DNA of 64,000 bases from a bacterium (GTDB taxonomy: Bacteria > Vulcanimicrobiota > Vulcanimicrobiia > Vulcanimicrobiales > Vulcanimicrobiaceae), in contig JAJYFL010000001.1 of NCBI GenBank assembly GCA_021790935.1, positions 1-64,000 of the forward strand, given 5' to 3'. Position numbers and translations under genes: made by a program. Below the pieces are notes generated by a model. It saw nothing but the letters and a program-made list of their open reading frames with translations, ran no database searches and had not been told where the DNA came from. Shown one piece after another: positions 1-64,000 of the stretch. Each line of letters starts with the position of its first letter. Positions within the stretch are counted from its first letter, which is position 1.

Positions 1-2
1 AA

Positions 3-998
3 CGAACCGCCTACGCGCTGACGACGAACTACTACGGCATTGCGGCCGCCGGGGATCTCGATCCGCAGTTCTTGGCGATGCGCGAAGTGCAGGGGGCCGA
101 CGAACTGCAAGCGGTGCTCGGCTACCTTGCCAACGGTCAGCGCGGAGCGCCGCCTGCCGGCGCGCAAGAGGCGTATCCGCTCCCGGTGATGCGCTTCTTC
201 GAAAGCGACGAGCTGCTGCGTGCGCTCATCAATGCGAAGAGCGGGACCGAGTTTTTCTTCAATCGCCCGGCGATTGCGTTCGTCCATCGCGTGCTCGACT
301 GGGACGGCTCGCATCTGATCGCGCGCAACGATTTCGACATCGCGGAGTCCGCCATGGACGTGGACGGCTCGAACGAGTCGGCTGCCGTTGCCGATAATCT
401 CGCGCGCGGGATAATCGAGAACGCCGACGAGGCGCAACTCGCGATGGCCGTGGGGGCGCAGCCCGTGACCACGCGCGTCGTCTTTGCGCGGGCCGGTGCG
501 GCGGCGCCGGTGGTTGCCGTCGCACCCTCGGCGGCTCCGCCGCCCGTTCCAACGTTCGCCGCCGCCGCAATCGGAGACTCGCTCGCGCGAGGCGCCGTGG
601 TCGCGGTAACGCAGCCGGTGCGCGTCGGCGATGCTTCGCACGTCGCGTGGTGGGAGATCGATCCACAATCCGGCTCGACGATCGGCCGGATGGAATCGGG
701 CGCCGGGCAGGCGGAGGTAGAGTACGTCCGCACCTCGGATGTCGCCGCCGCGGCCGTCGACCATGCCACCCTCGTCTCCGACTTCGATCTGTGCTTGCTC
801 AGCGAGTCCGTGGGCGTGCTCGCGAAAGGCGGCTCGATGGCCGGCGCGCCCGCGAAGTGCGAGGCGCAGGCGCTCTGCAACGCCACCATGTCGGCGGCGA
901 CCGGCGCGTGGGCAAACTGGCTCTATGGTGAGGGCGGCGACAAGCTTGCATCGATCCTCGCAGGCCTCACCGGCCTCTACGCCAAGTTGTGCGGATGA
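3..998 (+). CDS. Hypothetical protein, 5' end outside window
   Basis: The frame is open from the left edge to a TGA at 996-998, giving 331 visible residues, so the true start lies outside the window. I do not recognise the family. The first half is compact (RFFESDELLRAL, FFFNRPAIAF, RVLDWDGSHLIARND). An Ala/Pro-rich linker follows at about visible residues 165-190. The last third has a WWEIDP..G...G segment that weakly recalls the WWRVD..G.T.G strings found next to some bacterial transglutaminase domains, plus four cysteines near the C-terminus. The stop overlaps the start of the OmpA-family gene, so the two are probably co-transcribed. Confidence 0.6.
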   Translation, partial: RTAYALTTNYYGIAAAGDLDPQFLAMREVQGADELQAVLGYLANGQRGAPPAGAQEAYPLPVMRFFESDELLRALINAKSGTEFFFNRPAIAFVHRVLDWDGSHLIARNDFDIAESAMDVDGSNESAAVADNLARGIIENADEAQLAMAVGAQPVTTRVVFARAGAAAPVVAVAPSAAPPPVPTFAAAAIGDSLARGAVVAVTQPVRVGDASHVAWWEIDPQSGSTIGRMESGAGQAEVEYVRTSDVAAAAVDHATLVSDFDLCLLSESVGVLAKGGSMAGAPAKCEAQALCNATMSAATGAWANWLYGEGGDKLASILAGLTGLYAKLCG

Positions 999-2473
999 TG
1001 CGTACGCGTTTGATTGCCGGCACCGTCATCGTCGTCGCCTTGGCCCTCGCGGTGATCGGCATACGGCTTTGGGCATCGAATCACGCAACGGCGCAGGAGC
1101 CGCCAGCGAGCGTAGCGAGCGCATCGCCCGCGCTCGCGGAGAGCTCGCCATTGGGTTCGCCTATGCCGTCCGAGACCGCGTCGCCAATGCCGACGGCGGA
1201 GCCGACGATACCGACGCCGCCGCCCGGTCTTCCGGCGGGTTGGGCGGACGAAACGGAACGAACCGTCGGTGGTCCCGAGGCCGACCTCGTCGTACGCACC
1301 GGCGCCATAGACAATTTCGGATTCGGATGGCCAAGGCACTTCACGCCCTTCTCCGGCGCCTCGACGCCGGTACACCCATGGGTTTGCACGCCGCGGCCCG
1401 GCGCCGCGCCCGGAACGGATCGCAGCATGTTGGGCACGGGCGTGACGCAGGCGGACCTGCAGAGCCGCCCCGCGGACGGTTACTCACGGTGCAGCAGTCG
1501 CCCCGACAATCTGCCGCAAGCGATCCCGCTCGCCGTCGGCGCGTTGCCGAGCAAGATTCACCAGGTGTTCTTTCAGATGTTCCTCGATGACTTTCAGCCG
1601 ACGGTCTTTCATTCGCATTTCCAAGTCTCGCTCAACGGAACGCGCATTCCATCGTTCGAACAGCCGATCAATCAGCTCGATCAGACGGGGCCGATCGGTA
1701 AGCTCGTAACGCTGCGTCTCTTGCCCGAATATTGGCCGATCCTACGTGCGGGCACCGTCAATCTCTACATCGACGATCCTACGACGGGCGCGCCGGATGG
1801 CTATGCAATCAATTTCGTGCGTATCTTGGTCAATCCGCACGGCTTCCGCTATACCGTCACGATATCGTGCACGGTCGTGGATGCTTCGACGCATAAGCCG
1901 ATCGCCGGAGCCGCCGTATCCGCCGCACAGGTAACAACGTCCAGCGACGCGGGCGGTCGCTGCGCGTTACGCGGCGTGCCGGCCGGTTTGGTATCCGTCG
2001 GAGCAAGCGCCATAGGATACGATAGCCAGGTCCAACTCCTCGATCTGCCGGCCGGAAACCACGGCGTTGCAAACTTCGCTCTGCGCCGCCATACGGAAAC
2101 CATCGCCGACTTGAAACGGGAGATCCAGCGCAACGGATCGGTCGCCATCTACGACATCCACTTCGACACCGCATCGGCAAAGCTGCGCCCCGACAGCCTT
2201 CGATCGCTCGAGACGATCGCGCAGCTCATCAAGAGCAGCCCCTCCTCGCATTGGATCATCGCCGGGAACACGGACAATCAGGGTGGTGCGGCGTACAACC
2301 TCGCGCTCTCAGTTGCTCGGGCTAACTCCGTCGTCAAGTGGTTGACCGAACACGGCATCGCCGCCAGCCATTTGACGGCGAAAGGCTACGGTTTAACGCG
2401 TCCGGTAGCCGACAACGCAACCGCAAGCGGTCGTGCGCTCAACCGTCGCGTCGACGTCTCGCTCGTAAAATAG
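995..2473 (+). CDS. OmpA-family protein with carboxypeptidase-regulatory-like domain
   Basis: A 492-residue exported protein likely to anchor the outer membrane to peptidoglycan. The ATG at 995 overlaps the previous stop (ATGA); a GTG at 989 in the same frame is the alternative. An N-terminal hydrophobic segment (about residues 5-27) is a signal anchor or signal peptide. A Pro/Ser/Thr-rich linker follows, then an unassigned beta-rich domain. Next comes a carboxypeptidase-regulatory-like fold (VVDASTHKPIAGAAVS...GRCALRGVPAG), and the last 110 residues form an OmpA peptidoglycan-binding domain. The domain shows IHFDTASAKLRPDS, then GNTDNQGG, and LTAKGYG.....N.....NRRVDV, the positions that bind diaminopimelate in this family. 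Confidence 0.88.
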   Translation: MMRTRLIAGTVIVVALALAVIGIRLWASNHATAQEPPASVASASPALAESSPLGSPMPSETASPMPTAEPTIPTPPPGLPAGWADETERTVGGPEADLVVRTGAIDNFGFGWPRHFTPFSGASTPVHPWVCTPRPGAAPGTDRSMLGTGVTQADLQSRPADGYSRCSSRPDNLPQAIPLAVGALPSKIHQVFFQMFLDDFQPTVFHSHFQVSLNGTRIPSFEQPINQLDQTGPIGKLVTLRLLPEYWPILRAGTVNLYIDDPTTGAPDGYAINFVRILVNPHGFRYTVTISCTVVDASTHKPIAGAAVSAAQVTTSSDAGGRCALRGVPAGLVSVGASAIGYDSQVQLLDLPAGNHGVANFALRRHTETIADLKREIQRNGSVAIYDIHFDTASAKLRPDSLRSLETIAQLIKSSPSSHWIIAGNTDNQGGAAYNLALSVARANSVVKWLTEHGIAASHLTAKGYGLTRPVADNATASGRALNRRVDVSLVK

Positions 2474-2498
2474 ACGCCACTAACGCAGGAGGGGTGAG

Positions 2499-3350
2499 AT
2501 GATTCTTGCAGCAGCTCTGGCCGGCGTTCTCAACTGCGGCTCGAATTGGAGCTGCTTCGAGGGCGCGCTTTCGAACGCCACGCCGGCGTCGGTGACGCGC
2601 TCCGTCACCTCGCAGGACGGCGGGCATCGCGAGACCACGACCTTCTCGCTGCACCTGACCAGCGTCTCGCCGCCGCTCGCGGTGCTCGCCGTACGCATCG
2701 AAGGCGCAAAGGAAGCGCAGATCGCCCGCATGCGTGAAACGTGCACGTTTCACGTAGATGCGCTCCGCGCGCTGCTCGAAGAGATCGATACGATGAACGC
2801 CATCTCGCCGATGGCTTTCATTGCGGCCGATGCGTGTGCCGGGCAACTGTTGCCCGGATTCGCGTCGATGAAGATGGCGACGAGTCTTTCCGCGCAGCAG
2901 CGCGCCGTGCCCGATGGATTCCGAGACTGCGGCTTCTCGATGGGATGCATGGTGCGGACGCTGGATCACCATCAGCCCGCGGTCGAGTGGAACGTAAGCT
3001 ATCTGCCGCTCTTCGGGCTCGATATCACCGCCGTCAGCCTGTTGCGCACCAGCGCCTTCAGCGGCAACGACGCGACGTTATACATCGACACCGTCAAGAA
3101 CACCGTCGTGCTCGACCCCGGCATGATCGCGCAGATGAAAGCCAAGCACGTTTCCGCCGCGAAAATCGCCCAGGCTCAGAAGAAGGCGAACGACTCCGCG
3201 CAAACGACCGTCGGCCTCGACGGCACCTGCCGCTTCAAGATCACGGTGCTGGAAGCGATGCTGCGCCGCTGGTACGCTGGCTCGATCTCGACCGACGACT
3301 GGAAACAAGCGCAAAGCTGCCAAGGCAAGATGTTCGCAGGCCGGCAGTAG
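2499..3350 (+). CDS. Secreted hypothetical protein with two internal cysteine repeats
   Basis: 283 residues, family not recognised. A strong ribosome binding site, AGGAGG at 2487-2492, sits just upstream of the ATG. The N-terminus is short and hydrophobic, so export is possible but the signal is weak. Two roughly 40-residue stretches look like copies of each other. One is near residues 78-118 (TCTFHVDALRALLEEI ... DACAGQLLPG). The other is near 240-280 (TCRFKITVLEAMLRRW ... QSCQGKMFAG). Both follow C-x-F-x(4)-L-x-x-[ML]-L...C-x-G. The gene lies 25 bases after the OmpA-family gene on the same strand, so an envelope role is reasonable but unproven. Confidence 0.75.
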   Translation: MILAAALAGVLNCGSNWSCFEGALSNATPASVTRSVTSQDGGHRETTTFSLHLTSVSPPLAVLAVRIEGAKEAQIARMRETCTFHVDALRALLEEIDTMNAISPMAFIAADACAGQLLPGFASMKMATSLSAQQRAVPDGFRDCGFSMGCMVRTLDHHQPAVEWNVSYLPLFGLDITAVSLLRTSAFSGNDATLYIDTVKNTVVLDPGMIAQMKAKHVSAAKIAQAQKKANDSAQTTVGLDGTCRFKITVLEAMLRRWYAGSISTDDWKQAQSCQGKMFAGRQ

Positions 3351-3491
3351 CCCAGCTGCGAGCGCCTGCGTTAGGATCAAGATCGAATTCGAGATCGCTG
3401 AAAGAGAGGGTCTTCCGCGTTTCAAGCGGATTCCCGCATGAGGTCGAGACCGCCGCAGTGGGAGTAGATTGCATCGATGAAATTCGCCTTG

Positions 3492-6164
3492 TCACGGTGC
3501 GGTCTGCGGAACGATCGAGACGCGGACGAAGTCCCCAGGGCGAACCCACTTCGTCATCGCTTCGCGAACCTGCGCCGGCGTAACGCTCAGCACCGCCTTC
3601 CAGTCGATCCCGATATTGCGCTTGGCGTTGCCGGGAAACCACGCAGAACCGAGGAGATTGTCGGCCAGACCGCCGTAACTGTCGCGAGCCAGCTCGCTGC
3701 GCGCAAGCCAGGTGGCTTTCGCCTGCGCTAGATCCGCGTTCGAAACGTCGGTCGTTTGCAGGCGGCGCAGGTCGGCGAGAAGCGCCTCTTCCGCCGCGCT
3801 CACGTTCTTCGGGTCGGCGGCAAATGAAAACGTGTACGTCGAGCGCTGATGACCGATGTCGAGATTCGAGCCGACGCCGTACACGTAGCCGTGCCGCGTG
3901 CGCAGATCCTGGACCAGGCGCGACGCCGTGCCTTCTCCCGTCAGGATCGTATCGGCCAGCTCGAGCGCATACGTATCCGGATTCAACAGGTGGATTGGGA
4001 TGATTTCACCCAGCTGCACGTAGGTCTGTGCCGTTGTCGGCGACGGGATCGTCGCCGACGACGGCCCATTGAGCGGGATCATCGGGTAGCCGAACATGGG
4101 TTTCGGCCCGTCGTTCTTCCACGCGCCGAAATGCCTTGCGATCTCGCGGCAGGCGTAGGCCGGGTCGACATCGCCAACGACGGCGATCCTCGTCTCGTCC
4201 GGACGAAACGCCTTCTCGTACCACGCATGAACGTCGTCGAGCGTCAAGGCGCGAACGAACGCGGGGGTTGGATGGCGGCGCACCGGATCCCCGTAAGGAT
4301 ACAAACCTGAATCCATCGCGAGAAGCGCTTCCCAGGGTGGCCGGCTCTGCTGAGATTCGAGGATGCTGCGGTAGTTTCGTTGGATGAGCGTGAAGCCGTC
4401 TGTGGGGAACCGCGGGTGCAACATGTCGTCGGCGAGCAACGCCAGCGAGCGATCGAAATCGCGAGCTCGCGCACTCAGGCCGAAGCTCGTCCCCACGCGG
4501 ATCGTTGCCGGAATCGCCTCCACCGCGGCGGCAAATGCCTTGCGATCGAGGGTCGTCGTTCCCCAACTCATCAGGGCGTTGGTCACCTCGGCTACGCCCT
4601 GGCGTCCGTGGGGAGCGTAGAGTGTTTGGTTGTTCTCGATGCTTCCGATCATCTCCACGACCGGCGCCAAGCGCGAGCGCGTGGCGATCACGCTGATGCC
4701 GTTGGGTAAGACGCAGGTCTTGGTGTTCGCAGGTTCGTGCGGTGGTGCGAGCGGCCGGTGGAATGAGGCCGCGGCCCAAGCGGGCAATGGTTCCGGCTTG
4801 GGATTCGTGTTGACGACGTTTTCACCGCCGCCGGTACGAGTGCGGCGTCGTCCGGGCAGCCCGCCGGGCGAGACGCGCAGAGCCAAACGATCCGAAGTTC
4901 CCAGGTACGCTCGCAGCACGCGGTCGACGTCCGCGACACCGACACGCGAGTACGCGTTGCGCAACACCTCAGGCCCGCGTAAGCCCAGCGAGAGCGCGTT
5001 CACCCACCCGAATGCGGTGCCGGGAATCGACGTGAGGTCGAACGCTCGCGCGTCCAAGATTCGGCGTTTCGCATTTGCTATCGCGTCGGCAGGAACGCCC
5101 CGTGCAACGATCTGCTTGAGCGATTGCTGCAGCGTCGCAAGTGTTGCGGCAGTACCCGTGCCTGGCCGCACGACGGCCGAAAGACTCGCGGTCGAGAACT
5201 CGGCCGTCGTCGACACGGATGCGGAAGCGCCCAAGACTTTACCGGAAGCGGCAAGGTCGGCTAGCGCGCCGCGTGGGTCGTCCAGGGCTGAGATCAGAAT
5301 CTGGCCGGCTGCGTAGTCGGGCGACCTCAAGCCCGGAAAACGGAAGGCAAAGCCGACGCTCCCCACCGGCACGTCGAGCGTCGCGTCGATGGTCTGCGCC
5401 TTCAGCGGTTGCAGCGCGATCGGTGCGCGCGACGGAAGCCTGGCGGGGGGTATCTTCCCGAACTCGGTTCGTACCACGCGCAGGGTCGCCGCCGGATCGA
5501 CGCCGCCCGCGATCACCAAGGTCGCGTTGTTGGGATGGTACCAGGCGTTGTAAAACGAGCGCAGATCCGGCGCCTGGATCGCATTGAAACTCTTGACGGT
5601 CCCGAGTGCATCCCGAACGTAAGGCGTTCCGGCGTAAAGGGCTTCACGCACTCTCTGCGCCAGCCCGAAGTTCGGATTGCTTTCGTCCGCGCGCACTTCC
5701 TGTTCGATCGCGCCGCGCTCGAGGTCCCAGTCCCTCTCGGAGATCGTCGCGTTGCGCATCCGATCGGCTTCGATGTGAAGGATCACGTTCAGATAGCGCA
5801 CGGCCGCGGTGAAATAGTAGTTGGTGGACTCGTTGGAGGTGTTCGCGTCGTACTGCGCACCCATCCGAGCTCCGAGATCCGCGAGCAGATTCGCCGAGAT
5901 CGAGCGCGTTCCGCGAAACATCATGTGCTCGACGGCGTGCGCCTCCCCCGGTTTGGTCTCCTGATCGGATCCCGCGGCGTATGAAATGACGACCGTGACC
6001 ACGGGTGCGAGACCGTCGGGCACGATGACCACGTGCAGCCCGTTGGACAGCCGCGTGTCGACGGTTCGTGCGGCGGAGTCCGCAGCGGAGGTCATTCTCG
6101 GCGCCGGTCGCACGCCTAAAAGCACGACGAGCGTTAAGCAAAGCAGGCGTTTCATGATGTTCAT
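3492..6164 (-). CDS. M16 family zinc metallopeptidase, two tandem M16 modules
   Basis: An 890-residue exported insulinase-type peptidase, probably periplasmic. The start at 6164 (MNIMKRLLCLTLVVLL) gives a clear signal peptide; in-frame sequence further upstream is low quality and was left out. The first module carries the inverted zinc motif HxxEH as HAVEHMMFRGT, followed about 75 residues later by the third-ligand region (ERGAIEQEVRADE). The second module (from about residue 455, TKTCVLPNGISVIATRS) lacks an HxxEH, as is usual for the paired inactive half. It converges with the upstream plus-strand gene and starts six bases after a small membrane reading frame. Confidence 0.93.
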   Translation of the reverse strand: MNIMKRLLCLTLVVLLGVRPAPRMTSAADSAARTVDTRLSNGLHVVIVPDGLAPVVTVVISYAAGSDQETKPGEAHAVEHMMFRGTRSISANLLADLGARMGAQYDANTSNESTNYYFTAAVRYLNVILHIEADRMRNATISERDWDLERGAIEQEVRADESNPNFGLAQRVREALYAGTPYVRDALGTVKSFNAIQAPDLRSFYNAWYHPNNATLVIAGGVDPAATLRVVRTEFGKIPPARLPSRAPIALQPLKAQTIDATLDVPVGSVGFAFRFPGLRSPDYAAGQILISALDDPRGALADLAASGKVLGASASVSTTAEFSTASLSAVVRPGTGTAATLATLQQSLKQIVARGVPADAIANAKRRILDARAFDLTSIPGTAFGWVNALSLGLRGPEVLRNAYSRVGVADVDRVLRAYLGTSDRLALRVSPGGLPGRRRTRTGGGENVVNTNPKPEPLPAWAAASFHRPLAPPHEPANTKTCVLPNGISVIATRSRLAPVVEMIGSIENNQTLYAPHGRQGVAEVTNALMSWGTTTLDRKAFAAAVEAIPATIRVGTSFGLSARARDFDRSLALLADDMLHPRFPTDGFTLIQRNYRSILESQQSRPPWEALLAMDSGLYPYGDPVRRHPTPAFVRALTLDDVHAWYEKAFRPDETRIAVVGDVDPAYACREIARHFGAWKNDGPKPMFGYPMIPLNGPSSATIPSPTTAQTYVQLGEIIPIHLLNPDTYALELADTILTGEGTASRLVQDLRTRHGYVYGVGSNLDIGHQRSTYTFSFAADPKNVSAAEEALLADLRRLQTTDVSNADLAQAKATWLARSELARDSYGGLADNLLGSAWFPGNAKRNIGIDWKAVLSVTPAQVREAMTKWVRPGDFVRVSIVPQTAP

Positions 6165-6169
6165 CGCCC

Positions 6170-6349
6170 CTATGCGGCACCGCAAGCGAATTCCGCGTTG
6201 CCGACGAGCCGTGCGTAACTGGGATGGTTGACAACGAAGAGTATGCTCGCGAGAAAGACGAGCATGAATATGATCGCGCTCCCGAATGCCACGGGGAAGC
6301 CGTAGCGGGTTGCGATCGACGTCAGGATCAGTGAGTTGAACGCGCTCAT
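6170..6349 (-). CDS. Possible small membrane protein or transporter C-terminal remnant
   Basis: A 59-residue reading frame ending five bases before the M16 peptidase start. Residues 17-43 form one or two hydrophobic segments (FPVAFGSAIIFMLVFLASIL), followed by a short polar tail. It could be a small membrane protein translated with the peptidase, or the last membrane segments of a lost transporter: the hydrophobic pair followed by a short tail resembles MFS C-termini. No good ribosome binding site is visible before the ATG at 6349. Confidence 0.3.
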   Translation of the reverse strand: MSAFNSLILTSIATRYGFPVAFGSAIIFMLVFLASILFVVNHPSYARLVGNAEFACGAA

Positions 6350-6964
6350 GACGTTCAAGCCGGTATCCCCATACGGCCGAGCTTTTCGACCCCGGAGTGT
6401 CGGTTTCCGGCATTGCGGGACCGGCCCGGCGATGTAATTCGGGGTTTGGACCATATCGGGGATGCAAAGGGTGGCATCGTGCGTCACCGAGCGCTGAAAG
6501 AGAGGCGCGTACATTCTTGGTGTGTACTTTGAGCCAACACGCCGTCGTCGGTTACGTCGGCTGATTACACCCCGGCGCGTCCCGGATGGCAAACCGTTGA
6601 ACCCGACCCGCTTCGGTGGGCGGGTTAGTTTTCGGCGTTACCATCCTGCCGAGCTTGGCATGTGATCGTACTCTTGCGCGACTCCTCGTCGTCTCTGGTG
6701 TTCCGCTGCAATCGTTGCCGAACCAGTTGCTGTGGGCCGGGTGTGTCAGGAAGCGTGCTGTCCGTAGCTGCTCGCGGTCATTGAAATGAGACCTGCTCCG
6801 GACGATCACGTTGTCGTCCATGCGCGATGTGCCCGACCGCAGGGTAGACCAAGCGCTTGAGCACGGTGCACAGGCGAAGCGCGCGGATGCGCGTGATCGT
6901 CAGTGGTGGCACCGGTGCTGGCGAGGGTGCGCGAGCGTGTGCTCCGACAGGTGCGGTTCGCGGC
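6350..6964. other. 615-base intergenic stretch without a convincing gene
   Basis: Every open frame here is short, rich in Arg and Pro and lacks a ribosome binding site. The only structure I see is the hairpin at 6600-6626, listed separately. The stretch separates the M16 gene from the DUF5916 gene on the same strand, so it may hold the M16 promoter, but I see no clear -35/-10 pair. Confidence 0.5.
6600..6626 (+). terminator. Terminator-like hairpin
   Basis: AACCCG pairs with CGGGTT (one bulged A) and CCC with GGG around the loop GCTTCGGT. On the plus strand the stem is followed by AGTTTTC, a weak T-tract. No plus-strand gene ends nearby, so its role is unclear; it could insulate the M16 gene from antisense transcription. 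Confidence 0.35.
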
Positions 6965-9013
6965 TCACGTCCCCTTGGCCGCACCGAAATAATGGATCCA
7001 CTTCACGATGAATTGAGGAACGGTCGAGAAGGCGCTCGCGTCGCCGTAGACCGCGTAGATCTCGTCCCGCCCGCGCAAGATTTGGTGGTAGGCAGCCGAG
7101 AGATTCCACCCCGTTTGGAAGACAGGCGCCGTTCCCAACACCGGCGCCGTGCCCATGATTCGCCGTAGGCCGAGCGCGAACGAAGCGTTCGGCCCGGACT
7201 GCAGCGTGTAGGCAACGCGCTCGAGCCACTGCTCGTAGCGCGGGCCGGCGTCCATGAACTGATTGCTCCGATCGAGTTCCAGAGAGACCGAGCCGGTGCC
7301 CCCTGCGCGCCGCGTGCTCGTCAGCGACCAGTAATCGAGCCGGCCGCCTCCGAAGCGGCCCGTGCTGTATGCCAGGGTGGTCGGCGTCGCGCTCTGGCCG
7401 TGCTGCGCGCCATTGTTGACGCTCGTGTTCTGCGCGCCGCTTCCGAGCGTTACCGCGAGCGTATTCTGCGTGACCGGCGCGAAGCTGCCGTCATTCAAGC
7501 GAAGGTAGCTCGAACCGCCGTTGAGGTTTACGTCAACCAGACCGCGGGTGAGCAGGTCGAAGCTCCACGACTGATCGGTTTGATCGAGTTCGCCGGTGCG
7601 ATCGTGGTATCGGTCGAGCACCCCTGTGACCGTGATGCTGCGAATCGCCGCACCGGGCCGTTGCAGCCACGCGTGGGAAAGAAAACCGCCCCATCCGGCC
7701 ACGTCGGGATGCCAGATGTAACCGTCGTACGGATTGAAGTACTGCCCGATCTTCCGCGTACTGAAGGCGATCGTCGTCGTCGGGTCGTACCAGCCCGCGC
7801 CGAGATCGTAGAGCTGCGCACGCGCCCCGTCGGCGACGCGCGACCCCGTATCGGCACCGTAGTTGAAATAACTGAAAATGTGCTTGTTGTCGCCGTACGA
7901 AACGCCGACCTCGTTGGTGTCGTCGTGAAACCCCGGCATATCAACGCCGACGCGCTGAAACGAAGCGCTCAGCGTCTGCGAGCCGTTGTGCCAGCCGATG
8001 GCCTGCGCTTGATCGATGCGCGCCTTCCCGACAGCGTCGAAGGCTCCGTATTGGAAAGCGCCCTGCGTTCCTTCCACCGCATACCCATCGCGCGGCGTGG
8101 GAATCGCCGGCGTGTAGAGCGGAATGATACCGGAGCAGATAGCGCAATTGAAGTTGTCGTATGCCTGCTGCCCTTGCGTGAAGAACGGACGCACCTCTTG
8201 ATACATGCGCCGGTACGCGGTCGGGGATATGGTCTGTTGATCGAGTTCGACGTTCGAATAATCCGGATGGATGGTCGCGTAGAACGACGAGGTCGCGGTA
8301 AACGGCACGGAGAGGTCCACGCCGGTGCGCGCGGTCGAGCCGCCGGCGCTCGCGCCGGCGATGCTCCCAAGATTGTAGACCTGCAGGCGCGGCTCCGGGC
8401 GAGCGGCTGCGGGTACGATGCCGCTCAACCGTCCGGCAAAGATGGCGGCATTGGGCGAGGTTTCATTCCGGTTGTAGGACCAAACGAGGATATCGCCGGT
8501 CGATTCGACCGATCGTGAGAACTGCGCGAGCCAGGCCCGCCCCGCCACGGCGCCCCGCATGACATCGAGCGGAATCTTCATCGTCACCTCGTAGCCGCCG
8601 GACGTGATGCGCCCGTACGACCACCACGTCGGCTCGTACGCCGAGTTTTCCGACGATGACTGGTAATGGGTGCCGATGGGATTCGCCGCAAATTCGTAAC
8701 TAAAGCCGTTCGCACCCGACGGCCACAGGTCAACGGTCACCTCGTCATCGGTTCCGAAGCCGACGTCGTTCGTATGCTGGGTTTCCACCACGGGCACGGA
8801 CTGCCGCGCCTCGAACGCGACGTAGAGGTACTTCGCGTCCGCGCTAACCAGAACCGTCGTGCGAAATGGGGCCGGCTTGTGCCTCTGCAAATCCCAGGCC
8901 AGCGAGAGGTGCGCGGCGTTTTCCCACCCGGCTGCATGCACGCTGTGCAAGGACGGTGGCTTCGCTGCTTGCGGAACCTTGATCAGTGCGGCGGCGATCA
9001 ACGCGACGAACAC
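6965..9013 (-). CDS. DUF5916 / CBM9-like domain protein with predicted beta-barrel
   Basis: 682 residues. The GTG at 9013 is the only in-frame start fitting the upstream stop, three bases away. After a signal peptide, residues about 20-200 resemble the CBM9-like domain of this family (YLYVAFEARQ, DDEVTVDLWP, YEVTMKIPLDVM). The DUF5916 signature follows: HPDYSNVELDQQ and VRPFFTQGQQ, matching the family pattern FSQVE.D......F.PEKRPFF.EG. The remaining 400 residues alternate polar and hydrophobic and are rich in Gly, Tyr and Trp, as expected of an outer-membrane barrel. The protein ends in a run of short beta-like segments rather than a classical terminal Phe. It is the last gene of the BlaI / pentapeptide operon; this partnership is not one I know. 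Confidence 0.85.
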   Translation of the reverse strand: MFVALIAAALIKVPQAAKPPSLHSVHAAGWENAAHLSLAWDLQRHKPAPFRTTVLVSADAKYLYVAFEARQSVPVVETQHTNDVGFGTDDEVTVDLWPSGANGFSYEFAANPIGTHYQSSSENSAYEPTWWSYGRITSGGYEVTMKIPLDVMRGAVAGRAWLAQFSRSVESTGDILVWSYNRNETSPNAAIFAGRLSGIVPAAARPEPRLQVYNLGSIAGASAGGSTARTGVDLSVPFTATSSFYATIHPDYSNVELDQQTISPTAYRRMYQEVRPFFTQGQQAYDNFNCAICSGIIPLYTPAIPTPRDGYAVEGTQGAFQYGAFDAVGKARIDQAQAIGWHNGSQTLSASFQRVGVDMPGFHDDTNEVGVSYGDNKHIFSYFNYGADTGSRVADGARAQLYDLGAGWYDPTTTIAFSTRKIGQYFNPYDGYIWHPDVAGWGGFLSHAWLQRPGAAIRSITVTGVLDRYHDRTGELDQTDQSWSFDLLTRGLVDVNLNGGSSYLRLNDGSFAPVTQNTLAVTLGSGAQNTSVNNGAQHGQSATPTTLAYSTGRFGGGRLDYWSLTSTRRAGGTGSVSLELDRSNQFMDAGPRYEQWLERVAYTLQSGPNASFALGLRRIMGTAPVLGTAPVFQTGWNLSAAYHQILRGRDEIYAVYGDASAFSTVPQFIVKWIHYFGAAKGT

Positions 9014-9016
9014 GTT

Positions 9017-9736
9017 TCATATACCTCGGACGCCCGTGAGATCGGCGTGCGCCCGCTCTCGCAGAATCTGCGCCGTCAACGGCGCGCAACGTCGCGCGTA
9101 CCGCGCGGAGCTGCAGATCTGAACGCCGACCAGCGTTGCACCTCGTAGATCCGCCCCGGCAAAGTCGCTGCAAGCGATGCGGCCGTCGCGTTCGCGCAAG
9201 CACAGAACTGCCCCGGAAAAGTCGGCGCCCCGTAGATTCGTCCCGCGAAAATCGTCGCCCGCCAGCCGCGAGCCGGCAAAGGAAGCGCTCGCAAAATCGG
9301 CAGCGCGAAAGCGCGCGCCGGCGATATCGATGTTCGCCATCACGACGCCGTGCGCGCGTGCATCGCTCATGTCGACCCCAGCGATCTCGGTGCCGCCGAA
9401 ATGGGCGCCGCGCAGCCTCGCGGCGTGCATGTCCGTCCCAGCGAGGCGCATGTCGCGCATATCGGCACCGCGTAAATCTGCATGACGCAAGTCGACGCCC
9501 GCGAAGTTCGCATGAGCGAGGTCCGCGTTTCGCAAATTTGCGCGCTCAAGGTCGGAGCCGACCCACGAGACACCCTGCAAATCGCGGCCCTGCAAATCCG
9601 CACCGCTCATATCGCAACCGACGCAGCTCGCCGGTATGCCGTCACCGGCCGCGCGGACCGCAGGGGACGACAGGGACGCCAGCGCGAGCGCGATTGCTAG
9701 ACAGATGATCGATTTCCGATGGGTATTCATTCTCAT
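9017..9736 (-). CDS. Secreted pentapeptide-repeat protein
   Basis: 239 residues; an ATG at 9730 has the better-spaced ribosome binding site (GGAG seven bases upstream) and would remove two residues. Residues 9-30 are a signal peptide ending in AVRAA. From about residue 38 to 215 the chain is made of five-residue repeats of the A(D/N)LXX type (GADLQ, ANLRN, ADLAH, ANFAG, ADLRG), which fold as a right-handed quadrilateral beta-helix. The repeat domain opens with a Cys pair (SCVGCDMSG) that is also found in the sensor of the BlaR-like protein upstream. Further cysteines lie near the C-terminus. It is probably periplasmic and is followed three bases later by the DUF5916 gene. Confidence 0.85.
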   Translation of the reverse strand: MRMNTHRKSIICLAIALALASLSSPAVRAAGDGIPASCVGCDMSGADLQGRDLQGVSWVGSDLERANLRNADLAHANFAGVDLRHADLRGADMRDMRLAGTDMHAARLRGAHFGGTEIAGVDMSDARAHGVVMANIDIAGARFRAADFASASFAGSRLAGDDFRGTNLRGADFSGAVLCLRERDGRIACSDFAGADLRGATLVGVQICSSARYARRCAPLTAQILRERAHADLTGVRGI

Positions 9737-9809
9737 TCTCCGGTAGAAGCGCGCAGGAAACCAGGCTCGTACCGCACGGGCCCTGCAGAGGGATTGAACG
9801 CTGGGGAAG

Positions 9810-11705
9810 CTACATGGCCCGCAGTTTGCTGCCGACGATCCTGGCGCGGCTCAAGTCTACGCCCGACAAATCGACGCCCGAGAAGTCGCAGCCGATGAAG
9901 GTTGCCCCGTCGAGTTTTGCTCCTCGAAGGTGCGCGCCGTTGAGATCGACTCCGCTGAACGAGCTCTGCGAGAGATCGGATTCACGTAGATCGGCTCCGC
10001 TCAGGTTATCGCCCACCACGCTGATGCCGCGCAGATTCTGCCCGCGTAGGTTCGCGCCGCTGAAGTCACAGCCAGACCGGCAGACGTTCAGCAGCATACG
10101 CGCCTGCGCGGGGGCCAGAGCGCGTGCGTCGACATCGCACCCGGTCATCCGCGCGCCGTCAAAGCGCGCGCCGGTAAGGTCGGCATGGCTCAAGTCGCAT
10201 CCGGTGAGATTTGCGTTACGAAAGGATACGCCGCGCAGGTTCGCATGGCTGAAGTCGACGCCGGTGAGCGTCGATCCCGAAAAATCAGCATTCTGCAGCG
10301 AGGCACGCCTGAAGTCGGTGCCGATGAACGACCGATTGCGAAAGTCGTACCCGGCGAGGTTTTGACCGCTGTAGTCGCAGGCAATACAGCCTGCGCCGAG
10401 CGATAGCCCGGCACTCGCGCGCGCAATTCCGCGTGCCAGCGTAGGGATCGCGATCGTGCGTGCACGCCTGTCGATCCGTATGGCCGGTTCGTGAATGGTT
10501 ATAGCCGGAATTCGAATCGTCCGCGCAGGCACATGTATGTGCACCGCAGGAACCGCGACGCGGCCGGTGGCCGCCCGGCTCGGCGATGGCGTCCGCGCAA
10601 TCGCGGCGGCGACCGCACGTTTTGCGACGACCTGCGGAAGCGTGAAGGCGAACGACGGCGTGACGTTCAGCATGACGAAGAAAAGAAGGGCCAGAGCGAC
10701 GGCGAGAGCGCTTGTCGGCCCCAGGGCAATGCTGGTACGAATATTGCGTCCCGCGCGCAGCAAGCGTTCGACCCGAATCGAAAGCCCGCGCCGCGTTACG
10801 AAGACGCCGGGCGCGGCGACCGCGCGATGCGGCCAACCCGTCACTTCGGCCATCTTGGTGAGGCACGATGCGTAGGGACGTGCGTCGCTCGTCTGCCGCA
10901 ACACCCAGTCGTCGCACGCAACCTCGCGCTCGAGGTCAAGTTGTGCGCCGATGAAGAGCACCGCCGGATTGAAGAAGCTCAACGCCTGGATGACGCGCTG
11001 CGCGCCGTTGCTCCAATCATCCGCGCGCCGTAGGTGCGCGAGTTCGTGCAGGACGATGTAATCGATCTGCTCCTCCGAAAGCGTCTCGAGCAAGTGGCGC
11101 GGGATCAGGATCATTGAATCGAATAACCCCACTGCGACCGGGACCTCGATCGCGTCGGAGGTACAAAGGCGCACGTCGCGCGCGCCCCTCTGAAGGCCGC
11201 CGTAATGCGGCAAGCGTTCGCGGTATTCGGGCGGCAGCGGCAACGCATCGCGTTTGAGCCGTTCCAAGCGGTAGAGATTGACGGCGAAGCGCACCAGAAG
11301 CGCGAAGACTGCGGCCATCCACAGAACGAAGAGTACGACGCCCGCGAGCGCGGGCACCGAGATGCGCACGCGATGCGGCGGTTGTGAGACGAGGGGAACC
11401 GATGCGACGCGCAGCGGTGCCGCCGAGCGTGCCGAGGGCCGTACCGCGGATCGAACGGAAGCAGAGGGGCGCCCCACAGCTGCTTGCATCCGAGCGTGCG
11501 GTAATGTGCTCGCGAGCGGCAGCAGGACCGAGGCGAATAGCACAACACCCCACGCCGCATACCGAGTGGCCGCATTGACGTTCGGAATGAACGTCAGCAG
11601 CAGCCACACCGCAAGCGCGAGCACGGCGGCCTCCCAAAGGCTGTTGAACAGAGCGGTAACTGCCGCCGGTGCGAAGAATTGCAAGAACGTAACGGCGGCG
11701 TGCAT
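9810..11705 (-). CDS. BlaR1/M56-type membrane metalloprotease fused to a pentapeptide-repeat domain
   Basis: 631 residues. Hydrophobic helices lie near residues 16-40, 50-66, 117-142 and 333-352, as in BlaR1/MecR1. The M56 zinc motif HELAH is at 220-224, with a downstream Glu in EREVACDDW (about 260) as third ligand. In BlaR1 the fourth helix is followed by a penicillin-binding sensor. Here it is followed by a spacer with a repeating [VI]PA..I pattern (about 384-425), then pentapeptide repeats from about 440 to the end (GQNLA, TDFRR, ADFSG, ANLRG, ADLRE). The repeat region opens with GCIACDYSG and later has CRSGCDFSG. The topology implies a cytoplasmic or membrane protease and a periplasmic repeat domain. 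The ATG overlaps the blaI stop by one base (TGATG). Confidence 0.9.
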   Translation of the reverse strand: MHAAVTFLQFFAPAAVTALFNSLWEAAVLALAVWLLLTFIPNVNAATRYAAWGVVLFASVLLPLASTLPHARMQAAVGRPSASVRSAVRPSARSAAPLRVASVPLVSQPPHRVRISVPALAGVVLFVLWMAAVFALLVRFAVNLYRLERLKRDALPLPPEYRERLPHYGGLQRGARDVRLCTSDAIEVPVAVGLFDSMILIPRHLLETLSEEQIDYIVLHELAHLRRADDWSNGAQRVIQALSFFNPAVLFIGAQLDLEREVACDDWVLRQTSDARPYASCLTKMAEVTGWPHRAVAAPGVFVTRRGLSIRVERLLRAGRNIRTSIALGPTSALAVALALLFFVMLNVTPSFAFTLPQVVAKRAVAAAIARTPSPSRAATGRVAVPAVHIHVPARTIRIPAITIHEPAIRIDRRARTIAIPTLARGIARASAGLSLGAGCIACDYSGQNLAGYDFRNRSFIGTDFRRASLQNADFSGSTLTGVDFSHANLRGVSFRNANLTGCDLSHADLTGARFDGARMTGCDVDARALAPAQARMLLNVCRSGCDFSGANLRGQNLRGISVVGDNLSGADLRESDLSQSSFSGVDLNGAHLRGAKLDGATFIGCDFSGVDLSGVDLSRARIVGSKLRAM

Positions 11706-12088
11706 CAGCCCTTCTCCTCGTACGCGTCGATGAGCTGCTTCAGCCGCCGGATCTCGTCCTCGCCGAGGCTGCCCTCCTCAATGAGACGTAGTGCGAGGGC
11801 CCCGGAATTGTTTCCGAAGAAGCGGCTCAGCACGCTACCGACGGCCGATTTGGCCGCATCTTCCCTTTCAATCACGGGCTCGTACACATACGCCCGGCCC
11901 TCCTCGTCATGGCGAACGTGGCCTTTCCTCTCCAGGATGCGCATCGTGGTCAGCACGGTGTTGTATGCGAGCGGCGGCGGCGGCAGCGCTTCCGCGACCT
12001 GCGTGACCGTGGCGTGGCGCTTCTGCCATAGGACTTCCATCAAGCGGAGTTCCGCCTCGGTGAGGGTACTGGATCTCTTGCGAGCCAC
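11705..12088 (-). CDS. BlaI/MecI-family transcriptional repressor
   Basis: 127 residues starting at GTG 12088 behind GGGAGGA. The N-terminal winged helix is typical of the family: LTEAELRLMEVLW, then AYNTVLTTMRILERKG(HV), then a wing with YVYEPVIERE. The C-terminal half (VGSVLSRFFGNN...LKQLIDAY) is the usual dimerisation helix region. BlaI-type repressors bind a dyad over their own promoter and are inactivated when the partner M56 protease is triggered; the next gene encodes such a protease. It is the first gene of a four-gene operon ending with the DUF5916 protein. Confidence 0.92.
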   Translation of the reverse strand: MARKRSSTLTEAELRLMEVLWQKRHATVTQVAEALPPPPLAYNTVLTTMRILERKGHVRHDEEGRAYVYEPVIEREDAAKSAVGSVLSRFFGNNSGALALRLIEEGSLGEDEIRRLKQLIDAYEEKG

Positions 12089-12100
12089 GAGGTCCTCCCA

Positions 12101-12120
12101 ACAACTAATTCGTTAGTAGT
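12101..12120 (-). promoter_or_regulatory. Candidate BlaI operator
   Basis: An imperfect dyad with perfect inner arms ACTAA / TTAGT around TTCG (12104-12117), extended by matching outer AC / GT. It ends 13 bases before the blaI start codon, where a repressor would block the promoter or the ribosome site. The outer ACTA / TAGT letters resemble the TACTACA / TGTAGTA arms of known Bla/Mec operators. Confidence 0.5.
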
Positions 12121-12479
12121 ACTCTACGCCGGCGAGCCCGCCTTGTCAACCGGTAGCTCCGTATGGTCGAGCCATTCAGCCCGAGATTAGCAGTCCCCGG
12201 CCTTGAAGGCACGGCGCGGCATTTTCGGTTGCGTGTATTGCTAGGAGAGGGACGGACTAGCGCGCTCCTCGGCGCCGAACTCCGCAAGACTGTACTCGAC
12301 GCAGCCTGCGATGCGCATCCGGAACGCTTCGTACGCGCCTCGGCACCGCGATCCGAAAGTCGTCCTCTTCACGGCAGGGCTCGCTAAAAACCTCACGATG
12401 ACACGTTAATCCCAATAATTACGAAGGGGTGCCGTAAATACCAGTAATTCGGAATTATTGTGATCGAGCAAGCACATAC
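12121..12479. other. 359-base intergenic region between blaI and tRNA-Leu
   Basis: Open frames in this interval have no ribosome binding site and unlikely composition. The part next to the operator should hold the blaI promoter, but I see no confident -35/-10 pair. The part next to the tRNA is AT-rich and palindromic (listed separately). Confidence 0.5.
12413..12460. repeat. AT-rich nested palindromes downstream of tRNA-Leu
   Basis: CAATAATT at 12413-12420 is inverted at 12453-12460. Inside it, TAATTCGGAATTA at 12444-12456 is a near-perfect palindrome. The base composition is far below that of the neighbourhood. It lies about 20 bases past the tRNA 3' end and could form the tRNA terminator or mark an old recombination site; neither is shown. 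Confidence 0.4.
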
Positions 12480-12563
12480 TGCCCAGAAAGGGACTCGAAC
12501 CCCCACGGCCTTGCGGCCACTGATACCTGAAACCAGCGCGTCTACCAATTCCGCCATCTGGGC
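12480..12563 (-). tRNA. tRNA-Leu (CAG anticodon)
   Basis: 84 bases on the minus strand. The acceptor stem GCCCAGA pairs with TCTGGGC, the discriminator is A, and CCA is not encoded. The D arm has GGCGGAATTGGTAGACGC, the usual class II leucine sequence. The anticodon loop TTCAGGT gives CAG. A long variable arm (GTGGCCGCAAGGCCGT region) and the T arm GGTTCGAGTCC complete the cloverleaf. Confidence 0.95.
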
Positions 12564-12727
12564 GCGACCGACGACGATTCGCGCCCCGCGCGCACGACCC
12601 TGCCTCGCTCTGCAACCGGCCGAGCGCGGCGGGTTTTCTGGAGGCCACGTATGCCCGCATTACGGCGACTTCGCTTGGATGGCGGTTCCGGGTCGGCCGG
12701 CGCCGTCGCCCCGGTGGGCGGTAGGCT

Positions 12728-13915
12728 TTGATAAGACGCCTGCTGCCCATCCTCGGGATCACGTTTATAGACATCCTCGGTTTCAGCATGCTGATACCGA
12801 TGCTGCCGTACTTCGTCACGCATTTCGGCGCATCGCCGCTCGTCGTCGGTTTCATCTTCTCCGTCTTCTCGTTCTGCCAGCTCATCGCCGGACCGATTTG
12901 GGGCAACGTCTCCGACCGCATCGGCCGAAAAGGCGTACTGATCGTCAGCCAAATCGGCGCGACGGTTGGCTGGGGCATGCTCGCCTTTGCACCCAACATC
13001 GCGTGGGTTTTCGTCGCGCGCATCGTCGAGGGGGTCTCCGGCGGGAACATCGGCATCACGCAGGCCTACGTTGCAGACGTGGTCGAGCCGCGCGAACGTG
13101 CGCGCGCATTCGGATACATCGGCGCGACCTTCGGCGCGGGCATGGTCTTCGGACCGGTCGGCGCCGGCATCTTGTTTTCGCACTATGGATTCGTGGCGCC
13201 GTTCTTGGCGGCGTCGGCCCTACAGTTCGTAACGCTGCTCGCGACGCTCGCGCTCCTGCCGGAGACGCGCGGCAAGCGCGGCGAGGTTGGCCAGAGCGTC
13301 GGCTTCGGCGAGATCGCTAAGACGTTTCGAGATCCGAACGTCTCGCGCTTCCTATGGCAAAAGCTCGCGCTCTCGCTCGCGCTTTACGGCTGGTTCGGCG
13401 TTATCGCGCTCTATCTGAAAGCCCAGCTTCACTTTACGCTCGTCGAGGCGGACTACTATTTTTCGCTCTTTGCGATCTCGAACGTGATCATCAACGGCGT
13501 GCTGGTCGGCCGGTTGTCGAACCGGCTCGGTGACCGCTCCATGTCGAGCCTTGGTCTCGGATCGTTGGTCTTTTCGTTCGCACTCGTTCCGTTCGTGCAC
13601 GGCGTTCCGGCGCTCTCCGGCGTGCTCTTGCTCTTCAGCATCGGTATGGCGCTTGCGAACACGGGCATCACGGCGCTCATCAGCAATGCCGCCGCAAACG
13701 AACGCCAGGGAACCGTCCTCGGCGTCAGCTCCTCGCTCGACTCGCTCTCCGGCATGGTCTCACCGCCAATCTCAACCGGGCTGCTCGGGCGGCTGGGTGC
13801 GCCATTCGCCGGTGTGACCTCGCTCGTCTTTGCGGCGATCGCGCTCGCGCTGGGGCTCGCCGCCGCGCGATTCGAGGCGGCGCGCCGGCCACTCTCGACG
13901 ACGCCGGAGCCGTAG
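12728..13915 (+). CDS. Major facilitator superfamily transporter, TetA-like
   Basis: 395 residues with about 12 hydrophobic segments in two sets of six. The loop after helix 2 has the MFS motif A as GNVSDRIGRKG. Helix 5 has the antiporter-type GFIGA..GPVGAG pattern (motif C-like, FGAGMVFGPVGAG), suggesting proton-coupled efflux of a small molecule. A stop at 12722 blocks any earlier start, so translation begins at TTG 12728 or at a later codon. It stands alone and its substrate cannot be inferred. Confidence 0.88.
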   Translation: MIRRLLPILGITFIDILGFSMLIPMLPYFVTHFGASPLVVGFIFSVFSFCQLIAGPIWGNVSDRIGRKGVLIVSQIGATVGWGMLAFAPNIAWVFVARIVEGVSGGNIGITQAYVADVVEPRERARAFGYIGATFGAGMVFGPVGAGILFSHYGFVAPFLAASALQFVTLLATLALLPETRGKRGEVGQSVGFGEIAKTFRDPNVSRFLWQKLALSLALYGWFGVIALYLKAQLHFTLVEADYYFSLFAISNVIINGVLVGRLSNRLGDRSMSSLGLGSLVFSFALVPFVHGVPALSGVLLLFSIGMALANTGITALISNAAANERQGTVLGVSSSLDSLSGMVSPPISTGLLGRLGAPFAGVTSLVFAAIALALGLAAARFEAARRPLSTTPEP

Positions 13916-13950
13916 CCGGCAAGCGCTGAATACGTCCGCGCGCTCCGAGT

Positions 13951-14196
13951 CTAGCGATAGGCGTCTTTGCGATCAAGGATGCGCTGCACGACGACGACGG
14001 CATCCGCACGCTCGAACAAGACGCGCCAGCGCCCGATCCGCAGACGATAGGCCGCTCGCCCCTGCAGCTTGCGAATGTCGGCATTGGGCGCGCGCCCGGC
14101 CACGAACGCGGCAATCTCCCGCAAGACCGCGAGCCGGTCCGCCTCGGCAAGACGCTCAGCGTCTTTGAGGGCGCGGGGCTCGAACCGGACGGGCAC
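13951..14196 (-). CDS. RelE/ParE-family toxin
   Basis: 81 residues of the compact RelE/ParE fold: an N-terminal helix pair (RFEPRALKDAERLAEADR..VLREIAAF), then KLQGRAAYRLRIGRWRVLFE, then VVVVQRILDRKDAYR. The last two stretches are the core strands of mRNA interferases and gyrase inhibitors of this superfamily. The closing R-I-x-x-R-K-D-x-Y matches RelE-type ends. GTG start directly follows the antitoxin TAG. Confidence 0.85.
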   Translation of the reverse strand: MPVRFEPRALKDAERLAEADRLAVLREIAAFVAGRAPNADIRKLQGRAAYRLRIGRWRVLFERADAVVVVQRILDRKDAYR

Positions 14197-14451
14197 CTAG
14201 CGCAGCTGGTCCGGGGTCAAGTGAAAGTGCGCGAGGACATCCTCGAAGGCGTGCGCCTGCCCGCGCTCCGACGCATCGGCGGGCTCGTCCAACGCTTTGC
14301 GCTCATCGTCCTCGGCCGGTTCTTCCGGCGCGAGCGCGAGTTGGATCGCCACGCGATCGTTGCGTCGTACCGCGTCGAGCAGTTCGGCGATGCGATCGAT
14401 CTGGGCCTCGGGGAGTTGGTCAAGGAGCCGGTGGAGTGAGGCGCGAGTCAT
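14197..14451 (-). CDS. Antitoxin partner of the RelE/ParE-type toxin
   Basis: 84 residues, acidic, first gene of the pair. The N-terminal helix (SLHRLLDQLPEAQIDRIAELLDAV) resembles the leading helix of many RelE-partner antitoxins. The acidic, probably disordered tail (PEEPAEDDERK...) would wrap the toxin. No DNA-binding fold is evident. An ATG at 14451 fits both length and promoter; in-frame sequence further upstream is antisense-like and was excluded. Confidence 0.75.
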   Translation of the reverse strand: MTRASLHRLLDQLPEAQIDRIAELLDAVRRNDRVAIQLALAPEEPAEDDERKALDEPADASERGQAHAFEDVLAHFHLTPDQLR

Positions 14452-14457
14452 GGTAAC

Positions 14458-14463
14458 ATTGTA
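14458..14463 (-). promoter_or_regulatory. -10 element (TACAAT) for a probably leaderless toxin-antitoxin mRNA
   Basis: TACAAT on the minus strand ends seven bases before the antitoxin ATG (six intervening bases). This would place the transcription start at or next to the start codon. There is no ribosome binding site in between. A GTAAC direct repeat (14453-14457 and 14461-14465) overlaps the box and could be the autoregulatory site. Confidence 0.5.
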
Positions 14464-14522
14464 ACACGCCCGGGCGGCGCTGGGCGGCAAGCGCGGCCCG
14501 CATCCGGGTCGAAGGGGAAGGG

Positions 14523-14804
14523 ATGTGGAGCTATGCCGGACTGCTGTGCGCGCTTGGAACGGGCGTCGTCGCCTGGTTGCGAAGCCGCACGGCGAACGGT
14601 ACTTTCTACGAAACCGACGTCTACGGCATGACGCCGCGAAGCCATCGGCGTTATGCTTACGCAAGTGCCATTTTCGCGCTCTACTTCATCGCCTCGGCGC
14701 TCCGGCCGTCGCTCCCCGCGGTGCCGGCACTAGCCGTCTTCGCGGTGGTCGCCATCCTGTACGCCTCGTCGTTCGTTCGGGGGGCCACCGGCGAGGACGA
14801 ATGA
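14523..14804 (+). CDS. Small membrane protein of unknown function
   Basis: 93 residues with hydrophobic segments near 3-19, 47-61 and 65-84 and an acidic end (TGEDE). Upstream GAAGGGGAAGGG is a plausible ribosome site. The family is not recognised. It lies just before a TM2-domain gene on the same strand and the two may be co-expressed. Confidence 0.65.
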   Translation: MWSYAGLLCALGTGVVAWLRSRTANGTFYETDVYGMTPRSHRRYAYASAIFALYFIASALRPSLPAVPALAVFAVVAILYASSFVRGATGEDE

Positions 14805-14869
14805 GCGAAACATCGCGGCTCGTGCCGCGGTAGATCGAACCGGCAGGGGACCGCTCCGTGGAGGACCGG

Positions 14870-15247
14870 ATGAACGTACACAACATGATGCTCAAGCAGC
14901 AACTCGCGCCGCAGCAACTTCTCGCGCTGGAAGCGCAGATGCACTGCTATCGCAAGGAGCCCGTCGTGGCGTTCCTGCTGGCGTTTTTTCTCGGCATCTT
15001 CGGCGTCCATCACTTCTATCTGGGCCGGACGCGCCCCGGGATTATCATGCTGATCTGCACGCTCTCGGTCGTCGGGCTCATCGTCAGCATCCCATGGAAG
15101 ATCGTCAACTGGTTTACCGTCTGGCGCGAATGTGCCGACGTGAACGACGAGATCGAGTACTGGTTCCTCTATCAGATGGTCCACGGCACGCCGGCGCCGG
15201 ACCCGAGCCGCCCCCCGATCGGCGGCTTGCCGATGACGGCGTCCTAG
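14870..15247 (+). CDS. TM2-domain membrane protein
   Basis: 125 residues from ATG 14870, chosen over GTG 14858 because GTGGAGGACC sits at the right distance before it. The TM2 domain (about residues 36-90) has two helices joined by the signature FFLGIFGVHHFYLGRTRPGI and ends with PWKIVNWFTVWREC. TM2 proteins have no settled bacterial function. The gene is convergent with the membrane glycosyltransferase-like gene, six bases away. Confidence 0.85.
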   Translation: MNVHNMMLKQQLAPQQLLALEAQMHCYRKEPVVAFLLAFFLGIFGVHHFYLGRTRPGIIMLICTLSVVGLIVSIPWKIVNWFTVWRECADVNDEIEYWFLYQMVHGTPAPDPSRPPIGGLPMTAS

Positions 15248-15253
15248 CCGCTC

Positions 15254-16438
15254 CTAGTTGCCGGGGCGCACGAAGACGTTCCAGTACCACACGCCGTAGA
15301 GACCCGCGATGCACGAGTAGGTAACGAGCGCCTCTGCCCAGAGAACGAAGCGCTCGCGCGCCGCGAAGATCATCAGAACGAAGAGAAACGCGACGAAGTC
15401 GAGCGTGTGCCGCATGCCGTACTGGGCGTAACCGTTCACGTAGTATAGGAACGACGGCCCCGCGGTCAGGAACGCCGCAACCCACATCGTCACGACCTGA
15501 TAACGCGGTCTGCGAGCGAAGAAGGCCAGCACGAGCGCGGGGCTCGTCCACGTAAGCGCGACGCCGGAGAACGTCGGCCGAATCCACGGCCACCGAGACG
15601 AGAAGTCCGGCATCTGCACGAAAAACGACCATAACTGATACGGCAGGTTAGCGAACGAGAACGGTTCCCCGCTGCGTGCGCCGATCGCATCCTCGTGGAA
15701 GAAGATCGTGTGGCCGCGGTCCCAGGGAACGCCCCAGCGCGCGAAGTTGTACCCCACCCAAAGCAGCGCGGCCGGAATCAAGATCGCTGCCGTCTGCAGC
15801 AGAACGCGGCGCAGCTGCGTTCCGCGCGCGAACTGCGCCCGCGATTGCGCGCCGAGACCGCCGCTGGCAATCAAATACACGATCGCCGGTAAAGCCATCA
15901 CGGCCGTAAAGCGCGAGGCGATCGCACCGGCGTACAGCAGCACGACGAGCCACGGCCGGTTTTTCCCGGCGAGTTCGGTCAGCGCCAGCGTCATGAAGCA
16001 GACGGCCGACGTCTGCGCGACGAACCACACATCGCCGAGCATCGAAGCCCAGAGCAGATCGGTGCCGGCAAGGTAGAAGGCGCACAGCCAAAACGTCGTT
16101 CTCCCAGAGACTCCCAGGCGCTCGCACAACTCCCAGGCGGCGCCGATCGTGATGCCGCAGAGAACGACCGCAAGCAGCGTTTGGTTTGCCGCCGTTCCAA
16201 ACAGCGCAACGAAGGGGATCATGAGAAATCCCGGCAAGGGATCGTTCACGATGTAGCGGTGGCCGTGCCACAACACGGCGTCGATATACGGGCCCGGCCA
16301 GTCGATCCAGAAGCGGCCGTGCAGCACCGCGCTGGCGAAGAGCACGTAATTGTCGTACGGCGTCGAACGCGCATGCGAGAACAGCAACGCTACTGCAAAG
16401 CCAACGAGACCGGCGTAAAGCGAACGGCGTACCTTCAA
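15254..16438 (-). CDS. Polytopic membrane protein, GT39/ArnT-like glycosyltransferase fold
   Basis: 394 residues with about ten hydrophobic segments. The first periplasmic loop has YDNYVLFASAVLHGRFWIDWPGPYIDAV, the area that carries the catalytic acids in GT-C enzymes such as ArnT and PMT. The assignment is by topology and by its partner, not by a diagnostic motif. The TTG start overlaps the stop of the DUF2723 gene by four bases, so the two are translationally coupled and may glycosylate the same lipid-linked or protein acceptor. Confidence 0.65.
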   Translation of the reverse strand: MKVRRSLYAGLVGFAVALLFSHARSTPYDNYVLFASAVLHGRFWIDWPGPYIDAVLWHGHRYIVNDPLPGFLMIPFVALFGTAANQTLLAVVLCGITIGAAWELCERLGVSGRTTFWLCAFYLAGTDLLWASMLGDVWFVAQTSAVCFMTLALTELAGKNRPWLVVLLYAGAIASRFTAVMALPAIVYLIASGGLGAQSRAQFARGTQLRRVLLQTAAILIPAALLWVGYNFARWGVPWDRGHTIFFHEDAIGARSGEPFSFANLPYQLWSFFVQMPDFSSRWPWIRPTFSGVALTWTSPALVLAFFARRPRYQVVTMWVAAFLTAGPSFLYYVNGYAQYGMRHTLDFVAFLFVLMIFAARERFVLWAEALVTYSCIAGLYGVWYWNVFVRPGN

Positions 16439-17907
16439 TCTTTCACCATCCGGTAAAGCGTCGGGTCACCGCCGACGGGCTGAGGGTAGTACCCCCGAAC
16501 GGAGCCGAAGAGAATCCCGACCACGTAGACCGGGCGGGTCTTGGCCCACACCGGCACGTGGCTTGCGTCGTCTTCGAGCCACGCGGTTTCGACGATGCGA
16601 TTCCCCAAGCTGCGGTCGACGTAGGCCGCATAAGCCAGCGGCGTGGCGTAGATCCACGGGGCGATGAGAATGGCATTCGGCGGCGTGCGTTGCCGCACCG
16701 TCCGTATCACCGACTCGGCGCCGCTTGAGTTCCACTGGCCGAAGATATCGCGGTGGACGAAGAGCTGCCCGAGCGCCATCGCGGCCAGGGCGACGGCCGC
16801 GGCGCCCCGCCACGCGGGCCGGCGACGCAGCAACTCGGCCACGGCGTATCCGGCAGCGACGGCAACGATCGCGAACGACGTCAGGTAGTAGCGATCCCGA
16901 TCCGCCTCGACGGTATATCCAAACGCGAACGCCGTGGGAACCCAAGCGGCGAGAAGTGCCGCGATGCCGAGGAGCCGATCGCGCACCAGCAGCATTCCGA
17001 GACCCACGAGCGCGAGCAATACCCCGAGCGGCGTGTACTCGGCAGCCAGCGTCTCAAGGTATTCCGGCCCTCGGCGCACGTACGTTTGCGGCGACACGAT
17101 CGATGCAACGCTCGCTCCGGCGTGGAACTGCGATCCCGTGACGAGCGTTACGAATCCGCGCCACGTCGACGGATCGTCATCGTCCCAAAACGGTTTGCCC
17201 GGCGCCTCGCCGAGCTGTAACGTAGGGTCGAGCCGCGCTCGGTCGACGTAGGCGCTGCGCAGCGGCAGGTATGCGTAAAACGACACGCCTGCAAGCAACG
17301 CGAGCGCGGCGAGGACGAGCGCGCGTGCCCGAACGGCGCGCAACCGCGCGAAAAACAGCACGAGGAGCGCTGGCAGGAGCAGCGCCACGATCGGATGGGT
17401 GGCGATCCCGAGTCCCCACGCGAGCGCGCCGCCGACCAACGCCGTGGACCGTGCCGTACGGTACCACCTGACGGCGCAGTAGAACGTAAGCACGGCAAAG
17501 AACACGGCCAGCGCGTGTACTTCCGCTCGCGTCCCACGCGTCCACGCAACGTCCCCAAACGCGAAGAGCCACGCGGACGCCATCGCCACCCACGGCGCGT
17601 CGACGAGTTCCGCCAGCGTCCGGTAGACGAGCCACGCGGTCAAACTCATCGCAAGCGCGCAGAACAGCGACATGCGCATCGAGACCGGACCGATCGCTAC
17701 GACGTGAGTGAATATCCACCCGAATATGGTGAAGACCGGAAAGCCCGTCGGGTGGGCGATGCCGAGAATCCACGGCACGACCTGCATCTCGCCGGTGTCC
17801 CAATAGGCTACGGCGCGGTTGAGCGACGCCGCGTAGACGCCGAACGGAACCAACCACGCCAGCCAACCCGCAATCCGCGAGTAGGTTCGATTCACGTTAG
17901 GGTCCAC
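16435..17907 (-). CDS. DUF2723-family membrane protein (GT-C type, O-mannosyltransferase-like)
   Basis: 490 residues, about 11 membrane segments. The family signature is clear near residues 28-60: NRAVAYWDTGEMQVVPWILG followed by AHPTGFPVF, matching the DUF2723 pattern ..WD.GE.......AHPPG.P. In GT-C enzymes the first-loop acids (D37/E40 region here) are catalytic and the donor is a polyprenyl-phosphate sugar. GTG at 17907 follows the upstream TAA by one base; a second GTG four codons later is possible. Confidence 0.85.
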   Translation of the reverse strand: MDPNVNRTYSRIAGWLAWLVPFGVYAASLNRAVAYWDTGEMQVVPWILGIAHPTGFPVFTIFGWIFTHVVAIGPVSMRMSLFCALAMSLTAWLVYRTLAELVDAPWVAMASAWLFAFGDVAWTRGTRAEVHALAVFFAVLTFYCAVRWYRTARSTALVGGALAWGLGIATHPIVALLLPALLVLFFARLRAVRARALVLAALALLAGVSFYAYLPLRSAYVDRARLDPTLQLGEAPGKPFWDDDDPSTWRGFVTLVTGSQFHAGASVASIVSPQTYVRRGPEYLETLAAEYTPLGVLLALVGLGMLLVRDRLLGIAALLAAWVPTAFAFGYTVEADRDRYYLTSFAIVAVAAGYAVAELLRRRPAWRGAAAVALAAMALGQLFVHRDIFGQWNSSGAESVIRTVRQRTPPNAILIAPWIYATPLAYAAYVDRSLGNRIVETAWLEDDASHVPVWAKTRPVYVVGILFGSVRGYYPQPVGGDPTLYRMVKD

Positions 17908-17908
17908 G

Positions 17909-18622
17909 TTAGAAGGTTGGAAGAACCGGCGCCGGCAGCGGTTTGGGGAGGACGAACGTCGATTTTGGCAGGCTGCCCGGAAAGCGGTAGCCGCTCCAGG
18001 CTATGCGCTCGCGGGCGGGACGGCCCTCAACCTTGGCGGCTACCGACGCCTGGACCGGCATCCAGTATCTGCCGAAAGGCGCGTAATAGAGCACGCCCTT
18101 CCCCGATATCGTAGCGCCGCTCGCCGTGAATTCGATCTTCGACGGCAGATACGTCGCTCCGTCGATCGTCACCCGGTCGACTACGAATCCACCCAGCGTG
18201 ACGAGCGGGATCGCCGCGTAGGTATAATCGTAGTGGGAACCTTCGCGCGTTACGCGTTCGAAGAGAAACGTGTAGGTAGACGTGCGCGGAGCGATGCGCG
18301 CGATCGCGTACCGGTCGCGGTACCGCGCGATGCGCGTGAACTTCTGTTTGAGGGAGACTCCGTCGACCGCCAGCGTCTCGTCGCGCACGTGAATCCCGCT
18401 GCGATAGATAAGGTGGGTCTGCTCGATGTCGTGCGGGCCAGCCTGCGAAACCGTATACGTAAAGATGACGGCGGGCGGCGATGCGGCAACGAGCAGCTTC
18501 GCCGCGTAGCGCTGCAAGACCACCTGAGAGTCGATCTGGACGGGCCGTGCCGCGCCGAGCAGCGCGATCCAGGCCAGCGCCGCTCCGGCAAGAGCACGAC
18601 CCGGTGATGGAGAGGTGCTCAA
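17909..18622 (-). CDS. Exported hypothetical protein, possibly LolA-like fold
   Basis: 237 residues from TTG 18622, picked because AGGAG lies about ten bases upstream and a signal peptide begins there (ALAGAALAWIALLGAARP). Longer readings would run antisense through alaS. The mature part is beta-rich with repeated amphipathic strands (VIFTYTVSQ, THLIYRSGIHVRDETLAVDG, TYTFLFERVTREG). It looks like an incomplete barrel of the LolA/LppX type, but no motif proves it. It begins 13 bases after alaS and is followed by the DUF2723 gene. Confidence 0.65.
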   Translation of the reverse strand: MSTSPSPGRALAGAALAWIALLGAARPVQIDSQVVLQRYAAKLLVAASPPAVIFTYTVSQAGPHDIEQTHLIYRSGIHVRDETLAVDGVSLKQKFTRIARYRDRYAIARIAPRTSTYTFLFERVTREGSHYDYTYAAIPLVTLGGFVVDRVTIDGATYLPSKIEFTASGATISGKGVLYYAPFGRYWMPVQASVAAKVEGRPARERIAWSGYRFPGSLPKSTFVLPKPLPAPVLPTF

Positions 18623-18635
18623 GGCAGAGAAACTC

Positions 18636-21269
18636 CTAGCGACCCAGAACGGCTTCGCGAATAGCGCGCACCGCACCCTCGGCCCCCTCCGGTTTCTTGC
18701 CGCCGCCGCGAGCTTGTGCGGGCTGCCCGCCGCCTTTGCCGTCGACGAACGGCGCTGCAAGCTTGACGAGATCGCCGGCGTGAACGCCGGCGCGCACCAA
18801 ATCGTCGCTGGCGCTAACGAAGATGCTGACCGCACCGTTGTCGATGCCGGCGAGTGCGATAACCCCGCTGTGGAGCCGCCGGCGGATCGCTCCGCTCAGG
18901 TACTGGAGAGCCTCCGCACCGGTATCGCGAACGACAGCTCCCACAAAGGTCTTGCCGTCGGCTCGCTCCGCACGCTCCACGTAGCTCTGCGCTTCCTCGG
19001 CGGCCAACCGCGCCTTCAACGTGCCGACTGCGTTTTGCATCTCTTTCACGTCGCGCTGAATCTTGGCGACGCGCTCGAGCAGATCGTCGGGCGCCGATGC
19101 GAGCGCCGCAGCCAGCTCCCCCACGAGGTCCTGCTGCCTGCATACGTATTCTTCGGCCGCACGCGAGACGCATGATTCGATGCGGCGGATGCCGCTGCCC
19201 ACCGAGGATTCGCTCAAGAGCAGGAATAGCCCGAGTTCGCCGGTCGAGCGCGCGTGCGTCCCTCCGCAAAACTCGACCGACGGTCCGGCGGTGACGACGC
19301 GCACGCTCTCGCCGTACTTTTCGCCAAACATCATGATCGCACCGGAGGCACGCGCTTGCGCGACCGGCAGCACCTGCGTCCGTAGCGGAACGTCGTCGCG
19401 AATCATCTCGTTGATTCGGCGCACGACATCGCGCTTCTGTTCGGGCGTGAGCGCGCCGGTAGGCGAACGGAAATCGAAACGCATGCGGTCGATGCCGACC
19501 CACGACCCTGCTTGAGCCACCTCCTCGCCGAGGACGTCCTTGAGCGCGCGCTGCAGCAGATGCGCGGAGGTATGATGGCGGCGAATCTCGCGGCGCCACT
19601 CCGGATGAACGGCGGCATGCACGGTATCGCCGACGCGAAGCACGCCCGCGAGCAAGGTACCGTGGTGCGCGACGGCTTCGCCGACGCTCTGCGTATCGCG
19701 TACGTCGAAATCCGCCGGCGCCGTTCCGCCCGCCGAGGCCGGCGCCGAAAAGGTTCCGCGGTCGCCGATCTGGCCGCCCTTTTCGGCGTAGAACGGCGTG
19801 CGGTCGAGGAGGATGGCCCCGTTCTCGCCGGCTTCGAGCGCCTCGACCGATTGCCGCTCCTTGAGGATCGCGACGATCGTCCCATCGCATTCCAAACCGT
19901 CGTAACCAACGAACTCGCTGCGCATCGCGGGCAACTCCGCCGTCGAAACGACCGAGCGCTTCGCCGCAGCATCCTTGCGCGCGCGCTCGCGCTGCTCGTT
20001 CATCGCGCCTTCGAAGCCCTCGGCGTCGAGCGTAACTCCGCGCTCGACGCCGATCTCACGCGTGAGTTCCATCGGAAAACCATAGGTATCGTGTAGCGTA
20101 AAGACGTCGGCTGCGCGCAACCGGCGCGTTCCGTTCGCTTCGGCTTCCTCGAGCAGACGATCGAGCATGTTCGTGCCCCGCTCGAGGGTGCGGTCGAAGG
20201 CTCGCTCTTCGGCCAGCAGCGCTTGCGCGATACGTGCCTGGTTTGCGCGCAGCTCCGGGTAGCCGGGTTCGAGGGAGGCGACGACCGCCGGTACGAGCTG
20301 CGTGAGAAAGCCGTTTGGGTACCCCAATAGCCGGCCGTTGCGGATGGCTCTGCGAATCAGGAAGCGCAGCACGTAACCGCGATCGGCGTTGCCCGGATAG
20401 ACGCCGTCGTTGATGAGAAACGTCGCCGCCCGCGCATGGTCGGCGATGATGTTTCGGCGCTCGAGACGATCTTTCGGAGAGAGCGCGGTCTGGCCGACGG
20501 GCGGCTGCGCGTCGATGATATCGGTAAAGAGATCGGTCTCGTACATCGAAGACATGCCGTTCGCGACCGCAAGCATGCGCTCTAGACCCGCTCCGGTATC
20601 GATCTGCTTGCGCGGCAACTCCGTCAACCGGCCGTTGGCGCCCCGGTTGTACTGCTGGAAGACGACGTTCCAAATCTCGACCCAGCGATTGCCTTTATTC
20701 GGCCCGTCGTCCTGCGGACCGAGCGCGTTCTCGGCGCCGCTGTCGTAGAAGATCTCCGTCGAGGGACCGCATGGGCCGGTGGGTCCCATCGTCCAGAAGT
20801 TGTCTTCGTCGAAACGCGTGACGCGCTCGGCCGGAACGCCGATCTCCTCTCGCCAGATACGCTCGGCTTCCTCGTCGGCGACGTGCACGGTAACGGCCAG
20901 CCGCGCGGGATCGAGCCGCATCGTCCCGGTCACGAACTCCCACGCGTAACCGATCGCCTCGCGCTTGTAATATCCGCCGAAACTAAAGTTCCCGAGCATC
21001 TCGAGGAACGTTCCGTGGCGGCCCGTACGGCCCACGTTTTCGATATCGCTCTTCGCCCCGGCAACGCGAAGGCAGCGCTGCACCGTCACGACGTTGGGCG
21101 CCGGGGCGGGCTCGTCGCCGAGAAAGGCCGGCACGAACTGCTCCATGCCCGCAATGGTAAACAGCGTGGTGGACATTCGATCGGGGATCAAGCCGGCAGA
21201 CGGTAGGTGCTTGTGCCCTCTCGCCGTAAAAAAATCGACGAAGGCTTGACGCAGTTCTTGGCTTCTCAT
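18636..21269 (-). CDS. alaS: Alanine--tRNA ligase
   Basis: 877 residues, the normal size for AlaRS, cytoplasmic. It charges tRNA-Ala and edits mischarged Ser and Gly. The class II aminoacylation core fills the first 440 residues (FLEMLGNFSFGGYYKREAI is motif 2; GYVLRFLIRRA motif 3 region). The editing domain has HHTSAHLLQ and CGGTHARSTGELG, which provide the zinc ligands. The C-terminal part ends with the conserved glycine-rich GGKGGGQPAQARGGG of the C-Ala domain. ATG at 21269; transcription probably continues from the sigma-factor operon 55 bases upstream. Confidence 0.98.
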   Translation of the reverse strand: MRSQELRQAFVDFFTARGHKHLPSAGLIPDRMSTTLFTIAGMEQFVPAFLGDEPAPAPNVVTVQRCLRVAGAKSDIENVGRTGRHGTFLEMLGNFSFGGYYKREAIGYAWEFVTGTMRLDPARLAVTVHVADEEAERIWREEIGVPAERVTRFDEDNFWTMGPTGPCGPSTEIFYDSGAENALGPQDDGPNKGNRWVEIWNVVFQQYNRGANGRLTELPRKQIDTGAGLERMLAVANGMSSMYETDLFTDIIDAQPPVGQTALSPKDRLERRNIIADHARAATFLINDGVYPGNADRGYVLRFLIRRAIRNGRLLGYPNGFLTQLVPAVVASLEPGYPELRANQARIAQALLAEERAFDRTLERGTNMLDRLLEEAEANGTRRLRAADVFTLHDTYGFPMELTREIGVERGVTLDAEGFEGAMNEQRERARKDAAAKRSVVSTAELPAMRSEFVGYDGLECDGTIVAILKERQSVEALEAGENGAILLDRTPFYAEKGGQIGDRGTFSAPASAGGTAPADFDVRDTQSVGEAVAHHGTLLAGVLRVGDTVHAAVHPEWRREIRRHHTSAHLLQRALKDVLGEEVAQAGSWVGIDRMRFDFRSPTGALTPEQKRDVVRRINEMIRDDVPLRTQVLPVAQARASGAIMMFGEKYGESVRVVTAGPSVEFCGGTHARSTGELGLFLLLSESSVGSGIRRIESCVSRAAEEYVCRQQDLVGELAAALASAPDDLLERVAKIQRDVKEMQNAVGTLKARLAAEEAQSYVERAERADGKTFVGAVVRDTGAEALQYLSGAIRRRLHSGVIALAGIDNGAVSIFVSASDDLVRAGVHAGDLVKLAAPFVDGKGGGQPAQARGGGKKPEGAEGAVRAIREAVLGR

Positions 21270-21324
21270 CGGACCAGGCTACATTAGAAGGTCGCGGGAA
21301 AAATCCCCGTACCGATTGACGGCG

Positions 21325-22113
21325 CTACTCGCCCAAGAAGCGGCGGAGTTTCTCGAGCGCCTTCTGCTGCAGGCGGGAGACGTGCATCTGCGAGACGTTG
21401 AGGCGTTTTGCGATCTCGGTCTGCGAGACGGTTTCGTAAAAGCGCAGATACAGGATCACGCGCTCGCGCCCCGTTAGCACTTCGAACGCACGTTCGATAT
21501 TTGCTCTGTCTTCGAACAACTCGAGACCCGCGTCGTTCGTGCCGACGTAATCTGCGAGGCGCTGGGATTTCCGATCGCCGTCGCCGGCCAATTCTGAATC
21601 GAGCGAGAGCAGGTTATAGGCCTGCCCGAGTTCCTGCGCTTCGAGAATCTCCTCTTCGGTGGCCTGCAGGTGCCCGGCCAGCTCGGAGACGGTCGGGCTG
21701 CGCCCGAGCTTCACGGAGAGCCGCTCGATCGCTCGATTGACGGAGAGGTTCAACTCCTGCAGGCGTCGCGGAACTTTGACGGCCCAGCCTTTGTCGCGAA
21801 AGTGCCGCTTGATCTCACCGACGATCGTCGGCGTCGCGTACGTGGTGAATTCGACGCCGCGCGCGATATCGAAACGATCGATGGCCTTGAGCAGCCCAAG
21901 CGTACCGACTTGCATCAGGTCGTCCAGCGACTCTCCGCGATTGGCAAATTTGGCCGCTAGGTATCGCACCAAGTTGAGATGCGCGACGACCAGGTCGCTA
22001 CGCAAACGCTCGAACTCCGGATCCTCAGGGCGGCCCTTGACCTGCGCGAAGCGTACGAACGCGTCGCGAGTCTTCTGGCGATCCCAGCGCTCGTCGTCAG
22101 CGTGCCGTTGCAC
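21325..22113 (-). CDS. sigB: SigB/SigF-type RNA polymerase sigma factor
   Basis: 262 residues, group 3 sigma factor. Region 2 is clear (HLNLVRYLAAKFANRGESLDDLMQ, then AIDRFDIARGVEFTTYATP), region 3 follows (VKVPRRLQELNLSVNRA) and region 4 has the helix-turn-helix YETVSQTEIAKRLNVSQMHVSRLQ. Like SigB/SigF of Gram-positive bacteria it lacks region 1.1. It is preceded by genes for an anti-anti-sigma factor and an anti-sigma kinase, so it should be released by partner switching under stress. GTG start three bases after the rsbW-like stop. Confidence 0.93.
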   Translation of the reverse strand: MQRHADDERWDRQKTRDAFVRFAQVKGRPEDPEFERLRSDLVVAHLNLVRYLAAKFANRGESLDDLMQVGTLGLLKAIDRFDIARGVEFTTYATPTIVGEIKRHFRDKGWAVKVPRRLQELNLSVNRAIERLSVKLGRSPTVSELAGHLQATEEEILEAQELGQAYNLLSLDSELAGDGDRKSQRLADYVGTNDAGLELFEDRANIERAFEVLTGRERVILYLRFYETVSQTEIAKRLNVSQMHVSRLQQKALEKLRRFLGE

Positions 22114-22116
22114 GGC

Positions 22117-22548
22117 TCAGCTCGAAACTTTTTTTGTCATTACCAGATTCGTCCCGCAATCCGGATGCACGTCATACTCGACCGTATCCATAAGCGAACG
22201 AATCAAAAAGACACCCAGCCCACCGACGCGCGTCTCCTCGACCCGCCGCGATTGAATGGCTTCGGGGCGCGTACCGCGCCCGTTGTCGCGAACGCGAACG
22301 GTCAGCCCCCCGGGCGCTCGCTCGCAGACGATCTCGATCTGGTCGCTCCCGACCGCATGCTGAATACAATTGGTGCAGGCTTCCGCAACGGCGAGTTTCA
22401 CGTCCTCGATATCCTCTATCGAAAAATCGAGCCGGCTCGCAACTGCAGCCACGGCGAGCCGCGCTACCGCCACCCATTCGGCCTTACTCGGAATCCGTAA
22501 CTCCACGGTGTCCGTCGTGCCGCTCGGTTGCGGCAAGGGCATGCTCAC
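22117..22548 (-). CDS. rsbW: Anti-sigma factor / serine kinase, RsbW-SpoIIAB type
   Basis: 143 residues with a GHKL ATPase fold: the N box EACTNCIQHAVG, G1 box DNGRGTRPE, and G2 GGLGVFLIRSLMD. It would bind the adjacent sigma factor and phosphorylate the STAS protein encoded just upstream. GTG 22548 overlaps the rsbV-like stop (GTGA); ATG 22542 is equally possible. Confidence 0.92.
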   Translation of the reverse strand: MSMPLPQPSGTTDTVELRIPSKAEWVAVARLAVAAVASRLDFSIEDIEDVKLAVAEACTNCIQHAVGSDQIEIVCERAPGGLTVRVRDNGRGTRPEAIQSRRVEETRVGGLGVFLIRSLMDTVEYDVHPDCGTNLVMTKKVSS

Positions 22549-22889
22549 ACGAGCGCCCGCATCGCGGCCTCTTCATCGTCGTAAATCCCAAAGATCTTGA
22601 CCAGCCCGGTGATGTCGAAGATCTTCCTTATCTGCGGATTCGTACAGACCAGGCGTACGCTCCCGCCGTGCTCGCGAACGCGCTTAAGCCCGCCGATAAG
22701 GACCCCAAGACCGGTCGAATCGATGTAGCGAACCTTCTCGAGGTTGATGAGGAGACTGTAATGCCCCTTATCGATCAGATCTCCGAGCGCGTCCTTCACC
22801 TTCGGCGACGTATAAACATCGATCTCTCCGTTGAGATCTACGACGTAGGTGCCGCCTTGCTCCGCGCGCACCGTTACTTTGATATCCAC
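22545..22889 (-). CDS. rsbV: STAS-domain anti-anti-sigma factor, RsbV-SpoIIAA type
   Basis: 114 residues, one STAS domain. The phosphorylatable serine is in YIDSTGLGVLIGG, the hallmark of RsbV/SpoIIAA. In the dephosphorylated form it would displace the sigma factor from the kinase. First of the rsbV-rsbW-sigB trio. No PP2C phosphatase (RsbU/RsbP) is in the window, so the activating signal enters from elsewhere. Confidence 0.93.
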   Translation of the reverse strand: MDIKVTVRAEQGGTYVVDLNGEIDVYTSPKVKDALGDLIDKGHYSLLINLEKVRYIDSTGLGVLIGGLKRVREHGGSVRLVCTNPQIRKIFDITGLVKIFGIYDDEEAAMRALV

Positions 22890-22897
22890 GCAGCCAC

Positions 22898-23260
22898 CTA
22901 TGCGTCCGGCACGTTGTGTGACATCTCGTTGCGGATGGCATCGCTCGCCGTCCGAGCGTCTTCCACCGCCGCGTTGATGTTCGCGCGGGCGCCGTCGACG
23001 ACTTGCCGTCCGCGCGAATACAGATCCGACGCGCTGTTCTGCCAGGTGCTTGCGAAATCGGAGACCTTGCCGCGAAGATCTCCGGTGGCGTCCGCCGCGA
23101 CGTTGCCGGCTTCTCGAGCCTTGCCGACCAGCAACTCACGCGCATCCTCTTGCGAGATCAGGTACGCCACCGTGCCTCCGACCACCGCGCCGAGGATGAA
23201 ACCCGCGAAGAAGCTGCCACCGCCGCCGCCGCCTCGGCGTCCCTCGTTCTCGTTGCCCAT
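22898..23260 (-). CDS. YtxH-domain protein
   Basis: 120 residues from ATG 23260, preceded by GGGAG at proper distance. A glycine-rich start is followed by the YtxH signature (FFAGFILGAVVGGTVAYLIS) and then a long amphipathic helix of the kind that may coat membranes or assemble. In Bacillus, ytxH is controlled by SigB and sits with a DUF948 gene. Here the same pair lies directly before rsbV-rsbW-sigB, which supports a general-stress role. Confidence 0.85.
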   Translation of the reverse strand: MGNENEGRRGGGGGGSFFAGFILGAVVGGTVAYLISQEDARELLVGKAREAGNVAADATGDLRGKVSDFASTWQNSASDLYSRGRQVVDGARANINAAVEDARTASDAIRNEMSHNVPDA

Positions 23261-23274
23261 GTGCTTTTCTCCCG

Positions 23275-23703
23275 TCAATCTACCTGTTCGGCGTGTTCGA
23301 CACTACCGTTACCCGATCGCCCGCGGACTAAACGGCGCAGGCCCGCGCTGATGCCGCCGAGCGTCGCGCCGACGTTGACGATCGTGGGCGTCACTGCCTG
23401 CTGAGTGAGTTTGGCCGTCTGCGAGACCGTCGCCGAAACGTCCTCCAGTGCCTTTGCCACGCCCGCGAGACGCGCGATCGCTTCGTCCGCCGTATCCGCG
23501 ATGCCGCCGACGTGGGCCAGCGTATCGCGCACCGGTTTCCCCAAATCCGAGACCTGCTCGTCGACGATGTCCAAGGTCTTATTGACGCGAGCGAACGTCC
23601 GCGCGAGAGCGAGCATGGCTATGCCGCCGCAGACGCCGAGCACGAAGATGCCGACGCCAACCCCGACGTCGAGAACGATTGCCCAATCGAAGCCCGTAAT
23701 CAA
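23275..23703 (-). CDS. DUF948-family membrane-anchored coiled-coil protein
   Basis: 142 residues. The TTG at 23703 has GGAGG seven bases upstream, which fixes the start. One membrane helix (residues 9-32) precedes a long amphipathic helix with repeated V.....L..V....D....L pattern, as in DUF948 proteins such as YtxG. It is linked to the YtxH gene by 14 bases, reproducing the Bacillus stress-gene pair. Confidence 0.8.
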   Translation of the reverse strand: MITGFDWAIVLDVGVGVGIFVLGVCGGIAMLALARTFARVNKTLDIVDEQVSDLGKPVRDTLAHVGGIADTADEAIARLAGVAKALEDVSATVSQTAKLTQQAVTPTIVNVGATLGGISAGLRRLVRGRSGNGSVEHAEQVD

Positions 23704-23764
23704 CGAAAACCTCCGTTAACGGCTTCCGGACGGGTCCTCCCGATTCCCCGTCCGGAGAGTGATT

Positions 23765-24937
23765 TTACTTGGGGACCACTGAAAATGCGCGCAACTCGGC
23801 CACAATCCCCGGTAGTAGCGCAATCAACCGGTCGATCTCCTCTGCGGTGGTACTCCGGCCGAGCGAGAAGCGCACCGTCCCGAACCTACCGCGCGGCTCG
23901 CCCGAAAGCGCGGCGATGACGTGGCTCGGCTCAAGCGCCCCGGAGGCGCAGGCGCTGCCGCCGGAGACGGCGATACCTTCGAGGTCGAGGCGAACCAGGA
24001 GCTGCTCGCCGTCGACGTCGAGAATGCTTGCACTGCTCGTGCCCGGGAGCCGTGCGGCCCCGCCGCCGTTAATCCATGCGCCCTCCACGCTCGCAAGGAT
24101 CGCTCGCTCCAAGCGGTTCCGCAATCCGGCGACCCGCACCGAGGCGGCGTCGCGCTCGCCGGCCGCCATCGAGAGTGCCGTCGCGAACCCGACGATCCCG
24201 GCCACGTTCTCGGTCCCGGCCCGGCGGCCGAACTCCTGGCCGCCGCCGCCGATCATCGGCTGGAGCGGCGTGCCGTCGCGCACGTAAAGCGCTCCGACAC
24301 CCTTTGGGCCGTAGAATTTATGAGCCGAGAGCGAGAGCAGATCGACGCCCAGCGCCGCAACGTCGAGCGGAAGGTAGGCCGCCGCCTGAATCGCATCGGT
24401 GTGGAAGAGCACCCCGCGCTCGCGAGCGATCGCGGCCAGCCGTGCGACCGGCTCGACCGTGCCGATCTCGTTGTTGGCGTACATGACGCTGGCCAGCACC
24501 GTATCGGGGCGCAGCGCCGCCGCGAAGGCGGCCGGATCCACCAAGCCGTCACGGTCCACAGCCAGCAGCGAGACGGCCCAGCCCTCGTCGCGTAACGCGT
24601 CGAGCGCGCGCAGCACCGCCGGATGTTCGATCGCCGTCGAGAGGAGATGCCCGCCCCGGGCGCCCCGCCCGCCCCGGGCGCGCGCCACGCCAAAGATGGC
24701 GAGGTTATCGGCCTCGGAGCCGTTTCCCGTGAAGACGATCTCTTTGCGCTGCGCCCCCAGCAGGCCGGCCACGCGATCGCGAGCCTCATCTAGAGCGGCC
24801 CGCGCCCGGCGGCCCTCGGCGTGCAGCGAGCTCGGGTTATAACCGGACTGGGTGAAATACGGCAGCATCGCCTCCAGCACTTCGGGGCGCACGGGCGTCG
24901 TAGCCGCATGGTCGAGATAGATTCGTTCGTCTGTCAC
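23765..24937 (-). CDS. iscS: Cysteine desulfurase, NifS/IscS type
   Basis: 390 residues from GTG 24937. PLP-dependent removal of sulfur from cysteine for Fe-S clusters and tRNA thiolation. Visible landmarks: YLDHAATTP at the N-terminus, TGNGSEADN, the PLP lysine in SLSAHKFYGPKG, and the catalytic cysteine in SGGSACASG followed by ALEPSHVI, the class I loop. Sequence upstream of the GTG in this frame lies inside rarA and is not part of the protein. No iscU or mnmA is adjacent. Confidence 0.93.
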   Translation of the reverse strand: MTDERIYLDHAATTPVRPEVLEAMLPYFTQSGYNPSSLHAEGRRARAALDEARDRVAGLLGAQRKEIVFTGNGSEADNLAIFGVARARGGRGARGGHLLSTAIEHPAVLRALDALRDEGWAVSLLAVDRDGLVDPAAFAAALRPDTVLASVMYANNEIGTVEPVARLAAIARERGVLFHTDAIQAAAYLPLDVAALGVDLLSLSAHKFYGPKGVGALYVRDGTPLQPMIGGGGQEFGRRAGTENVAGIVGFATALSMAAGERDAASVRVAGLRNRLERAILASVEGAWINGGGAARLPGTSSASILDVDGEQLLVRLDLEGIAVSGGSACASGALEPSHVIAALSGEPRGRFGTVRFSLGRSTTAEEIDRLIALLPGIVAELRAFSVVPK

Positions 24938-24953
24938 CTTGCGTTCCGTCTTC

Positions 24954-26309
24954 TCATACCCGCTCGTCCGAACGGCGGCTTGCGATCCACTGCACGAGCC
25001 GCGCCTCTTCGCCTTGCGTCCCGGGCGCGAAGTAGGCCCGGTCTCGAAGATTCTCCGGCAGATAGGCTTGCAGGCGTTCGTGAGGCGGCAGATCCCCGGT
25101 ATGTTCGCGGTAACGTTGGTCGCCATGCGCGTAGTCGTATCCGCGGCCGTAACCGAGGCCCTTCATCAGGCGCGTCGGCGCGTTGCGCAGATGGAGTGGA
25201 ACGGGATCGTTGCGCGTCTCCAACACGTCCTCCATCGCCGCGAGATACGCGCGGCCGACGCTGTTGCTCTTGGGCGCGGTCGCGAGGTAGAGCGTGCAGT
25301 GCGCGAGCGGGTAGAAACCCTCGGGAAGTCCCACGAAATGGACGGCCTGCTGCGCGGCAACGGCGATCTGCAGCGCGCGTGAATCGGCCAGCCCCACGTC
25401 CTCCGAGGCCAGAATAACCAACCTGCGCACGATGAACAGCGGATCTTCGCCTGCGTCGATCATGCGCGCGAGGTAATAGACGGCGGCATCGGGATCGCTG
25501 CCTCGAATACTCTTGATAAAAGCGCTGGTGACGTCGTAGTGGCCGTCGCCGCTCTTGTCGTAGGTGATGGCGCGCCGCTGCATGGCATCGGCGATCAGCG
25601 CCGCGTCGAGCGTTCGGGCGCCGCCGGCGCCGGGCTGCGCCGCGTTCGCGGCGAACTCGAGCGTTCCCAGCGCAACGCGCGCATCGCCGTTGCTTAGCCT
25701 GACGAGCGCGGTGCGCGCATCCTCCTCCAGCCGAACGTCCAGCGTACCCAGGCCGCGTTCGCGATCGCGTAGCGCGCGGTCGACGATCGCGTCGACGTCC
25801 TCATCGCGTAGCGCCTGCAGAACGAAGACGCGCGCTCGGGAGAGGAGCGCCGAATTCACCTCAAAGGACGGATTTTCCGTGGTGGCTCCGATCAACGTAA
25901 GCGTTCCGTCCTCGACGTAGGGCAGCACCGCATCTTGCTGCGCTTTGTTGAAGCGGTGGATCTCGTCGATGAAGAGCACCGTGCGTTTGCCCATCGATCG
26001 GCGCTGCTGCGCCTGCGCGACGGCTTTGCGCAGATCGGCGACGCCCGCGCTCACGGCGGAGAGCTGCTCGAAGTGCGCGCCCGTCATGCGCGCCACGATC
26101 TCGGCGAGCGTGGTCTTCCCCGTTCCGGGTGGTCCCCATAAAATCAGCGAAGGGACGCGGTCGCTTTCGATCGCGCGGCGAAGCGCGCGTCCCTCGCCCA
26201 AAATCTCCGTCTGCCCGACGAACTCGTCGAGCGCGCGGGGGCGCATGCGCGCCGCCAGCGGAGCGTCGTCCCCGGCCGAGCGGCCGAACAGCGACATGCC
26301 GCCGTTCAT
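24954..26309 (-). CDS. rarA: Replication-associated recombination protein A (RarA/MgsA AAA ATPase)
   Basis: 451 residues from ATG 26309, which overlaps the lptA-like stop (ATGA). It acts at stalled replication forks with SSB. Walker A is GPPGTGKTT, Walker B is FIDEIHRF, and sensor 1 is IGATTENPSFEVN, all typical of the family. The C-terminal half carries the helical MgsA_C domain (YLARMIDAGEDPLFIVRRLV, LPEGFYPLAHCTLYLA). Confidence 0.95.
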   Translation of the reverse strand: MNGGMSLFGRSAGDDAPLAARMRPRALDEFVGQTEILGEGRALRRAIESDRVPSLILWGPPGTGKTTLAEIVARMTGAHFEQLSAVSAGVADLRKAVAQAQQRRSMGKRTVLFIDEIHRFNKAQQDAVLPYVEDGTLTLIGATTENPSFEVNSALLSRARVFVLQALRDEDVDAIVDRALRDRERGLGTLDVRLEEDARTALVRLSNGDARVALGTLEFAANAAQPGAGGARTLDAALIADAMQRRAITYDKSGDGHYDVTSAFIKSIRGSDPDAAVYYLARMIDAGEDPLFIVRRLVILASEDVGLADSRALQIAVAAQQAVHFVGLPEGFYPLAHCTLYLATAPKSNSVGRAYLAAMEDVLETRNDPVPLHLRNAPTRLMKGLGYGRGYDYAHGDQRYREHTGDLPPHERLQAYLPENLRDRAYFAPGTQGEEARLVQWIASRRSDERV

Positions 26310-26968
26310 CGGCCGTGCTTGATCTTCGGCACCTTGATGACGATCGGTTTCGGCGTCGCGAACGACGGCTCGAAGGCGCCCGGAAAGACGAGCAGCGCGT
26401 TGCCGGCGGCTTCGCCGCGGCCGGAGAGCGTGTCGTAGGTTACGGTCTTGGCGTGCAGGGTCTGGCGATCGCGCACCACGCGCACGTCGCCGATCATCCG
26501 CAGCTCGTGCGTCTCGTCGTTCAGGCGCGCCCGCCGCGCGCGAGCGGAGGTCGTGCCTTGCCTGTATCGCACGTTGCCGGTCGCGATGTAGACGTGCGTT
26601 ACATCGTCGGCTTGCAGTTCGTCGCACTTCAACGTCGCCGGTCTCCGGCGTACGTTCCGCGCGCTGCGCAGGCCGCTGAAGTTCCCCGTGGTATCGTGGA
26701 TCACGACGTTGCCGTAGAGCGTCGCGACTTTCTTCTTGTAGTTACCCTCCGCTCGATCGGCATCGATGGTGGAACCGTCCCCACGGAGGAGCACCAGGCG
26801 TCCGGGAACGGTGAAGTCGCCGGTCTGCAGGTTCGCATCGACCTCGTCGCTTTGCAGGGTCCATTGCCCGGCGGGCGCCGTCGCGGCCGGCCGTGCTGCC
26901 TTCCCGGAGACGGAGGCCGTCGCTGCCAGCGCGAGTGCAGCGATGAGACCTGCCACGCGCGAGGTCAC
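26306..26968 (-). CDS. LptA/OstA-like periplasmic protein (second copy)
   Basis: 220 residues with a signal peptide (LIAALALAATASV). The body shows the repeating short strands of the OstA fold: GDFTVPGRLVLLRGDGSTIDADRAEG, ATLYGNVVIHDTTGNFSG, and VYIATGNVRYRQGT, as in LptA, which bridges the periplasm for lipopolysaccharide transport. The neighbouring upstream gene encodes a second protein with the same repeat order. GTG 26968 overlaps the upstream TAG by one base (TAGTG). Confidence 0.8.
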   Translation of the reverse strand: MTSRVAGLIAALALAATASVSGKAARPAATAPAGQWTLQSDEVDANLQTGDFTVPGRLVLLRGDGSTIDADRAEGNYKKKVATLYGNVVIHDTTGNFSGLRSARNVRRRPATLKCDELQADDVTHVYIATGNVRYRQGTTSARARRARLNDETHELRMIGDVRVVRDRQTLHAKTVTYDTLSGRGEAAGNALLVFPGAFEPSFATPKPIVIKVPKIKHGR

Positions 26969-27459
26969 TATTGCTGTACCACGTGGACGTGGCCGCGCAG
27001 GTGGAGTTCGTGAGTCGCCATATCCATGATCGCCGTATCGGCCTCCATCGAATTCGCACCTTGCACGAAGTGCACGTTCCCGGTCGCGGTGTAGATTCGC
27101 GAGACGCCGTCCACGGTGAGTTTGTCGCAGGTCAGCGTTGCCGGCTCTGCCTTCCCCGGCTTGCTCGCGCCGGAGATCGCCGAGAAGGTTCCACGGTCGT
27201 CGTGCATGACGACGTGGCCGTAGAGATTGGCGATTTTGCGTTTTTCGTTTCCGTCGGCGCGATCCGCGTCGATACTGCTTCCCGGACGCGTAAGACGCAC
27301 GTGGTCGGGCGCGCTAAAGTTGCCGCTCGTCCAATGATAGTCGAACTGGGATGTCGACATCTGCCAGTCGCCGAACGTCAACTTTGCCTGCGGGCCGGCC
27401 GCAAGCACGGCCTGCGTGCCGAGCGCAAGGGCCATCCACAAGACCGCGATCCTCTTCAT
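26968..27459 (-). CDS. LptA/OstA-like periplasmic protein (first copy)
   Basis: 163 residues from ATG 27459 (a GTG at 27468 is possible). Signal peptide IAVLWMALALGTQAVLAA. The mature protein has GNFSAPDHVRLTRPGSSIDADRADG and YGHVVMHDDRGTFSA and YTATGNVHFVQG, aligning by eye with the second copy. The pair therefore looks like a tandem duplication followed by divergence; whether both act in lipopolysaccharide transport is unknown. Confidence 0.8.
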   Translation of the reverse strand: MKRIAVLWMALALGTQAVLAAGPQAKLTFGDWQMSTSQFDYHWTSGNFSAPDHVRLTRPGSSIDADRADGNEKRKIANLYGHVVMHDDRGTFSAISGASKPGKAEPATLTCDKLTVDGVSRIYTATGNVHFVQGANSMEADTAIMDMATHELHLRGHVHVVQQ

Positions 27460-27471
27460 CGTCACCACATT

Positions 27472-28130
27472 CTACACGTTAGATCGAAACTTCGCTGGGT
27501 GAGTAACGACCGGACCGATCCGTTCGACGATGCGGTCGACCGAGAGCACCCCCTCGCGCAGCAGCACCGTTTGCGGGCCGGAGACGTCGATGATAGTCGA
27601 TTCGGCCTGCCAGCGCGTAGGCCCGTTTTCAACCAGCAGGTCGGCCGGAGGCAAGGTCTGCCAATCGCCCGCCCCGAGGTAGGCGCTCTCCCCGCTAGGG
27701 TTCGCGCTGGTCGCAGCCAGCGGGCCGCAGCGTTCCAGGATCGCCCGGCAGACCGGATCGTCGGGCACCCGAAAGCCCAGCGTCGCGAGACCCGCCGTGA
27801 CGTCTTCGGGGATGAACGCCGGACGGCGGACGATGATCGTAACCGGCCCGGGCATCAGGCGGCGCGCGGCATGCACGGCGCGCGCGTTGTCGCGTGCGTA
27901 CTCGACGAACTCGGCTACCGTCGCGACGTGCAGCGAGAGCGGCTTGTTCCGCGGTCGCCGCTTGGCGCCGTAGATGCGCGCGAGCGCGCCTGCGTCGTAC
28001 GGGTCGCACCCGATGCCGTAGACGGTATCGGTCGGAAAGACCGCGACGCCGCCCGCAAAGATCGTGGCGGCCACCGCTTCGACGACCTGCACCAGGCGCT
28101 CCGCGCGCGCGTCGATCACGCGCGCGACGT

Positions 28131-28149
<19 letters not shown>
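27472..28149 (-). CDS. tsaC: L-threonylcarbamoyladenylate synthase (TsaC/Sua5, YrdC domain)
   Basis: 225 residues from ATG 28149. It makes the adenylate used for t6A37 in ANN-decoding tRNAs. The YrdC signatures are present: FPTDTVYGIGCDP, KRRPRNKPLSLHV (KR...KP substrate loop) and SANPSGE. The C-terminal 25 residues resemble the start of a Sua5 linker but the Sua5 domain itself is absent. The start lies inside the tail of the GH57 gene (19-base overlap). Confidence 0.93.
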
Positions 28150-32014
<3,865 letters not shown>

Positions 32015-32018
<4 letters not shown>

Positions 32019-32416
32019 CTCGGCCAGGCCTCGCAATCCAGAAGGCGGTCGTCAAACGAGCCGCCGCGCAGGCGCAACCGCATCGAGTCGCCGGGTGCCG
32101 GTTCGAGGAATAGCTCGAAATAGTCGTCGCCGCCTACCTCGAACATGCGAGCGCGCGCATCGTAGACTTCGCCGGAGAAGCGCCGGCCGACTGCATCGAC
32201 GATCCGCACGCGGCCGTCGGAATAGAGTCCTACGGCGAAGGCAACGGCACCATCGCCGGCACGCAGGTACCGGGCGCCGCTATCCGCGACGTCGGCCAAG
32301 AATCGGGGCGGCCCGGCCGGTTTCACCCCGGGGAGGGTAGCGCGCTCGACGACGGCCAGAGCCGCGAGCTCCAGCGCGATCTCCGAAAGAATCAGCCAAC
32401 CAGGCGCGCGAGGCAC
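32015..32416 (-). CDS. Hypothetical protein between atpC and murA
   Basis: 133 residues starting at GTG 32416, 22 bases after atpC. The first helix is hydrophobic (WLILSEIALELAALAVV), then a beta-rich domain (AVAFAVGLYSDGRVRIVDAVG, YFELFLEPAPGDSMRLRLRGG). I do not recognise the family. Its place corresponds to small ywmA/ywmB-type genes between the ATP synthase operon and murA in Bacillus, but no sequence likeness is claimed. Confidence 0.65.
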
Positions 32417-32438
32417 GAGAGGCTGCTTCGCCGGAGCC

Positions 32439-32857
32439 TCATTGGTGTCCGGTCAAGCGGAGTTTGGCAGCGGCAAAATCGATAGCGGCCTGTTCCCGCG
32501 CAAACGCGGCTCCATCGGCTCCGGCCGCCTTCTGGCGCGCCGACGCTTCGCTCTGTTCCTGACGCGCCTGCGAGATGTCGACCTCCTCGAATCCTAACGC
32601 GCGATCGACCAGCACCGTAACGCGCTCCGGGAGCGCCTGCATAAAACCTTCGCCCGTTGCCAGCTCGAGCCGCCGCGACGCGCCCGCCTCGACGACATTG
32701 GCTCGCAACACGCCGGGCCGCAGCGCGCTCAAGAACGGCGCGTGCTTGGGAAGAATGCCTTCCTCCCCTTCGGTCGTTACGGCGATGACCAACTCGGCGT
32801 CCCCTTCGAAGATCACCTTGGTCGGAGTGATCAGCGTGAATGGAATCGTCGTGGCCA

Positions 32858-32858
<1 letters not shown>
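32439..32858 (-). CDS. atpC: F-type ATP synthase epsilon subunit
   Basis: 139 residues; the ATG overlaps the atpD stop (TAATG). The N-terminal beta sandwich is standard (TPTKVIFEGDAELVIAVTTEGEEGILPKHAPFL is the conserved stretch), followed by the C-terminal helical hairpin (ISQARQEQSEASARQK...) that regulates rotation. Cytoplasmic part of the central stalk. Confidence 0.95.
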
Positions 32859-34330
<1,472 letters not shown>

Positions 34331-34385
34331 TCAAACGTTTCCTTCTCTTGCGTGTATTCGGTGGTCGCGCTCGGCGGAACTCATG

Positions 34386-34537
34386 CCGGGATGAGGGCGG
34401 CGTACCCGCCGGTACCGGGGGCTCTGAGAATCGCCCGAAGCCAGGATGGCGAGAGGGCGATTTCAGGCAGTAGCGCTTTCACAGGATGTGAAAGCGCGGG
34501 CGTCCCCGGTACCGGCGGGTACGCCGCCCTCATCCGG
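34386..34537. repeat. 152-bp structured element with 31-bp inverted arms between atpG and atpD
   Basis: Arms at 34390-34420 and 34504-34534 are perfect 31-base inverted repeats, extended outward by CCG/CGG with one extra base. Inside are two further hairpins. One pairs GAATCGCCC with GGGCGATTTC and has an inner GCC-AGGAT-GGC hairpin. The other, at 34473-34497, has 10-base arms GCGCTTTCAC / GTGAAAGCGC and loop AGGAT. The result is a three-way or cruciform fold. The right arm contains the atpG stop codon. Such a form suggests a small non-autonomous mobile repeat or a structured mRNA spacer. Confidence 0.85.
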
Positions 34538-35396
34538 AGAGCGCCTCCGCGCCGCCGACGATCTCCAACAGTTCCTTGGTGATCGCGGCTTGACGCGCGT
34601 TGTTCATGGCAATCGTAAGTTCGTCTATGAGCTTTCCGGCGTTGTCGGTGGCATTACTCATGGCGAGCAGTTGAGCGGCGAAGAACGCTGCGTCGGTTTC
34701 GAGCATGGCCGAAAATATCGTGAACTCCAGATACTTGGGCAGCAGGCGCGAGAGCACGAACTCCGGTGAGGGTGAGAACTCGACCGCGCCCCGATGCCCG
34801 CCGGGCGCGGTCTCGCCGGCGACCTCGGTTGCGACGATGGGGATCAGGCGGCGCAGCTCGGGCCTTTGCGAGATCCGCGTGACGATCTTCGGCGAGATCA
34901 GCACGATCTCGCAGATCTTGCCCGCAGCAAAATCGTCGGCGACGCGCTGCGCGACATCCCGCGCGGTATCGATCTTCGCCCGTGCGCCGAGCGGCCAGGT
35001 GGCGTGATCCGGCTGGCCCATGCGCCGGACGGCATTACGCGCTTTTATCCCAACGGTGTAAAAGACCGCTTGGGGATGCTCGCCGCGGTAGAGCTCGCCC
35101 GCCCGCACGACGTTCGAGTTGAAGGCACCCGCCAGACCCTTGTCGGCCGCCATGAGGACCGCGCCCGGAGGTACGCCGGAGCGGCCCGGCTTCATGAACG
35201 GATGGTCGACGCTCCCGACGGCGAGGACCAGATCGCGCAGCATCTCGCCAAGCGCATCGGCATACGGACGCGCCTGAGCGCGCGCCGTCTCGGCACGACG
35301 AATCTTCGCCGCGGCGACCTGTTTCATCGCCTTGGTGATCTGCTGCGTGTTCTTCAGCGACGCAATCCGCTCGCGAAGATCCTTTACCGATGCCAT
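34530..35396 (-). CDS. atpG: F-type ATP synthase gamma subunit
   Basis: 288 residues, the rotating shaft. The N-terminal helix LRERIASLKNTQQITKAMKQVAAAKIRRAE and the C-terminal helix AMSNATDNAGKLIDELT...QAAITKELLEIVGGAEAL are both highly characteristic. The ATG overlaps the atpA stop (TAATG). Its last codons and stop fall within the inverted-repeat element, so the element shapes the C-terminus (AEALSG). Confidence 0.97.
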   Translation of the reverse strand: MASVKDLRERIASLKNTQQITKAMKQVAAAKIRRAETARAQARPYADALGEMLRDLVLAVGSVDHPFMKPGRSGVPPGAVLMAADKGLAGAFNSNVVRAGELYRGEHPQAVFYTVGIKARNAVRRMGQPDHATWPLGARAKIDTARDVAQRVADDFAAGKICEIVLISPKIVTRISQRPELRRLIPIVATEVAGETAPGGHRGAVEFSPSPEFVLSRLLPKYLEFTIFSAMLETDAAFFAAQLLAMSNATDNAGKLIDELTIAMNNARQAAITKELLEIVGGAEALSG

Positions 35397-36895
35397 TAGA
35401 AGCTCTTGTTGAACTCCGCTAGCGTCGCTTCGAGCTGCCCCTTCACGCCGTCGGAGAGCTGGCCCGTTTCGGCGATCGAATTCGCGACCGTGGGGGCCGC
35501 GCGGTGCAGGTAACCGACGAACGCGGTCGCCCACTCCTGTAGGCGCGGCGTCGGCACGTCGTTGACGAATCCTTTGGTAGCGCCGTAGAGAATCGCAACC
35601 TGGTCTTCGACGGGCATCGGCTGGTACTGCGGCTGCTTTAGCAACTCCGTGAGCTTCTCGCCGCGCAGCAGCTGCATCTGCGTCGCTTTGTCGAGATCGC
35701 TGGCCAGCTTCGCGAAGGCCGCGAGATCGCGATACTGCGCGAGCTCGAGCTTCAACTGCCCGGCCACGGATTTCATGGCCTTGGTCTGCGCGGAGCCGCC
35801 GACGCGCGATACCGAGAGGCCGACATCGATGGCGGGGCGGATGCCTTGGAAGAAGAGACTCGGCGTAAGGTAGATCTGGCCGTCGGTAATCGAGATGACG
35901 TTGGTCGGAATGTACGCCGAAAAATCGCCTGCCTGCGTCTCGATGATCGGGAGCGCCGTCAGCGAGCCGCCGCCGAGTTCGTCGGAGAGTTTCGCAGCGC
36001 GCTCGAGAAGACGGGAGTGCAGGAAGAAGACGTCGCCCGGATACGCCTCGCGTCCCGGCGGGCGGCGAAGCAGCAACGCCATCTCGCGATAGGACTGCGC
36101 GTGCTTGGTCAGATCGTCGTAGATGATGAGGACGTCCTTGCCGCCGTACATCAACTCCTCGCCCATCGCGCAACCCGCGAACGGGGCGATCCAGCGCAGC
36201 GCCGCCGCTTCGGACGGCCCGACGGCCACGATCGTCGTGTACTCGAGCGCGCCCTTCTGCTCGAGCGTCTGGGCGAGCGCGGCAACCGTCGAGTTCTTCT
36301 GGCCGACCGCAACGTAGATGCAGAAAACGCCGCGGCCTCTTTGATTGATGATCGTATCGACCGCGATGGCCGTCTTACCGGTGCTGCGGTCCCCGATGAT
36401 CAACTCGCGCTGACCTTTGCCGATCGGAATCAGCGCGTCGATCGCACGAATGCCCGTGGGCAGCGACTGTTTGACGGGTTGGCGTTGCACGACGCTCGGG
36501 GCCACGTTCTCGATCGTGCGGTACCGGCTCGTCTCGATCGGCCCTTTGCCGTCGACCGGCTGCCCGAGCGGATTGACGACGCGCCCGAGCAGCGCTTCGC
36601 CGACCGGAACCGACGCGATACGCCCCGTCCGGCGAACCTTGTCGCCCTCTTTGATCCCCGCATCGGAGCCGAGGATGACCACGCCGACGTTGTCCTCTTC
36701 CAAGTTGAGCGCTACGCCTTGGAGGCCGCTCGGGAATTCGACGAGCTCCGATGCGCGCACGCTCTGCAAGCCGTAGACGCGCGCAAGGTTCGCCCCCACC
36801 TCGATAACGGTCCCGACTTCGTCTTCCTGAACGTCGGACGTGAAGTTGGCTATCTGCTGCTTCAGGATACCGGCGATTTCGTCTGCGTTTATCAT
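35396..36895 (-). CDS. atpA: F-type ATP synthase alpha subunit
   Basis: 499 residues. Walker A is [13 protein letters not shown], the nucleotide-site signature [16 protein letters not shown] is intact, and the N-terminal helix [14 protein letters not shown] interacts with delta. ATG 36895, 18 bases after atpH. Confidence 0.98.
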
Positions 36896-36913
36896 CTGTT
36901 AGAGTGGCTCCGA

Positions 36914-37456
36914 TCAGTTTCTTGCAAAGAGCGTTCGGGAGAGTTCGTCGAGGCGCCCGGCGACCGAACCGTCGATCCGCCGGTCGCCCATCGTGATGCG
37001 CACGCCGCCGATCAGCCGTGGATCGACCGTCTGCGTCACGTCGAATTTCTTGAGGTAGATGCGCTCCAGCCGCTCGACCATCGCCCGCAACCGCTCCGGC
37101 GCCAGTTCCTTGGCGGAGGTGACGGTCAGGCGCTCGGCCCCGCGTGACGCCAGCTCGAGCAGGTCGTACTGTGCGACGATCTCGCGCAGCAACGCTTCGC
37201 GCCGCTTACGAACCAAGAGCAGCACCAGGTTCACGGCCACGTCGTCGGCCCGGCCCGCAAAGGCCTCGGACAACACGCGTATCTTTTCTTTGCGCGCGAG
37301 CACCGGCGAGAGGAAGAACGCCTTGGCAGACTCGTCTGCATAGATGGCGCCGGCGAGCGCGTGCAGGTCCTTGGCAACGTCTTCGACCACGGCGCGTTCC
37401 GCAGCTAATTCGAAGGCGGCGGCCGCATAACGGCGGGCTACGGTTTCGCTGGCCAT
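36914..37456 (-). CDS. atpH: F-type ATP synthase delta subunit
   Basis: 180 residues of the OSCP/delta family. The N-terminal six-helix domain (ARRYAAAAFELAAE...KAFFLSPVLARKEK) and C-terminal GGVRITMGDRRIDGSVAGRL are typical. It connects the peripheral stalk to the head. ATG overlaps the b-subunit stop by one base (TGATG). Confidence 0.94.
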   Translation of the reverse strand: MASETVARRYAAAAFELAAERAVVEDVAKDLHALAGAIYADESAKAFFLSPVLARKEKIRVLSEAFAGRADDVAVNLVLLLVRKRREALLREIVAQYDLLELASRGAERLTVTSAKELAPERLRAMVERLERIYLKKFDVTQTVDPRLIGGVRITMGDRRIDGSVAGRLDELSRTLFARN

Positions 37457-37944
37457 CAGTTCCTGCTCGTTCCTAAGGTGCCGATAAAGGCATCGACGAG
37501 GCCGGCGTGAAGCGCCGGCGTAACGCGCGCTGCGGCATCCGAGCGCGCCAAGACCAGCGCCCGTTCGAGCATCTCGTCGCGCAGCTGGACCGCCGCGTTC
37601 GCGCGCGCCAAGTCGAGTTCTCCGCGGGCGTTGTTCAAGGCGCGCTCCCCCGATTCGCGGGCCTCGGCGAGCGCTTGGACTCGCTCTCGCTCGGCCTGGA
37701 TGGCGACGCGCTCCGCAATCGCTTGGGCGTCGCCGCGCGCATCCATCATCTCCTGCCGTAGCCGGGCGATAGCGGCTCGCGACTCGTCGCGATGACGTTC
37801 GTTCTCCTCGATCTCTCGGTTCTGTGCCTCCTGCGCCGCGGCTACCGCCGGTTGAGCGAATTTGAACCACAGGAAGATCAGCACGCCCATGAAGAGCAGC
37901 GCGGAGAGGCCCTGGCTCGCTACGGAGATCGCGTTGTAGTTCAT
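37456..37944 (-). CDS. atpF: F-type ATP synthase b-type subunit (second copy)
   Basis: 162 residues: one membrane helix (LSALLFMGVLIFLWFKFAQP) followed by a long charged coiled coil with many Glu, Arg and Ala. Peripheral stalk. Encoded after another b-type gene, so the enzyme probably has a heterodimeric b/b' stalk. ATG 37944 overlaps the b' stop (ATGA). Confidence 0.9.
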   Translation of the reverse strand: MNYNAISVASQGLSALLFMGVLIFLWFKFAQPAVAAAQEAQNREIEENERHRDESRAAIARLRQEMMDARGDAQAIAERVAIQAERERVQALAEARESGERALNNARGELDLARANAAVQLRDEMLERALVLARSDAAARVTPALHAGLVDAFIGTLGTSRN

Positions 37945-38372
37945 CGCGCGCCCTCCGAGATGGCCCGCGCCACCATGAGACCTGCAAGTTCGCGAACGGT
38001 CTGCGGCTCGCGCACGCGCGCCACCTTCAATTCGCCGTCGACGGTGCGATGGGCCGCAGCGACGATCTCCGCAACCTCTCGCGCGTACCGGGCCGCCGAC
38101 TCCGCCACCTGGTTCGAGATCTCGGCCCGAGCTCTCGCAAGCGCATGCTCCGCCTCCCGCCGCGCGGCAGCCCGAATGTTTTCGGCCTGTGCGCGCAACG
38201 ACGCGGCTTCGGTCTGAAACCGTTCCCGCTCGTCGAGCAAAGCGTCGATATACGCCCGCCTCGCGCGCACCGCGCGGCCGACGGGACGCAAAAAGATCGC
38301 GTTCAACAGCACGAAGAATATCGCGAAGTTGATGATCTGGACGGCGAAGGTCCCGTCGATTTTGAGAAACAT
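37941..38372 (-). CDS. F-type ATP synthase b-type subunit (first copy, b')
   Basis: 143 residues. N-terminal membrane helix IINFAIFFVLLNAIFLRPVG followed by a coiled coil (YIDALLDERERFQTEAASLRAQ). It is shorter than the next copy and has the conserved F-L-RP-V-G after the helix seen in b and b' subunits. Which of the two is b and which b' cannot be decided by eye. Confidence 0.9.
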   Translation of the reverse strand: MFLKIDGTFAVQIINFAIFFVLLNAIFLRPVGRAVRARRAYIDALLDERERFQTEAASLRAQAENIRAAARREAEHALARARAEISNQVAESAARYAREVAEIVAAAHRTVDGELKVARVREPQTVRELAGLMVARAISEGAR

Positions 38373-38395
38373 CGTTCTCTTGCTCGGCCGGAAAC

Positions 38396-38677
38396 CTAGT
38401 GTGCGAGCAGCGTGGCGACCATCGCCGGGACCTTCGCCACCACGAAGAACAAGTAGAGCGCGAAGCCCAGCCCGATAATCGGGAAGACTTCAAGCACGCC
38501 GACGCCCAAGAACATGAAGGTCAAGATGTTCGGGCGTGCTTCGGGCTGGCGCGCGATCGCTTCCACGGCTTTGGCCGCGACGTTACCGTCGCCGATCGCC
38601 GAGCCGAACGCGGCCGCCGCCATGATCAGCGAAAAACCGATGATGCCGGCAAATACGATGAGAGTTGCGGAAGTCAC
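38396..38677 (-). CDS. atpE: F-type ATP synthase c subunit
   Basis: 93 residues from GTG 38677 behind AGGAG. Two membrane helices joined by the polar loop ARQPEARPN. The ion-carrying Glu is in FLGVGVLEVFPIIGL. The residue after it is Val, and the Gln and Thr ligands of sodium-type rings are not evident, which suggests proton coupling. Confidence 0.95.
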   Translation of the reverse strand: MTSATLIVFAGIIGFSLIMAAAAFGSAIGDGNVAAKAVEAIARQPEARPNILTFMFLGVGVLEVFPIIGLGFALYLFFVVAKVPAMVATLLAH

Positions 38678-38709
38678 GATGCTCCTCTTTCGAAATGGGA
38701 TTCGTTGCG

Positions 38710-39441
38710 TTAGTGCTCTTCGCCGACGGCCATCGCCAAATAGACGATCGTCAATAGCGTAAAGACGAACGCCTGGACCGTACCGATGAAGAAATTGAGA
38801 AACTGGATGAGGATGGGAACGAACGCTGCCGCCAGCGAGAGGTCGAAGGGGCCGATTTTTACGTGGGATTCGATGATCTCGCTTACGACGTATAACAGAA
38901 TCTCGCCGACGAAGATGTTGAAGAACAGTCGCAGCGAGAGCGTTACCGGCCTGGCGAGTTCCTCGATGATGTTGAGCGGAAGGAGCGGCCAGAACGGTTT
39001 GGCAAAATGCTTGTAGAATCCGAGCCCGTACTTTCGCACGGCTACGACCTGAATCATAACGAAGACGAGTACGGCGTAGGCGGCGGTGGTATTGAGATCG
39101 CTGGTCGGCGAGCCGCCGTAGGCGAAACCCATGAGCTTCAGCGGGATGAAACCGACTTGGTTCAAGAGGAAGATATAGATGAAGAGGCTTACGAAGAAGG
39201 GGACGAACGGTTCCCCGTTGCGGCCCAAGACGCCGATCGCGAGATCCGATAGGTAGTTGATGAGCCCTTCGAAGATCGTCGCTCGCTTGAGGACGCGGGG
39301 CGAGCGGTAGCTCGCCGCAATCCACCAGAAGAACGCCAACGACAACAGCATGACGACCCAGGTCATCACGATGGTATCTCCGTGCACCTCGCCCAGGACG
39401 GGCACGTGCCAGATTACATGGTCGCCTATTTGTTCGTGCAC
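38710..39441 (-). CDS. atpB: F-type ATP synthase a subunit
   Basis: 243 residues, five or six membrane helices, half-channels for protons. The essential Arg lies in RPVTLSLRLFFNIFVGE and the C-terminal FIGTVQAFVFTLLTIVYL is conserved. GTG 39441 overlaps the end of the preceding small gene by 16 bases. Confidence 0.96.
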   Translation of the reverse strand: MHEQIGDHVIWHVPVLGEVHGDTIVMTWVVMLLSLAFFWWIAASYRSPRVLKRATIFEGLINYLSDLAIGVLGRNGEPFVPFFVSLFIYIFLLNQVGFIPLKLMGFAYGGSPTSDLNTTAAYAVLVFVMIQVVAVRKYGLGFYKHFAKPFWPLLPLNIIEELARPVTLSLRLFFNIFVGEILLYVVSEIIESHVKIGPFDLSLAAAFVPILIQFLNFFIGTVQAFVFTLLTIVYLAMAVGEEH

Positions 39442-39875
39442 GTCTTCTCTTGCATGTCGGCGCGCCGCAGGACGATCCCGTAGAGCGCCAGCGGCGTGAA
39501 AAATCCGGTGAAGTAAGAACCGAGCGTCAAAACCGACGGTGCCCGGAGCGCCAACACCACCGGAACTATACCGAAGAGACCGATTCGCAGAAAACTACTT
39601 AAGACGAACGTCCCGACGCTCCGGCCATCGACGAGGCGCTCGTTTCCGTACATAGTCAAGAGCGAGTTTGCGATGCCGCAAAGCCCCCCGACCGCGAGCG
39701 CCAGACCGGGGACCGGGTACCAGTGGGCGACGAGTGGGGCGAGGAGGGCGACCGGCAACAACGATCCTAAGCCAACAGACCACTTCATCTTACGGTAGGT
39801 GGCGGCGGCTTCGGCGGGGCTGTAACTACGGCGGCCCGGTAGCGTTTCCTGCTCCGGCCGCGGCGGCTCGGCCAC
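39426..39875 (-). CDS. ATP synthase subunit I-like membrane protein
   Basis: 149 residues with about four hydrophobic segments (residues 33-55, 58-75, 88-108, 115-137) after a charged N-terminus. The position directly before atpB and the topology fit AtpI, a helper for c-ring assembly or cation supply. No diagnostic motif was found, so the call rests on place and topology. Confidence 0.7.
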   Translation of the reverse strand: MAEPPRPEQETLPGRRSYSPAEAAATYRKMKWSVGLGSLLPVALLAPLVAHWYPVPGLALAVGGLCGIANSLLTMYGNERLVDGRSVGTFVLSSFLRIGLFGIVPVVLALRAPSVLTLGSYFTGFFTPLALYGIVLRRADMQEKTCTNK

Positions 39876-39878
39876 GGT

Positions 39879-40061
39879 TCAGAGCGCGGAGCGAAGCAAG
39901 CGGTAGACTCCGTACGCGCCGAGCGCGAGGCCGGCGAGCAGGCCGCCGAGCACCCACAGCCATCGGCCCGTCTGCTCGGCCAGCAGCACACCCGCGGCGA
40001 CGCAGAGACCGACGGCCGCAACGAAGCCCGCTCCTGCCCCGATCAGGGGCATCGTCTTCAC
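39879..40061 (-). CDS. Small two-helix membrane protein, AtpZ-like
   Basis: 60 residues from GTG 40061, which overlaps the wecB stop (GTGA); ATG 40052 is three codons in. Two hydrophobic helices are joined by a short turn with QTGRWLW: GAGAGFVAAVGLCVAAGVLLAE and VLGGLLAGLALGAYGVYRLL. AtpZ proteins share this hairpin and precede AtpI in many operons. Confidence 0.6.
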   Translation of the reverse strand: MKTMPLIGAGAGFVAAVGLCVAAGVLLAEQTGRWLWVLGGLLAGLALGAYGVYRLLRSAL

Positions 40062-41215
40062 GGCGCGGCCTCGCCTTCGCCGAAGGGCGCCGGGTACGAG
40101 CCGCCTCGCAGCCGGGCCAGCAGCCACGCCACGATGCGCTGGGCGGCGCGGCCGTCCCCGTAGGGGTTGTGCGCATGCGCCATCCGGTCGTAGGCCGCGC
40201 GGTCGGTCAGCAGCCGGCGTGCCGCTTCGAAGATTCGCGCGCCGTTCGGCCCGACGAGCTCGAGCGTCCCGGCCTCCAAACCCTCCGGCCGCTCGGTCTC
40301 CTCGCGCATGACCAGCACCGGCTTGGCGAGGCACGGCGCCTCCTCTTGCAGTCCGCCGGAATCGGTGAGCACGAAGCTGCAACTCGCCACGGCGGCGACC
40401 ATCTCGGCATAGTTCACCGGTTCGACCAGGACGACGCCCGGTACCCCGCCTAGGAGCCGGTGCGCGACCGGCCGCACGTGCGGAGAGGGGTGGACTGGCC
40501 AGTAGATCTGGGGGTGCATCGGGAGCTCCACGATCGCGCGCATGGCCTCGCAGATTTCAACCATGTGCGGATGGTTCTCGCGCCGGTGGGCGGTAACCGC
40601 GACGATGGGGCGCTCGGGATCCAGGCGTTCCCAGCCCGGAGGGCGCGGCAGGTCGGTGCGCCGCGCGGTGCCGAGAAAGGCATCGATCACGGTATTGCCG
40701 GTAACGATGACGTCCTCGCTCTTCACGTTCTCCTGCAGCAGGTGCCGCTTCGCGAGCTGCGTGGGAGAGAAGTGATACGAGGCGATCGTGCCGGTGATCC
40801 GGCGATTCATCTCTTCGGGAAACGGCAGCCAGCGATCGCTCGTGCGCAGGCCCGCTTCGACGTGACCGACGGGGAGGTGCGCGTAGAATGACGCCAGCGC
40901 CGCCGCCGTGCTGGTCGTCGTATCGCCGTGCACGAGCACGACGTCGGGCCGGGCTCGCGCGAGCACCGGTTCCATGCCCTCGAGCACGCGGGTCGTTATC
41001 TGCGTGAGCGTCTGGTCGGCCGTCATGATGTCCAGATCGTAGTGCGGCTCGATCGAAAACAACGCGAGCAGGTCGTCGAGCATCTCGCGGTGCTGAGCCG
41101 TCACGCAGACCACCGGTTCGATCTGCGGATGCGCGGCTAGCGCTCGCACCACGGGCGCCATTTTGATCGTGTCCGGCCGCGTGCCGAACACCGTCATTAC
41201 TTTGAGCTTGCTCAT
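40058..41215 (-). CDS. wecB: UDP-N-acetylglucosamine 2-epimerase (non-hydrolysing)
   Basis: 385 residues from ATG 41215 (overlap ATGA). Converts UDP-GlcNAc to UDP-ManNAc for wall polymers or surface glycans. GT-B fold signatures: VMTVFGTRPDTIKMAPV, VLVHGDTTTS, VGHVEAGLRT, AHRRENH, and DSGGLQEEA. The usual GTRPEAIK is GTRPDTIK here. It sits between a WecA-type transferase and the ATP synthase operon, as mnaA does in several Bacillota. Confidence 0.95.
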   Translation of the reverse strand: MSKLKVMTVFGTRPDTIKMAPVVRALAAHPQIEPVVCVTAQHREMLDDLLALFSIEPHYDLDIMTADQTLTQITTRVLEGMEPVLARARPDVVLVHGDTTTSTAAALASFYAHLPVGHVEAGLRTSDRWLPFPEEMNRRITGTIASYHFSPTQLAKRHLLQENVKSEDVIVTGNTVIDAFLGTARRTDLPRPPGWERLDPERPIVAVTAHRRENHPHMVEICEAMRAIVELPMHPQIYWPVHPSPHVRPVAHRLLGGVPGVVLVEPVNYAEMVAAVASCSFVLTDSGGLQEEAPCLAKPVLVMREETERPEGLEAGTLELVGPNGARIFEAARRLLTDRAAYDRMAHAHNPYGDGRAAQRIVAWLLARLRGGSYPAPFGEGEAAP

Positions 41216-42276
41216 AATCGCACGAGAGGGTAGGTATGCCAGCCGCTCGAGAGCCACAGCGCCGCAGCGCCGAGCACGAAACAAAGCGCATAGATCAGCA
41301 GCACGGCTTGGCGGACGTTAAGCCCGTAGCGAAAGATGAGTTGATGGTGAAAATGCCCCCGGTCCGCCTCGGTAATCTTCTTCCCGGTACGCGCGCGCCG
41401 GTAGATCGCCGCGGCCGTATCCAGGATCGGGAGCGCGAGGACGATCAGGGGAACGATCAAGCCGATCGCGATCGCCGTCTTGCTCGCGCCGACGATCGAT
41501 ATCGTCGCGAAGACGTATCCGATGAAGAGCGAGCCCGAGTCGCCCAAAAATATCCGTGCGGGATTGAAGTTGTAGGGAAGAAAACCCAAGGCCGCGCCGG
41601 CAAGCGCGAGGACGACCAGCGCGACGACCGGATTGCCGTGCAAGAACGCGATCGCGAAAAGAAAGACGCCGGAGATCGCCGTGACTCCCGAAAGAAGCCC
41701 GTCGAGACCGTCGATGAAGTTGATCGCATTCATCATGCCGACGTACCATAGCAGCGTCAGCGGAACTTGGACCCAGAGCGGAAACGCGATCCAACTCGTA
41801 TTCGGATCGTGGTCGAACGGGTTCTTGGTTCCAGTAATGACGAAGCCGTAGCCCATCGAGATCAGCGCCACCACAATCTGCGCGAGCAATTTGTTGCGCG
41901 GGCGCATGTGCATCACGTCGTCCCAAAGCCCGACTCCCAGGATGAGCATACTGCCAAACAACAGGCCGACGAGATTGTGAACCGAGGTGAACTGGTCGAG
42001 CAGTTGGCCCCGCAGCGATTCGTGCGGGTCGCGAGGAAAGAAGCCGTGGACGTGCGCGAGCGCGATGCCCAGGACGGCGAAGAGCGCGAACGCGAATCCA
42101 AAATAGACGGCGATCCCGCCGATCCGCGGCGTCGGCACTTCGTGCACGCGCCGGTCGTCCCCGACCGCATCGATCACGCCGAGATGGGTCGCGAGCCGGC
42201 AGATCAGCGGTGCGGCGAACGCGGCCGTCGCAGCGGCCAGCGCGAACGCCGCTACGTAAAGGTAAAGGACGTTCAC
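41212..42276 (-). CDS. wecA: UDP-GlcNAc:undecaprenyl-phosphate GlcNAc-1-phosphate transferase (WecA/TagO type)
   Basis: 354 residues from GTG 42276 (overlap GTGA), about 11 membrane helices. It primes surface polysaccharide synthesis on undecaprenyl phosphate. Catalytic motifs: WDDVMHMRPRNK, NAINFIDGLDGL, FLGDSGSLFIG, and the HFHHQL uracil-binding loop. Coupled to wecB, so both steps of ManNAc/GlcNAc polymer initiation are encoded together. Confidence 0.93.
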   Translation of the reverse strand: MNVLYLYVAAFALAAATAAFAAPLICRLATHLGVIDAVGDDRRVHEVPTPRIGGIAVYFGFAFALFAVLGIALAHVHGFFPRDPHESLRGQLLDQFTSVHNLVGLLFGSMLILGVGLWDDVMHMRPRNKLLAQIVVALISMGYGFVITGTKNPFDHDPNTSWIAFPLWVQVPLTLLWYVGMMNAINFIDGLDGLLSGVTAISGVFLFAIAFLHGNPVVALVVLALAGAALGFLPYNFNPARIFLGDSGSLFIGYVFATISIVGASKTAIAIGLIVPLIVLALPILDTAAAIYRRARTGKKITEADRGHFHHQLIFRYGLNVRQAVLLIYALCFVLGAAALWLSSGWHTYPLVRL

Positions 42277-42707
42277 GAGCGCGCGGCCCCAGCGGCGAAG
42301 AGCTCGAGCGCGACGCCGGCCTCGCCCAGCAAGCGCTCCGCGACCGCGTCGGGGTAGGCGGTCTCGTAGACGATCTTGCGTACGCCCGCGCTGATCAAGA
42401 GCTTCGAGCAATTGACGCACGGCTGATGCGTGCAATAGGCCGTCGAGCCGGCGACGTTCACGCCGTGCAGCGCGGCCTGCACGACGGCATTTGCCTCGGC
42501 ATGCACCGCGCGCATGCAGTGATCGCCTACGATGGTGCAGCCGACCTCGGTACAGTGCGCGACGCCGCGGGGGGACCCATTGTAACCCGTCGTTAGAATG
42601 CGGTGGTCGCGCGCGAGAACGCAGCCGACGAGGGCGCGAGGGCACGTCGCGCGCGTGGCAACCGTGCGTGCGATGTGCGTAAAATACTCGTCCCAATCAG
42701 GGCGCAT
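42273..42707 (-). CDS. comEB: dCMP deaminase / ComEB-type zinc deaminase
   Basis: 144 residues. Zinc ligands HAEANAVVQAA and QPCVNCSK, plus the N-terminal TGYNGSPRGV, define the deoxycytidylate deaminase family that feeds dUMP synthesis. ATG 42707 behind AGGAGA. Part of the pyrimidine pair with upp. Confidence 0.92.
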   Translation of the reverse strand: MRPDWDEYFTHIARTVATRATCPRALVGCVLARDHRILTTGYNGSPRGVAHCTEVGCTIVGDHCMRAVHAEANAVVQAALHGVNVAGSTAYCTHQPCVNCSKLLISAGVRKIVYETAYPDAVAERLLGEAGVALELFAAGAARS

Positions 42708-42734
42708 GGCGTCTCCTGTTTGCCGGATAAGCGT

Positions 42735-43403
42735 TTACTGCCTAGGTCGCACGGAGACGGGCACGGAGCTCGTGCTTCCGAACATGCGGTCGCCGGCATC
42801 GCCCAGCCCCGGCACGATGTAACCGTGGTCGTTCAGGCGCTCGTCCAGCGCGCCGGTGACGATGCGGACGTCCGGGTGCGCCTGGTGGATGCGCCGAATG
42901 CCTTCGGGCGCTGCGATCAAGCTGACAAAGGTGAGGTGCCGCGCGCCACGCGTGGTGAGCGCCTCGAGCGCGGCCGCTCCGGAGTTCCCCGTTGCGAGCA
43001 TCGGGTCGAGCACGAAGACGTGCCGCTCGGAGAGATCGTCCGGCACGTTCGCATAGTAGGGCACGGGCTGCAGCGTCTGCGGATCGCGATAGAAACCCAA
43101 ATGCGCGACGACGGCGTCGTCGATCACCGCGAGGAACCCGGGCAGCAGGCCGAGTCCCGCGCGCAGTATCGGAGCGACGACGGGACGCGTCGCGATGCGC
43201 TGGGCCGTCATCTGCGTAAGCGGCGTCGTTACGCGCTCCGCGCGGAGCGGAAGATCGCGCGTAGCTTCGTAGGCTAAGAACGCACCCACCTCCTCGAGCA
43301 TCTTGCGGAAAACCGGCGTCGGCGTGTCGCGGTCGCGAATGCGAGCGAGGCGGTCGGCGACCGCCGGGTGATCGACGACGTAAAGCGTGTCGGTGTGTGC
43401 CAT
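42735..43403 (-). CDS. upp: Uracil phosphoribosyltransferase
   Basis: 222 residues from ATG 43403, uracil salvage. The PRPP loop is VLDPMLATGNSGAAA, the flexible loop has ILRAGLGLLPGFL, and the C-terminus has PGLGDAGDRMFG, as in all Upp. About ten residues follow the usual end (SSVPVSVRPRQ). It diverges from the metalloprotease gene with 78 bases between starts. Confidence 0.95.
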   Translation of the reverse strand: MAHTDTLYVVDHPAVADRLARIRDRDTPTPVFRKMLEEVGAFLAYEATRDLPLRAERVTTPLTQMTAQRIATRPVVAPILRAGLGLLPGFLAVIDDAVVAHLGFYRDPQTLQPVPYYANVPDDLSERHVFVLDPMLATGNSGAAALEALTTRGARHLTFVSLIAAPEGIRRIHQAHPDVRIVTGALDERLNDHGYIVPGLGDAGDRMFGSTSSVPVSVRPRQ

Positions 43404-43481
43404 CTTTTCGGCGTAAAGTGTTTGGGCTCGGATAGCCCGAAGCCTGTCGCTCGAATCGCGCTTTCCGCATGGAGCATCGCT

Positions 43482-45968
43482 ATGAGTCGTCGGCTCTTCG
43501 TCGCCGCGGCGGTCTTGGCCGTCGGCCTCCTCGCATTCGGGGGCGCAGCACGAGCCGCTGCACCCACGAGCATCGCAGCCTTCACGGCCGGCGCCCGCGA
43601 ACAGCCCGGCCTGTTCCCGATCTGGCATAAAGCCGGAGGCGTCTATCTCGAAGTCAGGAAGGACCAGCTCGATCGCGATTTTCTCGAAACCATCACGACC
43701 GGAAGCGGGCTCGGCGGAGGGGTCGTCTGGGGCGACACAGACTATCTGCCGTCGGAACTGGTGCGCTTCGAGCGCCGCGGCGACAGCATCGCCATCGTCT
43801 GGCCGAACTGGTACGCGATCGCGCCGGGGAGCGCTTCGGGCCGCCGGGCCTTGGCGAGCAACTTCCCAAGCTCGGTGGTCGGCCTTGCCCGCATCGCGGC
43901 CGAAGATGCTTCGAGCGGGACGATCGTCTTCGACGCGTCGTCGCTGCTCGGCGACCAGATGGACCTTCGCAACTTCATCGACGGCGGACTGCCGACCGCG
44001 CAGCGGTACCGGCGCGACTCGGCACTTTCGTATTTCGATACGACCAAGGCGTTTCCCGACAACGATCTCCTCGAAGTCGTCCAGACCTGGACCACGCGGG
44101 CCGAGCACGTGATCGACACGGCGCCCGACGCGCAGCGCGTAGCGATCAAGGTCGTCTACAACTTCACGCAACTGCCGCACGACAACTATAGGCCGCGCTT
44201 GGCCGACGATCGCGTGGGCATATACGACGACATCTACCTAGACTTCGCGCACGGCCACGGGCTCACGCGCAAACTTCGCTACATCGTCCGTTGGAACTTC
44301 GATCCGGCACATCCGGGGCGTCCGTCAAAAGCGCTCCACCCGATGGTTTTTTACCTGAGCGATACGATTCCGCCGCGTTACCGCCGTGCGATAAGCGACG
44401 CGATCCTCGCGTGGAACGCGGCCTTCGAAAAGATCGGTATTTTAGACGCGATCGCGGTGCGGCCCCAGCCTAAAGATCCGAGCTGGGATCCCGACGACGT
44501 TCGCTACAACGTGATTCGCTGGGTAGCGGAGGCGCGGCCGAGCTTCGGAGCCGATTCGCAAACGCTCTTCGATCCGCGTACCGGTGAGGAGATTCGCACC
44601 GGGGTGCTCGTCTCCGCCGACAGCGCCCTCTTCGCCCGGATGGATTGGAAGTACCTCGTCGATCCGGTACGTTACGGACGCGATACCGATCCCGTGCCGG
44701 CCTCTTTCGTTCACGACGCGCTGTTCGCCGAATTGCTGCACGAAACCGGGCACAACATGGGGCTGCAGCACAATTTCACCGCTTCGCAAGCGTATACGGC
44801 GAAAGACCTGCAAAGCCCGGCGTTCACTCGGAAGTACGGCGTAACGGCTTCGGCCATGGAGTACGCGCCGATCAATCTGTGGCCGCGCGGCTACGGCCAA
44901 GGGACGTATTTCCAGACCACGCTCGGACCGTACGACTACCATGCGATCCAGTACGGATATGGCTACATCGCCAACGCACCGACGCCGCAGGCGGAACTTC
45001 CCACGCTGCGTCGCTGGGCGCGGGCGTGGTCGAATCCACGGTACCGGTACGAGTCCGACGAGGACGTCTCATGGTACGACGGCCATGCCGCCGACCCACG
45101 CGCCGAGCAGGAAGACCTGACCGATCACACGCTGGCATGGTGCGCGGTTCAACTGAAGATGTATCGCGGCCTGATGAACACGCTGAACGCTCGCGAGCCG
45201 CATGCGGGCCGCGCTTTCGGTAACGAGACGCGTGATTTTGCGTTCCTACTAAACCGCTACGATTCTTGCGCAACGATGCCGGCCCATTGGATCGGCGGGC
45301 AGTATCTATCGCGCGCGCATCTCGGCGACCCGAACGCACGCCCACCAATCCAGCCCGTACCACTCGCGCAGGAGAAGCGCGCCTTTGCGATGCTCGAGAA
45401 GAACCTCTTCTCGAGCGCTGCGTGGCACTTCTCGCCGTCGCTGCTCGACCGCCTGAGCTACAGCGAATGGGCCGGCTACGGCTTCGTGAGCTGGAACGGC
45501 TACGGCAATCTTCCAACGTGGGCATACGACCCTCCCGCGCGCCACGATTTTCCGGTCGTAGAGCAGATCGGGCGCGCGCAGATGGCCGCGATCGACTACA
45601 TGCTGCAGCCGCTGGTACTCCAGCGGATCGACGAAAACTCGCTCGAAGCAACGGCACCGACGATGTCGATCGACGATCTCTTCGATTGGCTCCAGACGAG
45701 CATCTACGGCGACCTGGGGGCGCACGGCTTACGTGACATCCCGCTCGTGCGGCGCAATTTGCAGGCGGATTACGCGGCCAGGCTCGTCGAGTTGGCAACC
45801 AAACCGGCGAAGGGCACGCCGCCCGACGCGCGCTCGCTTGCACGTTTGGAGTTACAGAACCTGCACGATTCGGCGGCGCGAGACCTACACGACCGCTCGC
45901 TCGATCTGGTGACGCGCGCGCACCTGTTCGGCCTCGTGCACCGCACCGAGGCCGCACTACGGACGTGA
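43482..45968 (+). CDS. Secreted zinc-dependent metalloprotease, DUF5117/DUF4953 family
   Basis: 828 residues from ATG 43482. Signal peptide LFVAAAVLAVGLLAFGGAARA. The N-terminal half is the DUF5117-like domain with KAGGVYLEVRKDQLDRDFL and later DDRVGIYDDIYLDF. The extended zinc motif is ELLHETGHNMGLQHNF (HExxHxxGxxH) near residue 420, followed by the Met-turn-like ASAMEYAPIN. Metzincin-type protease, probably periplasmic or secreted. It is the only plus-strand gene in a 32-kb minus-strand block and separates glyA from upp. Confidence 0.92.
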   Translation: MSRRLFVAAAVLAVGLLAFGGAARAAAPTSIAAFTAGAREQPGLFPIWHKAGGVYLEVRKDQLDRDFLETITTGSGLGGGVVWGDTDYLPSELVRFERRGDSIAIVWPNWYAIAPGSASGRRALASNFPSSVVGLARIAAEDASSGTIVFDASSLLGDQMDLRNFIDGGLPTAQRYRRDSALSYFDTTKAFPDNDLLEVVQTWTTRAEHVIDTAPDAQRVAIKVVYNFTQLPHDNYRPRLADDRVGIYDDIYLDFAHGHGLTRKLRYIVRWNFDPAHPGRPSKALHPMVFYLSDTIPPRYRRAISDAILAWNAAFEKIGILDAIAVRPQPKDPSWDPDDVRYNVIRWVAEARPSFGADSQTLFDPRTGEEIRTGVLVSADSALFARMDWKYLVDPVRYGRDTDPVPASFVHDALFAELLHETGHNMGLQHNFTASQAYTAKDLQSPAFTRKYGVTASAMEYAPINLWPRGYGQGTYFQTTLGPYDYHAIQYGYGYIANAPTPQAELPTLRRWARAWSNPRYRYESDEDVSWYDGHAADPRAEQEDLTDHTLAWCAVQLKMYRGLMNTLNAREPHAGRAFGNETRDFAFLLNRYDSCATMPAHWIGGQYLSRAHLGDPNARPPIQPVPLAQEKRAFAMLEKNLFSSAAWHFSPSLLDRLSYSEWAGYGFVSWNGYGNLPTWAYDPPARHDFPVVEQIGRAQMAAIDYMLQPLVLQRIDENSLEATAPTMSIDDLFDWLQTSIYGDLGAHGLRDIPLVRRNLQADYAARLVELATKPAKGTPPDARSLARLELQNLHDSAARDLHDRSLDLVTRAHLFGLVHRTEAALRT

Positions 45969-45985
45969 GCGCTCGAGCCGAGGCG

Positions 45986-47233
45986 CTACGGCACGTCGAA
46001 GCGATCGGTGAGCTCGCGGACCCGGCCGCGTAACGCTTCGATCTTGGCGCGCTCGGCGATATCGTCGAGCCCCTCGCAGATGATGCGCGCGACTTCGCGG
46101 CACTCGCTTTCGGCGAAACCGCGCGTCGTGATCGCCGGGGTGCCGATGCGGATGCCGCTCGCCACCATCGGTTTCTGCCGATCGTAGGGTATGGCGTTCT
46201 TGTTGACCGTAATGCCGATCTCGTCGAGATAACTCTCCGCCGCCTTGCCGGTGAGACCTTTGACCGAGACGTCTACCAGCATGAGGTGCGTGTCGGTACC
46301 CCCCGCTACGAGGCGCAGGCCGCCACGCTGGAACTCCTGCGCCATCGCTCCGGCGTTGCGGATAACCTGCTGCTGATAGGCTGCAAACTCCGGCTGCAGC
46401 GCTTCGCCGAACGCCACGGCTTTGGCAGCGATCAGATGCATGAACGGGCCACCCTGAATGCCCGGGAAGATGGATTTGTCGAGCGCCGGCGCCCAGCGCT
46501 CTTTGCACAGCACGAGTCCGCCGCGCGGCCCGCGCAGCGTCTTGTGCGTAGTCGACGTGACGAAATCCGCGAGCGGCACCGGCGAAGGGTGGAGGCCGGT
46601 CGCCACCAAACCGGCGATGTGCGCCATGTCGACCATGAGCGCGGCGCCGATTTCGTCGGCGATCTCGCGGAACGGCGCGTATTCCATCGTTCGCGGATAC
46701 GCGCTCGCACCGGCGACGATCATCTTTGGTTTGTGTTCGCGCGCCAAACGCCGCACTTCGTCGAAGTCGATCAGTTCCGTCTCCGCGCGTACGCCGTATG
46801 CGATCGCGTTGTAGAGTTTGCCGCTGAAACTAACCTTCGTGCCGTGCGTGAGGTGGCCGCCATGTGCGAGCGACATCCCGAGCACCGTATCTCCCGGCTG
46901 CAGAACAGCCATGAAGACCGCCATGTTGGCCTGCGCTCCCGCATGCGCTTGAACGTTGGCGTGATCGGCACCGAAGAGGCGTTTCAGCCGGTCGATCGCG
47001 AGCGTCTCGGCCACGTCGACGAACTCGCAGCCGCCGTAGTAACGCCGGCCGGGGTAACCCTCGGCGTACTTATTGGTCATGATGCAGGCCATCGCTTCGC
47101 GAACGGCCTTGCTCGCGTAGTTCTCCGAGGCGATGAGCTCGAGGTTCTGCCGCTGGCGACGATCTTCGTTTTGGATAGCCGCGTAGACGTCGGGATCCCG
47201 TTGCTGCAGCGAGTCGAGTTGGAGAACGTTCAT
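45986..47233 (-). CDS. glyA: Serine hydroxymethyltransferase
   Basis: 415 residues from ATG 47233. PLP enzyme linking serine, glycine and one-carbon units. Signatures: [50 protein letters not shown] and the PLP lysine in [14 protein letters not shown]. Sequence upstream of the ATG in the same frame overlaps the next small gene and was excluded. Confidence 0.97.
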
Positions 47234-47256
47234 TTCGTGCGTCGTGCCTTCCGTGG

Positions 47257-47448
47257 TTACCACCACGAGTTCGTGTAGTCGCGGCGGATGAGCTTGCGAA
47301 GCGAGAGCAGCGCGATGACGATCATCAACGCCCCCAATCCCCACGCGATCGGGCGGTGTCCGTGGCCGTGGATCGCGGCATAGGTGTCGTAGGCGCCGAC
47401 GATCGCCGATACGGCGAATATCGCGACGAGCTTGCTGCGAGCGCTCAT
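47257..47448 (-). CDS. Small two-helix membrane protein
   Basis: 63 residues, ATG overlapping the rpiB stop (ATGA). Two hydrophobic helices ([20 protein letters not shown] and [18 protein letters not shown]) separated by HGHGHR and ending in RRDYTNSWW. Family not recognised. Its tight placement between rpiB and glyA argues that it is real. Confidence 0.6.
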
Positions 47449-47972
47449 CGCCCACCCGCCCGAAGGTCGGCTTCGGGCGTGCGCGCGCCCGTGACTTTCC
47501 CGGCCTCGACCGCAGCCACCGTTCGCACGCGCTGTTCGTCGCCGTACTCGAAGAGCTGCTCGATGCGATGCGCGTGGCGCCCGCCTTCGAAGGGCGTCTC
47601 CATGAAAACGTCGAGCAGGCGCGCGGCCATCTCCCATCCCGTCAGCCGCTCCGAAAGCGCGAGAACGTTCGCATCGTTATGCCGGCGCGCGAGCTCGGCC
47701 GATAGCGGTTCGGTTACCGGCGCACAGCGAATTCCCGGAACCTTGTTGGCGGCTATCGCGATACCTAGGCTCGAGCCGCAAACGACGATGCCGCGGTGCG
47801 CCCGCCCCGATGCCACCGCCTCCCCGACGGCGAATCCGTACTGTGGGTAATCGACCGGGGTCTCGTCCCAAGTCCCGAAATCCAACACTTCGTGCCCTTG
47901 CTCGCGCAAGAGCTCCGCGATGCGGTCCTTGTAACCGAAGCCGGCATGATCGGCTCCGACGGCGATGTTCAT
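47445..47972 (-). CDS. rpiB: Ribose-5-phosphate isomerase B
   Basis: 175 residues from ATG 47972. [10 protein letters not shown] at the N-terminus, [13 protein letters not shown], the active-site cysteine in [19 protein letters not shown], and [14 protein letters not shown] are family signatures. The active-site loop is usually CGTGIG; CGSSLG is a noticeable variant. About 25 extra residues follow the family C-terminus. First gene of the rpiB-glyA-upp-atp order. Confidence 0.9.
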
Positions 47973-48015
47973 GAGCGCAGGGCCTTCCCTCGAGCAGTCG
48001 AAAACGTGGGCGCCT

Positions 48016-48741
48016 ATGAAGCTGGCCTGCTCGAGCACGGCATTCGATCGAAGCATCTCCGGTGGCGACCTCACACAGCTCGAATGGATCGAACTGTGCG
48101 CGCACGAGCTTGCAGCCGACGGCGTCGTCTTTGACGTGCGCCATTTTCCGCGAACCGACGGCGACTACCTCGCCCAAGTAAAAAAGATGGCCGCGGATTT
48201 AGGGCTGACGGTCGCGGCCGTCAGGGACGACGCCGCCTTCGCAAGCGACGAAGCGGGCATCGCGCGAACGCTCGATCTGGCGCTCGCGGTGGGAGCGCCG
48301 CTGGTCGCCTCGCAACTCCAAGCCGAGACGGACGCCTCGTGGAGCGACGCGCTCGAACGTCTGGGCAAGGCTTGTTCGCTTGCCAAGCACGCCAACGTGA
48401 CGCTCGCCTTGCGCAACGCGCGCGGAACCTTCGCGGCGACGGCCCGCGATCTCAAACGCGTCGCGAAGGAAACCGACTCCGCCTGGCTGCGTTTCGGCCC
48501 CGAGTTCCCGGCGTTCGACGCGAGCGACGAGCCCGGCGCCCTTCTTCCCAAGGTCGTGCTCGCCTGGCAAGACGTCGATGCCACTCACGAGGAGAGCGAA
48601 CGGACGCTCGGGTTGCTGGCCGGCTACGCCGGCTTCCTCACCCTGGACCGGCCTCCCGGAACGGCAAGTGCCGTCGGCGTGCGCGAGGCGCTGGGCTGGT
48701 GGCGTGCCGCACGAGCGGAGAGGTGGATCGACCGCACGTAA
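48016..48741 (+). CDS. Sugar phosphate isomerase/epimerase-like TIM barrel
   Basis: 241 residues from ATG 48016, divergent from rpiB (43 bases between starts). The layout CSSTAFDRSI..., GVVFDVRHFP, VAAVRDDAAF, LAVGAPLVASQLQ and LRFGPEFPAFDA resembles AP-endonuclease-2-type barrels. Most of the metal-binding Glu and His residues of that family are not obvious, so the enzyme may be divergent or inactive. Substrate unknown. Confidence 0.65.
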   Translation: MKLACSSTAFDRSISGGDLTQLEWIELCAHELAADGVVFDVRHFPRTDGDYLAQVKKMAADLGLTVAAVRDDAAFASDEAGIARTLDLALAVGAPLVASQLQAETDASWSDALERLGKACSLAKHANVTLALRNARGTFAATARDLKRVAKETDSAWLRFGPEFPAFDASDEPGALLPKVVLAWQDVDATHEESERTLGLLAGYAGFLTLDRPPGTASAVGVREALGWWRAARAERWIDRT

Positions 48742-49025
48742 CGTCTTCCGCACGAGGTATTGAACCTGCTTTCTCGCAGGTGGGTGCGGCCCGGGCGCAA
48801 GAGCGGTAGGCACGAAGCCCGGCCACTCGGTCGTATCCGGAGCTGATGCTCCCTAGGTGTTTTCGTTGGTCCAGCACCTATGATGCGGTGCGCGTCACGC
48901 GCAGTCGATGCTCTGACTCTACCACTGCGGTCAAGTCTTGACAGATCGCAAAAGACCGCCGCCCGATCTCGCTTGGCTGCCGACGCGTTCGAGGAGCTGC
49001 GCGTGTGAGGTTGAATCCGCCACGC
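48742..49025. other. 284-base intergenic leader with several hairpins
   Basis: Visible hairpins on the plus strand: ACCTGC/GCAGGT (48764-48781), TAGGTG/CACCTA (48854-48880) and TGCGCGT-C-ACGCGCA (48889-48903). None has a clear T-tract. It precedes the epimerase gene and could hold its promoter and a structured leader; I do not recognise a known riboswitch. It contains the repeated motif listed below. Confidence 0.45.
48802..48814. repeat. Intergenic motif AGCGGTAGGCACG, copy 1
   Basis: A 13-base match to 52753-52765, part of an 18-base match with one difference (GCAAGAGCGG versus GCAATAGCGG). Both copies lie in noncoding DNA. A shorter CGGTAGGC also occurs at 52775-52783 and 53319-53326, again outside genes. 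Confidence 0.5.
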
Positions 49026-50042
49026 ATGACAGAACTCGGCCTCTCGCTGGAAACGCTCGAAATTCCGTTAGTACATCCCTTCAAAATTGCGCGCGGTGTC
49101 GAAAACGTCGCGCGAACGGCGCTCTTCCGGCTGCACTGGCACGGAATCGAAGCGCTCGGAGAGAGCGTCCCGATCGCGCGCTATGGCGAATCGGTCGAAA
49201 GCGTCGCGGCTTTTTTTCGCGAGCACCCGTTGCGAGCCGACGACCCGTATCTGCTCGACGAATTGCTGACCGGCGATATTCCCGCGGCCGCACGCTGCGG
49301 GCTGGATATCGCGCTGCACGACCTGATCGGCAAGGACTGCGGCAAGCCGCTCTACCGCCTGCTGGGCCTCAACCCCGAGAAGACGCCGGTCACCTCCTTC
49401 ACGATCGGCATCGGCGACCCAGAGCTTACGCTCCAGAAGGTCGCAGAGATCGGCGATCACCCCATCATGAAAGTGAAGCTCGGTTTGGGCGACGATCGCG
49501 CGGAGATCGAGACCATCGAGCTGATCCGTTCCAAGTACGCGGGCACGATACGCATCGACGCCAACGAAGGCTGGGACGCCGAACGCGCCGTCCGCATTCT
49601 CGGCGAGATCGAACGCTTCGGAATCGAGTTCTGCGAGCAGCCGATTCCCGCCGGCCGGCCCGAACAACTGCGCTACATCAAGGAACGCAGCAAGATTCCG
49701 ATCGTCACCGACGAGGATTCGCTGACCGCGGCGGACCTGCCGCGGCTAGCCGGTTGCGTCGACGGCGTGAACGTGAAACTCGTCAAGACCGGCGGCATAC
49801 GCGGTGCCCTCGCCATGATCCACACCGCGCGCGCCCTGCACCTGAAAGTGATGCTGGGCTGCATGGTCGAGAGCCAGGTCTCGGCCACCGCCGCCGCACA
49901 GATCTCGCCGCTGGTCGACTGGGCCGATATAGACGGTCCCTTCCTCACCAAGGGCGACCCGTTCGCCGGCATTACCTACGATCGCGGCAAGATCGTGCTG
50001 CCGGACGGGCCGGGGCTCGGCGTTACCTGGGCTAAGCGTTAG
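49026..50042 (+). CDS. Enolase-superfamily dipeptide epimerase / N-acetyl-D-glutamate racemase-like (DgcA)
   Basis: 338 residues from ATG 49026 (a GTG at 49005 is less likely). Muconate-lactonising-enzyme subgroup: catalytic K-x-K in IMKVKLGLGDD, metal ligands in IDANEGWD, EFCEQPI and TDEDSL, and the second lysine in VKLVKTGGI. These match L-Ala-D/L-Glu epimerases. The next gene encodes a DUF1611 protein, the pairing seen in the DgcA-DgcN route in which N-acetyl-D-glutamate is racemised. Either substrate points to D-Glu from peptidoglycan. Confidence 0.88.
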   Translation: MTELGLSLETLEIPLVHPFKIARGVENVARTALFRLHWHGIEALGESVPIARYGESVESVAAFFREHPLRADDPYLLDELLTGDIPAAARCGLDIALHDLIGKDCGKPLYRLLGLNPEKTPVTSFTIGIGDPELTLQKVAEIGDHPIMKVKLGLGDDRAEIETIELIRSKYAGTIRIDANEGWDAERAVRILGEIERFGIEFCEQPIPAGRPEQLRYIKERSKIPIVTDEDSLTAADLPRLAGCVDGVNVKLVKTGGIRGALAMIHTARALHLKVMLGCMVESQVSATAAAQISPLVDWADIDGPFLTKGDPFAGITYDRGKIVLPDGPGLGVTWAKR

Positions 50043-51104
50043 ATGAGGCGCTATCTGATTCTGGCCCCCGGTCAGTTCGCCGACGATGCGAAGACGGCGC
50101 ACGGTGTCATCCGCTACGGGTCCGACGAAACCGTCGCCGTCGTCGATCCGGCACTCGCGGGTAAGACGGTACGCGAGGTTCTGCCGCATCTGCCGTGCTC
50201 CGCGCCGATCGTCTCCAGCGTCGCCGCCGGATTGCAGTACGGCCCCACCTCGCTCTTGATCGGAACCGCACCGATTGGCGGGAAACTCCCCGCGCACTGG
50301 CGCGCGGAGGTGATCGCGGCGCTGCGCGCCGGGCTCGAAGTCGTGAGCGGGCTGCACGATATGCTGGCGGAGGATCCGGAGTTCGCCGCCGCCGCATTCG
50401 AGCACAACGCACCGATATGGGACGTCCGCAAGCCACCCGACGTTCCGCTCTTCTCCGGCGCCGTCTACGGGGTGAAGCAGCCGACGCTGCTCGCGGTCGG
50501 CAACGACTGTTCGGTTGGCAAGATGACCGTCGTGCTGGAACTCGCGCGCGCCGCAGCGGATCGCGGACGCCGGGCCGAGTTCGTGCCCACCGGTCAAACC
50601 GGAATCATGATCGCAGGCTGGGGCGTCTCGATCGATCGCGTCATCGCCGACTTTGCACCGGGCGCGACCGAACAACTGGTACTCGAGGCCGCCGCGCGCA
50701 ATCCGGAGTATATCTTCGTCGAAGGACAAGGCAGCATCAACCATCCCGCCTACGCGCCGGTGACGCTCGCGCTCTTGTTCGGAGCCGCGCCCGACGCCCT
50801 ATTGTTGGTCGCCGACGTGAAGCGCACGGCCATCGGCGGTTTCAACACCCCGGTTCTGCCCTACCGCGAGCTCATCTCGGTGTACGAGACGCTCTGCGCG
50901 ACCGTGAAGCCCGCGCGCGTGGCCGGCTTAGCTCTCAATACGCATGGGTTACCCGACGATCGCGCTCGGTACGAGATCGAGCGAGCCCGTAACGAGACGG
51001 CGCTGCCTGCGGACGACATCGTCCGCTTCGGCGCTCACGCGCTCTACGACGCGATCGCACCGCAGTTGCACAGACGGCGCCCACTCGCGGAGCCTCCGGC
51101 GTGA
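50043..51104 (+). CDS. DUF1611 P-loop protein (DgcN-like)
   Basis: 353 residues; the ATG directly abuts the epimerase stop. Rossmann-like N-terminal domain (YLILAPGQFADDAKTAHGVIRY), then a P-loop GNDCSVGKMTV, then GQTGIMIAGWGV and IFVEGQGSINHPAY, all typical of DUF1611. A member of this family, DgcN, was described as a D-glutamate N-acetyltransferase acting with DgcA; assigning that role here is by analogy. Probably cytoplasmic. Confidence 0.88.
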   Translation: MRRYLILAPGQFADDAKTAHGVIRYGSDETVAVVDPALAGKTVREVLPHLPCSAPIVSSVAAGLQYGPTSLLIGTAPIGGKLPAHWRAEVIAALRAGLEVVSGLHDMLAEDPEFAAAAFEHNAPIWDVRKPPDVPLFSGAVYGVKQPTLLAVGNDCSVGKMTVVLELARAAADRGRRAEFVPTGQTGIMIAGWGVSIDRVIADFAPGATEQLVLEAAARNPEYIFVEGQGSINHPAYAPVTLALLFGAAPDALLLVADVKRTAIGGFNTPVLPYRELISVYETLCATVKPARVAGLALNTHGLPDDRARYEIERARNETALPADDIVRFGAHALYDAIAPQLHRRRPLAEPPA

Positions 51105-52729
51105 AGACCGCGCGCGCCCTCCTCGCCCTGCTGTTCGCCATCGCCGCGCTCGCCGCGTGCAGCCGCGTTTCGAGCGGACCTCCTCCGCCGGGCGGCCACA
51201 ACCCCTGGACGATCCCCGGAACGTTGCGCTTGGGCGAACCCGACGAGCCCGACGGGCTCGATCCGCTGTTCACCCATACGGCAGCTGCCGACAACGCCGA
51301 CGCGCTGATCTATTCGTATCTCTTGCGCTACGACCAAAACGGAGAGTACATCCCCGATCTCGCGACGCAAGTTCCCAGCCGAAAAAACGGCGGCATCAGC
51401 AAGGACGGAAAGACGATCGTCGTCCACATGCGCAAAGGCGTCGTATGGTCCGACGGCGCTCCGCTGACCGCGAAGGACTGGGCGTTCACCTATAGCGCGG
51501 TCATGAACCCGGCCAACAACACGAAGACGCGCTACGGCTGGGACGATATCGCATCGGTCGCCACGCCCAACGACTACACGATCGTCATCCACCTCAAGCG
51601 GCCCGAAGCCGCCATACTGGGCCTGCTCGCGATGGGCGGTTCGTCGTACCCGCCGCTGCCCGCACATCTGCTGGCAAAGTTGCCCAACCTCAACCATGCA
51701 TCGTTCAACAACGACCCGATTTCGAGCGGACCGTTCCTGCTGAAGCAGTGGAATCACGGCAGCTCGCTGATCTTCGTCGCGAATCGCCGGTATTTTCGCG
51801 GCCCACCGAAGCTCGAGAAGATCGTGTGGGAGGTCATTCCCGATCCAAACACGCTCTTCGACGAGCTCGCTGCGCACGAGATCGACGTCTATCCAAGCGT
51901 CGATGAAAACAGCATCTCGCGGTTGGGCGGCATCAAAGGCATCGTCGTCAAGAAGAAGCTGATCGCCAACTGGCGCCATCTCGGGATCAACTGCAGCAAA
52001 CCGCAGCTGCGCGACCCGCGCGTGCGCCTCGCGATCGCGGAGGGGATCGACTGGAAACGCATCAACGACACGGTCTACCACGGCTACGACCAACTTGCGG
52101 TCAGCGACGTCTACCCGAACTCCTGGGCCGCACCGACGATCCCTCTCTACCCTTACGATCCGCAACACGCCATGCGGCTCCTGGCGCAGGCCGGCTGGAA
52201 GAGGGCTCCCGACGGGGTGCTGCATAAGGGCGCGCTCGCGATGCGCTTGACGCTCTCGACGGGAACCAAAGAGCAAGAGAACAACGAAGCAGAGGTGGAC
52301 ATTCAAAGCCAGCTGCGGCGGCTCGGTTTCGATATCGAGATTCATAATTATCCGGTGAGCCTGCTCTTCGCCCAAGATGGCCCGATCTACGGCGGCAAGT
52401 ACGACCTCGAGTGGTCGATTGGCACGAACGGACCCGATCCCGACAACGAAAACAACTGGAACGGAAAGTTCATCCCACCCAACGGCGGCGATACGAGTTG
52501 GATAAACGATCCCGTTATCAACCGCACCTCCGCCCTCGCCGCGCATATCTACAGCCGCACGAAACGTAAGGCGCTCTACCAGCAAGAAGAGGAACGGATC
52601 CACCAGCTTGTTCCGACCGTGTTTTTCTACTGGGAGAACTCCTATACCGCAACCAACAGCGATCTAAAGCACTACGAACCGGCGGCATTCATCACCGATA
52701 TGTGGAACGCATGGCAATGGCAGATCTAA
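51101..52729 (+). CDS. Peptide ABC transporter substrate-binding lipoprotein (SBP family 5)
   Basis: 542 residues; GTG 51101 overlaps the DUF1611 stop. Lipoprotein signal with lipobox LAAC at residues 17-20. Family 5 features: DEPDGLDPLFTHTA, ...GKTIVVHMRKGVVWSDGAPLTAKDW, and NSISRLGGIKG. It would deliver oligopeptides to a permease. No permease or ATPase gene is next to it, so it must pair with components elsewhere. The operon context suggests wall-derived peptides. Confidence 0.92.
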   Translation: MKTARALLALLFAIAALAACSRVSSGPPPPGGHNPWTIPGTLRLGEPDEPDGLDPLFTHTAAADNADALIYSYLLRYDQNGEYIPDLATQVPSRKNGGISKDGKTIVVHMRKGVVWSDGAPLTAKDWAFTYSAVMNPANNTKTRYGWDDIASVATPNDYTIVIHLKRPEAAILGLLAMGGSSYPPLPAHLLAKLPNLNHASFNNDPISSGPFLLKQWNHGSSLIFVANRRYFRGPPKLEKIVWEVIPDPNTLFDELAAHEIDVYPSVDENSISRLGGIKGIVVKKKLIANWRHLGINCSKPQLRDPRVRLAIAEGIDWKRINDTVYHGYDQLAVSDVYPNSWAAPTIPLYPYDPQHAMRLLAQAGWKRAPDGVLHKGALAMRLTLSTGTKEQENNEAEVDIQSQLRRLGFDIEIHNYPVSLLFAQDGPIYGGKYDLEWSIGTNGPDPDNENNWNGKFIPPNGGDTSWINDPVINRTSALAAHIYSRTKRKALYQQEEERIHQLVPTVFFYWENSYTATNSDLKHYEPAAFITDMWNAWQWQI

Positions 52730-52752
52730 TACGGCATTCGCCTCCCTGCAAT

Positions 52753-52765
52753 AGCGGTAGGCACG
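52753..52765. repeat. Intergenic motif AGCGGTAGGCACG, copy 2
   Basis: Second copy of the motif at 48802-48814, here 23 bases after the substrate-binding protein stop. A further CGGTAGGC follows within 20 bases. The 130 bases around it also hold a GGCCGCG-TAA-CGCGGC hairpin near 52833 but no gene. Confidence 0.5.
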
Positions 52766-52858
52766 GCCATCCCGGTCGGTAGGCGCGGATTCCTCGGCTG
52801 TCAGTCATTTCGGGCGACGTCGGACTATCGCTTGGCCGCGTAACGCGGCTTACCGTAC

Positions 52859-53266
52859 TCAGGGGAGGCGGCGCCGAACAAATCCGACGAGCGCGTAGAG
52901 CAGCGCCACCGGAAGAAAATTCTGCCAACCCATCAGGGCTGCGTATATCGCGGTTGCTATTATGGGCGTATACCACGACGGGTTCAGTGCATCACCGTTG
53001 AACGACGAATGCGTTGCCAATATGCTTGCGATGTACTGCACCACCGTTAGGACAGCGTATGCGCCAAGAGCGACACCGACTCTCACGCGTAACCAGCCGG
53101 CGGCGATCACAACCGGCGCGAGCACGAGCCAGCCTACATTCACTAGCCAGAATGGCTCAGTGCTCGCACGGATAAACACGGGAGTCGCGGCAAAGACGTA
53201 AAGCACGGTGATACATGCCAGCGCGGTTTTTCGCAAGTTAGCGACACGCTGTGGTTCCAATTGCAT
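52859..53266 (-). CDS. Four-helix membrane protein of unknown function
   Basis: 135 residues from ATG 53266, behind GAGAGG. Hydrophobic segments near 15-35, 40-60, 63-83 and 100-128 (AALMGWQNFLPVALLYALVG). No recognised motif. It stands alone on the minus strand at the edge of the accessory region. Confidence 0.6.
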   Translation of the reverse strand: MQLEPQRVANLRKTALACITVLYVFAATPVFIRASTEPFWLVNVGWLVLAPVVIAAGWLRVRVGVALGAYAVLTVVQYIASILATHSSFNGDALNPSWYTPIIATAIYAALMGWQNFLPVALLYALVGFVRRRLP

Positions 53267-53396
53267 TTCCTCTCTCACATGCGACGTGGTAAAGGCGCCA
53301 CGTCAAGGCGCGCTCCGGCGGTAGGCGAGGATACGAGCGGTCTTTAATGCGGTAACAACGGTTTACGTGTCGTGAGTAAGCGCACTAACGGCCGGA

Positions 53397-54077
53397 CTAA
53401 GACTTGGCTCCCGGTCTTGTTTCTTGCACTTTCGACAAGGTATCGCGGACCATCGCAATAGGGTAGATCGACTGAACCCCAGGTCCCCTTAGGTCGAGGC
53501 TCTGGCGTATCGCTCTGATTGCCTTGATTCTTTCATGGGTCGACACGTAACAAAGTCCCAAGAGATAATAACTATCGCTCACAAGGGCTCGCGCCCAGGC
53601 TCGCCCCTCGCTGCACGGTTCGCGCGCTATGCCCTCAAGGCCCTTGCGAAGCAGTTTTCGATAGAGGTCAATGGCTTCGCTCACGCGCCCAAGCATGTGT
53701 AGGGCCCCGGCTTTATCCCATAACGCTAGAGAGCACTTCGGCATGATCTCTAATGCCTTTTCGGCATAGCGTAGCGCTTCTTCGTAACGGCGCTGCTCGT
53801 AGCACGCTGCGCCCAGACGCTCCCATAGCCAATGGACATTCGGTTCAGTCCTTAGCTCCAAACGGATCTGTCTCTCTGCCGCCGACCAATCCTTCGACGC
53901 CATCAGCGATTCGATTTTTGGTGGCTTGCCCATTAGCCGCAATACCGTCCTTGGGAGTTGGTAGCGTCGGCGTGCGTCGCCTTTCTCCCCACCCTTTTTC
54001 ATCCTATTTCTTGCGAGATTGTCCTTGTTGATGCTCTTGTCTTTTCGACTCGCGCGTTCCGCCGGTACGTTCGGCAT
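53397..54077 (-). CDS. TPR-repeat protein
   Basis: 226 residues from ATG 54077; an ATG at 54002 (201 residues) is also possible. The N-terminus is very basic (KGGEKGDARRRYQ). Tetratricopeptide repeats occupy about residues 85-160: WERLGAACYEQRRYEEALRY, ALEIMPKCSLALWDKAGALH and VSEAIDLYRKLL. A conserved-looking tail with YYLLGLCYVSTHERIKAIRA is a further TPR. Protein-protein interaction is the expected role; the partner is unknown. Confidence 0.7.
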   Translation of the reverse strand: MPNVPAERASRKDKSINKDNLARNRMKKGGEKGDARRRYQLPRTVLRLMGKPPKIESLMASKDWSAAERQIRLELRTEPNVHWLWERLGAACYEQRRYEEALRYAEKALEIMPKCSLALWDKAGALHMLGRVSEAIDLYRKLLRKGLEGIAREPCSEGRAWARALVSDSYYLLGLCYVSTHERIKAIRAIRQSLDLRGPGVQSIYPIAMVRDTLSKVQETRPGAKS

Positions 54078-54089
54078 GGTTTTCCTGCT

Positions 54090-54435
54090 GCCGTCTGGAT
54101 CGGGCCGCGCCCGATGAGATGACGAAATTCGCCAACGCGCTGGCATTATTGGTCGCGAACAGCAGACTGCCCCGTCCCAGTGCAGCGTCTCATACGCCAT
54201 CGCGTCGGTCGAGTTGTCGCTGGTCTTGACCACGTGGCCGTTCGGCCCCAAGACATATCTGAACCCGGTTGACACGAGGCCCCCAGTTCTTCGTGCTGAC
54301 CGTGCGGTCCGGAGAGCACGCGATGCTTCCACCGCACGTCTCCAATCCGGTGTACGTCTGGCCAAGCAGATGGTTTTTCGGCATCGTGCTGTTTCGTGAC
54401 GCTTCGGCACCGCAGGCCACGCGGTGGGTCGACAT
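54090..54435 (-). pseudogene. Frameshifted fragment resembling an RHS/YD-repeat protein
   Basis: Three minus-strand frames join into one plausible chain. The first holds LGQTYTGLETCGGSIACSP (from ATG 54435). The second holds GFRYVLGPNGHVVKT and YETLHWDG. The third continues SLLFATNNASALANF. Frame changes fall at a run of five Cs (54280-54284) and one of four (54170-54173). YxLGPNG and HWDG.SLLF.TN are strings I associate with RHS/YD-repeat proteins. Either the gene is decayed or the assembly has homopolymer errors. Confidence 0.4.
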
Positions 54436-54662
54436 AGGAGCGAATGTACGGGCGAGACGCTCGATGGCTACCAGAACCCCGCGTTACGCATCCACCGCCG
54501 CACGACCAAAGATTTGCCACCAATCACGCAACGTGGAAGCCCGGTGCCCGAATCGGGCTCGCCGGGATTTGTGCGACGGCACGTAGCGCGCCTCTCGACC
54601 GCGATCGGAGGGGCCCGTCGAACGTGACCACAAGCGGAGCGTTGAATCGAACGCTAACGATT
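54436..54662. other. Intergenic stretch without a convincing gene
   Basis: Short overlapping frames on both strands, none with a ribosome binding site or credible composition. Probably further debris of the fragment to its left. Confidence 0.4.
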
Positions 54663-55070
54663 TCAACCTCCGCGTGACCGGCCCGACCATTCCTTGAAAG
54701 ACGCGATCACGAGGAAGCCAGCGTACGCGACCGCGAGATTCAGACTCCCTACGAAAACAAGCAGGACGAGACTGGTCTCAATTTCTACGTTGTTCGTGGG
54801 AGTAACGTACTGACCGATGATGCCCATGGCAAGATAAAGGAGCGCACGTTGCGGCCTTACCCGAGCGGCACCGAGGAGAACCACGGCGGGAAGCATGATG
54901 AGGGATGGGCCGCAAAAGCCAAGGCTGGTAAGCACGTCAAAAAGCTGGCCCTTCGATTGCTGCGCTATCGTTATGCCAGCTGCGCCGTAAGCAAGTGCCG
55001 CGATGCAACCGGCAAACGTTAGCAGGTCGCGATACCTCATTCCGTGCCGAGGCGTGCGGTCAGTGCGCAT
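54663..55070 (-). CDS. Four-helix membrane protein of unknown function
   Basis: 135 residues from ATG 55070, with GGAG eight bases upstream; ATG 55040 is an internal alternative. Hydrophobic segments at about 16-36, 45-66, 73-90 and 98-122. No known motif. One of several unrelated small genes in the accessory region. Confidence 0.6.
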   Translation of the reverse strand: MRTDRTPRHGMRYRDLLTFAGCIAALAYGAAGITIAQQSKGQLFDVLTSLGFCGPSLIMLPAVVLLGAARVRPQRALLYLAMGIIGQYVTPTNNVEIETSLVLLVFVGSLNLAVAYAGFLVIASFKEWSGRSRGG

Positions 55071-55197
55071 GATTTGTCTCCGGGGTAAACAGTTGGGGAT
55101 TTATCGTCTGCAAGTCGAGGTCGACTCTATCGATGTACTCACTCCCGTGCGGATAGGCTGCGCCCCAAAATTTATGTGGCATCACGATAACCGTCAA
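55060..55197 (-). CDS. Small or partial protein, 45 residues
   Basis: A reading frame with protein-like composition (HKFWGAAYPHGSEYIDRVDL, then QTINPQLFTPETNH) ending inside the first codons of the next gene. TTG 55197 directly follows GGGAG; ATG 55182 gives 40 residues. It may be a genuine short gene or the C-terminus of a gene whose upstream part was lost. No family recognised. Confidence 0.35.
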   Translation of the reverse strand: MTVIVMPHKFWGAAYPHGSEYIDRVDLDLQTINPQLFTPETNHAH

Positions 55198-55293
55198 ACT
55201 CCCATGTCATTACGCGGCAGAGCTGCTGAACTACGTCGTACGTCTGGTCGAGCTGGCGGACTCCCTGTACTGGATTCGCCCGTCGGCAGGGCA

Positions 55294-55647
55294 TCAACCC
55301 CACGCCTTTGCCGTCTCCCAAAGCGCATGCATATCTTCACGCTCCGCGCTCCTCATGCGGTCGACGAGGTCCGGCAGGTAGTTTGATTGGGAGGACCACG
55401 TCGCACTTTTCTCTTCAAGAAACAAGATCAGCGTCTCATAGCCGGCATCGGGCGATTGACGGACGCGGGCACGGCACAGGTTCCAGTCATCGATAAAAGC
55501 AGGATCGAATGGCAGGCCATCACCCTCGTCGACCTGCATGGAGCTCACAAGGGCCGCGAGGTCCTCATCGCCCTCCTTCCGCCAGATCATGTCTAAGAAC
55601 GCGTAACCTGCTAGATAATCCGCGTCATCAGCCGCACTCTTCGCCAT
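55294..55647 (-). CDS. Acidic hypothetical protein, possibly an immunity protein
   Basis: 117 residues, acidic (DDADYLAGYAFLDMIWRKEGDEDL), ATG 55647 with AGGAGA nine bases upstream. Mostly helical by eye. Small acidic orphan proteins beside RHS fragments are often immunity proteins; this is an inference from setting only. The ribosome site lies directly beside one arm of the inverted-repeat element. Confidence 0.6.
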   Translation of the reverse strand: MAKSAADDADYLAGYAFLDMIWRKEGDEDLAALVSSMQVDEGDGLPFDPAFIDDWNLCRARVRQSPDAGYETLILFLEEKSATWSSQSNYLPDLVDRMRSAEREDMHALWETAKAWG

Positions 55648-55667
55648 CGTTTAGATTCTCCTCCGGG

Positions 55668-55836
55668 CTAGGAGGTTTTCGGAGTTAAGCACGTTTCCGT
55701 CTTTGGGCCGCCTTTTGCCCGAATACGTCGTTGCTCATCAGTCACGAAGCTACGGCTTCGCTCCTTCTTCGCGCCTCGTCTTCGAACAAAATTCGGCGCC
55801 AAATCCGAAAACGGCTCAACTCCGAAAACCTCCTAG
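55668..55836. repeat. 169-bp element with 19-bp terminal inverted repeats (MITE-like)
   Basis: CTAGGAGGTTTTCGGAGTT at 55668-55686 is perfectly inverted at 55818-55836, and similarity continues inward with mismatches (AAGCACGTTTCCG versus GAGCCGTTTTCGG). The interior has a CGAAGC/GCTTCG hairpin near 55744. No coding capacity. I see no clear target-site duplication. The form suits a miniature transposable element or a structured RNA. Confidence 0.65.
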
Positions 55837-56183
55837 TTGCCATTGTCATTCCGCGGTTTCACCGGCTAAAGAAACGGCGCAGCTCCCAAGAATCAGTACA
55901 TTCGAAGGAGACTACGCCGATGAAGAAGGTTCGCTTAAAGCCCGTTCCAACGCCTGCCAGTTGCCGATCGTGCTGCTCGCATCGCCATCCTGAAAGAGAC
56001 CTGCCGCCGAAAGGTGGCCGAGATCCTCGGCAGCGTAGGATCCGAGAGCGAGAGACCCTCTGGCGCTGGCATCGCCAGGAACGTCGGTTCGCTTTCCCCA
56101 AGGGGAGGTATCGATGGGCGTGAGACGGTGCCCCGCTGCGCAACAACCTCTGTCACACTTTCCATTTGAGACGTGTGGGGGAG
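55837..56183. other. 347-base stretch, no convincing gene
   Basis: Two overlapping frames exist: plus 55920-56123, which has a good ribosome site (AGGAGA) but an extremely basic product, and minus 55935-56198. Neither looks like a protein. A CTGGCG/CGCCAG hairpin lies near 56072-56090. Confidence 0.4.
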
Positions 56184-56612
56184 ATGTCGTTTAAGCAACT
56201 CGGCTTTCTAGGCGGGAAGAGCGTGCTAATTAAAGATTGTATTCTCAAGGATCTCCCGCAGCTGGAATTGCAGTCATTCCAACGCAGCTTTGGGGCTTTA
56301 TTGCTTCTCGACCGCATTAACTGGGACGATGTCGAAATGCGTAACGCCGCGGGCCATCTTATGTCGTCCGGAGCGCAACACATTACCGTCAACGGGTATA
56401 GAGCGGACGCCGCGCATCATCTGCTTGACGAGATTAGAGAACAGCGCTACGTCGCCGGGGGGCCGGTTATCATGACGTCCAGCATCGATGGTCCCGAATC
56501 TGAAGCACTAGAGTATGCAGCCGTTTCCGCGTTTCCAGATCCCGCGTCCAGCACTGATATGGCTTTCGTCTTGGTCTTTCGGCTATCTGCCCTGAACGTG
56601 GATGCAGGATGA
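56184..56612 (+). CDS. Hypothetical protein, about 142 residues
   Basis: ATG 56184 preceded by GGGGGAG, which is close to the start; a GTG at 56175 is possible. Mixed alpha/beta composition (VLIKDCILKDLPQLELQSF, FGALLLLDRINWDDVEM). The part HLMSSGAQHITVNGYRADAAHHLLDEI faintly resembles DUF7684-type proteins. GC content is clearly lower than in the housekeeping genes, which suggests transfer. Confidence 0.6.
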   Translation: MSFKQLGFLGGKSVLIKDCILKDLPQLELQSFQRSFGALLLLDRINWDDVEMRNAAGHLMSSGAQHITVNGYRADAAHHLLDEIREQRYVAGGPVIMTSSIDGPESEALEYAAVSAFPDPASSTDMAFVLVFRLSALNVDAG

Positions 56613-56667
56613 GGACGACTCGATGGAACGCACCTTCTTTTCAACTGGTTGCTAACGGGGAAATGGG

Positions 56668-57132
56668 ATGGGGCGGATTGCGCTGTTAACAATAATACTG
56701 GCAATAAGTACGCTGAGAAATGCTTATGCGGCTCAGATACCGCTGAGATCCCTCGTCTTCCCCATTGGCGGTATCCGGGAAGTCCGCAGGATCGTCGTGC
56801 TTCGACGGGATCCACTTGAGGAATCCATAGTAACGATTACCGCCGGGCAGATTGAACGGTCGTACACAGACTCGGCCGTGGTCCGTATCTACGACCATAA
56901 GACGTTTTCTCAACTTGTTAAAGTATTGGACTCACGGGCTTTGGGATCATGCCGAAGGTCAAATATGCCGGTTGCTTGGGCCCTACTCTTCGAGACGGAG
57001 AAGGGGAGAAAATTGGGCGCCGTTTATCTTGACGAGGATGGCCGGTGTGCGGAAATTTCCGGGAAGTTCTACTTCATAGAACGCGATGTGAGTTTGCTGC
57101 TGAAGAGAACGTTCGGTTTCATGAACTATTGA
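56668..57132 (+). CDS. Exported hypothetical protein
   Basis: 154 residues with a signal peptide (IALLTIILAISTLRNAYAA). The mature protein has two cysteines (SCRRSN, GRCAEI) that could form a disulfide and the strands ALLFETEKGRKLGAVYLDEDG. Family not recognised. Low GC, as for the gene before it. Confidence 0.6.
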   Translation: MGRIALLTIILAISTLRNAYAAQIPLRSLVFPIGGIREVRRIVVLRRDPLEESIVTITAGQIERSYTDSAVVRIYDHKTFSQLVKVLDSRALGSCRRSNMPVAWALLFETEKGRKLGAVYLDEDGRCAEISGKFYFIERDVSLLLKRTFGFMNY

Positions 57133-57256
57133 CGCGCTGTCGGACAAGAAGGACTTGAGGAACAACACTACCGCCGGCGTTCCCATCGTCAGAGCGTAGA
57201 GATCTGCTCAAGACGTGTGGGCGAACACCCGCATTTTAGGACCGCTTGGACACCCG

Positions 57257-57886
57257 ATGACCTTTAGGACTCTCGCACTAACTGCTCTCTTGGGCAGCAT
57301 TGCTGTGGCTGCCGTTCCTCGGACGGATAAGACGCAGCAGGGCGGCGTGGATCTCTACGTCCGGCGCTGCGAAGGCGCGCGCACGGCCGTGCGTCTCGTC
57401 CTGTACAATCACGGGACGGCGGCGCGCCAGCAGGACATCCTATCGTCGCAGGCCGTTCGGCTGCCGGGAGCCAGCGGACACGTATTTCTCCGTCTGCCCG
57501 AGGGCGGCTACCAGCTTACGCTCTACGACGGCGGCTGTTCGGTGCTGGACGTCGAATTCGGTGTGCTGAAGGGCTTCGTGAGGACTCTTGACGTGCATAT
57601 GAGCGAGGGTGGCGCTCCAGGTGGAAACCCGTCCGTGGACGAGGATTACTACGCGCCAGCAGGTGATCTCGCCGGTGCGTTTCCAGATGATGGTATCAGC
57701 CTTCGCTTGATCCGCGCGCATGGGAAATCCTATAGCCCGATAATCTCGCATGGAGCGTATTATTTCGACGGCGTGCCCGCAGGCGCGTATAGACTCGAAC
57801 TACGGGGCAGCAACTTTTCCGTTGAAAAGACGGTCAGCATTCCCGAGAACTTTAACCTCGTGCGAAAGGATCTCCGGGCTCTCTAG
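57257..57886 (+). CDS. Exported hypothetical protein with two similar beta domains
   Basis: 209 residues from ATG 57257. Signal peptide LALTALLGSIAVAAVP. Two stretches look alike: VFLRLPEGGYQLTLYDGGCSV...FVRTLDV and YYFDGVPAGAYRLELRGSNFSVEKTVSI. These are transthyretin-like or carboxypeptidase-regulatory-like strands (G-x-Y-x-L-x-L). Probably periplasmic or surface exposed. Confidence 0.6.
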   Translation: MTFRTLALTALLGSIAVAAVPRTDKTQQGGVDLYVRRCEGARTAVRLVLYNHGTAARQQDILSSQAVRLPGASGHVFLRLPEGGYQLTLYDGGCSVLDVEFGVLKGFVRTLDVHMSEGGAPGGNPSVDEDYYAPAGDLAGAFPDDGISLRLIRAHGKSYSPIISHGAYYFDGVPAGAYRLELRGSNFSVEKTVSIPENFNLVRKDLRAL

Positions 57887-57994
57887 CCGCGCGACACTTG
57901 GGCGAACAAATAGCTCACGCAGCGTTCGCGCGGGGGCGTCGTTTACGGTTTTGACGGTGAATGCGCGACTTCGGGGCCTGAAGGCTAGGTAGGA

Positions 57995-58972
57995 TTGCAT
58001 GCGCTGGCGGCTTCGCGCTTGCGGCCGGCGCAGGACACTTCCGGATTCCGGCCAGGCGCACGGCAGTGGAGTATCTAATACGGGGCTGACGGAGGCACGT
58101 CGATTTCGCTGGCATTCGTAACGGACGTCGAAGCGTCCGCTCGGCTCTACTTCGACCCGGCACGCGAAGGCGTGCTCAGTTGGAATACGTACGCGGGCAG
58201 CGGCACGATCGAGTTCCGTTTGCTCCGCGCTCGCGTGCCGGCTACGCCCTGGTTACGGTACGCGCAGTGGTCGCCGCAGGGGCGTACGTCCTTCAGCGAT
58301 TCGCACCCGAACGTCCACGTCGAAGTCGATCGCATCGTCAGCACGGAACCGTTCGACGGCATCGAAGTCCGCGCTCCCGAAACCCCGTTCCAAGCACTGG
58401 CCTTCGCGACGCCGGCGCCCGCGCGCCCCTCGTTGCCGTACCTGGGCGACGCGCGCATACTCGACGTGCCCGCCCGCTCGCAGTACGTCGTCGATGGGGA
58501 ACGCGGCTGGTGCAGCCCAACGAGCCTTTCGATGATCAACGCCTACTTCGGCATCGACTACGATGTCGCCGCAACGGCCCGTGCCGTCTTCGACCGCGCC
58601 TACAACGGTACGGGGAACTGGGCGTTCAACGTCGCGTTCAGCGGAAGCCTGGGGCTGCGCGCGGCGGTCGCCTACCTGCGCGGCCTCGAAGACGCGCAGC
58701 GGCTGATCGAAGCCGGCATTCCGCCGGCTATCTCGTACAGCTGGCGTGACGGCGAGCTGCCGGGCGCACCGCTCGAGCACTCCGACGGCCATCTGGTCGT
58801 GCTGCGCGGCTTCACCGCATCGGGAGACTGTGCGGTAAACGATCCCGCGCACCCGCAACTGCGCGCGGTCTACCCGCGCGCGGCGCTCGAGCGAATCTGG
58901 CAGCGCGGCGGCGGGATCGCGTACGTGGTCGCACCGGCCGGGCTGGATTACGTGTCGATCCTTAACTCGTGA
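57995..58972 (+). pseudogene. C39-like cysteine peptidase, interrupted by an in-frame TAA
   Basis: The main frame encodes a papain-fold peptidase: catalytic Cys in GWCSPTSLSMIN, His in DGHLVVLRG, and Asp/Asn in NDPAHPQLR (peptidase C39-2 type). The coding-like sequence runs upstream of GTG 58172 back to a TAA at 58076 (YGADGGTSISLAFVTDVEAS). It continues beyond that stop in the same frame to TTG 57995 (...PGARQWSI). So either the gene is broken by one nonsense codon, or translation starts after it without an ATG. The end overlaps trmL (GTGA). Confidence 0.7.
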
Positions 58973-59487
58973 GCGCGCAGCCGAACGAGCGGATCGTGCG
59001 GCTCGACGACGTGCGCGACGCACCCCTTCACATCGTGCTCGTCGAACCGCAGATCCCTCCCAATACCGGAAACGTCGCGCGGCTCTGTGCGGCGACGGGT
59101 TGCGCGCTGCACCTCGTCGAGCCGCTCGGCTTTCGTATCGGCGATCGCGAGCTCAAACGCGCGGGGCTCGATTACTGGAATCGCATCCGCGTCGTCGTCC
59201 ACCCCTCGCTCGAGGCGTTTAACGAAGTCGCAGCCGGGATGACGCGATGGTATCTTACGACGCACGCGCTGCGGCCGTACTCGCAGGCGCCCTTCGCCCA
59301 AGGCGACATGCTGGTCTTCGGAAAAGAGACGCGCGGCCTGCCGCCCGAGCTGCTCGCGCGCGAGCCCGAACGCGCGCTTCGCATCCCGATGCGTTCGGAT
59401 TCCGTACGCAGCCTCAACCTCTCTACCGCCGCCGGCATCGTATGCTACGCCGCGCTGGCGCGCCTCGGTTTTCCGGGCTTACGCTAA
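58969..59487 (+). CDS. trmL: tRNA (cytidine(34)-2'-O)-methyltransferase TrmL
   Basis: 172 residues, SPOUT family with a C-terminal knot. IVLVEPQIPPNTGNVARLC at the N-terminus, FGKETRGLP and the SAM-binding SVRSLNLSTAAGIV are characteristic of TrmL, which methylates the wobble base of tRNA-Leu. GTG start at 58969; the N-terminal 18 residues before IVLVEP are unusual and may be trimmed if a later start is used. Confidence 0.93.
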   Translation: MSAQPNERIVRLDDVRDAPLHIVLVEPQIPPNTGNVARLCAATGCALHLVEPLGFRIGDRELKRAGLDYWNRIRVVVHPSLEAFNEVAAGMTRWYLTTHALRPYSQAPFAQGDMLVFGKETRGLPPELLAREPERALRIPMRSDSVRSLNLSTAAGIVCYAALARLGFPGLR

Positions 59488-60377
59488 TGGAGCTTCGCCA
59501 CCTTCGCTACTTCATCGCGGTCGCCCGGCACGCGCACTTCACGCGCGCGGCCCAAGAACTTGCGATCGCGCAACCGGCACTCTCTCAGCAGATCGCGCAA
59601 TTTGAACGCGAGATCGGCGTTCGGCTCTTCGACCGAAGCAACCGGCGCGTGCAGATCACCGATGCCGGACAGGCTTTGCTCGCACGGGCGCTGCGCATCG
59701 TAGCCGACGCCGACTCCGTCGCCGAGGAGATGAGCGCGTACGCCGGCGGCTTACGCGGGCGGGTCGTGGTCGGAGCCAGTCAATCGCTCTCCGAATACAC
59801 CCTCCCCAAGATTCTTAGACGCTTTCACGGGGCGTATCCGCACATCGAGATCGCGTTGCGCGAGAGCCTCGCCGATACGATGATCGCCGGGATGCGCGGC
59901 GGCAGCGTCGATCTCGCGATCGGCGACATGGGCGAAGCGACGGCCGGTGCCCTGCGCGAGATGCGCGTCGAAACCCTCTTCACAGACGAGCTCACGATCG
60001 CCGTCGCACCCTCGCACCGGTTCGCCGCGCGCACGCGTATCGAGATTGCCGATCTGTGCGACGAGCCGTTCATCATCTTCCGGCCGGGATCGGCGCTGAC
60101 GAACTCGCTGTACGAGCAGACGCGCGCGGCCGGATTCGAACCCCGCGTTACGTTCGAAAGCACGGACTCGCTGACCGTCCGGGCGCTCGTCGCGGAGAAT
60201 CTCGGCGTCACGCTGTTGCCGCGTTCCATCGGCACGCCGGCCGGCCCGAAGATCGTGATGCTTTCGCTCGCGCCGCGCAAAATCGCGCGCACGATCTCGC
60301 TCGTGCATCGCTCGATCTCCTACGGGCCCGCGGCGAAGACCTTCATCGGCTTTGTGCGCGAGCAGATGCGCCGGTAG
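59487..60377 (+). CDS. LysR-family transcriptional regulator
   Basis: 296 residues; ATG overlaps the trmL stop (TAATG). Winged helix at the N-terminus (HLRYFIAVARHAHFTRAAQELAIAQPALS is the diagnostic stretch), then a substrate-binding domain (VVVGASQSLSEYTLPKILRRF, GGSVDLAIGDMG). No divergent target gene exists, which is unusual for LysR; its target is unknown. Confidence 0.93.
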   Translation: MELRHLRYFIAVARHAHFTRAAQELAIAQPALSQQIAQFEREIGVRLFDRSNRRVQITDAGQALLARALRIVADADSVAEEMSAYAGGLRGRVVVGASQSLSEYTLPKILRRFHGAYPHIEIALRESLADTMIAGMRGGSVDLAIGDMGEATAGALREMRVETLFTDELTIAVAPSHRFAARTRIEIADLCDEPFIIFRPGSALTNSLYEQTRAAGFEPRVTFESTDSLTVRALVAENLGVTLLPRSIGTPAGPKIVMLSLAPRKIARTISLVHRSISYGPAAKTFIGFVREQMRR

Positions 60378-60382
60378 CATTC

Positions 60383-61090
60383 GTGGCCGAGCATAGGATC
60401 GACGAGATCGAGCGCGCCGTCGTAGGCTGCGAGCGATGCCCCGAACTGCGCGCGTACTGCGCGCGCGTCGCAGCGGAGAAGAGACGCGCGTATCGCGATA
60501 GCGCGTATTGGGGAAAACCCGTTCCGGCGTTCGGCGATCCGCAGGCGCGCGTGATGCTCGTCGGGCTGGCGCCAGGCGCTCACGGCAGCAATCGCACGGG
60601 ACGCATGTTCACCGGCGACGCTTCGGGGGATTTTCTCTTTCCCGCGCTCCATCGAGCCGGGTTTGCCAGCGTGCCATCGGCGCTGCCGGCCGGCGACGAA
60701 CTCGAACTGAGCGACTGCATCATCACCGCCGCCGTGCGTTGCGCCCCGCCGCAGAACAAGCCAACCCCACAGCAGCGGCGGAGGTGCTTTCCGTGGCTGC
60801 TCGCGGAGTTCGATGCGCTACCGCGGGTTCAGGTCATCGTGGGTCTCGGCTCGATCGGCACGCAGGCCGCGTTCTCCGCGCTCGGCGAACGCGGCTGGCT
60901 CGTAGAGCCGGCTCGCTTCGCGTTCGGCCACGGCCTAGAGTTCGTTGCGCGCTCGGGAAAGCGGCGCATCACGCTCGTCGCCTCGTTCCACCCAAGCCGG
61001 CAAAACACCAACACCGGCAAGCTTACGGTACCGATGTTCGACGCTATTTTTTCGCGCGCGAACGCGTTGCTGGCGAACGTCACGTTCTAA
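60383..61090 (+). CDS. Family 5 uracil-DNA glycosylase (UdgB)
   Basis: 235 residues from GTG 60383. The 4Fe-4S cysteines are CERCPEL (16 and 19), RCAPPQNKPT and RCFPWL. Motif A GLAPGAHGSNRTGRMFTGD has Ala in place of the Asp of family 4, and motif B is SFHPSRQN. Removes uracil and deaminated bases. The last 156 bases overlap the converging GH92 gene. Confidence 0.93.
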   Translation: MAEHRIDEIERAVVGCERCPELRAYCARVAAEKRRAYRDSAYWGKPVPAFGDPQARVMLVGLAPGAHGSNRTGRMFTGDASGDFLFPALHRAGFASVPSALPAGDELELSDCIITAAVRCAPPQNKPTPQQRRRCFPWLLAEFDALPRVQVIVGLGSIGTQAAFSALGERGWLVEPARFAFGHGLEFVARSGKRRITLVASFHPSRQNTNTGKLTVPMFDAIFSRANALLANVTF

Positions 61091-64000
61091 CTCCGTGTTG
61101 CGCGGCTCCACGGCCACGGCCACCGGAACCTCGCCGACTGGAATCGGTCGAAACGCGCGCCGCGTGCGCGTATCGACCGGCTGGCAATCGCCGTCACCGA
61201 GATTGACGACCAGCGCCGTCTCGCTGCCGGGCAAGAAACGCAGCTGCGTCGGATTCAACCCAACTACCACCGGCGCTTGCGGCTTTCGCGTAGCGAGATC
61301 GATCGGCACGATCGTATCGCTTCCGGAATCGGCAACCCAGAGCGTCTTCCCACGCGGTCCGATCGCGAGCCCCTGGGGCACGACACCCGCCGGAATGGCG
61401 GCGCCGGCCCGCAGCGTTGCCACATCGATCGGCGTGACGGCGTTGGAGCGCTGATCGCTGACGTAGACCGTTCGCCCGTCAGGGGCTACGACGACGTCCA
61501 TCGGGCGGGCACCGACCGCGATCGTGGCGCGCACCGCGCGCGCGTGCACGTCGACGACCGTCACCGCATCCGAGCCTTGGTCGGCGACATAAAGCGTCGA
61601 CCCGTCCGGAGAGATCGCAAGATTCTCGGGCTGCGACCCGACGGCGATGGCCGGACCGGCCTTCAAGGTGACCGCGTCGATCGGCTGCACGGTGCCGTCA
61701 CCGTAATTCGAAACCCAGATCGTAGCGCCATCCGGCGTTACGCCGATGCCGGCCGGCGTCTTTCCCACGGGCACGGTCGCGACGGTGCGCTGCAGCTGCG
61801 TGTCGACCACGCTGACGTCGTTCGAGCCTTGGTCGGCGACGTAGAGGCGCCGGCCATCGGGCGCAAACGCCAGCCCGCCGGGATTCTGGCCGACGGCGAT
61901 CGGCACGCCGTATGCATGCGTGCGGGGATCGATCGGCGTGAGCGTACCGTCGCCGTAATTCGCGATGTACGCGAGCCGCAGCCTTTCCCCGGCGCGTGCC
62001 ACGCTTACCATTGCGGTGACGGGCTGCAGGATCGCGCCGTTGTCGGCCTCGCCCGCAAAGCGAACGTCATACAGCCCGCTCGCAAGATTCGCGGCGGCGG
62101 CGAGATTCACGGCGCGCAGTTGCGCGGAGCCTCCGGCAGCCGCGAACGTTCCGCTCCGCGGCGACACGCTCAACCCGTGCGAAACGGCGGTGCCCCACGT
62201 CACCGCCACGCCAATCGGGTCGTGCGCGTTATCGAGGCCGAAGCTCACCGAGGCGTCGGTGCCGGGTTTGAGAGCGACGGCGACCGGCGCTAGCGAGAAC
62301 CCTGCAAGCGTGGAGGGCGGGAAGCGCACCGGCGCGAGCGCGTACGACGGAGGCGCATCGTTCGACGCGCTCGCCCAGCGCTCGTCCGGTGCAGCTCCGA
62401 GTACGAAATCCAGATGCAACGCGCGGTGCGTATCGAGCGCGACCCACGATTTCGCCCACGGGCGCCCGTCCACTCGCAGCGATCGAACGTACGCATTCGC
62501 ATCGGAAGCCTGCGGGGCGACGATCCGGATATGCGCGCCGCCCGGCACGCGAATCGAAACGCGCGTGAAGAGCGGCGCGCCGACGTCGAGCACCGGCACC
62601 GCCGGGTTCTGCGGATAGAGACCGAGCGCGCACCACACGAACCACGCGCTCATCGTCCCGAGGTCGTCGTTACCGGGGATCCCATCGGGTGCGTCGGCAT
62701 AGAGCCGGTCGAGCGCCGAACGCACCACGCGCTGCGCCTTCCATGGAGCGCCTGCCGAAAGGTACGCCCACGGGCTTCCGAGGCTCGGTTCGTTCCCAAG
62801 CCATGCGTACGGCTGGTTCGGCCCCGCATTGAGATGCGTAAAGAAGGCATCGAGCGCTTCTATGGCGCGTGCATCGCCGCCCATGCCTTCGACGAGCGCG
62901 CGGAGATTCTGCGGCACCATCCAGGTGTACTGCGCCGCGTTACCTTCCTGGAAGCCGCTCTGCCCGTTATCGGTGATCGGCGTCTCCATAAAAGCTCCAC
63001 TGCGGCCGCGCGGTTCGATGAGGCCGGTAGAGGTGTCGAAGAGCTCGCTCCAGTTCTGCGCGCGTGCCAGCATCTCGCGCGCGATCGGCCGATCGTGCAG
63101 CGAGCGCGCGAGCATCGCAATCGAGAAGTCGTCGAGTGCGTACTCGAGCGTCATCGACGCGCCGTTGGGAACCGGCGAGACGTTCGTCGTGTGCGTGTTT
63201 ACGACGTACCCGCGAGAGAGGTACTCGGCCAGGCCCGGACGCTCGACGTACCACCCTTGACCGGGCGCACCCGAGGTTCGCGTCGCGCCCTTTACCATCG
63301 CTGCGAGCGCGGCACGCGCATCGAAATCGCGCGCGCCGAAGGCATAGGCTCCCGCGAGGATCGGATCCGCGGAGTCGCCGCCCATGACGCCCGTGTACCC
63401 GTTGGCAAGCGCCCACTTCGGCAGCCAACCACCCTGCTCGGCCGCGTCGACGAGCGAGCGCATCATATCGCCGGTCCGCCGCGGCGCCAGCAGCGCGATC
63501 AGCGGAATCTGCGTACGATAGACGTCCCAGCCTGAAAAATTCGCGTATTCGCGGTGACCGCGCGCGGCTCGATGCACCCGGCCGTCGAATCCGCGATACC
63601 GGCCGCCGGCGTCGCTATAAATATTTGGATGGAGCATCGCGTGATAGAGCGCGGTGTAGAAGACCCGCCGCTCCGCCGGCGTGCCGCCGGCGATTCGCAC
63701 GCGCCCGAGCAGCCGCGACCATTGCGCGAAGCGAGCCTCGCGTACGCGCCGCAGGTTCCAGGTCGTCGCGTCGGCGCGTAGATTCGCTTCGGCTCCCGCA
63801 ACGCTTACCCACGAGACCGCGGTTTGCACTTCTACGGTCGGGTTCTGCCTCGTATCGAACGTCACCCAACCACCGGAACCGGCACCGCGAACGGCGCGCG
63901 CGTCCGGCGTGACGCGCGCGTTGCGCCACGTTCCATGCGCTACGAACGGCCGGTTGAAACGGGCTGCGAAGTAAACCGTGAAGACGTCGGGCATGCCGCA
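60935..64000 (-). CDS. GH92 alpha-mannosidase with YVTN beta-propeller, 5' end outside window
   Basis: 1021 visible residues; the start lies beyond the right edge. The first 560 residues are the GH92 catalytic domain: YTALYHAMLHPNIY, FSGWDVYRTQIPLIALL, MGGDSADPILAGAYAFG and GIPGNDDLGTMSAW, which holds the acidic catalytic pair. An Ig-like linker follows (about 580-670), then about seven 40-residue repeats of YVADQGSN.V.VVD type ending near 965. The final 50 residues (ERDVRQQRVRARK...) overlap the uracil-DNA glycosylase gene antisense and look unlike the family. Probably secreted. Confidence 0.9.
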   Translation of the reverse strand, partial: CGMPDVFTVYFAARFNRPFVAHGTWRNARVTPDARAVRGAGSGGWVTFDTRQNPTVEVQTAVSWVSVAGAEANLRADATTWNLRRVREARFAQWSRLLGRVRIAGGTPAERRVFYTALYHAMLHPNIYSDAGGRYRGFDGRVHRAARGHREYANFSGWDVYRTQIPLIALLAPRRTGDMMRSLVDAAEQGGWLPKWALANGYTGVMGGDSADPILAGAYAFGARDFDARAALAAMVKGATRTSGAPGQGWYVERPGLAEYLSRGYVVNTHTTNVSPVPNGASMTLEYALDDFSIAMLARSLHDRPIAREMLARAQNWSELFDTSTGLIEPRGRSGAFMETPITDNGQSGFQEGNAAQYTWMVPQNLRALVEGMGGDARAIEALDAFFTHLNAGPNQPYAWLGNEPSLGSPWAYLSAGAPWKAQRVVRSALDRLYADAPDGIPGNDDLGTMSAWFVWCALGLYPQNPAVPVLDVGAPLFTRVSIRVPGGAHIRIVAPQASDANAYVRSLRVDGRPWAKSWVALDTHRALHLDFVLGAAPDERWASASNDAPPSYALAPVRFPPSTLAGFSLAPVAVALKPGTDASVSFGLDNAHDPIGVAVTWGTAVSHGLSVSPRSGTFAAAGGSAQLRAVNLAAAANLASGLYDVRFAGEADNGAILQPVTAMVSVARAGERLRLAYIANYGDGTLTPIDPRTHAYGVPIAVGQNPGGLAFAPDGRRLYVADQGSNDVSVVDTQLQRTVATVPVGKTPAGIGVTPDGATIWVSNYGDGTVQPIDAVTLKAGPAIAVGSQPENLAISPDGSTLYVADQGSDAVTVVDVHARAVRATIAVGARPMDVVVAPDGRTVYVSDQRSNAVTPIDVATLRAGAAIPAGVVPQGLAIGPRGKTLWVADSGSDTIVPIDLATRKPQAPVVVGLNPTQLRFLPGSETALVVNLGDGDCQPVDTRTRRAFRPIPVGEVPVAVAVEPRNTELERDVRQQRVRARKNSVEHRYRKLAGVGVLPAWVERGDERDAPLSRARNEL

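Follow-up and report, generated by a model that had tools for sequence, protein, structure and literature searches.

The window, that is, the whole 64,000-nucleotide stretch of DNA analysed, belongs to an assembly of 2.65 Mb. The relatives of the host that bear names are Candidatus Eremiobacterota, a little-studied phylum of soil bacteria. As a sequence-only reading of this DNA had described, four genes lie on one strand, with a 1-base overlap between blaI and the M56 gene, a gap of 73 bases between the M56 and pentapeptide genes and a gap of 3 bases between the pentapeptide and barrel genes. The genes and their parts are as follows.

11705–12088, minus strand: BlaI-type winged-helix repressor, 127 aa (PF03965)
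9810–11705, minus strand: M56 membrane metalloprotease with a pentapeptide-repeat sensor, 631 aa, four predicted TM helices (PF05569, PF00805, model, 19 orthologues)
11034–11048, minus strand: HELAH zinc motif, residues 220–224, with E261..D265 supplying ExxxD (invariant in 19 sequences)
10449–10562, minus strand: periplasmic linker with short strands every 7 residues (VxVPAxx-like heptads, residues 382–419; model of low to medium confidence, heptads also in orthologues)
9813–10397, minus strand: periplasmic sensor, two pentapeptide beta-helix modules (residues 437–525 and 542–631) with a short helix between them (Pfam, model, Foldseek)
9017–9736, minus strand: secreted pentapeptide-repeat paralogue with signal peptide, 239 aa (PF00805, alignment, tree)
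6965–9013, minus strand: DUF5916-related outer-membrane protein, 682 aa (Pfam, orthologues, AlphaFold model)
within 6965–9013, minus strand: CBM9-like domain at about 8423–8914 and beta-barrel at about 6983–8389 (AlphaFold model, structure matches)

The earlier description of the repressor and of the HELAH protease as intact was borne out. The Penicillinase_R winged-helix family (PF03965) matches BlaI over almost its full length (residues 9–121; 109.4 bits, 1.7e-31; cut-off 22.6 bits), and the protein aligns with MecI (1okr). In the known system, BlaR1 cleaves BlaI directly, at a site with F102 in P1′ (PMC9834060). Leu102, invariant among the 22 orthologues aligned, is aligned with this Phe102. 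By sequence, the hydrophobic P1′ residue of BlaI/MecI repressors is present at the cleavage position, as Leu in the Eremiobacterota protein where BlaI of the BlaI–BlaR1 system has Phe.

The protease domain of the M56 protein was matched by PF05569 (125 bits, cut-off 31). H220, E221, H224, D229, E261 and D265 are invariant in the 19 M56–pentapeptide sequences, and D229 and E261..D265 correspond to D210 and ExxxD of BlaR1. The model has four membrane helices and a protease fold matching BlaR1 (8exr, TM 0.59); the HEXXH...ExxxD motif and the four TM helices of BlaR1/MecR1 are therefore both present. The TM2–TM3 loop is variable and poorly ordered in the model. Because the homologous BlaR1 cleaves BlaI directly, the M56 protein should inactivate BlaI upon a change in its periplasmic domain, and by this analogy it very probably cleaves BlaI.

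Pentapeptide repeats had been proposed to stand where BlaR1 carries its penicillin sensor, and about 195 residues of them were found there, at residues 437–631 (PF00805, 143.5 bits, cut-off 20.2). This region was modelled as two beta-helix modules with a pLDDT of about 90. Tandem A(D/N)LXX repeats were recognized by PF00805 in both the M56 protein and the secreted protein, and the quadrilateral beta-helix in the sensor model and its Foldseek matches. The sensor opens with a CxxC pair (C440/C443) that is invariant in 19 sensors. A search of the M56 protein against Pfam and NCBIfam gave no transpeptidase or beta-lactamase family match, and beta-lactam sensing was rejected since no penicillin-binding domain was found in these databases. 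The NCBIfam model blaR1_generic covers residues 35–279 only (80 bits, cut-off 400). The operon contains a pentapeptide protein and a barrel rather than the beta-lactamase or PBP2a that BlaR1/MecR1 regulate. Gyrase protection of the Qnr/MfpA kind was also rejected: the two pentapeptide proteins reached 63.8 and 53.1 bits against the Qnr cut-off of 240, and they are secreted or membrane-anchored. Five other loci (L048, L049, L093, L094 and L095) encode a BlaI-paired M56 protein in which a helical repeat array (AGYxxL..DDLxxLKxxGV type) replaces the pentapeptides. The helical array is a second swappable solenoid sensor on M56.

Footprinting upstream of blaI gave a candidate BlaI operator dyad of 18 bp, CTACTAAnnnnTTAGTAG. 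It usually occurs in two copies 44–46 bp apart that flank the promoter (about 30 loci); in relatives, one copy overlaps TTGACA and the second directly follows the −10 box. The window keeps one operator only, the downstream copy, just past the promoter.

12102–12119, minus strand: putative BlaI operator dyad CTACTAACGAATTAGTTG (matrix score 25.8 bits)
12121–12149, minus strand: sigma-70-like promoter, TTGACA at 12144–12149, 17-bp spacer, TAGAGT at 12121–12126 (sequence, same arrangement in relatives)

When the 64-kb window was scanned with the operator matrix, the site at 12102–12119 scored 25.8 bits, the next best site 3.9 and the best of 20 shuffles 16.2; the 25.8-bit score is partly by construction, because these promoters, with the window site among them, served as the training set of the matrix. 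Independent support for the predicted operator comes from its constant spacing, its position relative to the promoter and its scarcity elsewhere. In a genome scan allowing at most 1 mismatch, the dyad at 12102–12119 was the only convincing copy; one other 1-mismatch match in the genome, CTCTTAATCAATTGGTTG, occurs unchanged in several genomes. Predicted dyad operators thus lie at the repressor's own promoter, as for BlaI/MecI, and BlaI in all likelihood autoregulates the operon.

Similar sites were seen beside other genes. An ABC-type export operon, MacAB-like by eye, is preceded by a BlaI-like operator (L139, about 3584). Two loci have an additional gene (about 280 aa) ahead of blaI (L056:14963–15811 and L060, about 15120), itself preceded by a BlaI-like operator; the L056 gene (14963–15811) has a weak DUF4097 match. 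A virginiamycin-B-lyase-family beta-propeller gene on the opposite strand adjoins the BlaI operators in about 12 loci (L074:6390–7511 and relatives) and may share regulation with the BlaI operon.

The third gene had been read as encoding a secreted protein made of the same repeats with the same opening Cys pair, and this held. The protein has a signal-peptide-like hydrophobic stretch and matches PF00805 with 111.5 bits (cut-off 20.2). Its Cys pairs C38/C41, C179/C189 and C208/C217 are invariant in 16 secreted proteins. A secretion signal together with Cys pairs at both helix ends is the arrangement of YjbI, a secreted pentapeptide protein of Caulobacter crescentus, which has Cys pairs and silences envelope-stress pathways (PMC12864828). 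Cells lose YjbI under zinc, sucrose and acid stress and replenish it by feedback, and the cysteines of the protein are dispensable for its Zn-induced turnover (PMC12864828). YjbI acts on two histidine-kinase systems, not on M56 (PMC12864828); further marks of its type are a charged tail at the C-terminus that crosses the outer membrane, and location in the LPS layer.

In the tree, all sensors separate from all secreted repeats (100/99), a split that fits a single ancient duplication and subsequent co-inheritance. In one related family (f3), the M56 protein bears repeats of the secreted clade and its C-terminus is the Cys-rich tail of the secreted protein. Secreted-type repeats can thus themselves form an M56 sensor, and at the sequence level this fusion suggests that an interaction between sensor and paralogue is plausible. 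Coevolution was analysed from distance matrices. The partial correlation was 0.46 between sensor and paralogue and 0.60 between paralogue and protease; specific sensor–paralogue coevolution was rejected because the second correlation is at least as strong as the first. That the secreted protein acts directly on the sensor is given slightly less than an even chance. Should it act directly, its effect would likely be negative, by analogy with YjbI, a silencer replenished by feedback, and this precedent favours negative feedback.

The assignment of the fourth gene to a DUF5916 barrel stood in part. Its model contains a CBM9-like domain and a barrel (CBM9 1i82, TM 0.71, plus outer-membrane receptors), so both parts are present in the predicted structure, but the window protein matches DUF5916 (PF19313) with 19.1 bits over 56 residues, under the cut-off of 22.6. 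Two barrel orthologues exceed this cut-off (L034, 23.3 bits; L069, 26.5 bits). At E ≤ 0.01, DUF5916 matches 12 of 19 barrel orthologues and CBM9_1 matches 8 of 19. A literature search found no paper naming DUF5916, which is weak evidence as its coverage was incomplete. A gene of about 300 aa without Pfam match often directly follows the barrel gene (12 loci; L034:8337–9266, L039:8303–9079 and relatives).

The barrel family is multi-copy in Eremiobacterota, with 3–7 matches per genome in 11 genomes. An operator-like site (at least 14.6 bits) was found upstream of 6 of the 31 barrel genes located outside the operon in these 11 genomes; the other 25 had none. One of the six sites lies in a shared divergent region (L045) and one directly before blaI (L069); four belong to distant copies (L134, L140, L178 and L182). 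Among the barrel genes of ten genomes that lack the fusion, 0 of 17 had such a site; this difference is borderline (Fisher one-sided p 0.06). Of the six barrel genes with a site, two adjoin blaI. When 5000 stretches of 310 bases were drawn at random from the window, none reached 14 bits. For some copies the link between barrel and predicted operator is real. Since certain barrel genes have their own predicted operator although they lie outside the operon, the barrel appears to be a regulated output. The earlier suggestions that its state is also what the sensor reports, and that sensor and secreted paralogue stack or compete, would be conjecture. In L048 and L049, the barrel gene is still linked to BlaI–M56 though the sensor is a helical repeat.

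The fusion had been open to the objections of assembly error and lack of conservation. A class-wide search of 117 genomes gave a match in 85, and M56 and pentapeptides were in one reading frame in about 60 of 117, a hand tally in which family f3 was counted from a separate locus listing. The search for the same neighbourhood elsewhere found the complete order BlaI, M56–pentapeptide, pentapeptide, barrel in 19 loci other than the window. Assembly error or chance was ruled out as the source of the fusion because it recurs in many genera and independent assemblies. These data support conservation, as one unit, of a predicted signalling pair (BlaI and an M56 protein with pentapeptide repeats in its periplasmic part), the secreted paralogue and the barrel as output.

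In the search that gave matches outside Eremiobacterota (Acidobacteria, Verrucomicrobia and others), these spanned the M56 part only. Two fused or cassette loci are titled Proteobacteria or Rhodospirillales, and a genome search places their contigs in the class and family of the host. Plasmid records searched with the fusion gave no match covering 80% of the query. The secreted paralogue is not always needed, since L042 has the sensor with no adjacent paralogue, L059 has no adjacent secreted gene within its short contig, and L048 and L049 have BlaI–M56 without any pentapeptides.

The cassette has a patchy distribution. Within the genus of the host, the locus belongs to a segment that a sister species lacks at the corresponding site.

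3390–12334, no strand assigned: 8.9-kb segment (operon and M16 peptidase) missing in the sister species (blastn against L152)

In this blastn comparison the flanks of the segment are 92–96% identical and meet within 7 bases. Neither direct nor inverted repeats were found at the ends of the segment and its GC content is host-like, and it was rejected as a mobile element on these grounds. A tRNA-Leu (12480–12563) adjoins the segment. The neighbouring M16 gene was rejected as a component of the system because M16 homologues were not found next to any of the other cassettes.

The locus is probably a previously unrecognised cell-envelope sensing system. The interpretation proposed here, a self-contained envelope-sensing switch of the BlaI–BlaR1 kind with negative feedback by the secreted protein, is held at an even chance. 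In the resting state, BlaI would sit on the operator dyads around the operon promoter and all four genes would be repressed. The M56 protein would pass through the inner membrane four times; its zinc protease would lie on the cytoplasmic side and its pentapeptide rods would extend into the periplasm. Once the sensor has been relieved or disturbed, the protease would cut BlaI near residue 102 and the operon would be derepressed. The outer-membrane CBM9/barrel protein would then be made, altering uptake or permeability, and new secreted pentapeptide protein would be made as well. Most likely the latter would bind or shield the sensor and switch it off in a healthy envelope. Under stress, its loss or occupation would be the signal, and resynthesis would reset the system. 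A more far-reaching reading is signalling from solenoid to solenoid: the M56 receptor and the secreted ligand from its operon would be paralogous rods of pentapeptides, and BlaI proteolysis, and through it the content of outer-membrane barrel, would be set by ligand occupancy or loss in the envelope rather than by an antibiotic. It is regarded as possible, though doubtful.

Other mechanisms were weighed against the same observations. The sensor could read a small ligand, a metal or the redox state directly, through its CxxC pair or by ion binding along the rod, and the secreted paralogue would then be a second effector, for instance an outer-membrane stabiliser, rather than a partner of the sensor. 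The invariance of C440/C443 in 19 sensors, Ca2+ binding by 2G0Y, treated as a YjbI orthologue (PMC12864828), the lack of specificity of the coevolution test and the sensor without adjacent paralogue in L042 all fit this mechanism. It sits less well with the side-by-side position of the paralogous sensor and secreted repeats in most loci and with the f3 fusion of secreted-type repeats to M56, and is considered unlikely. Alternatively, the secreted paralogue, or a damage-derived form of it, could be an activator that binds the sensor, turns the protease on and creates positive feedback. Candidate ligand and receptor are both encoded in the operon, and ligand binding is what activates the BlaR1 protease (PMC9834060). 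An autogenous activator would, however, lock the operon on unless it were sequestered, and YjbI, the known secreted pentapeptide regulator, is a silencer; activation is judged improbable.

The pentapeptide domain might also be a mere rigid periplasmic spacer or oligomerisation rod, with sensing in the TM2–TM3 loop or the heptad linker. Such a role would agree with L048, L049 and L093–L095, which keep BlaI–M56 with the helical array in place of the pentapeptides. The sensors nevertheless form one well-supported clade with invariant cysteines, a constraint beyond the needs of a spacer, and the TM2–TM3 loop is variable and poorly ordered; this role is considered very improbable.

The switch proposed above resembles BlaI–BlaR1 and MecI–MecR1 of staphylococci and Bacillus in having repressor and M56 protease in one operon, HEXXH...E, a C-terminal periplasmic sensor and operator dyads at the promoter. 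Unlike them, the Eremiobacterota locus has no penicillin-binding sensor and no linked beta-lactamase or PBP2a; it adds the pentapeptide rods, the secreted paralogue and the barrel output. With YjbI it shares, by features, a signal peptide, a beta-helix with Cys pairs, a proposed role as reporter of envelope state and a feedback loop ending in outer-membrane barrels, whereas the YjbI paper has no mention of BlaI or M56 and reports no membrane-anchored paralogue (PMC12864828). The barrel protein is like DUF5916/CBM9-like outer-membrane proteins in its N-terminal CBM9-like domain, its outer-membrane barrel and its weak PF19313 signature, but it falls under the Pfam cut-off and represents a divergent branch tied to BlaI operators. 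The helical-repeat BlaI–M56 pairs (L048, L049, L093–L095) have the same repressor, protease and operator pair, and in L048 and L049 also the barrel gene; they differ in their solenoid repeat and have no adjacent secreted pentapeptide gene. A literature search, weak as evidence given its incomplete coverage, found no paper joining pentapeptide repeats with BlaR1 and M56. The Eremiobacterota system is of the BlaI–BlaR1 kind with a new sensor, and is described in no paper found.

To our knowledge, BlaI–M56 pairs, which are common, have been studied nearly exclusively as antibiotic-resistance switches. Here, a new sensor, its cognate secreted protein and an output share one operon with a defined operator, which makes the prediction testable. 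If it is true, M56 proteases would sense the envelope in general, through interchangeable solenoid sensors built of pentapeptide or helical repeats, and DUF5916-type barrels would gain their first regulatory context. Secreted pentapeptide proteins, recently tied to envelope control in Caulobacter (PMC12864828), would gain a direct one-step receptor. If signalling does pass from solenoid to solenoid, the class would possess an envelope-stress pathway outside two-component and sigma/anti-sigma systems.
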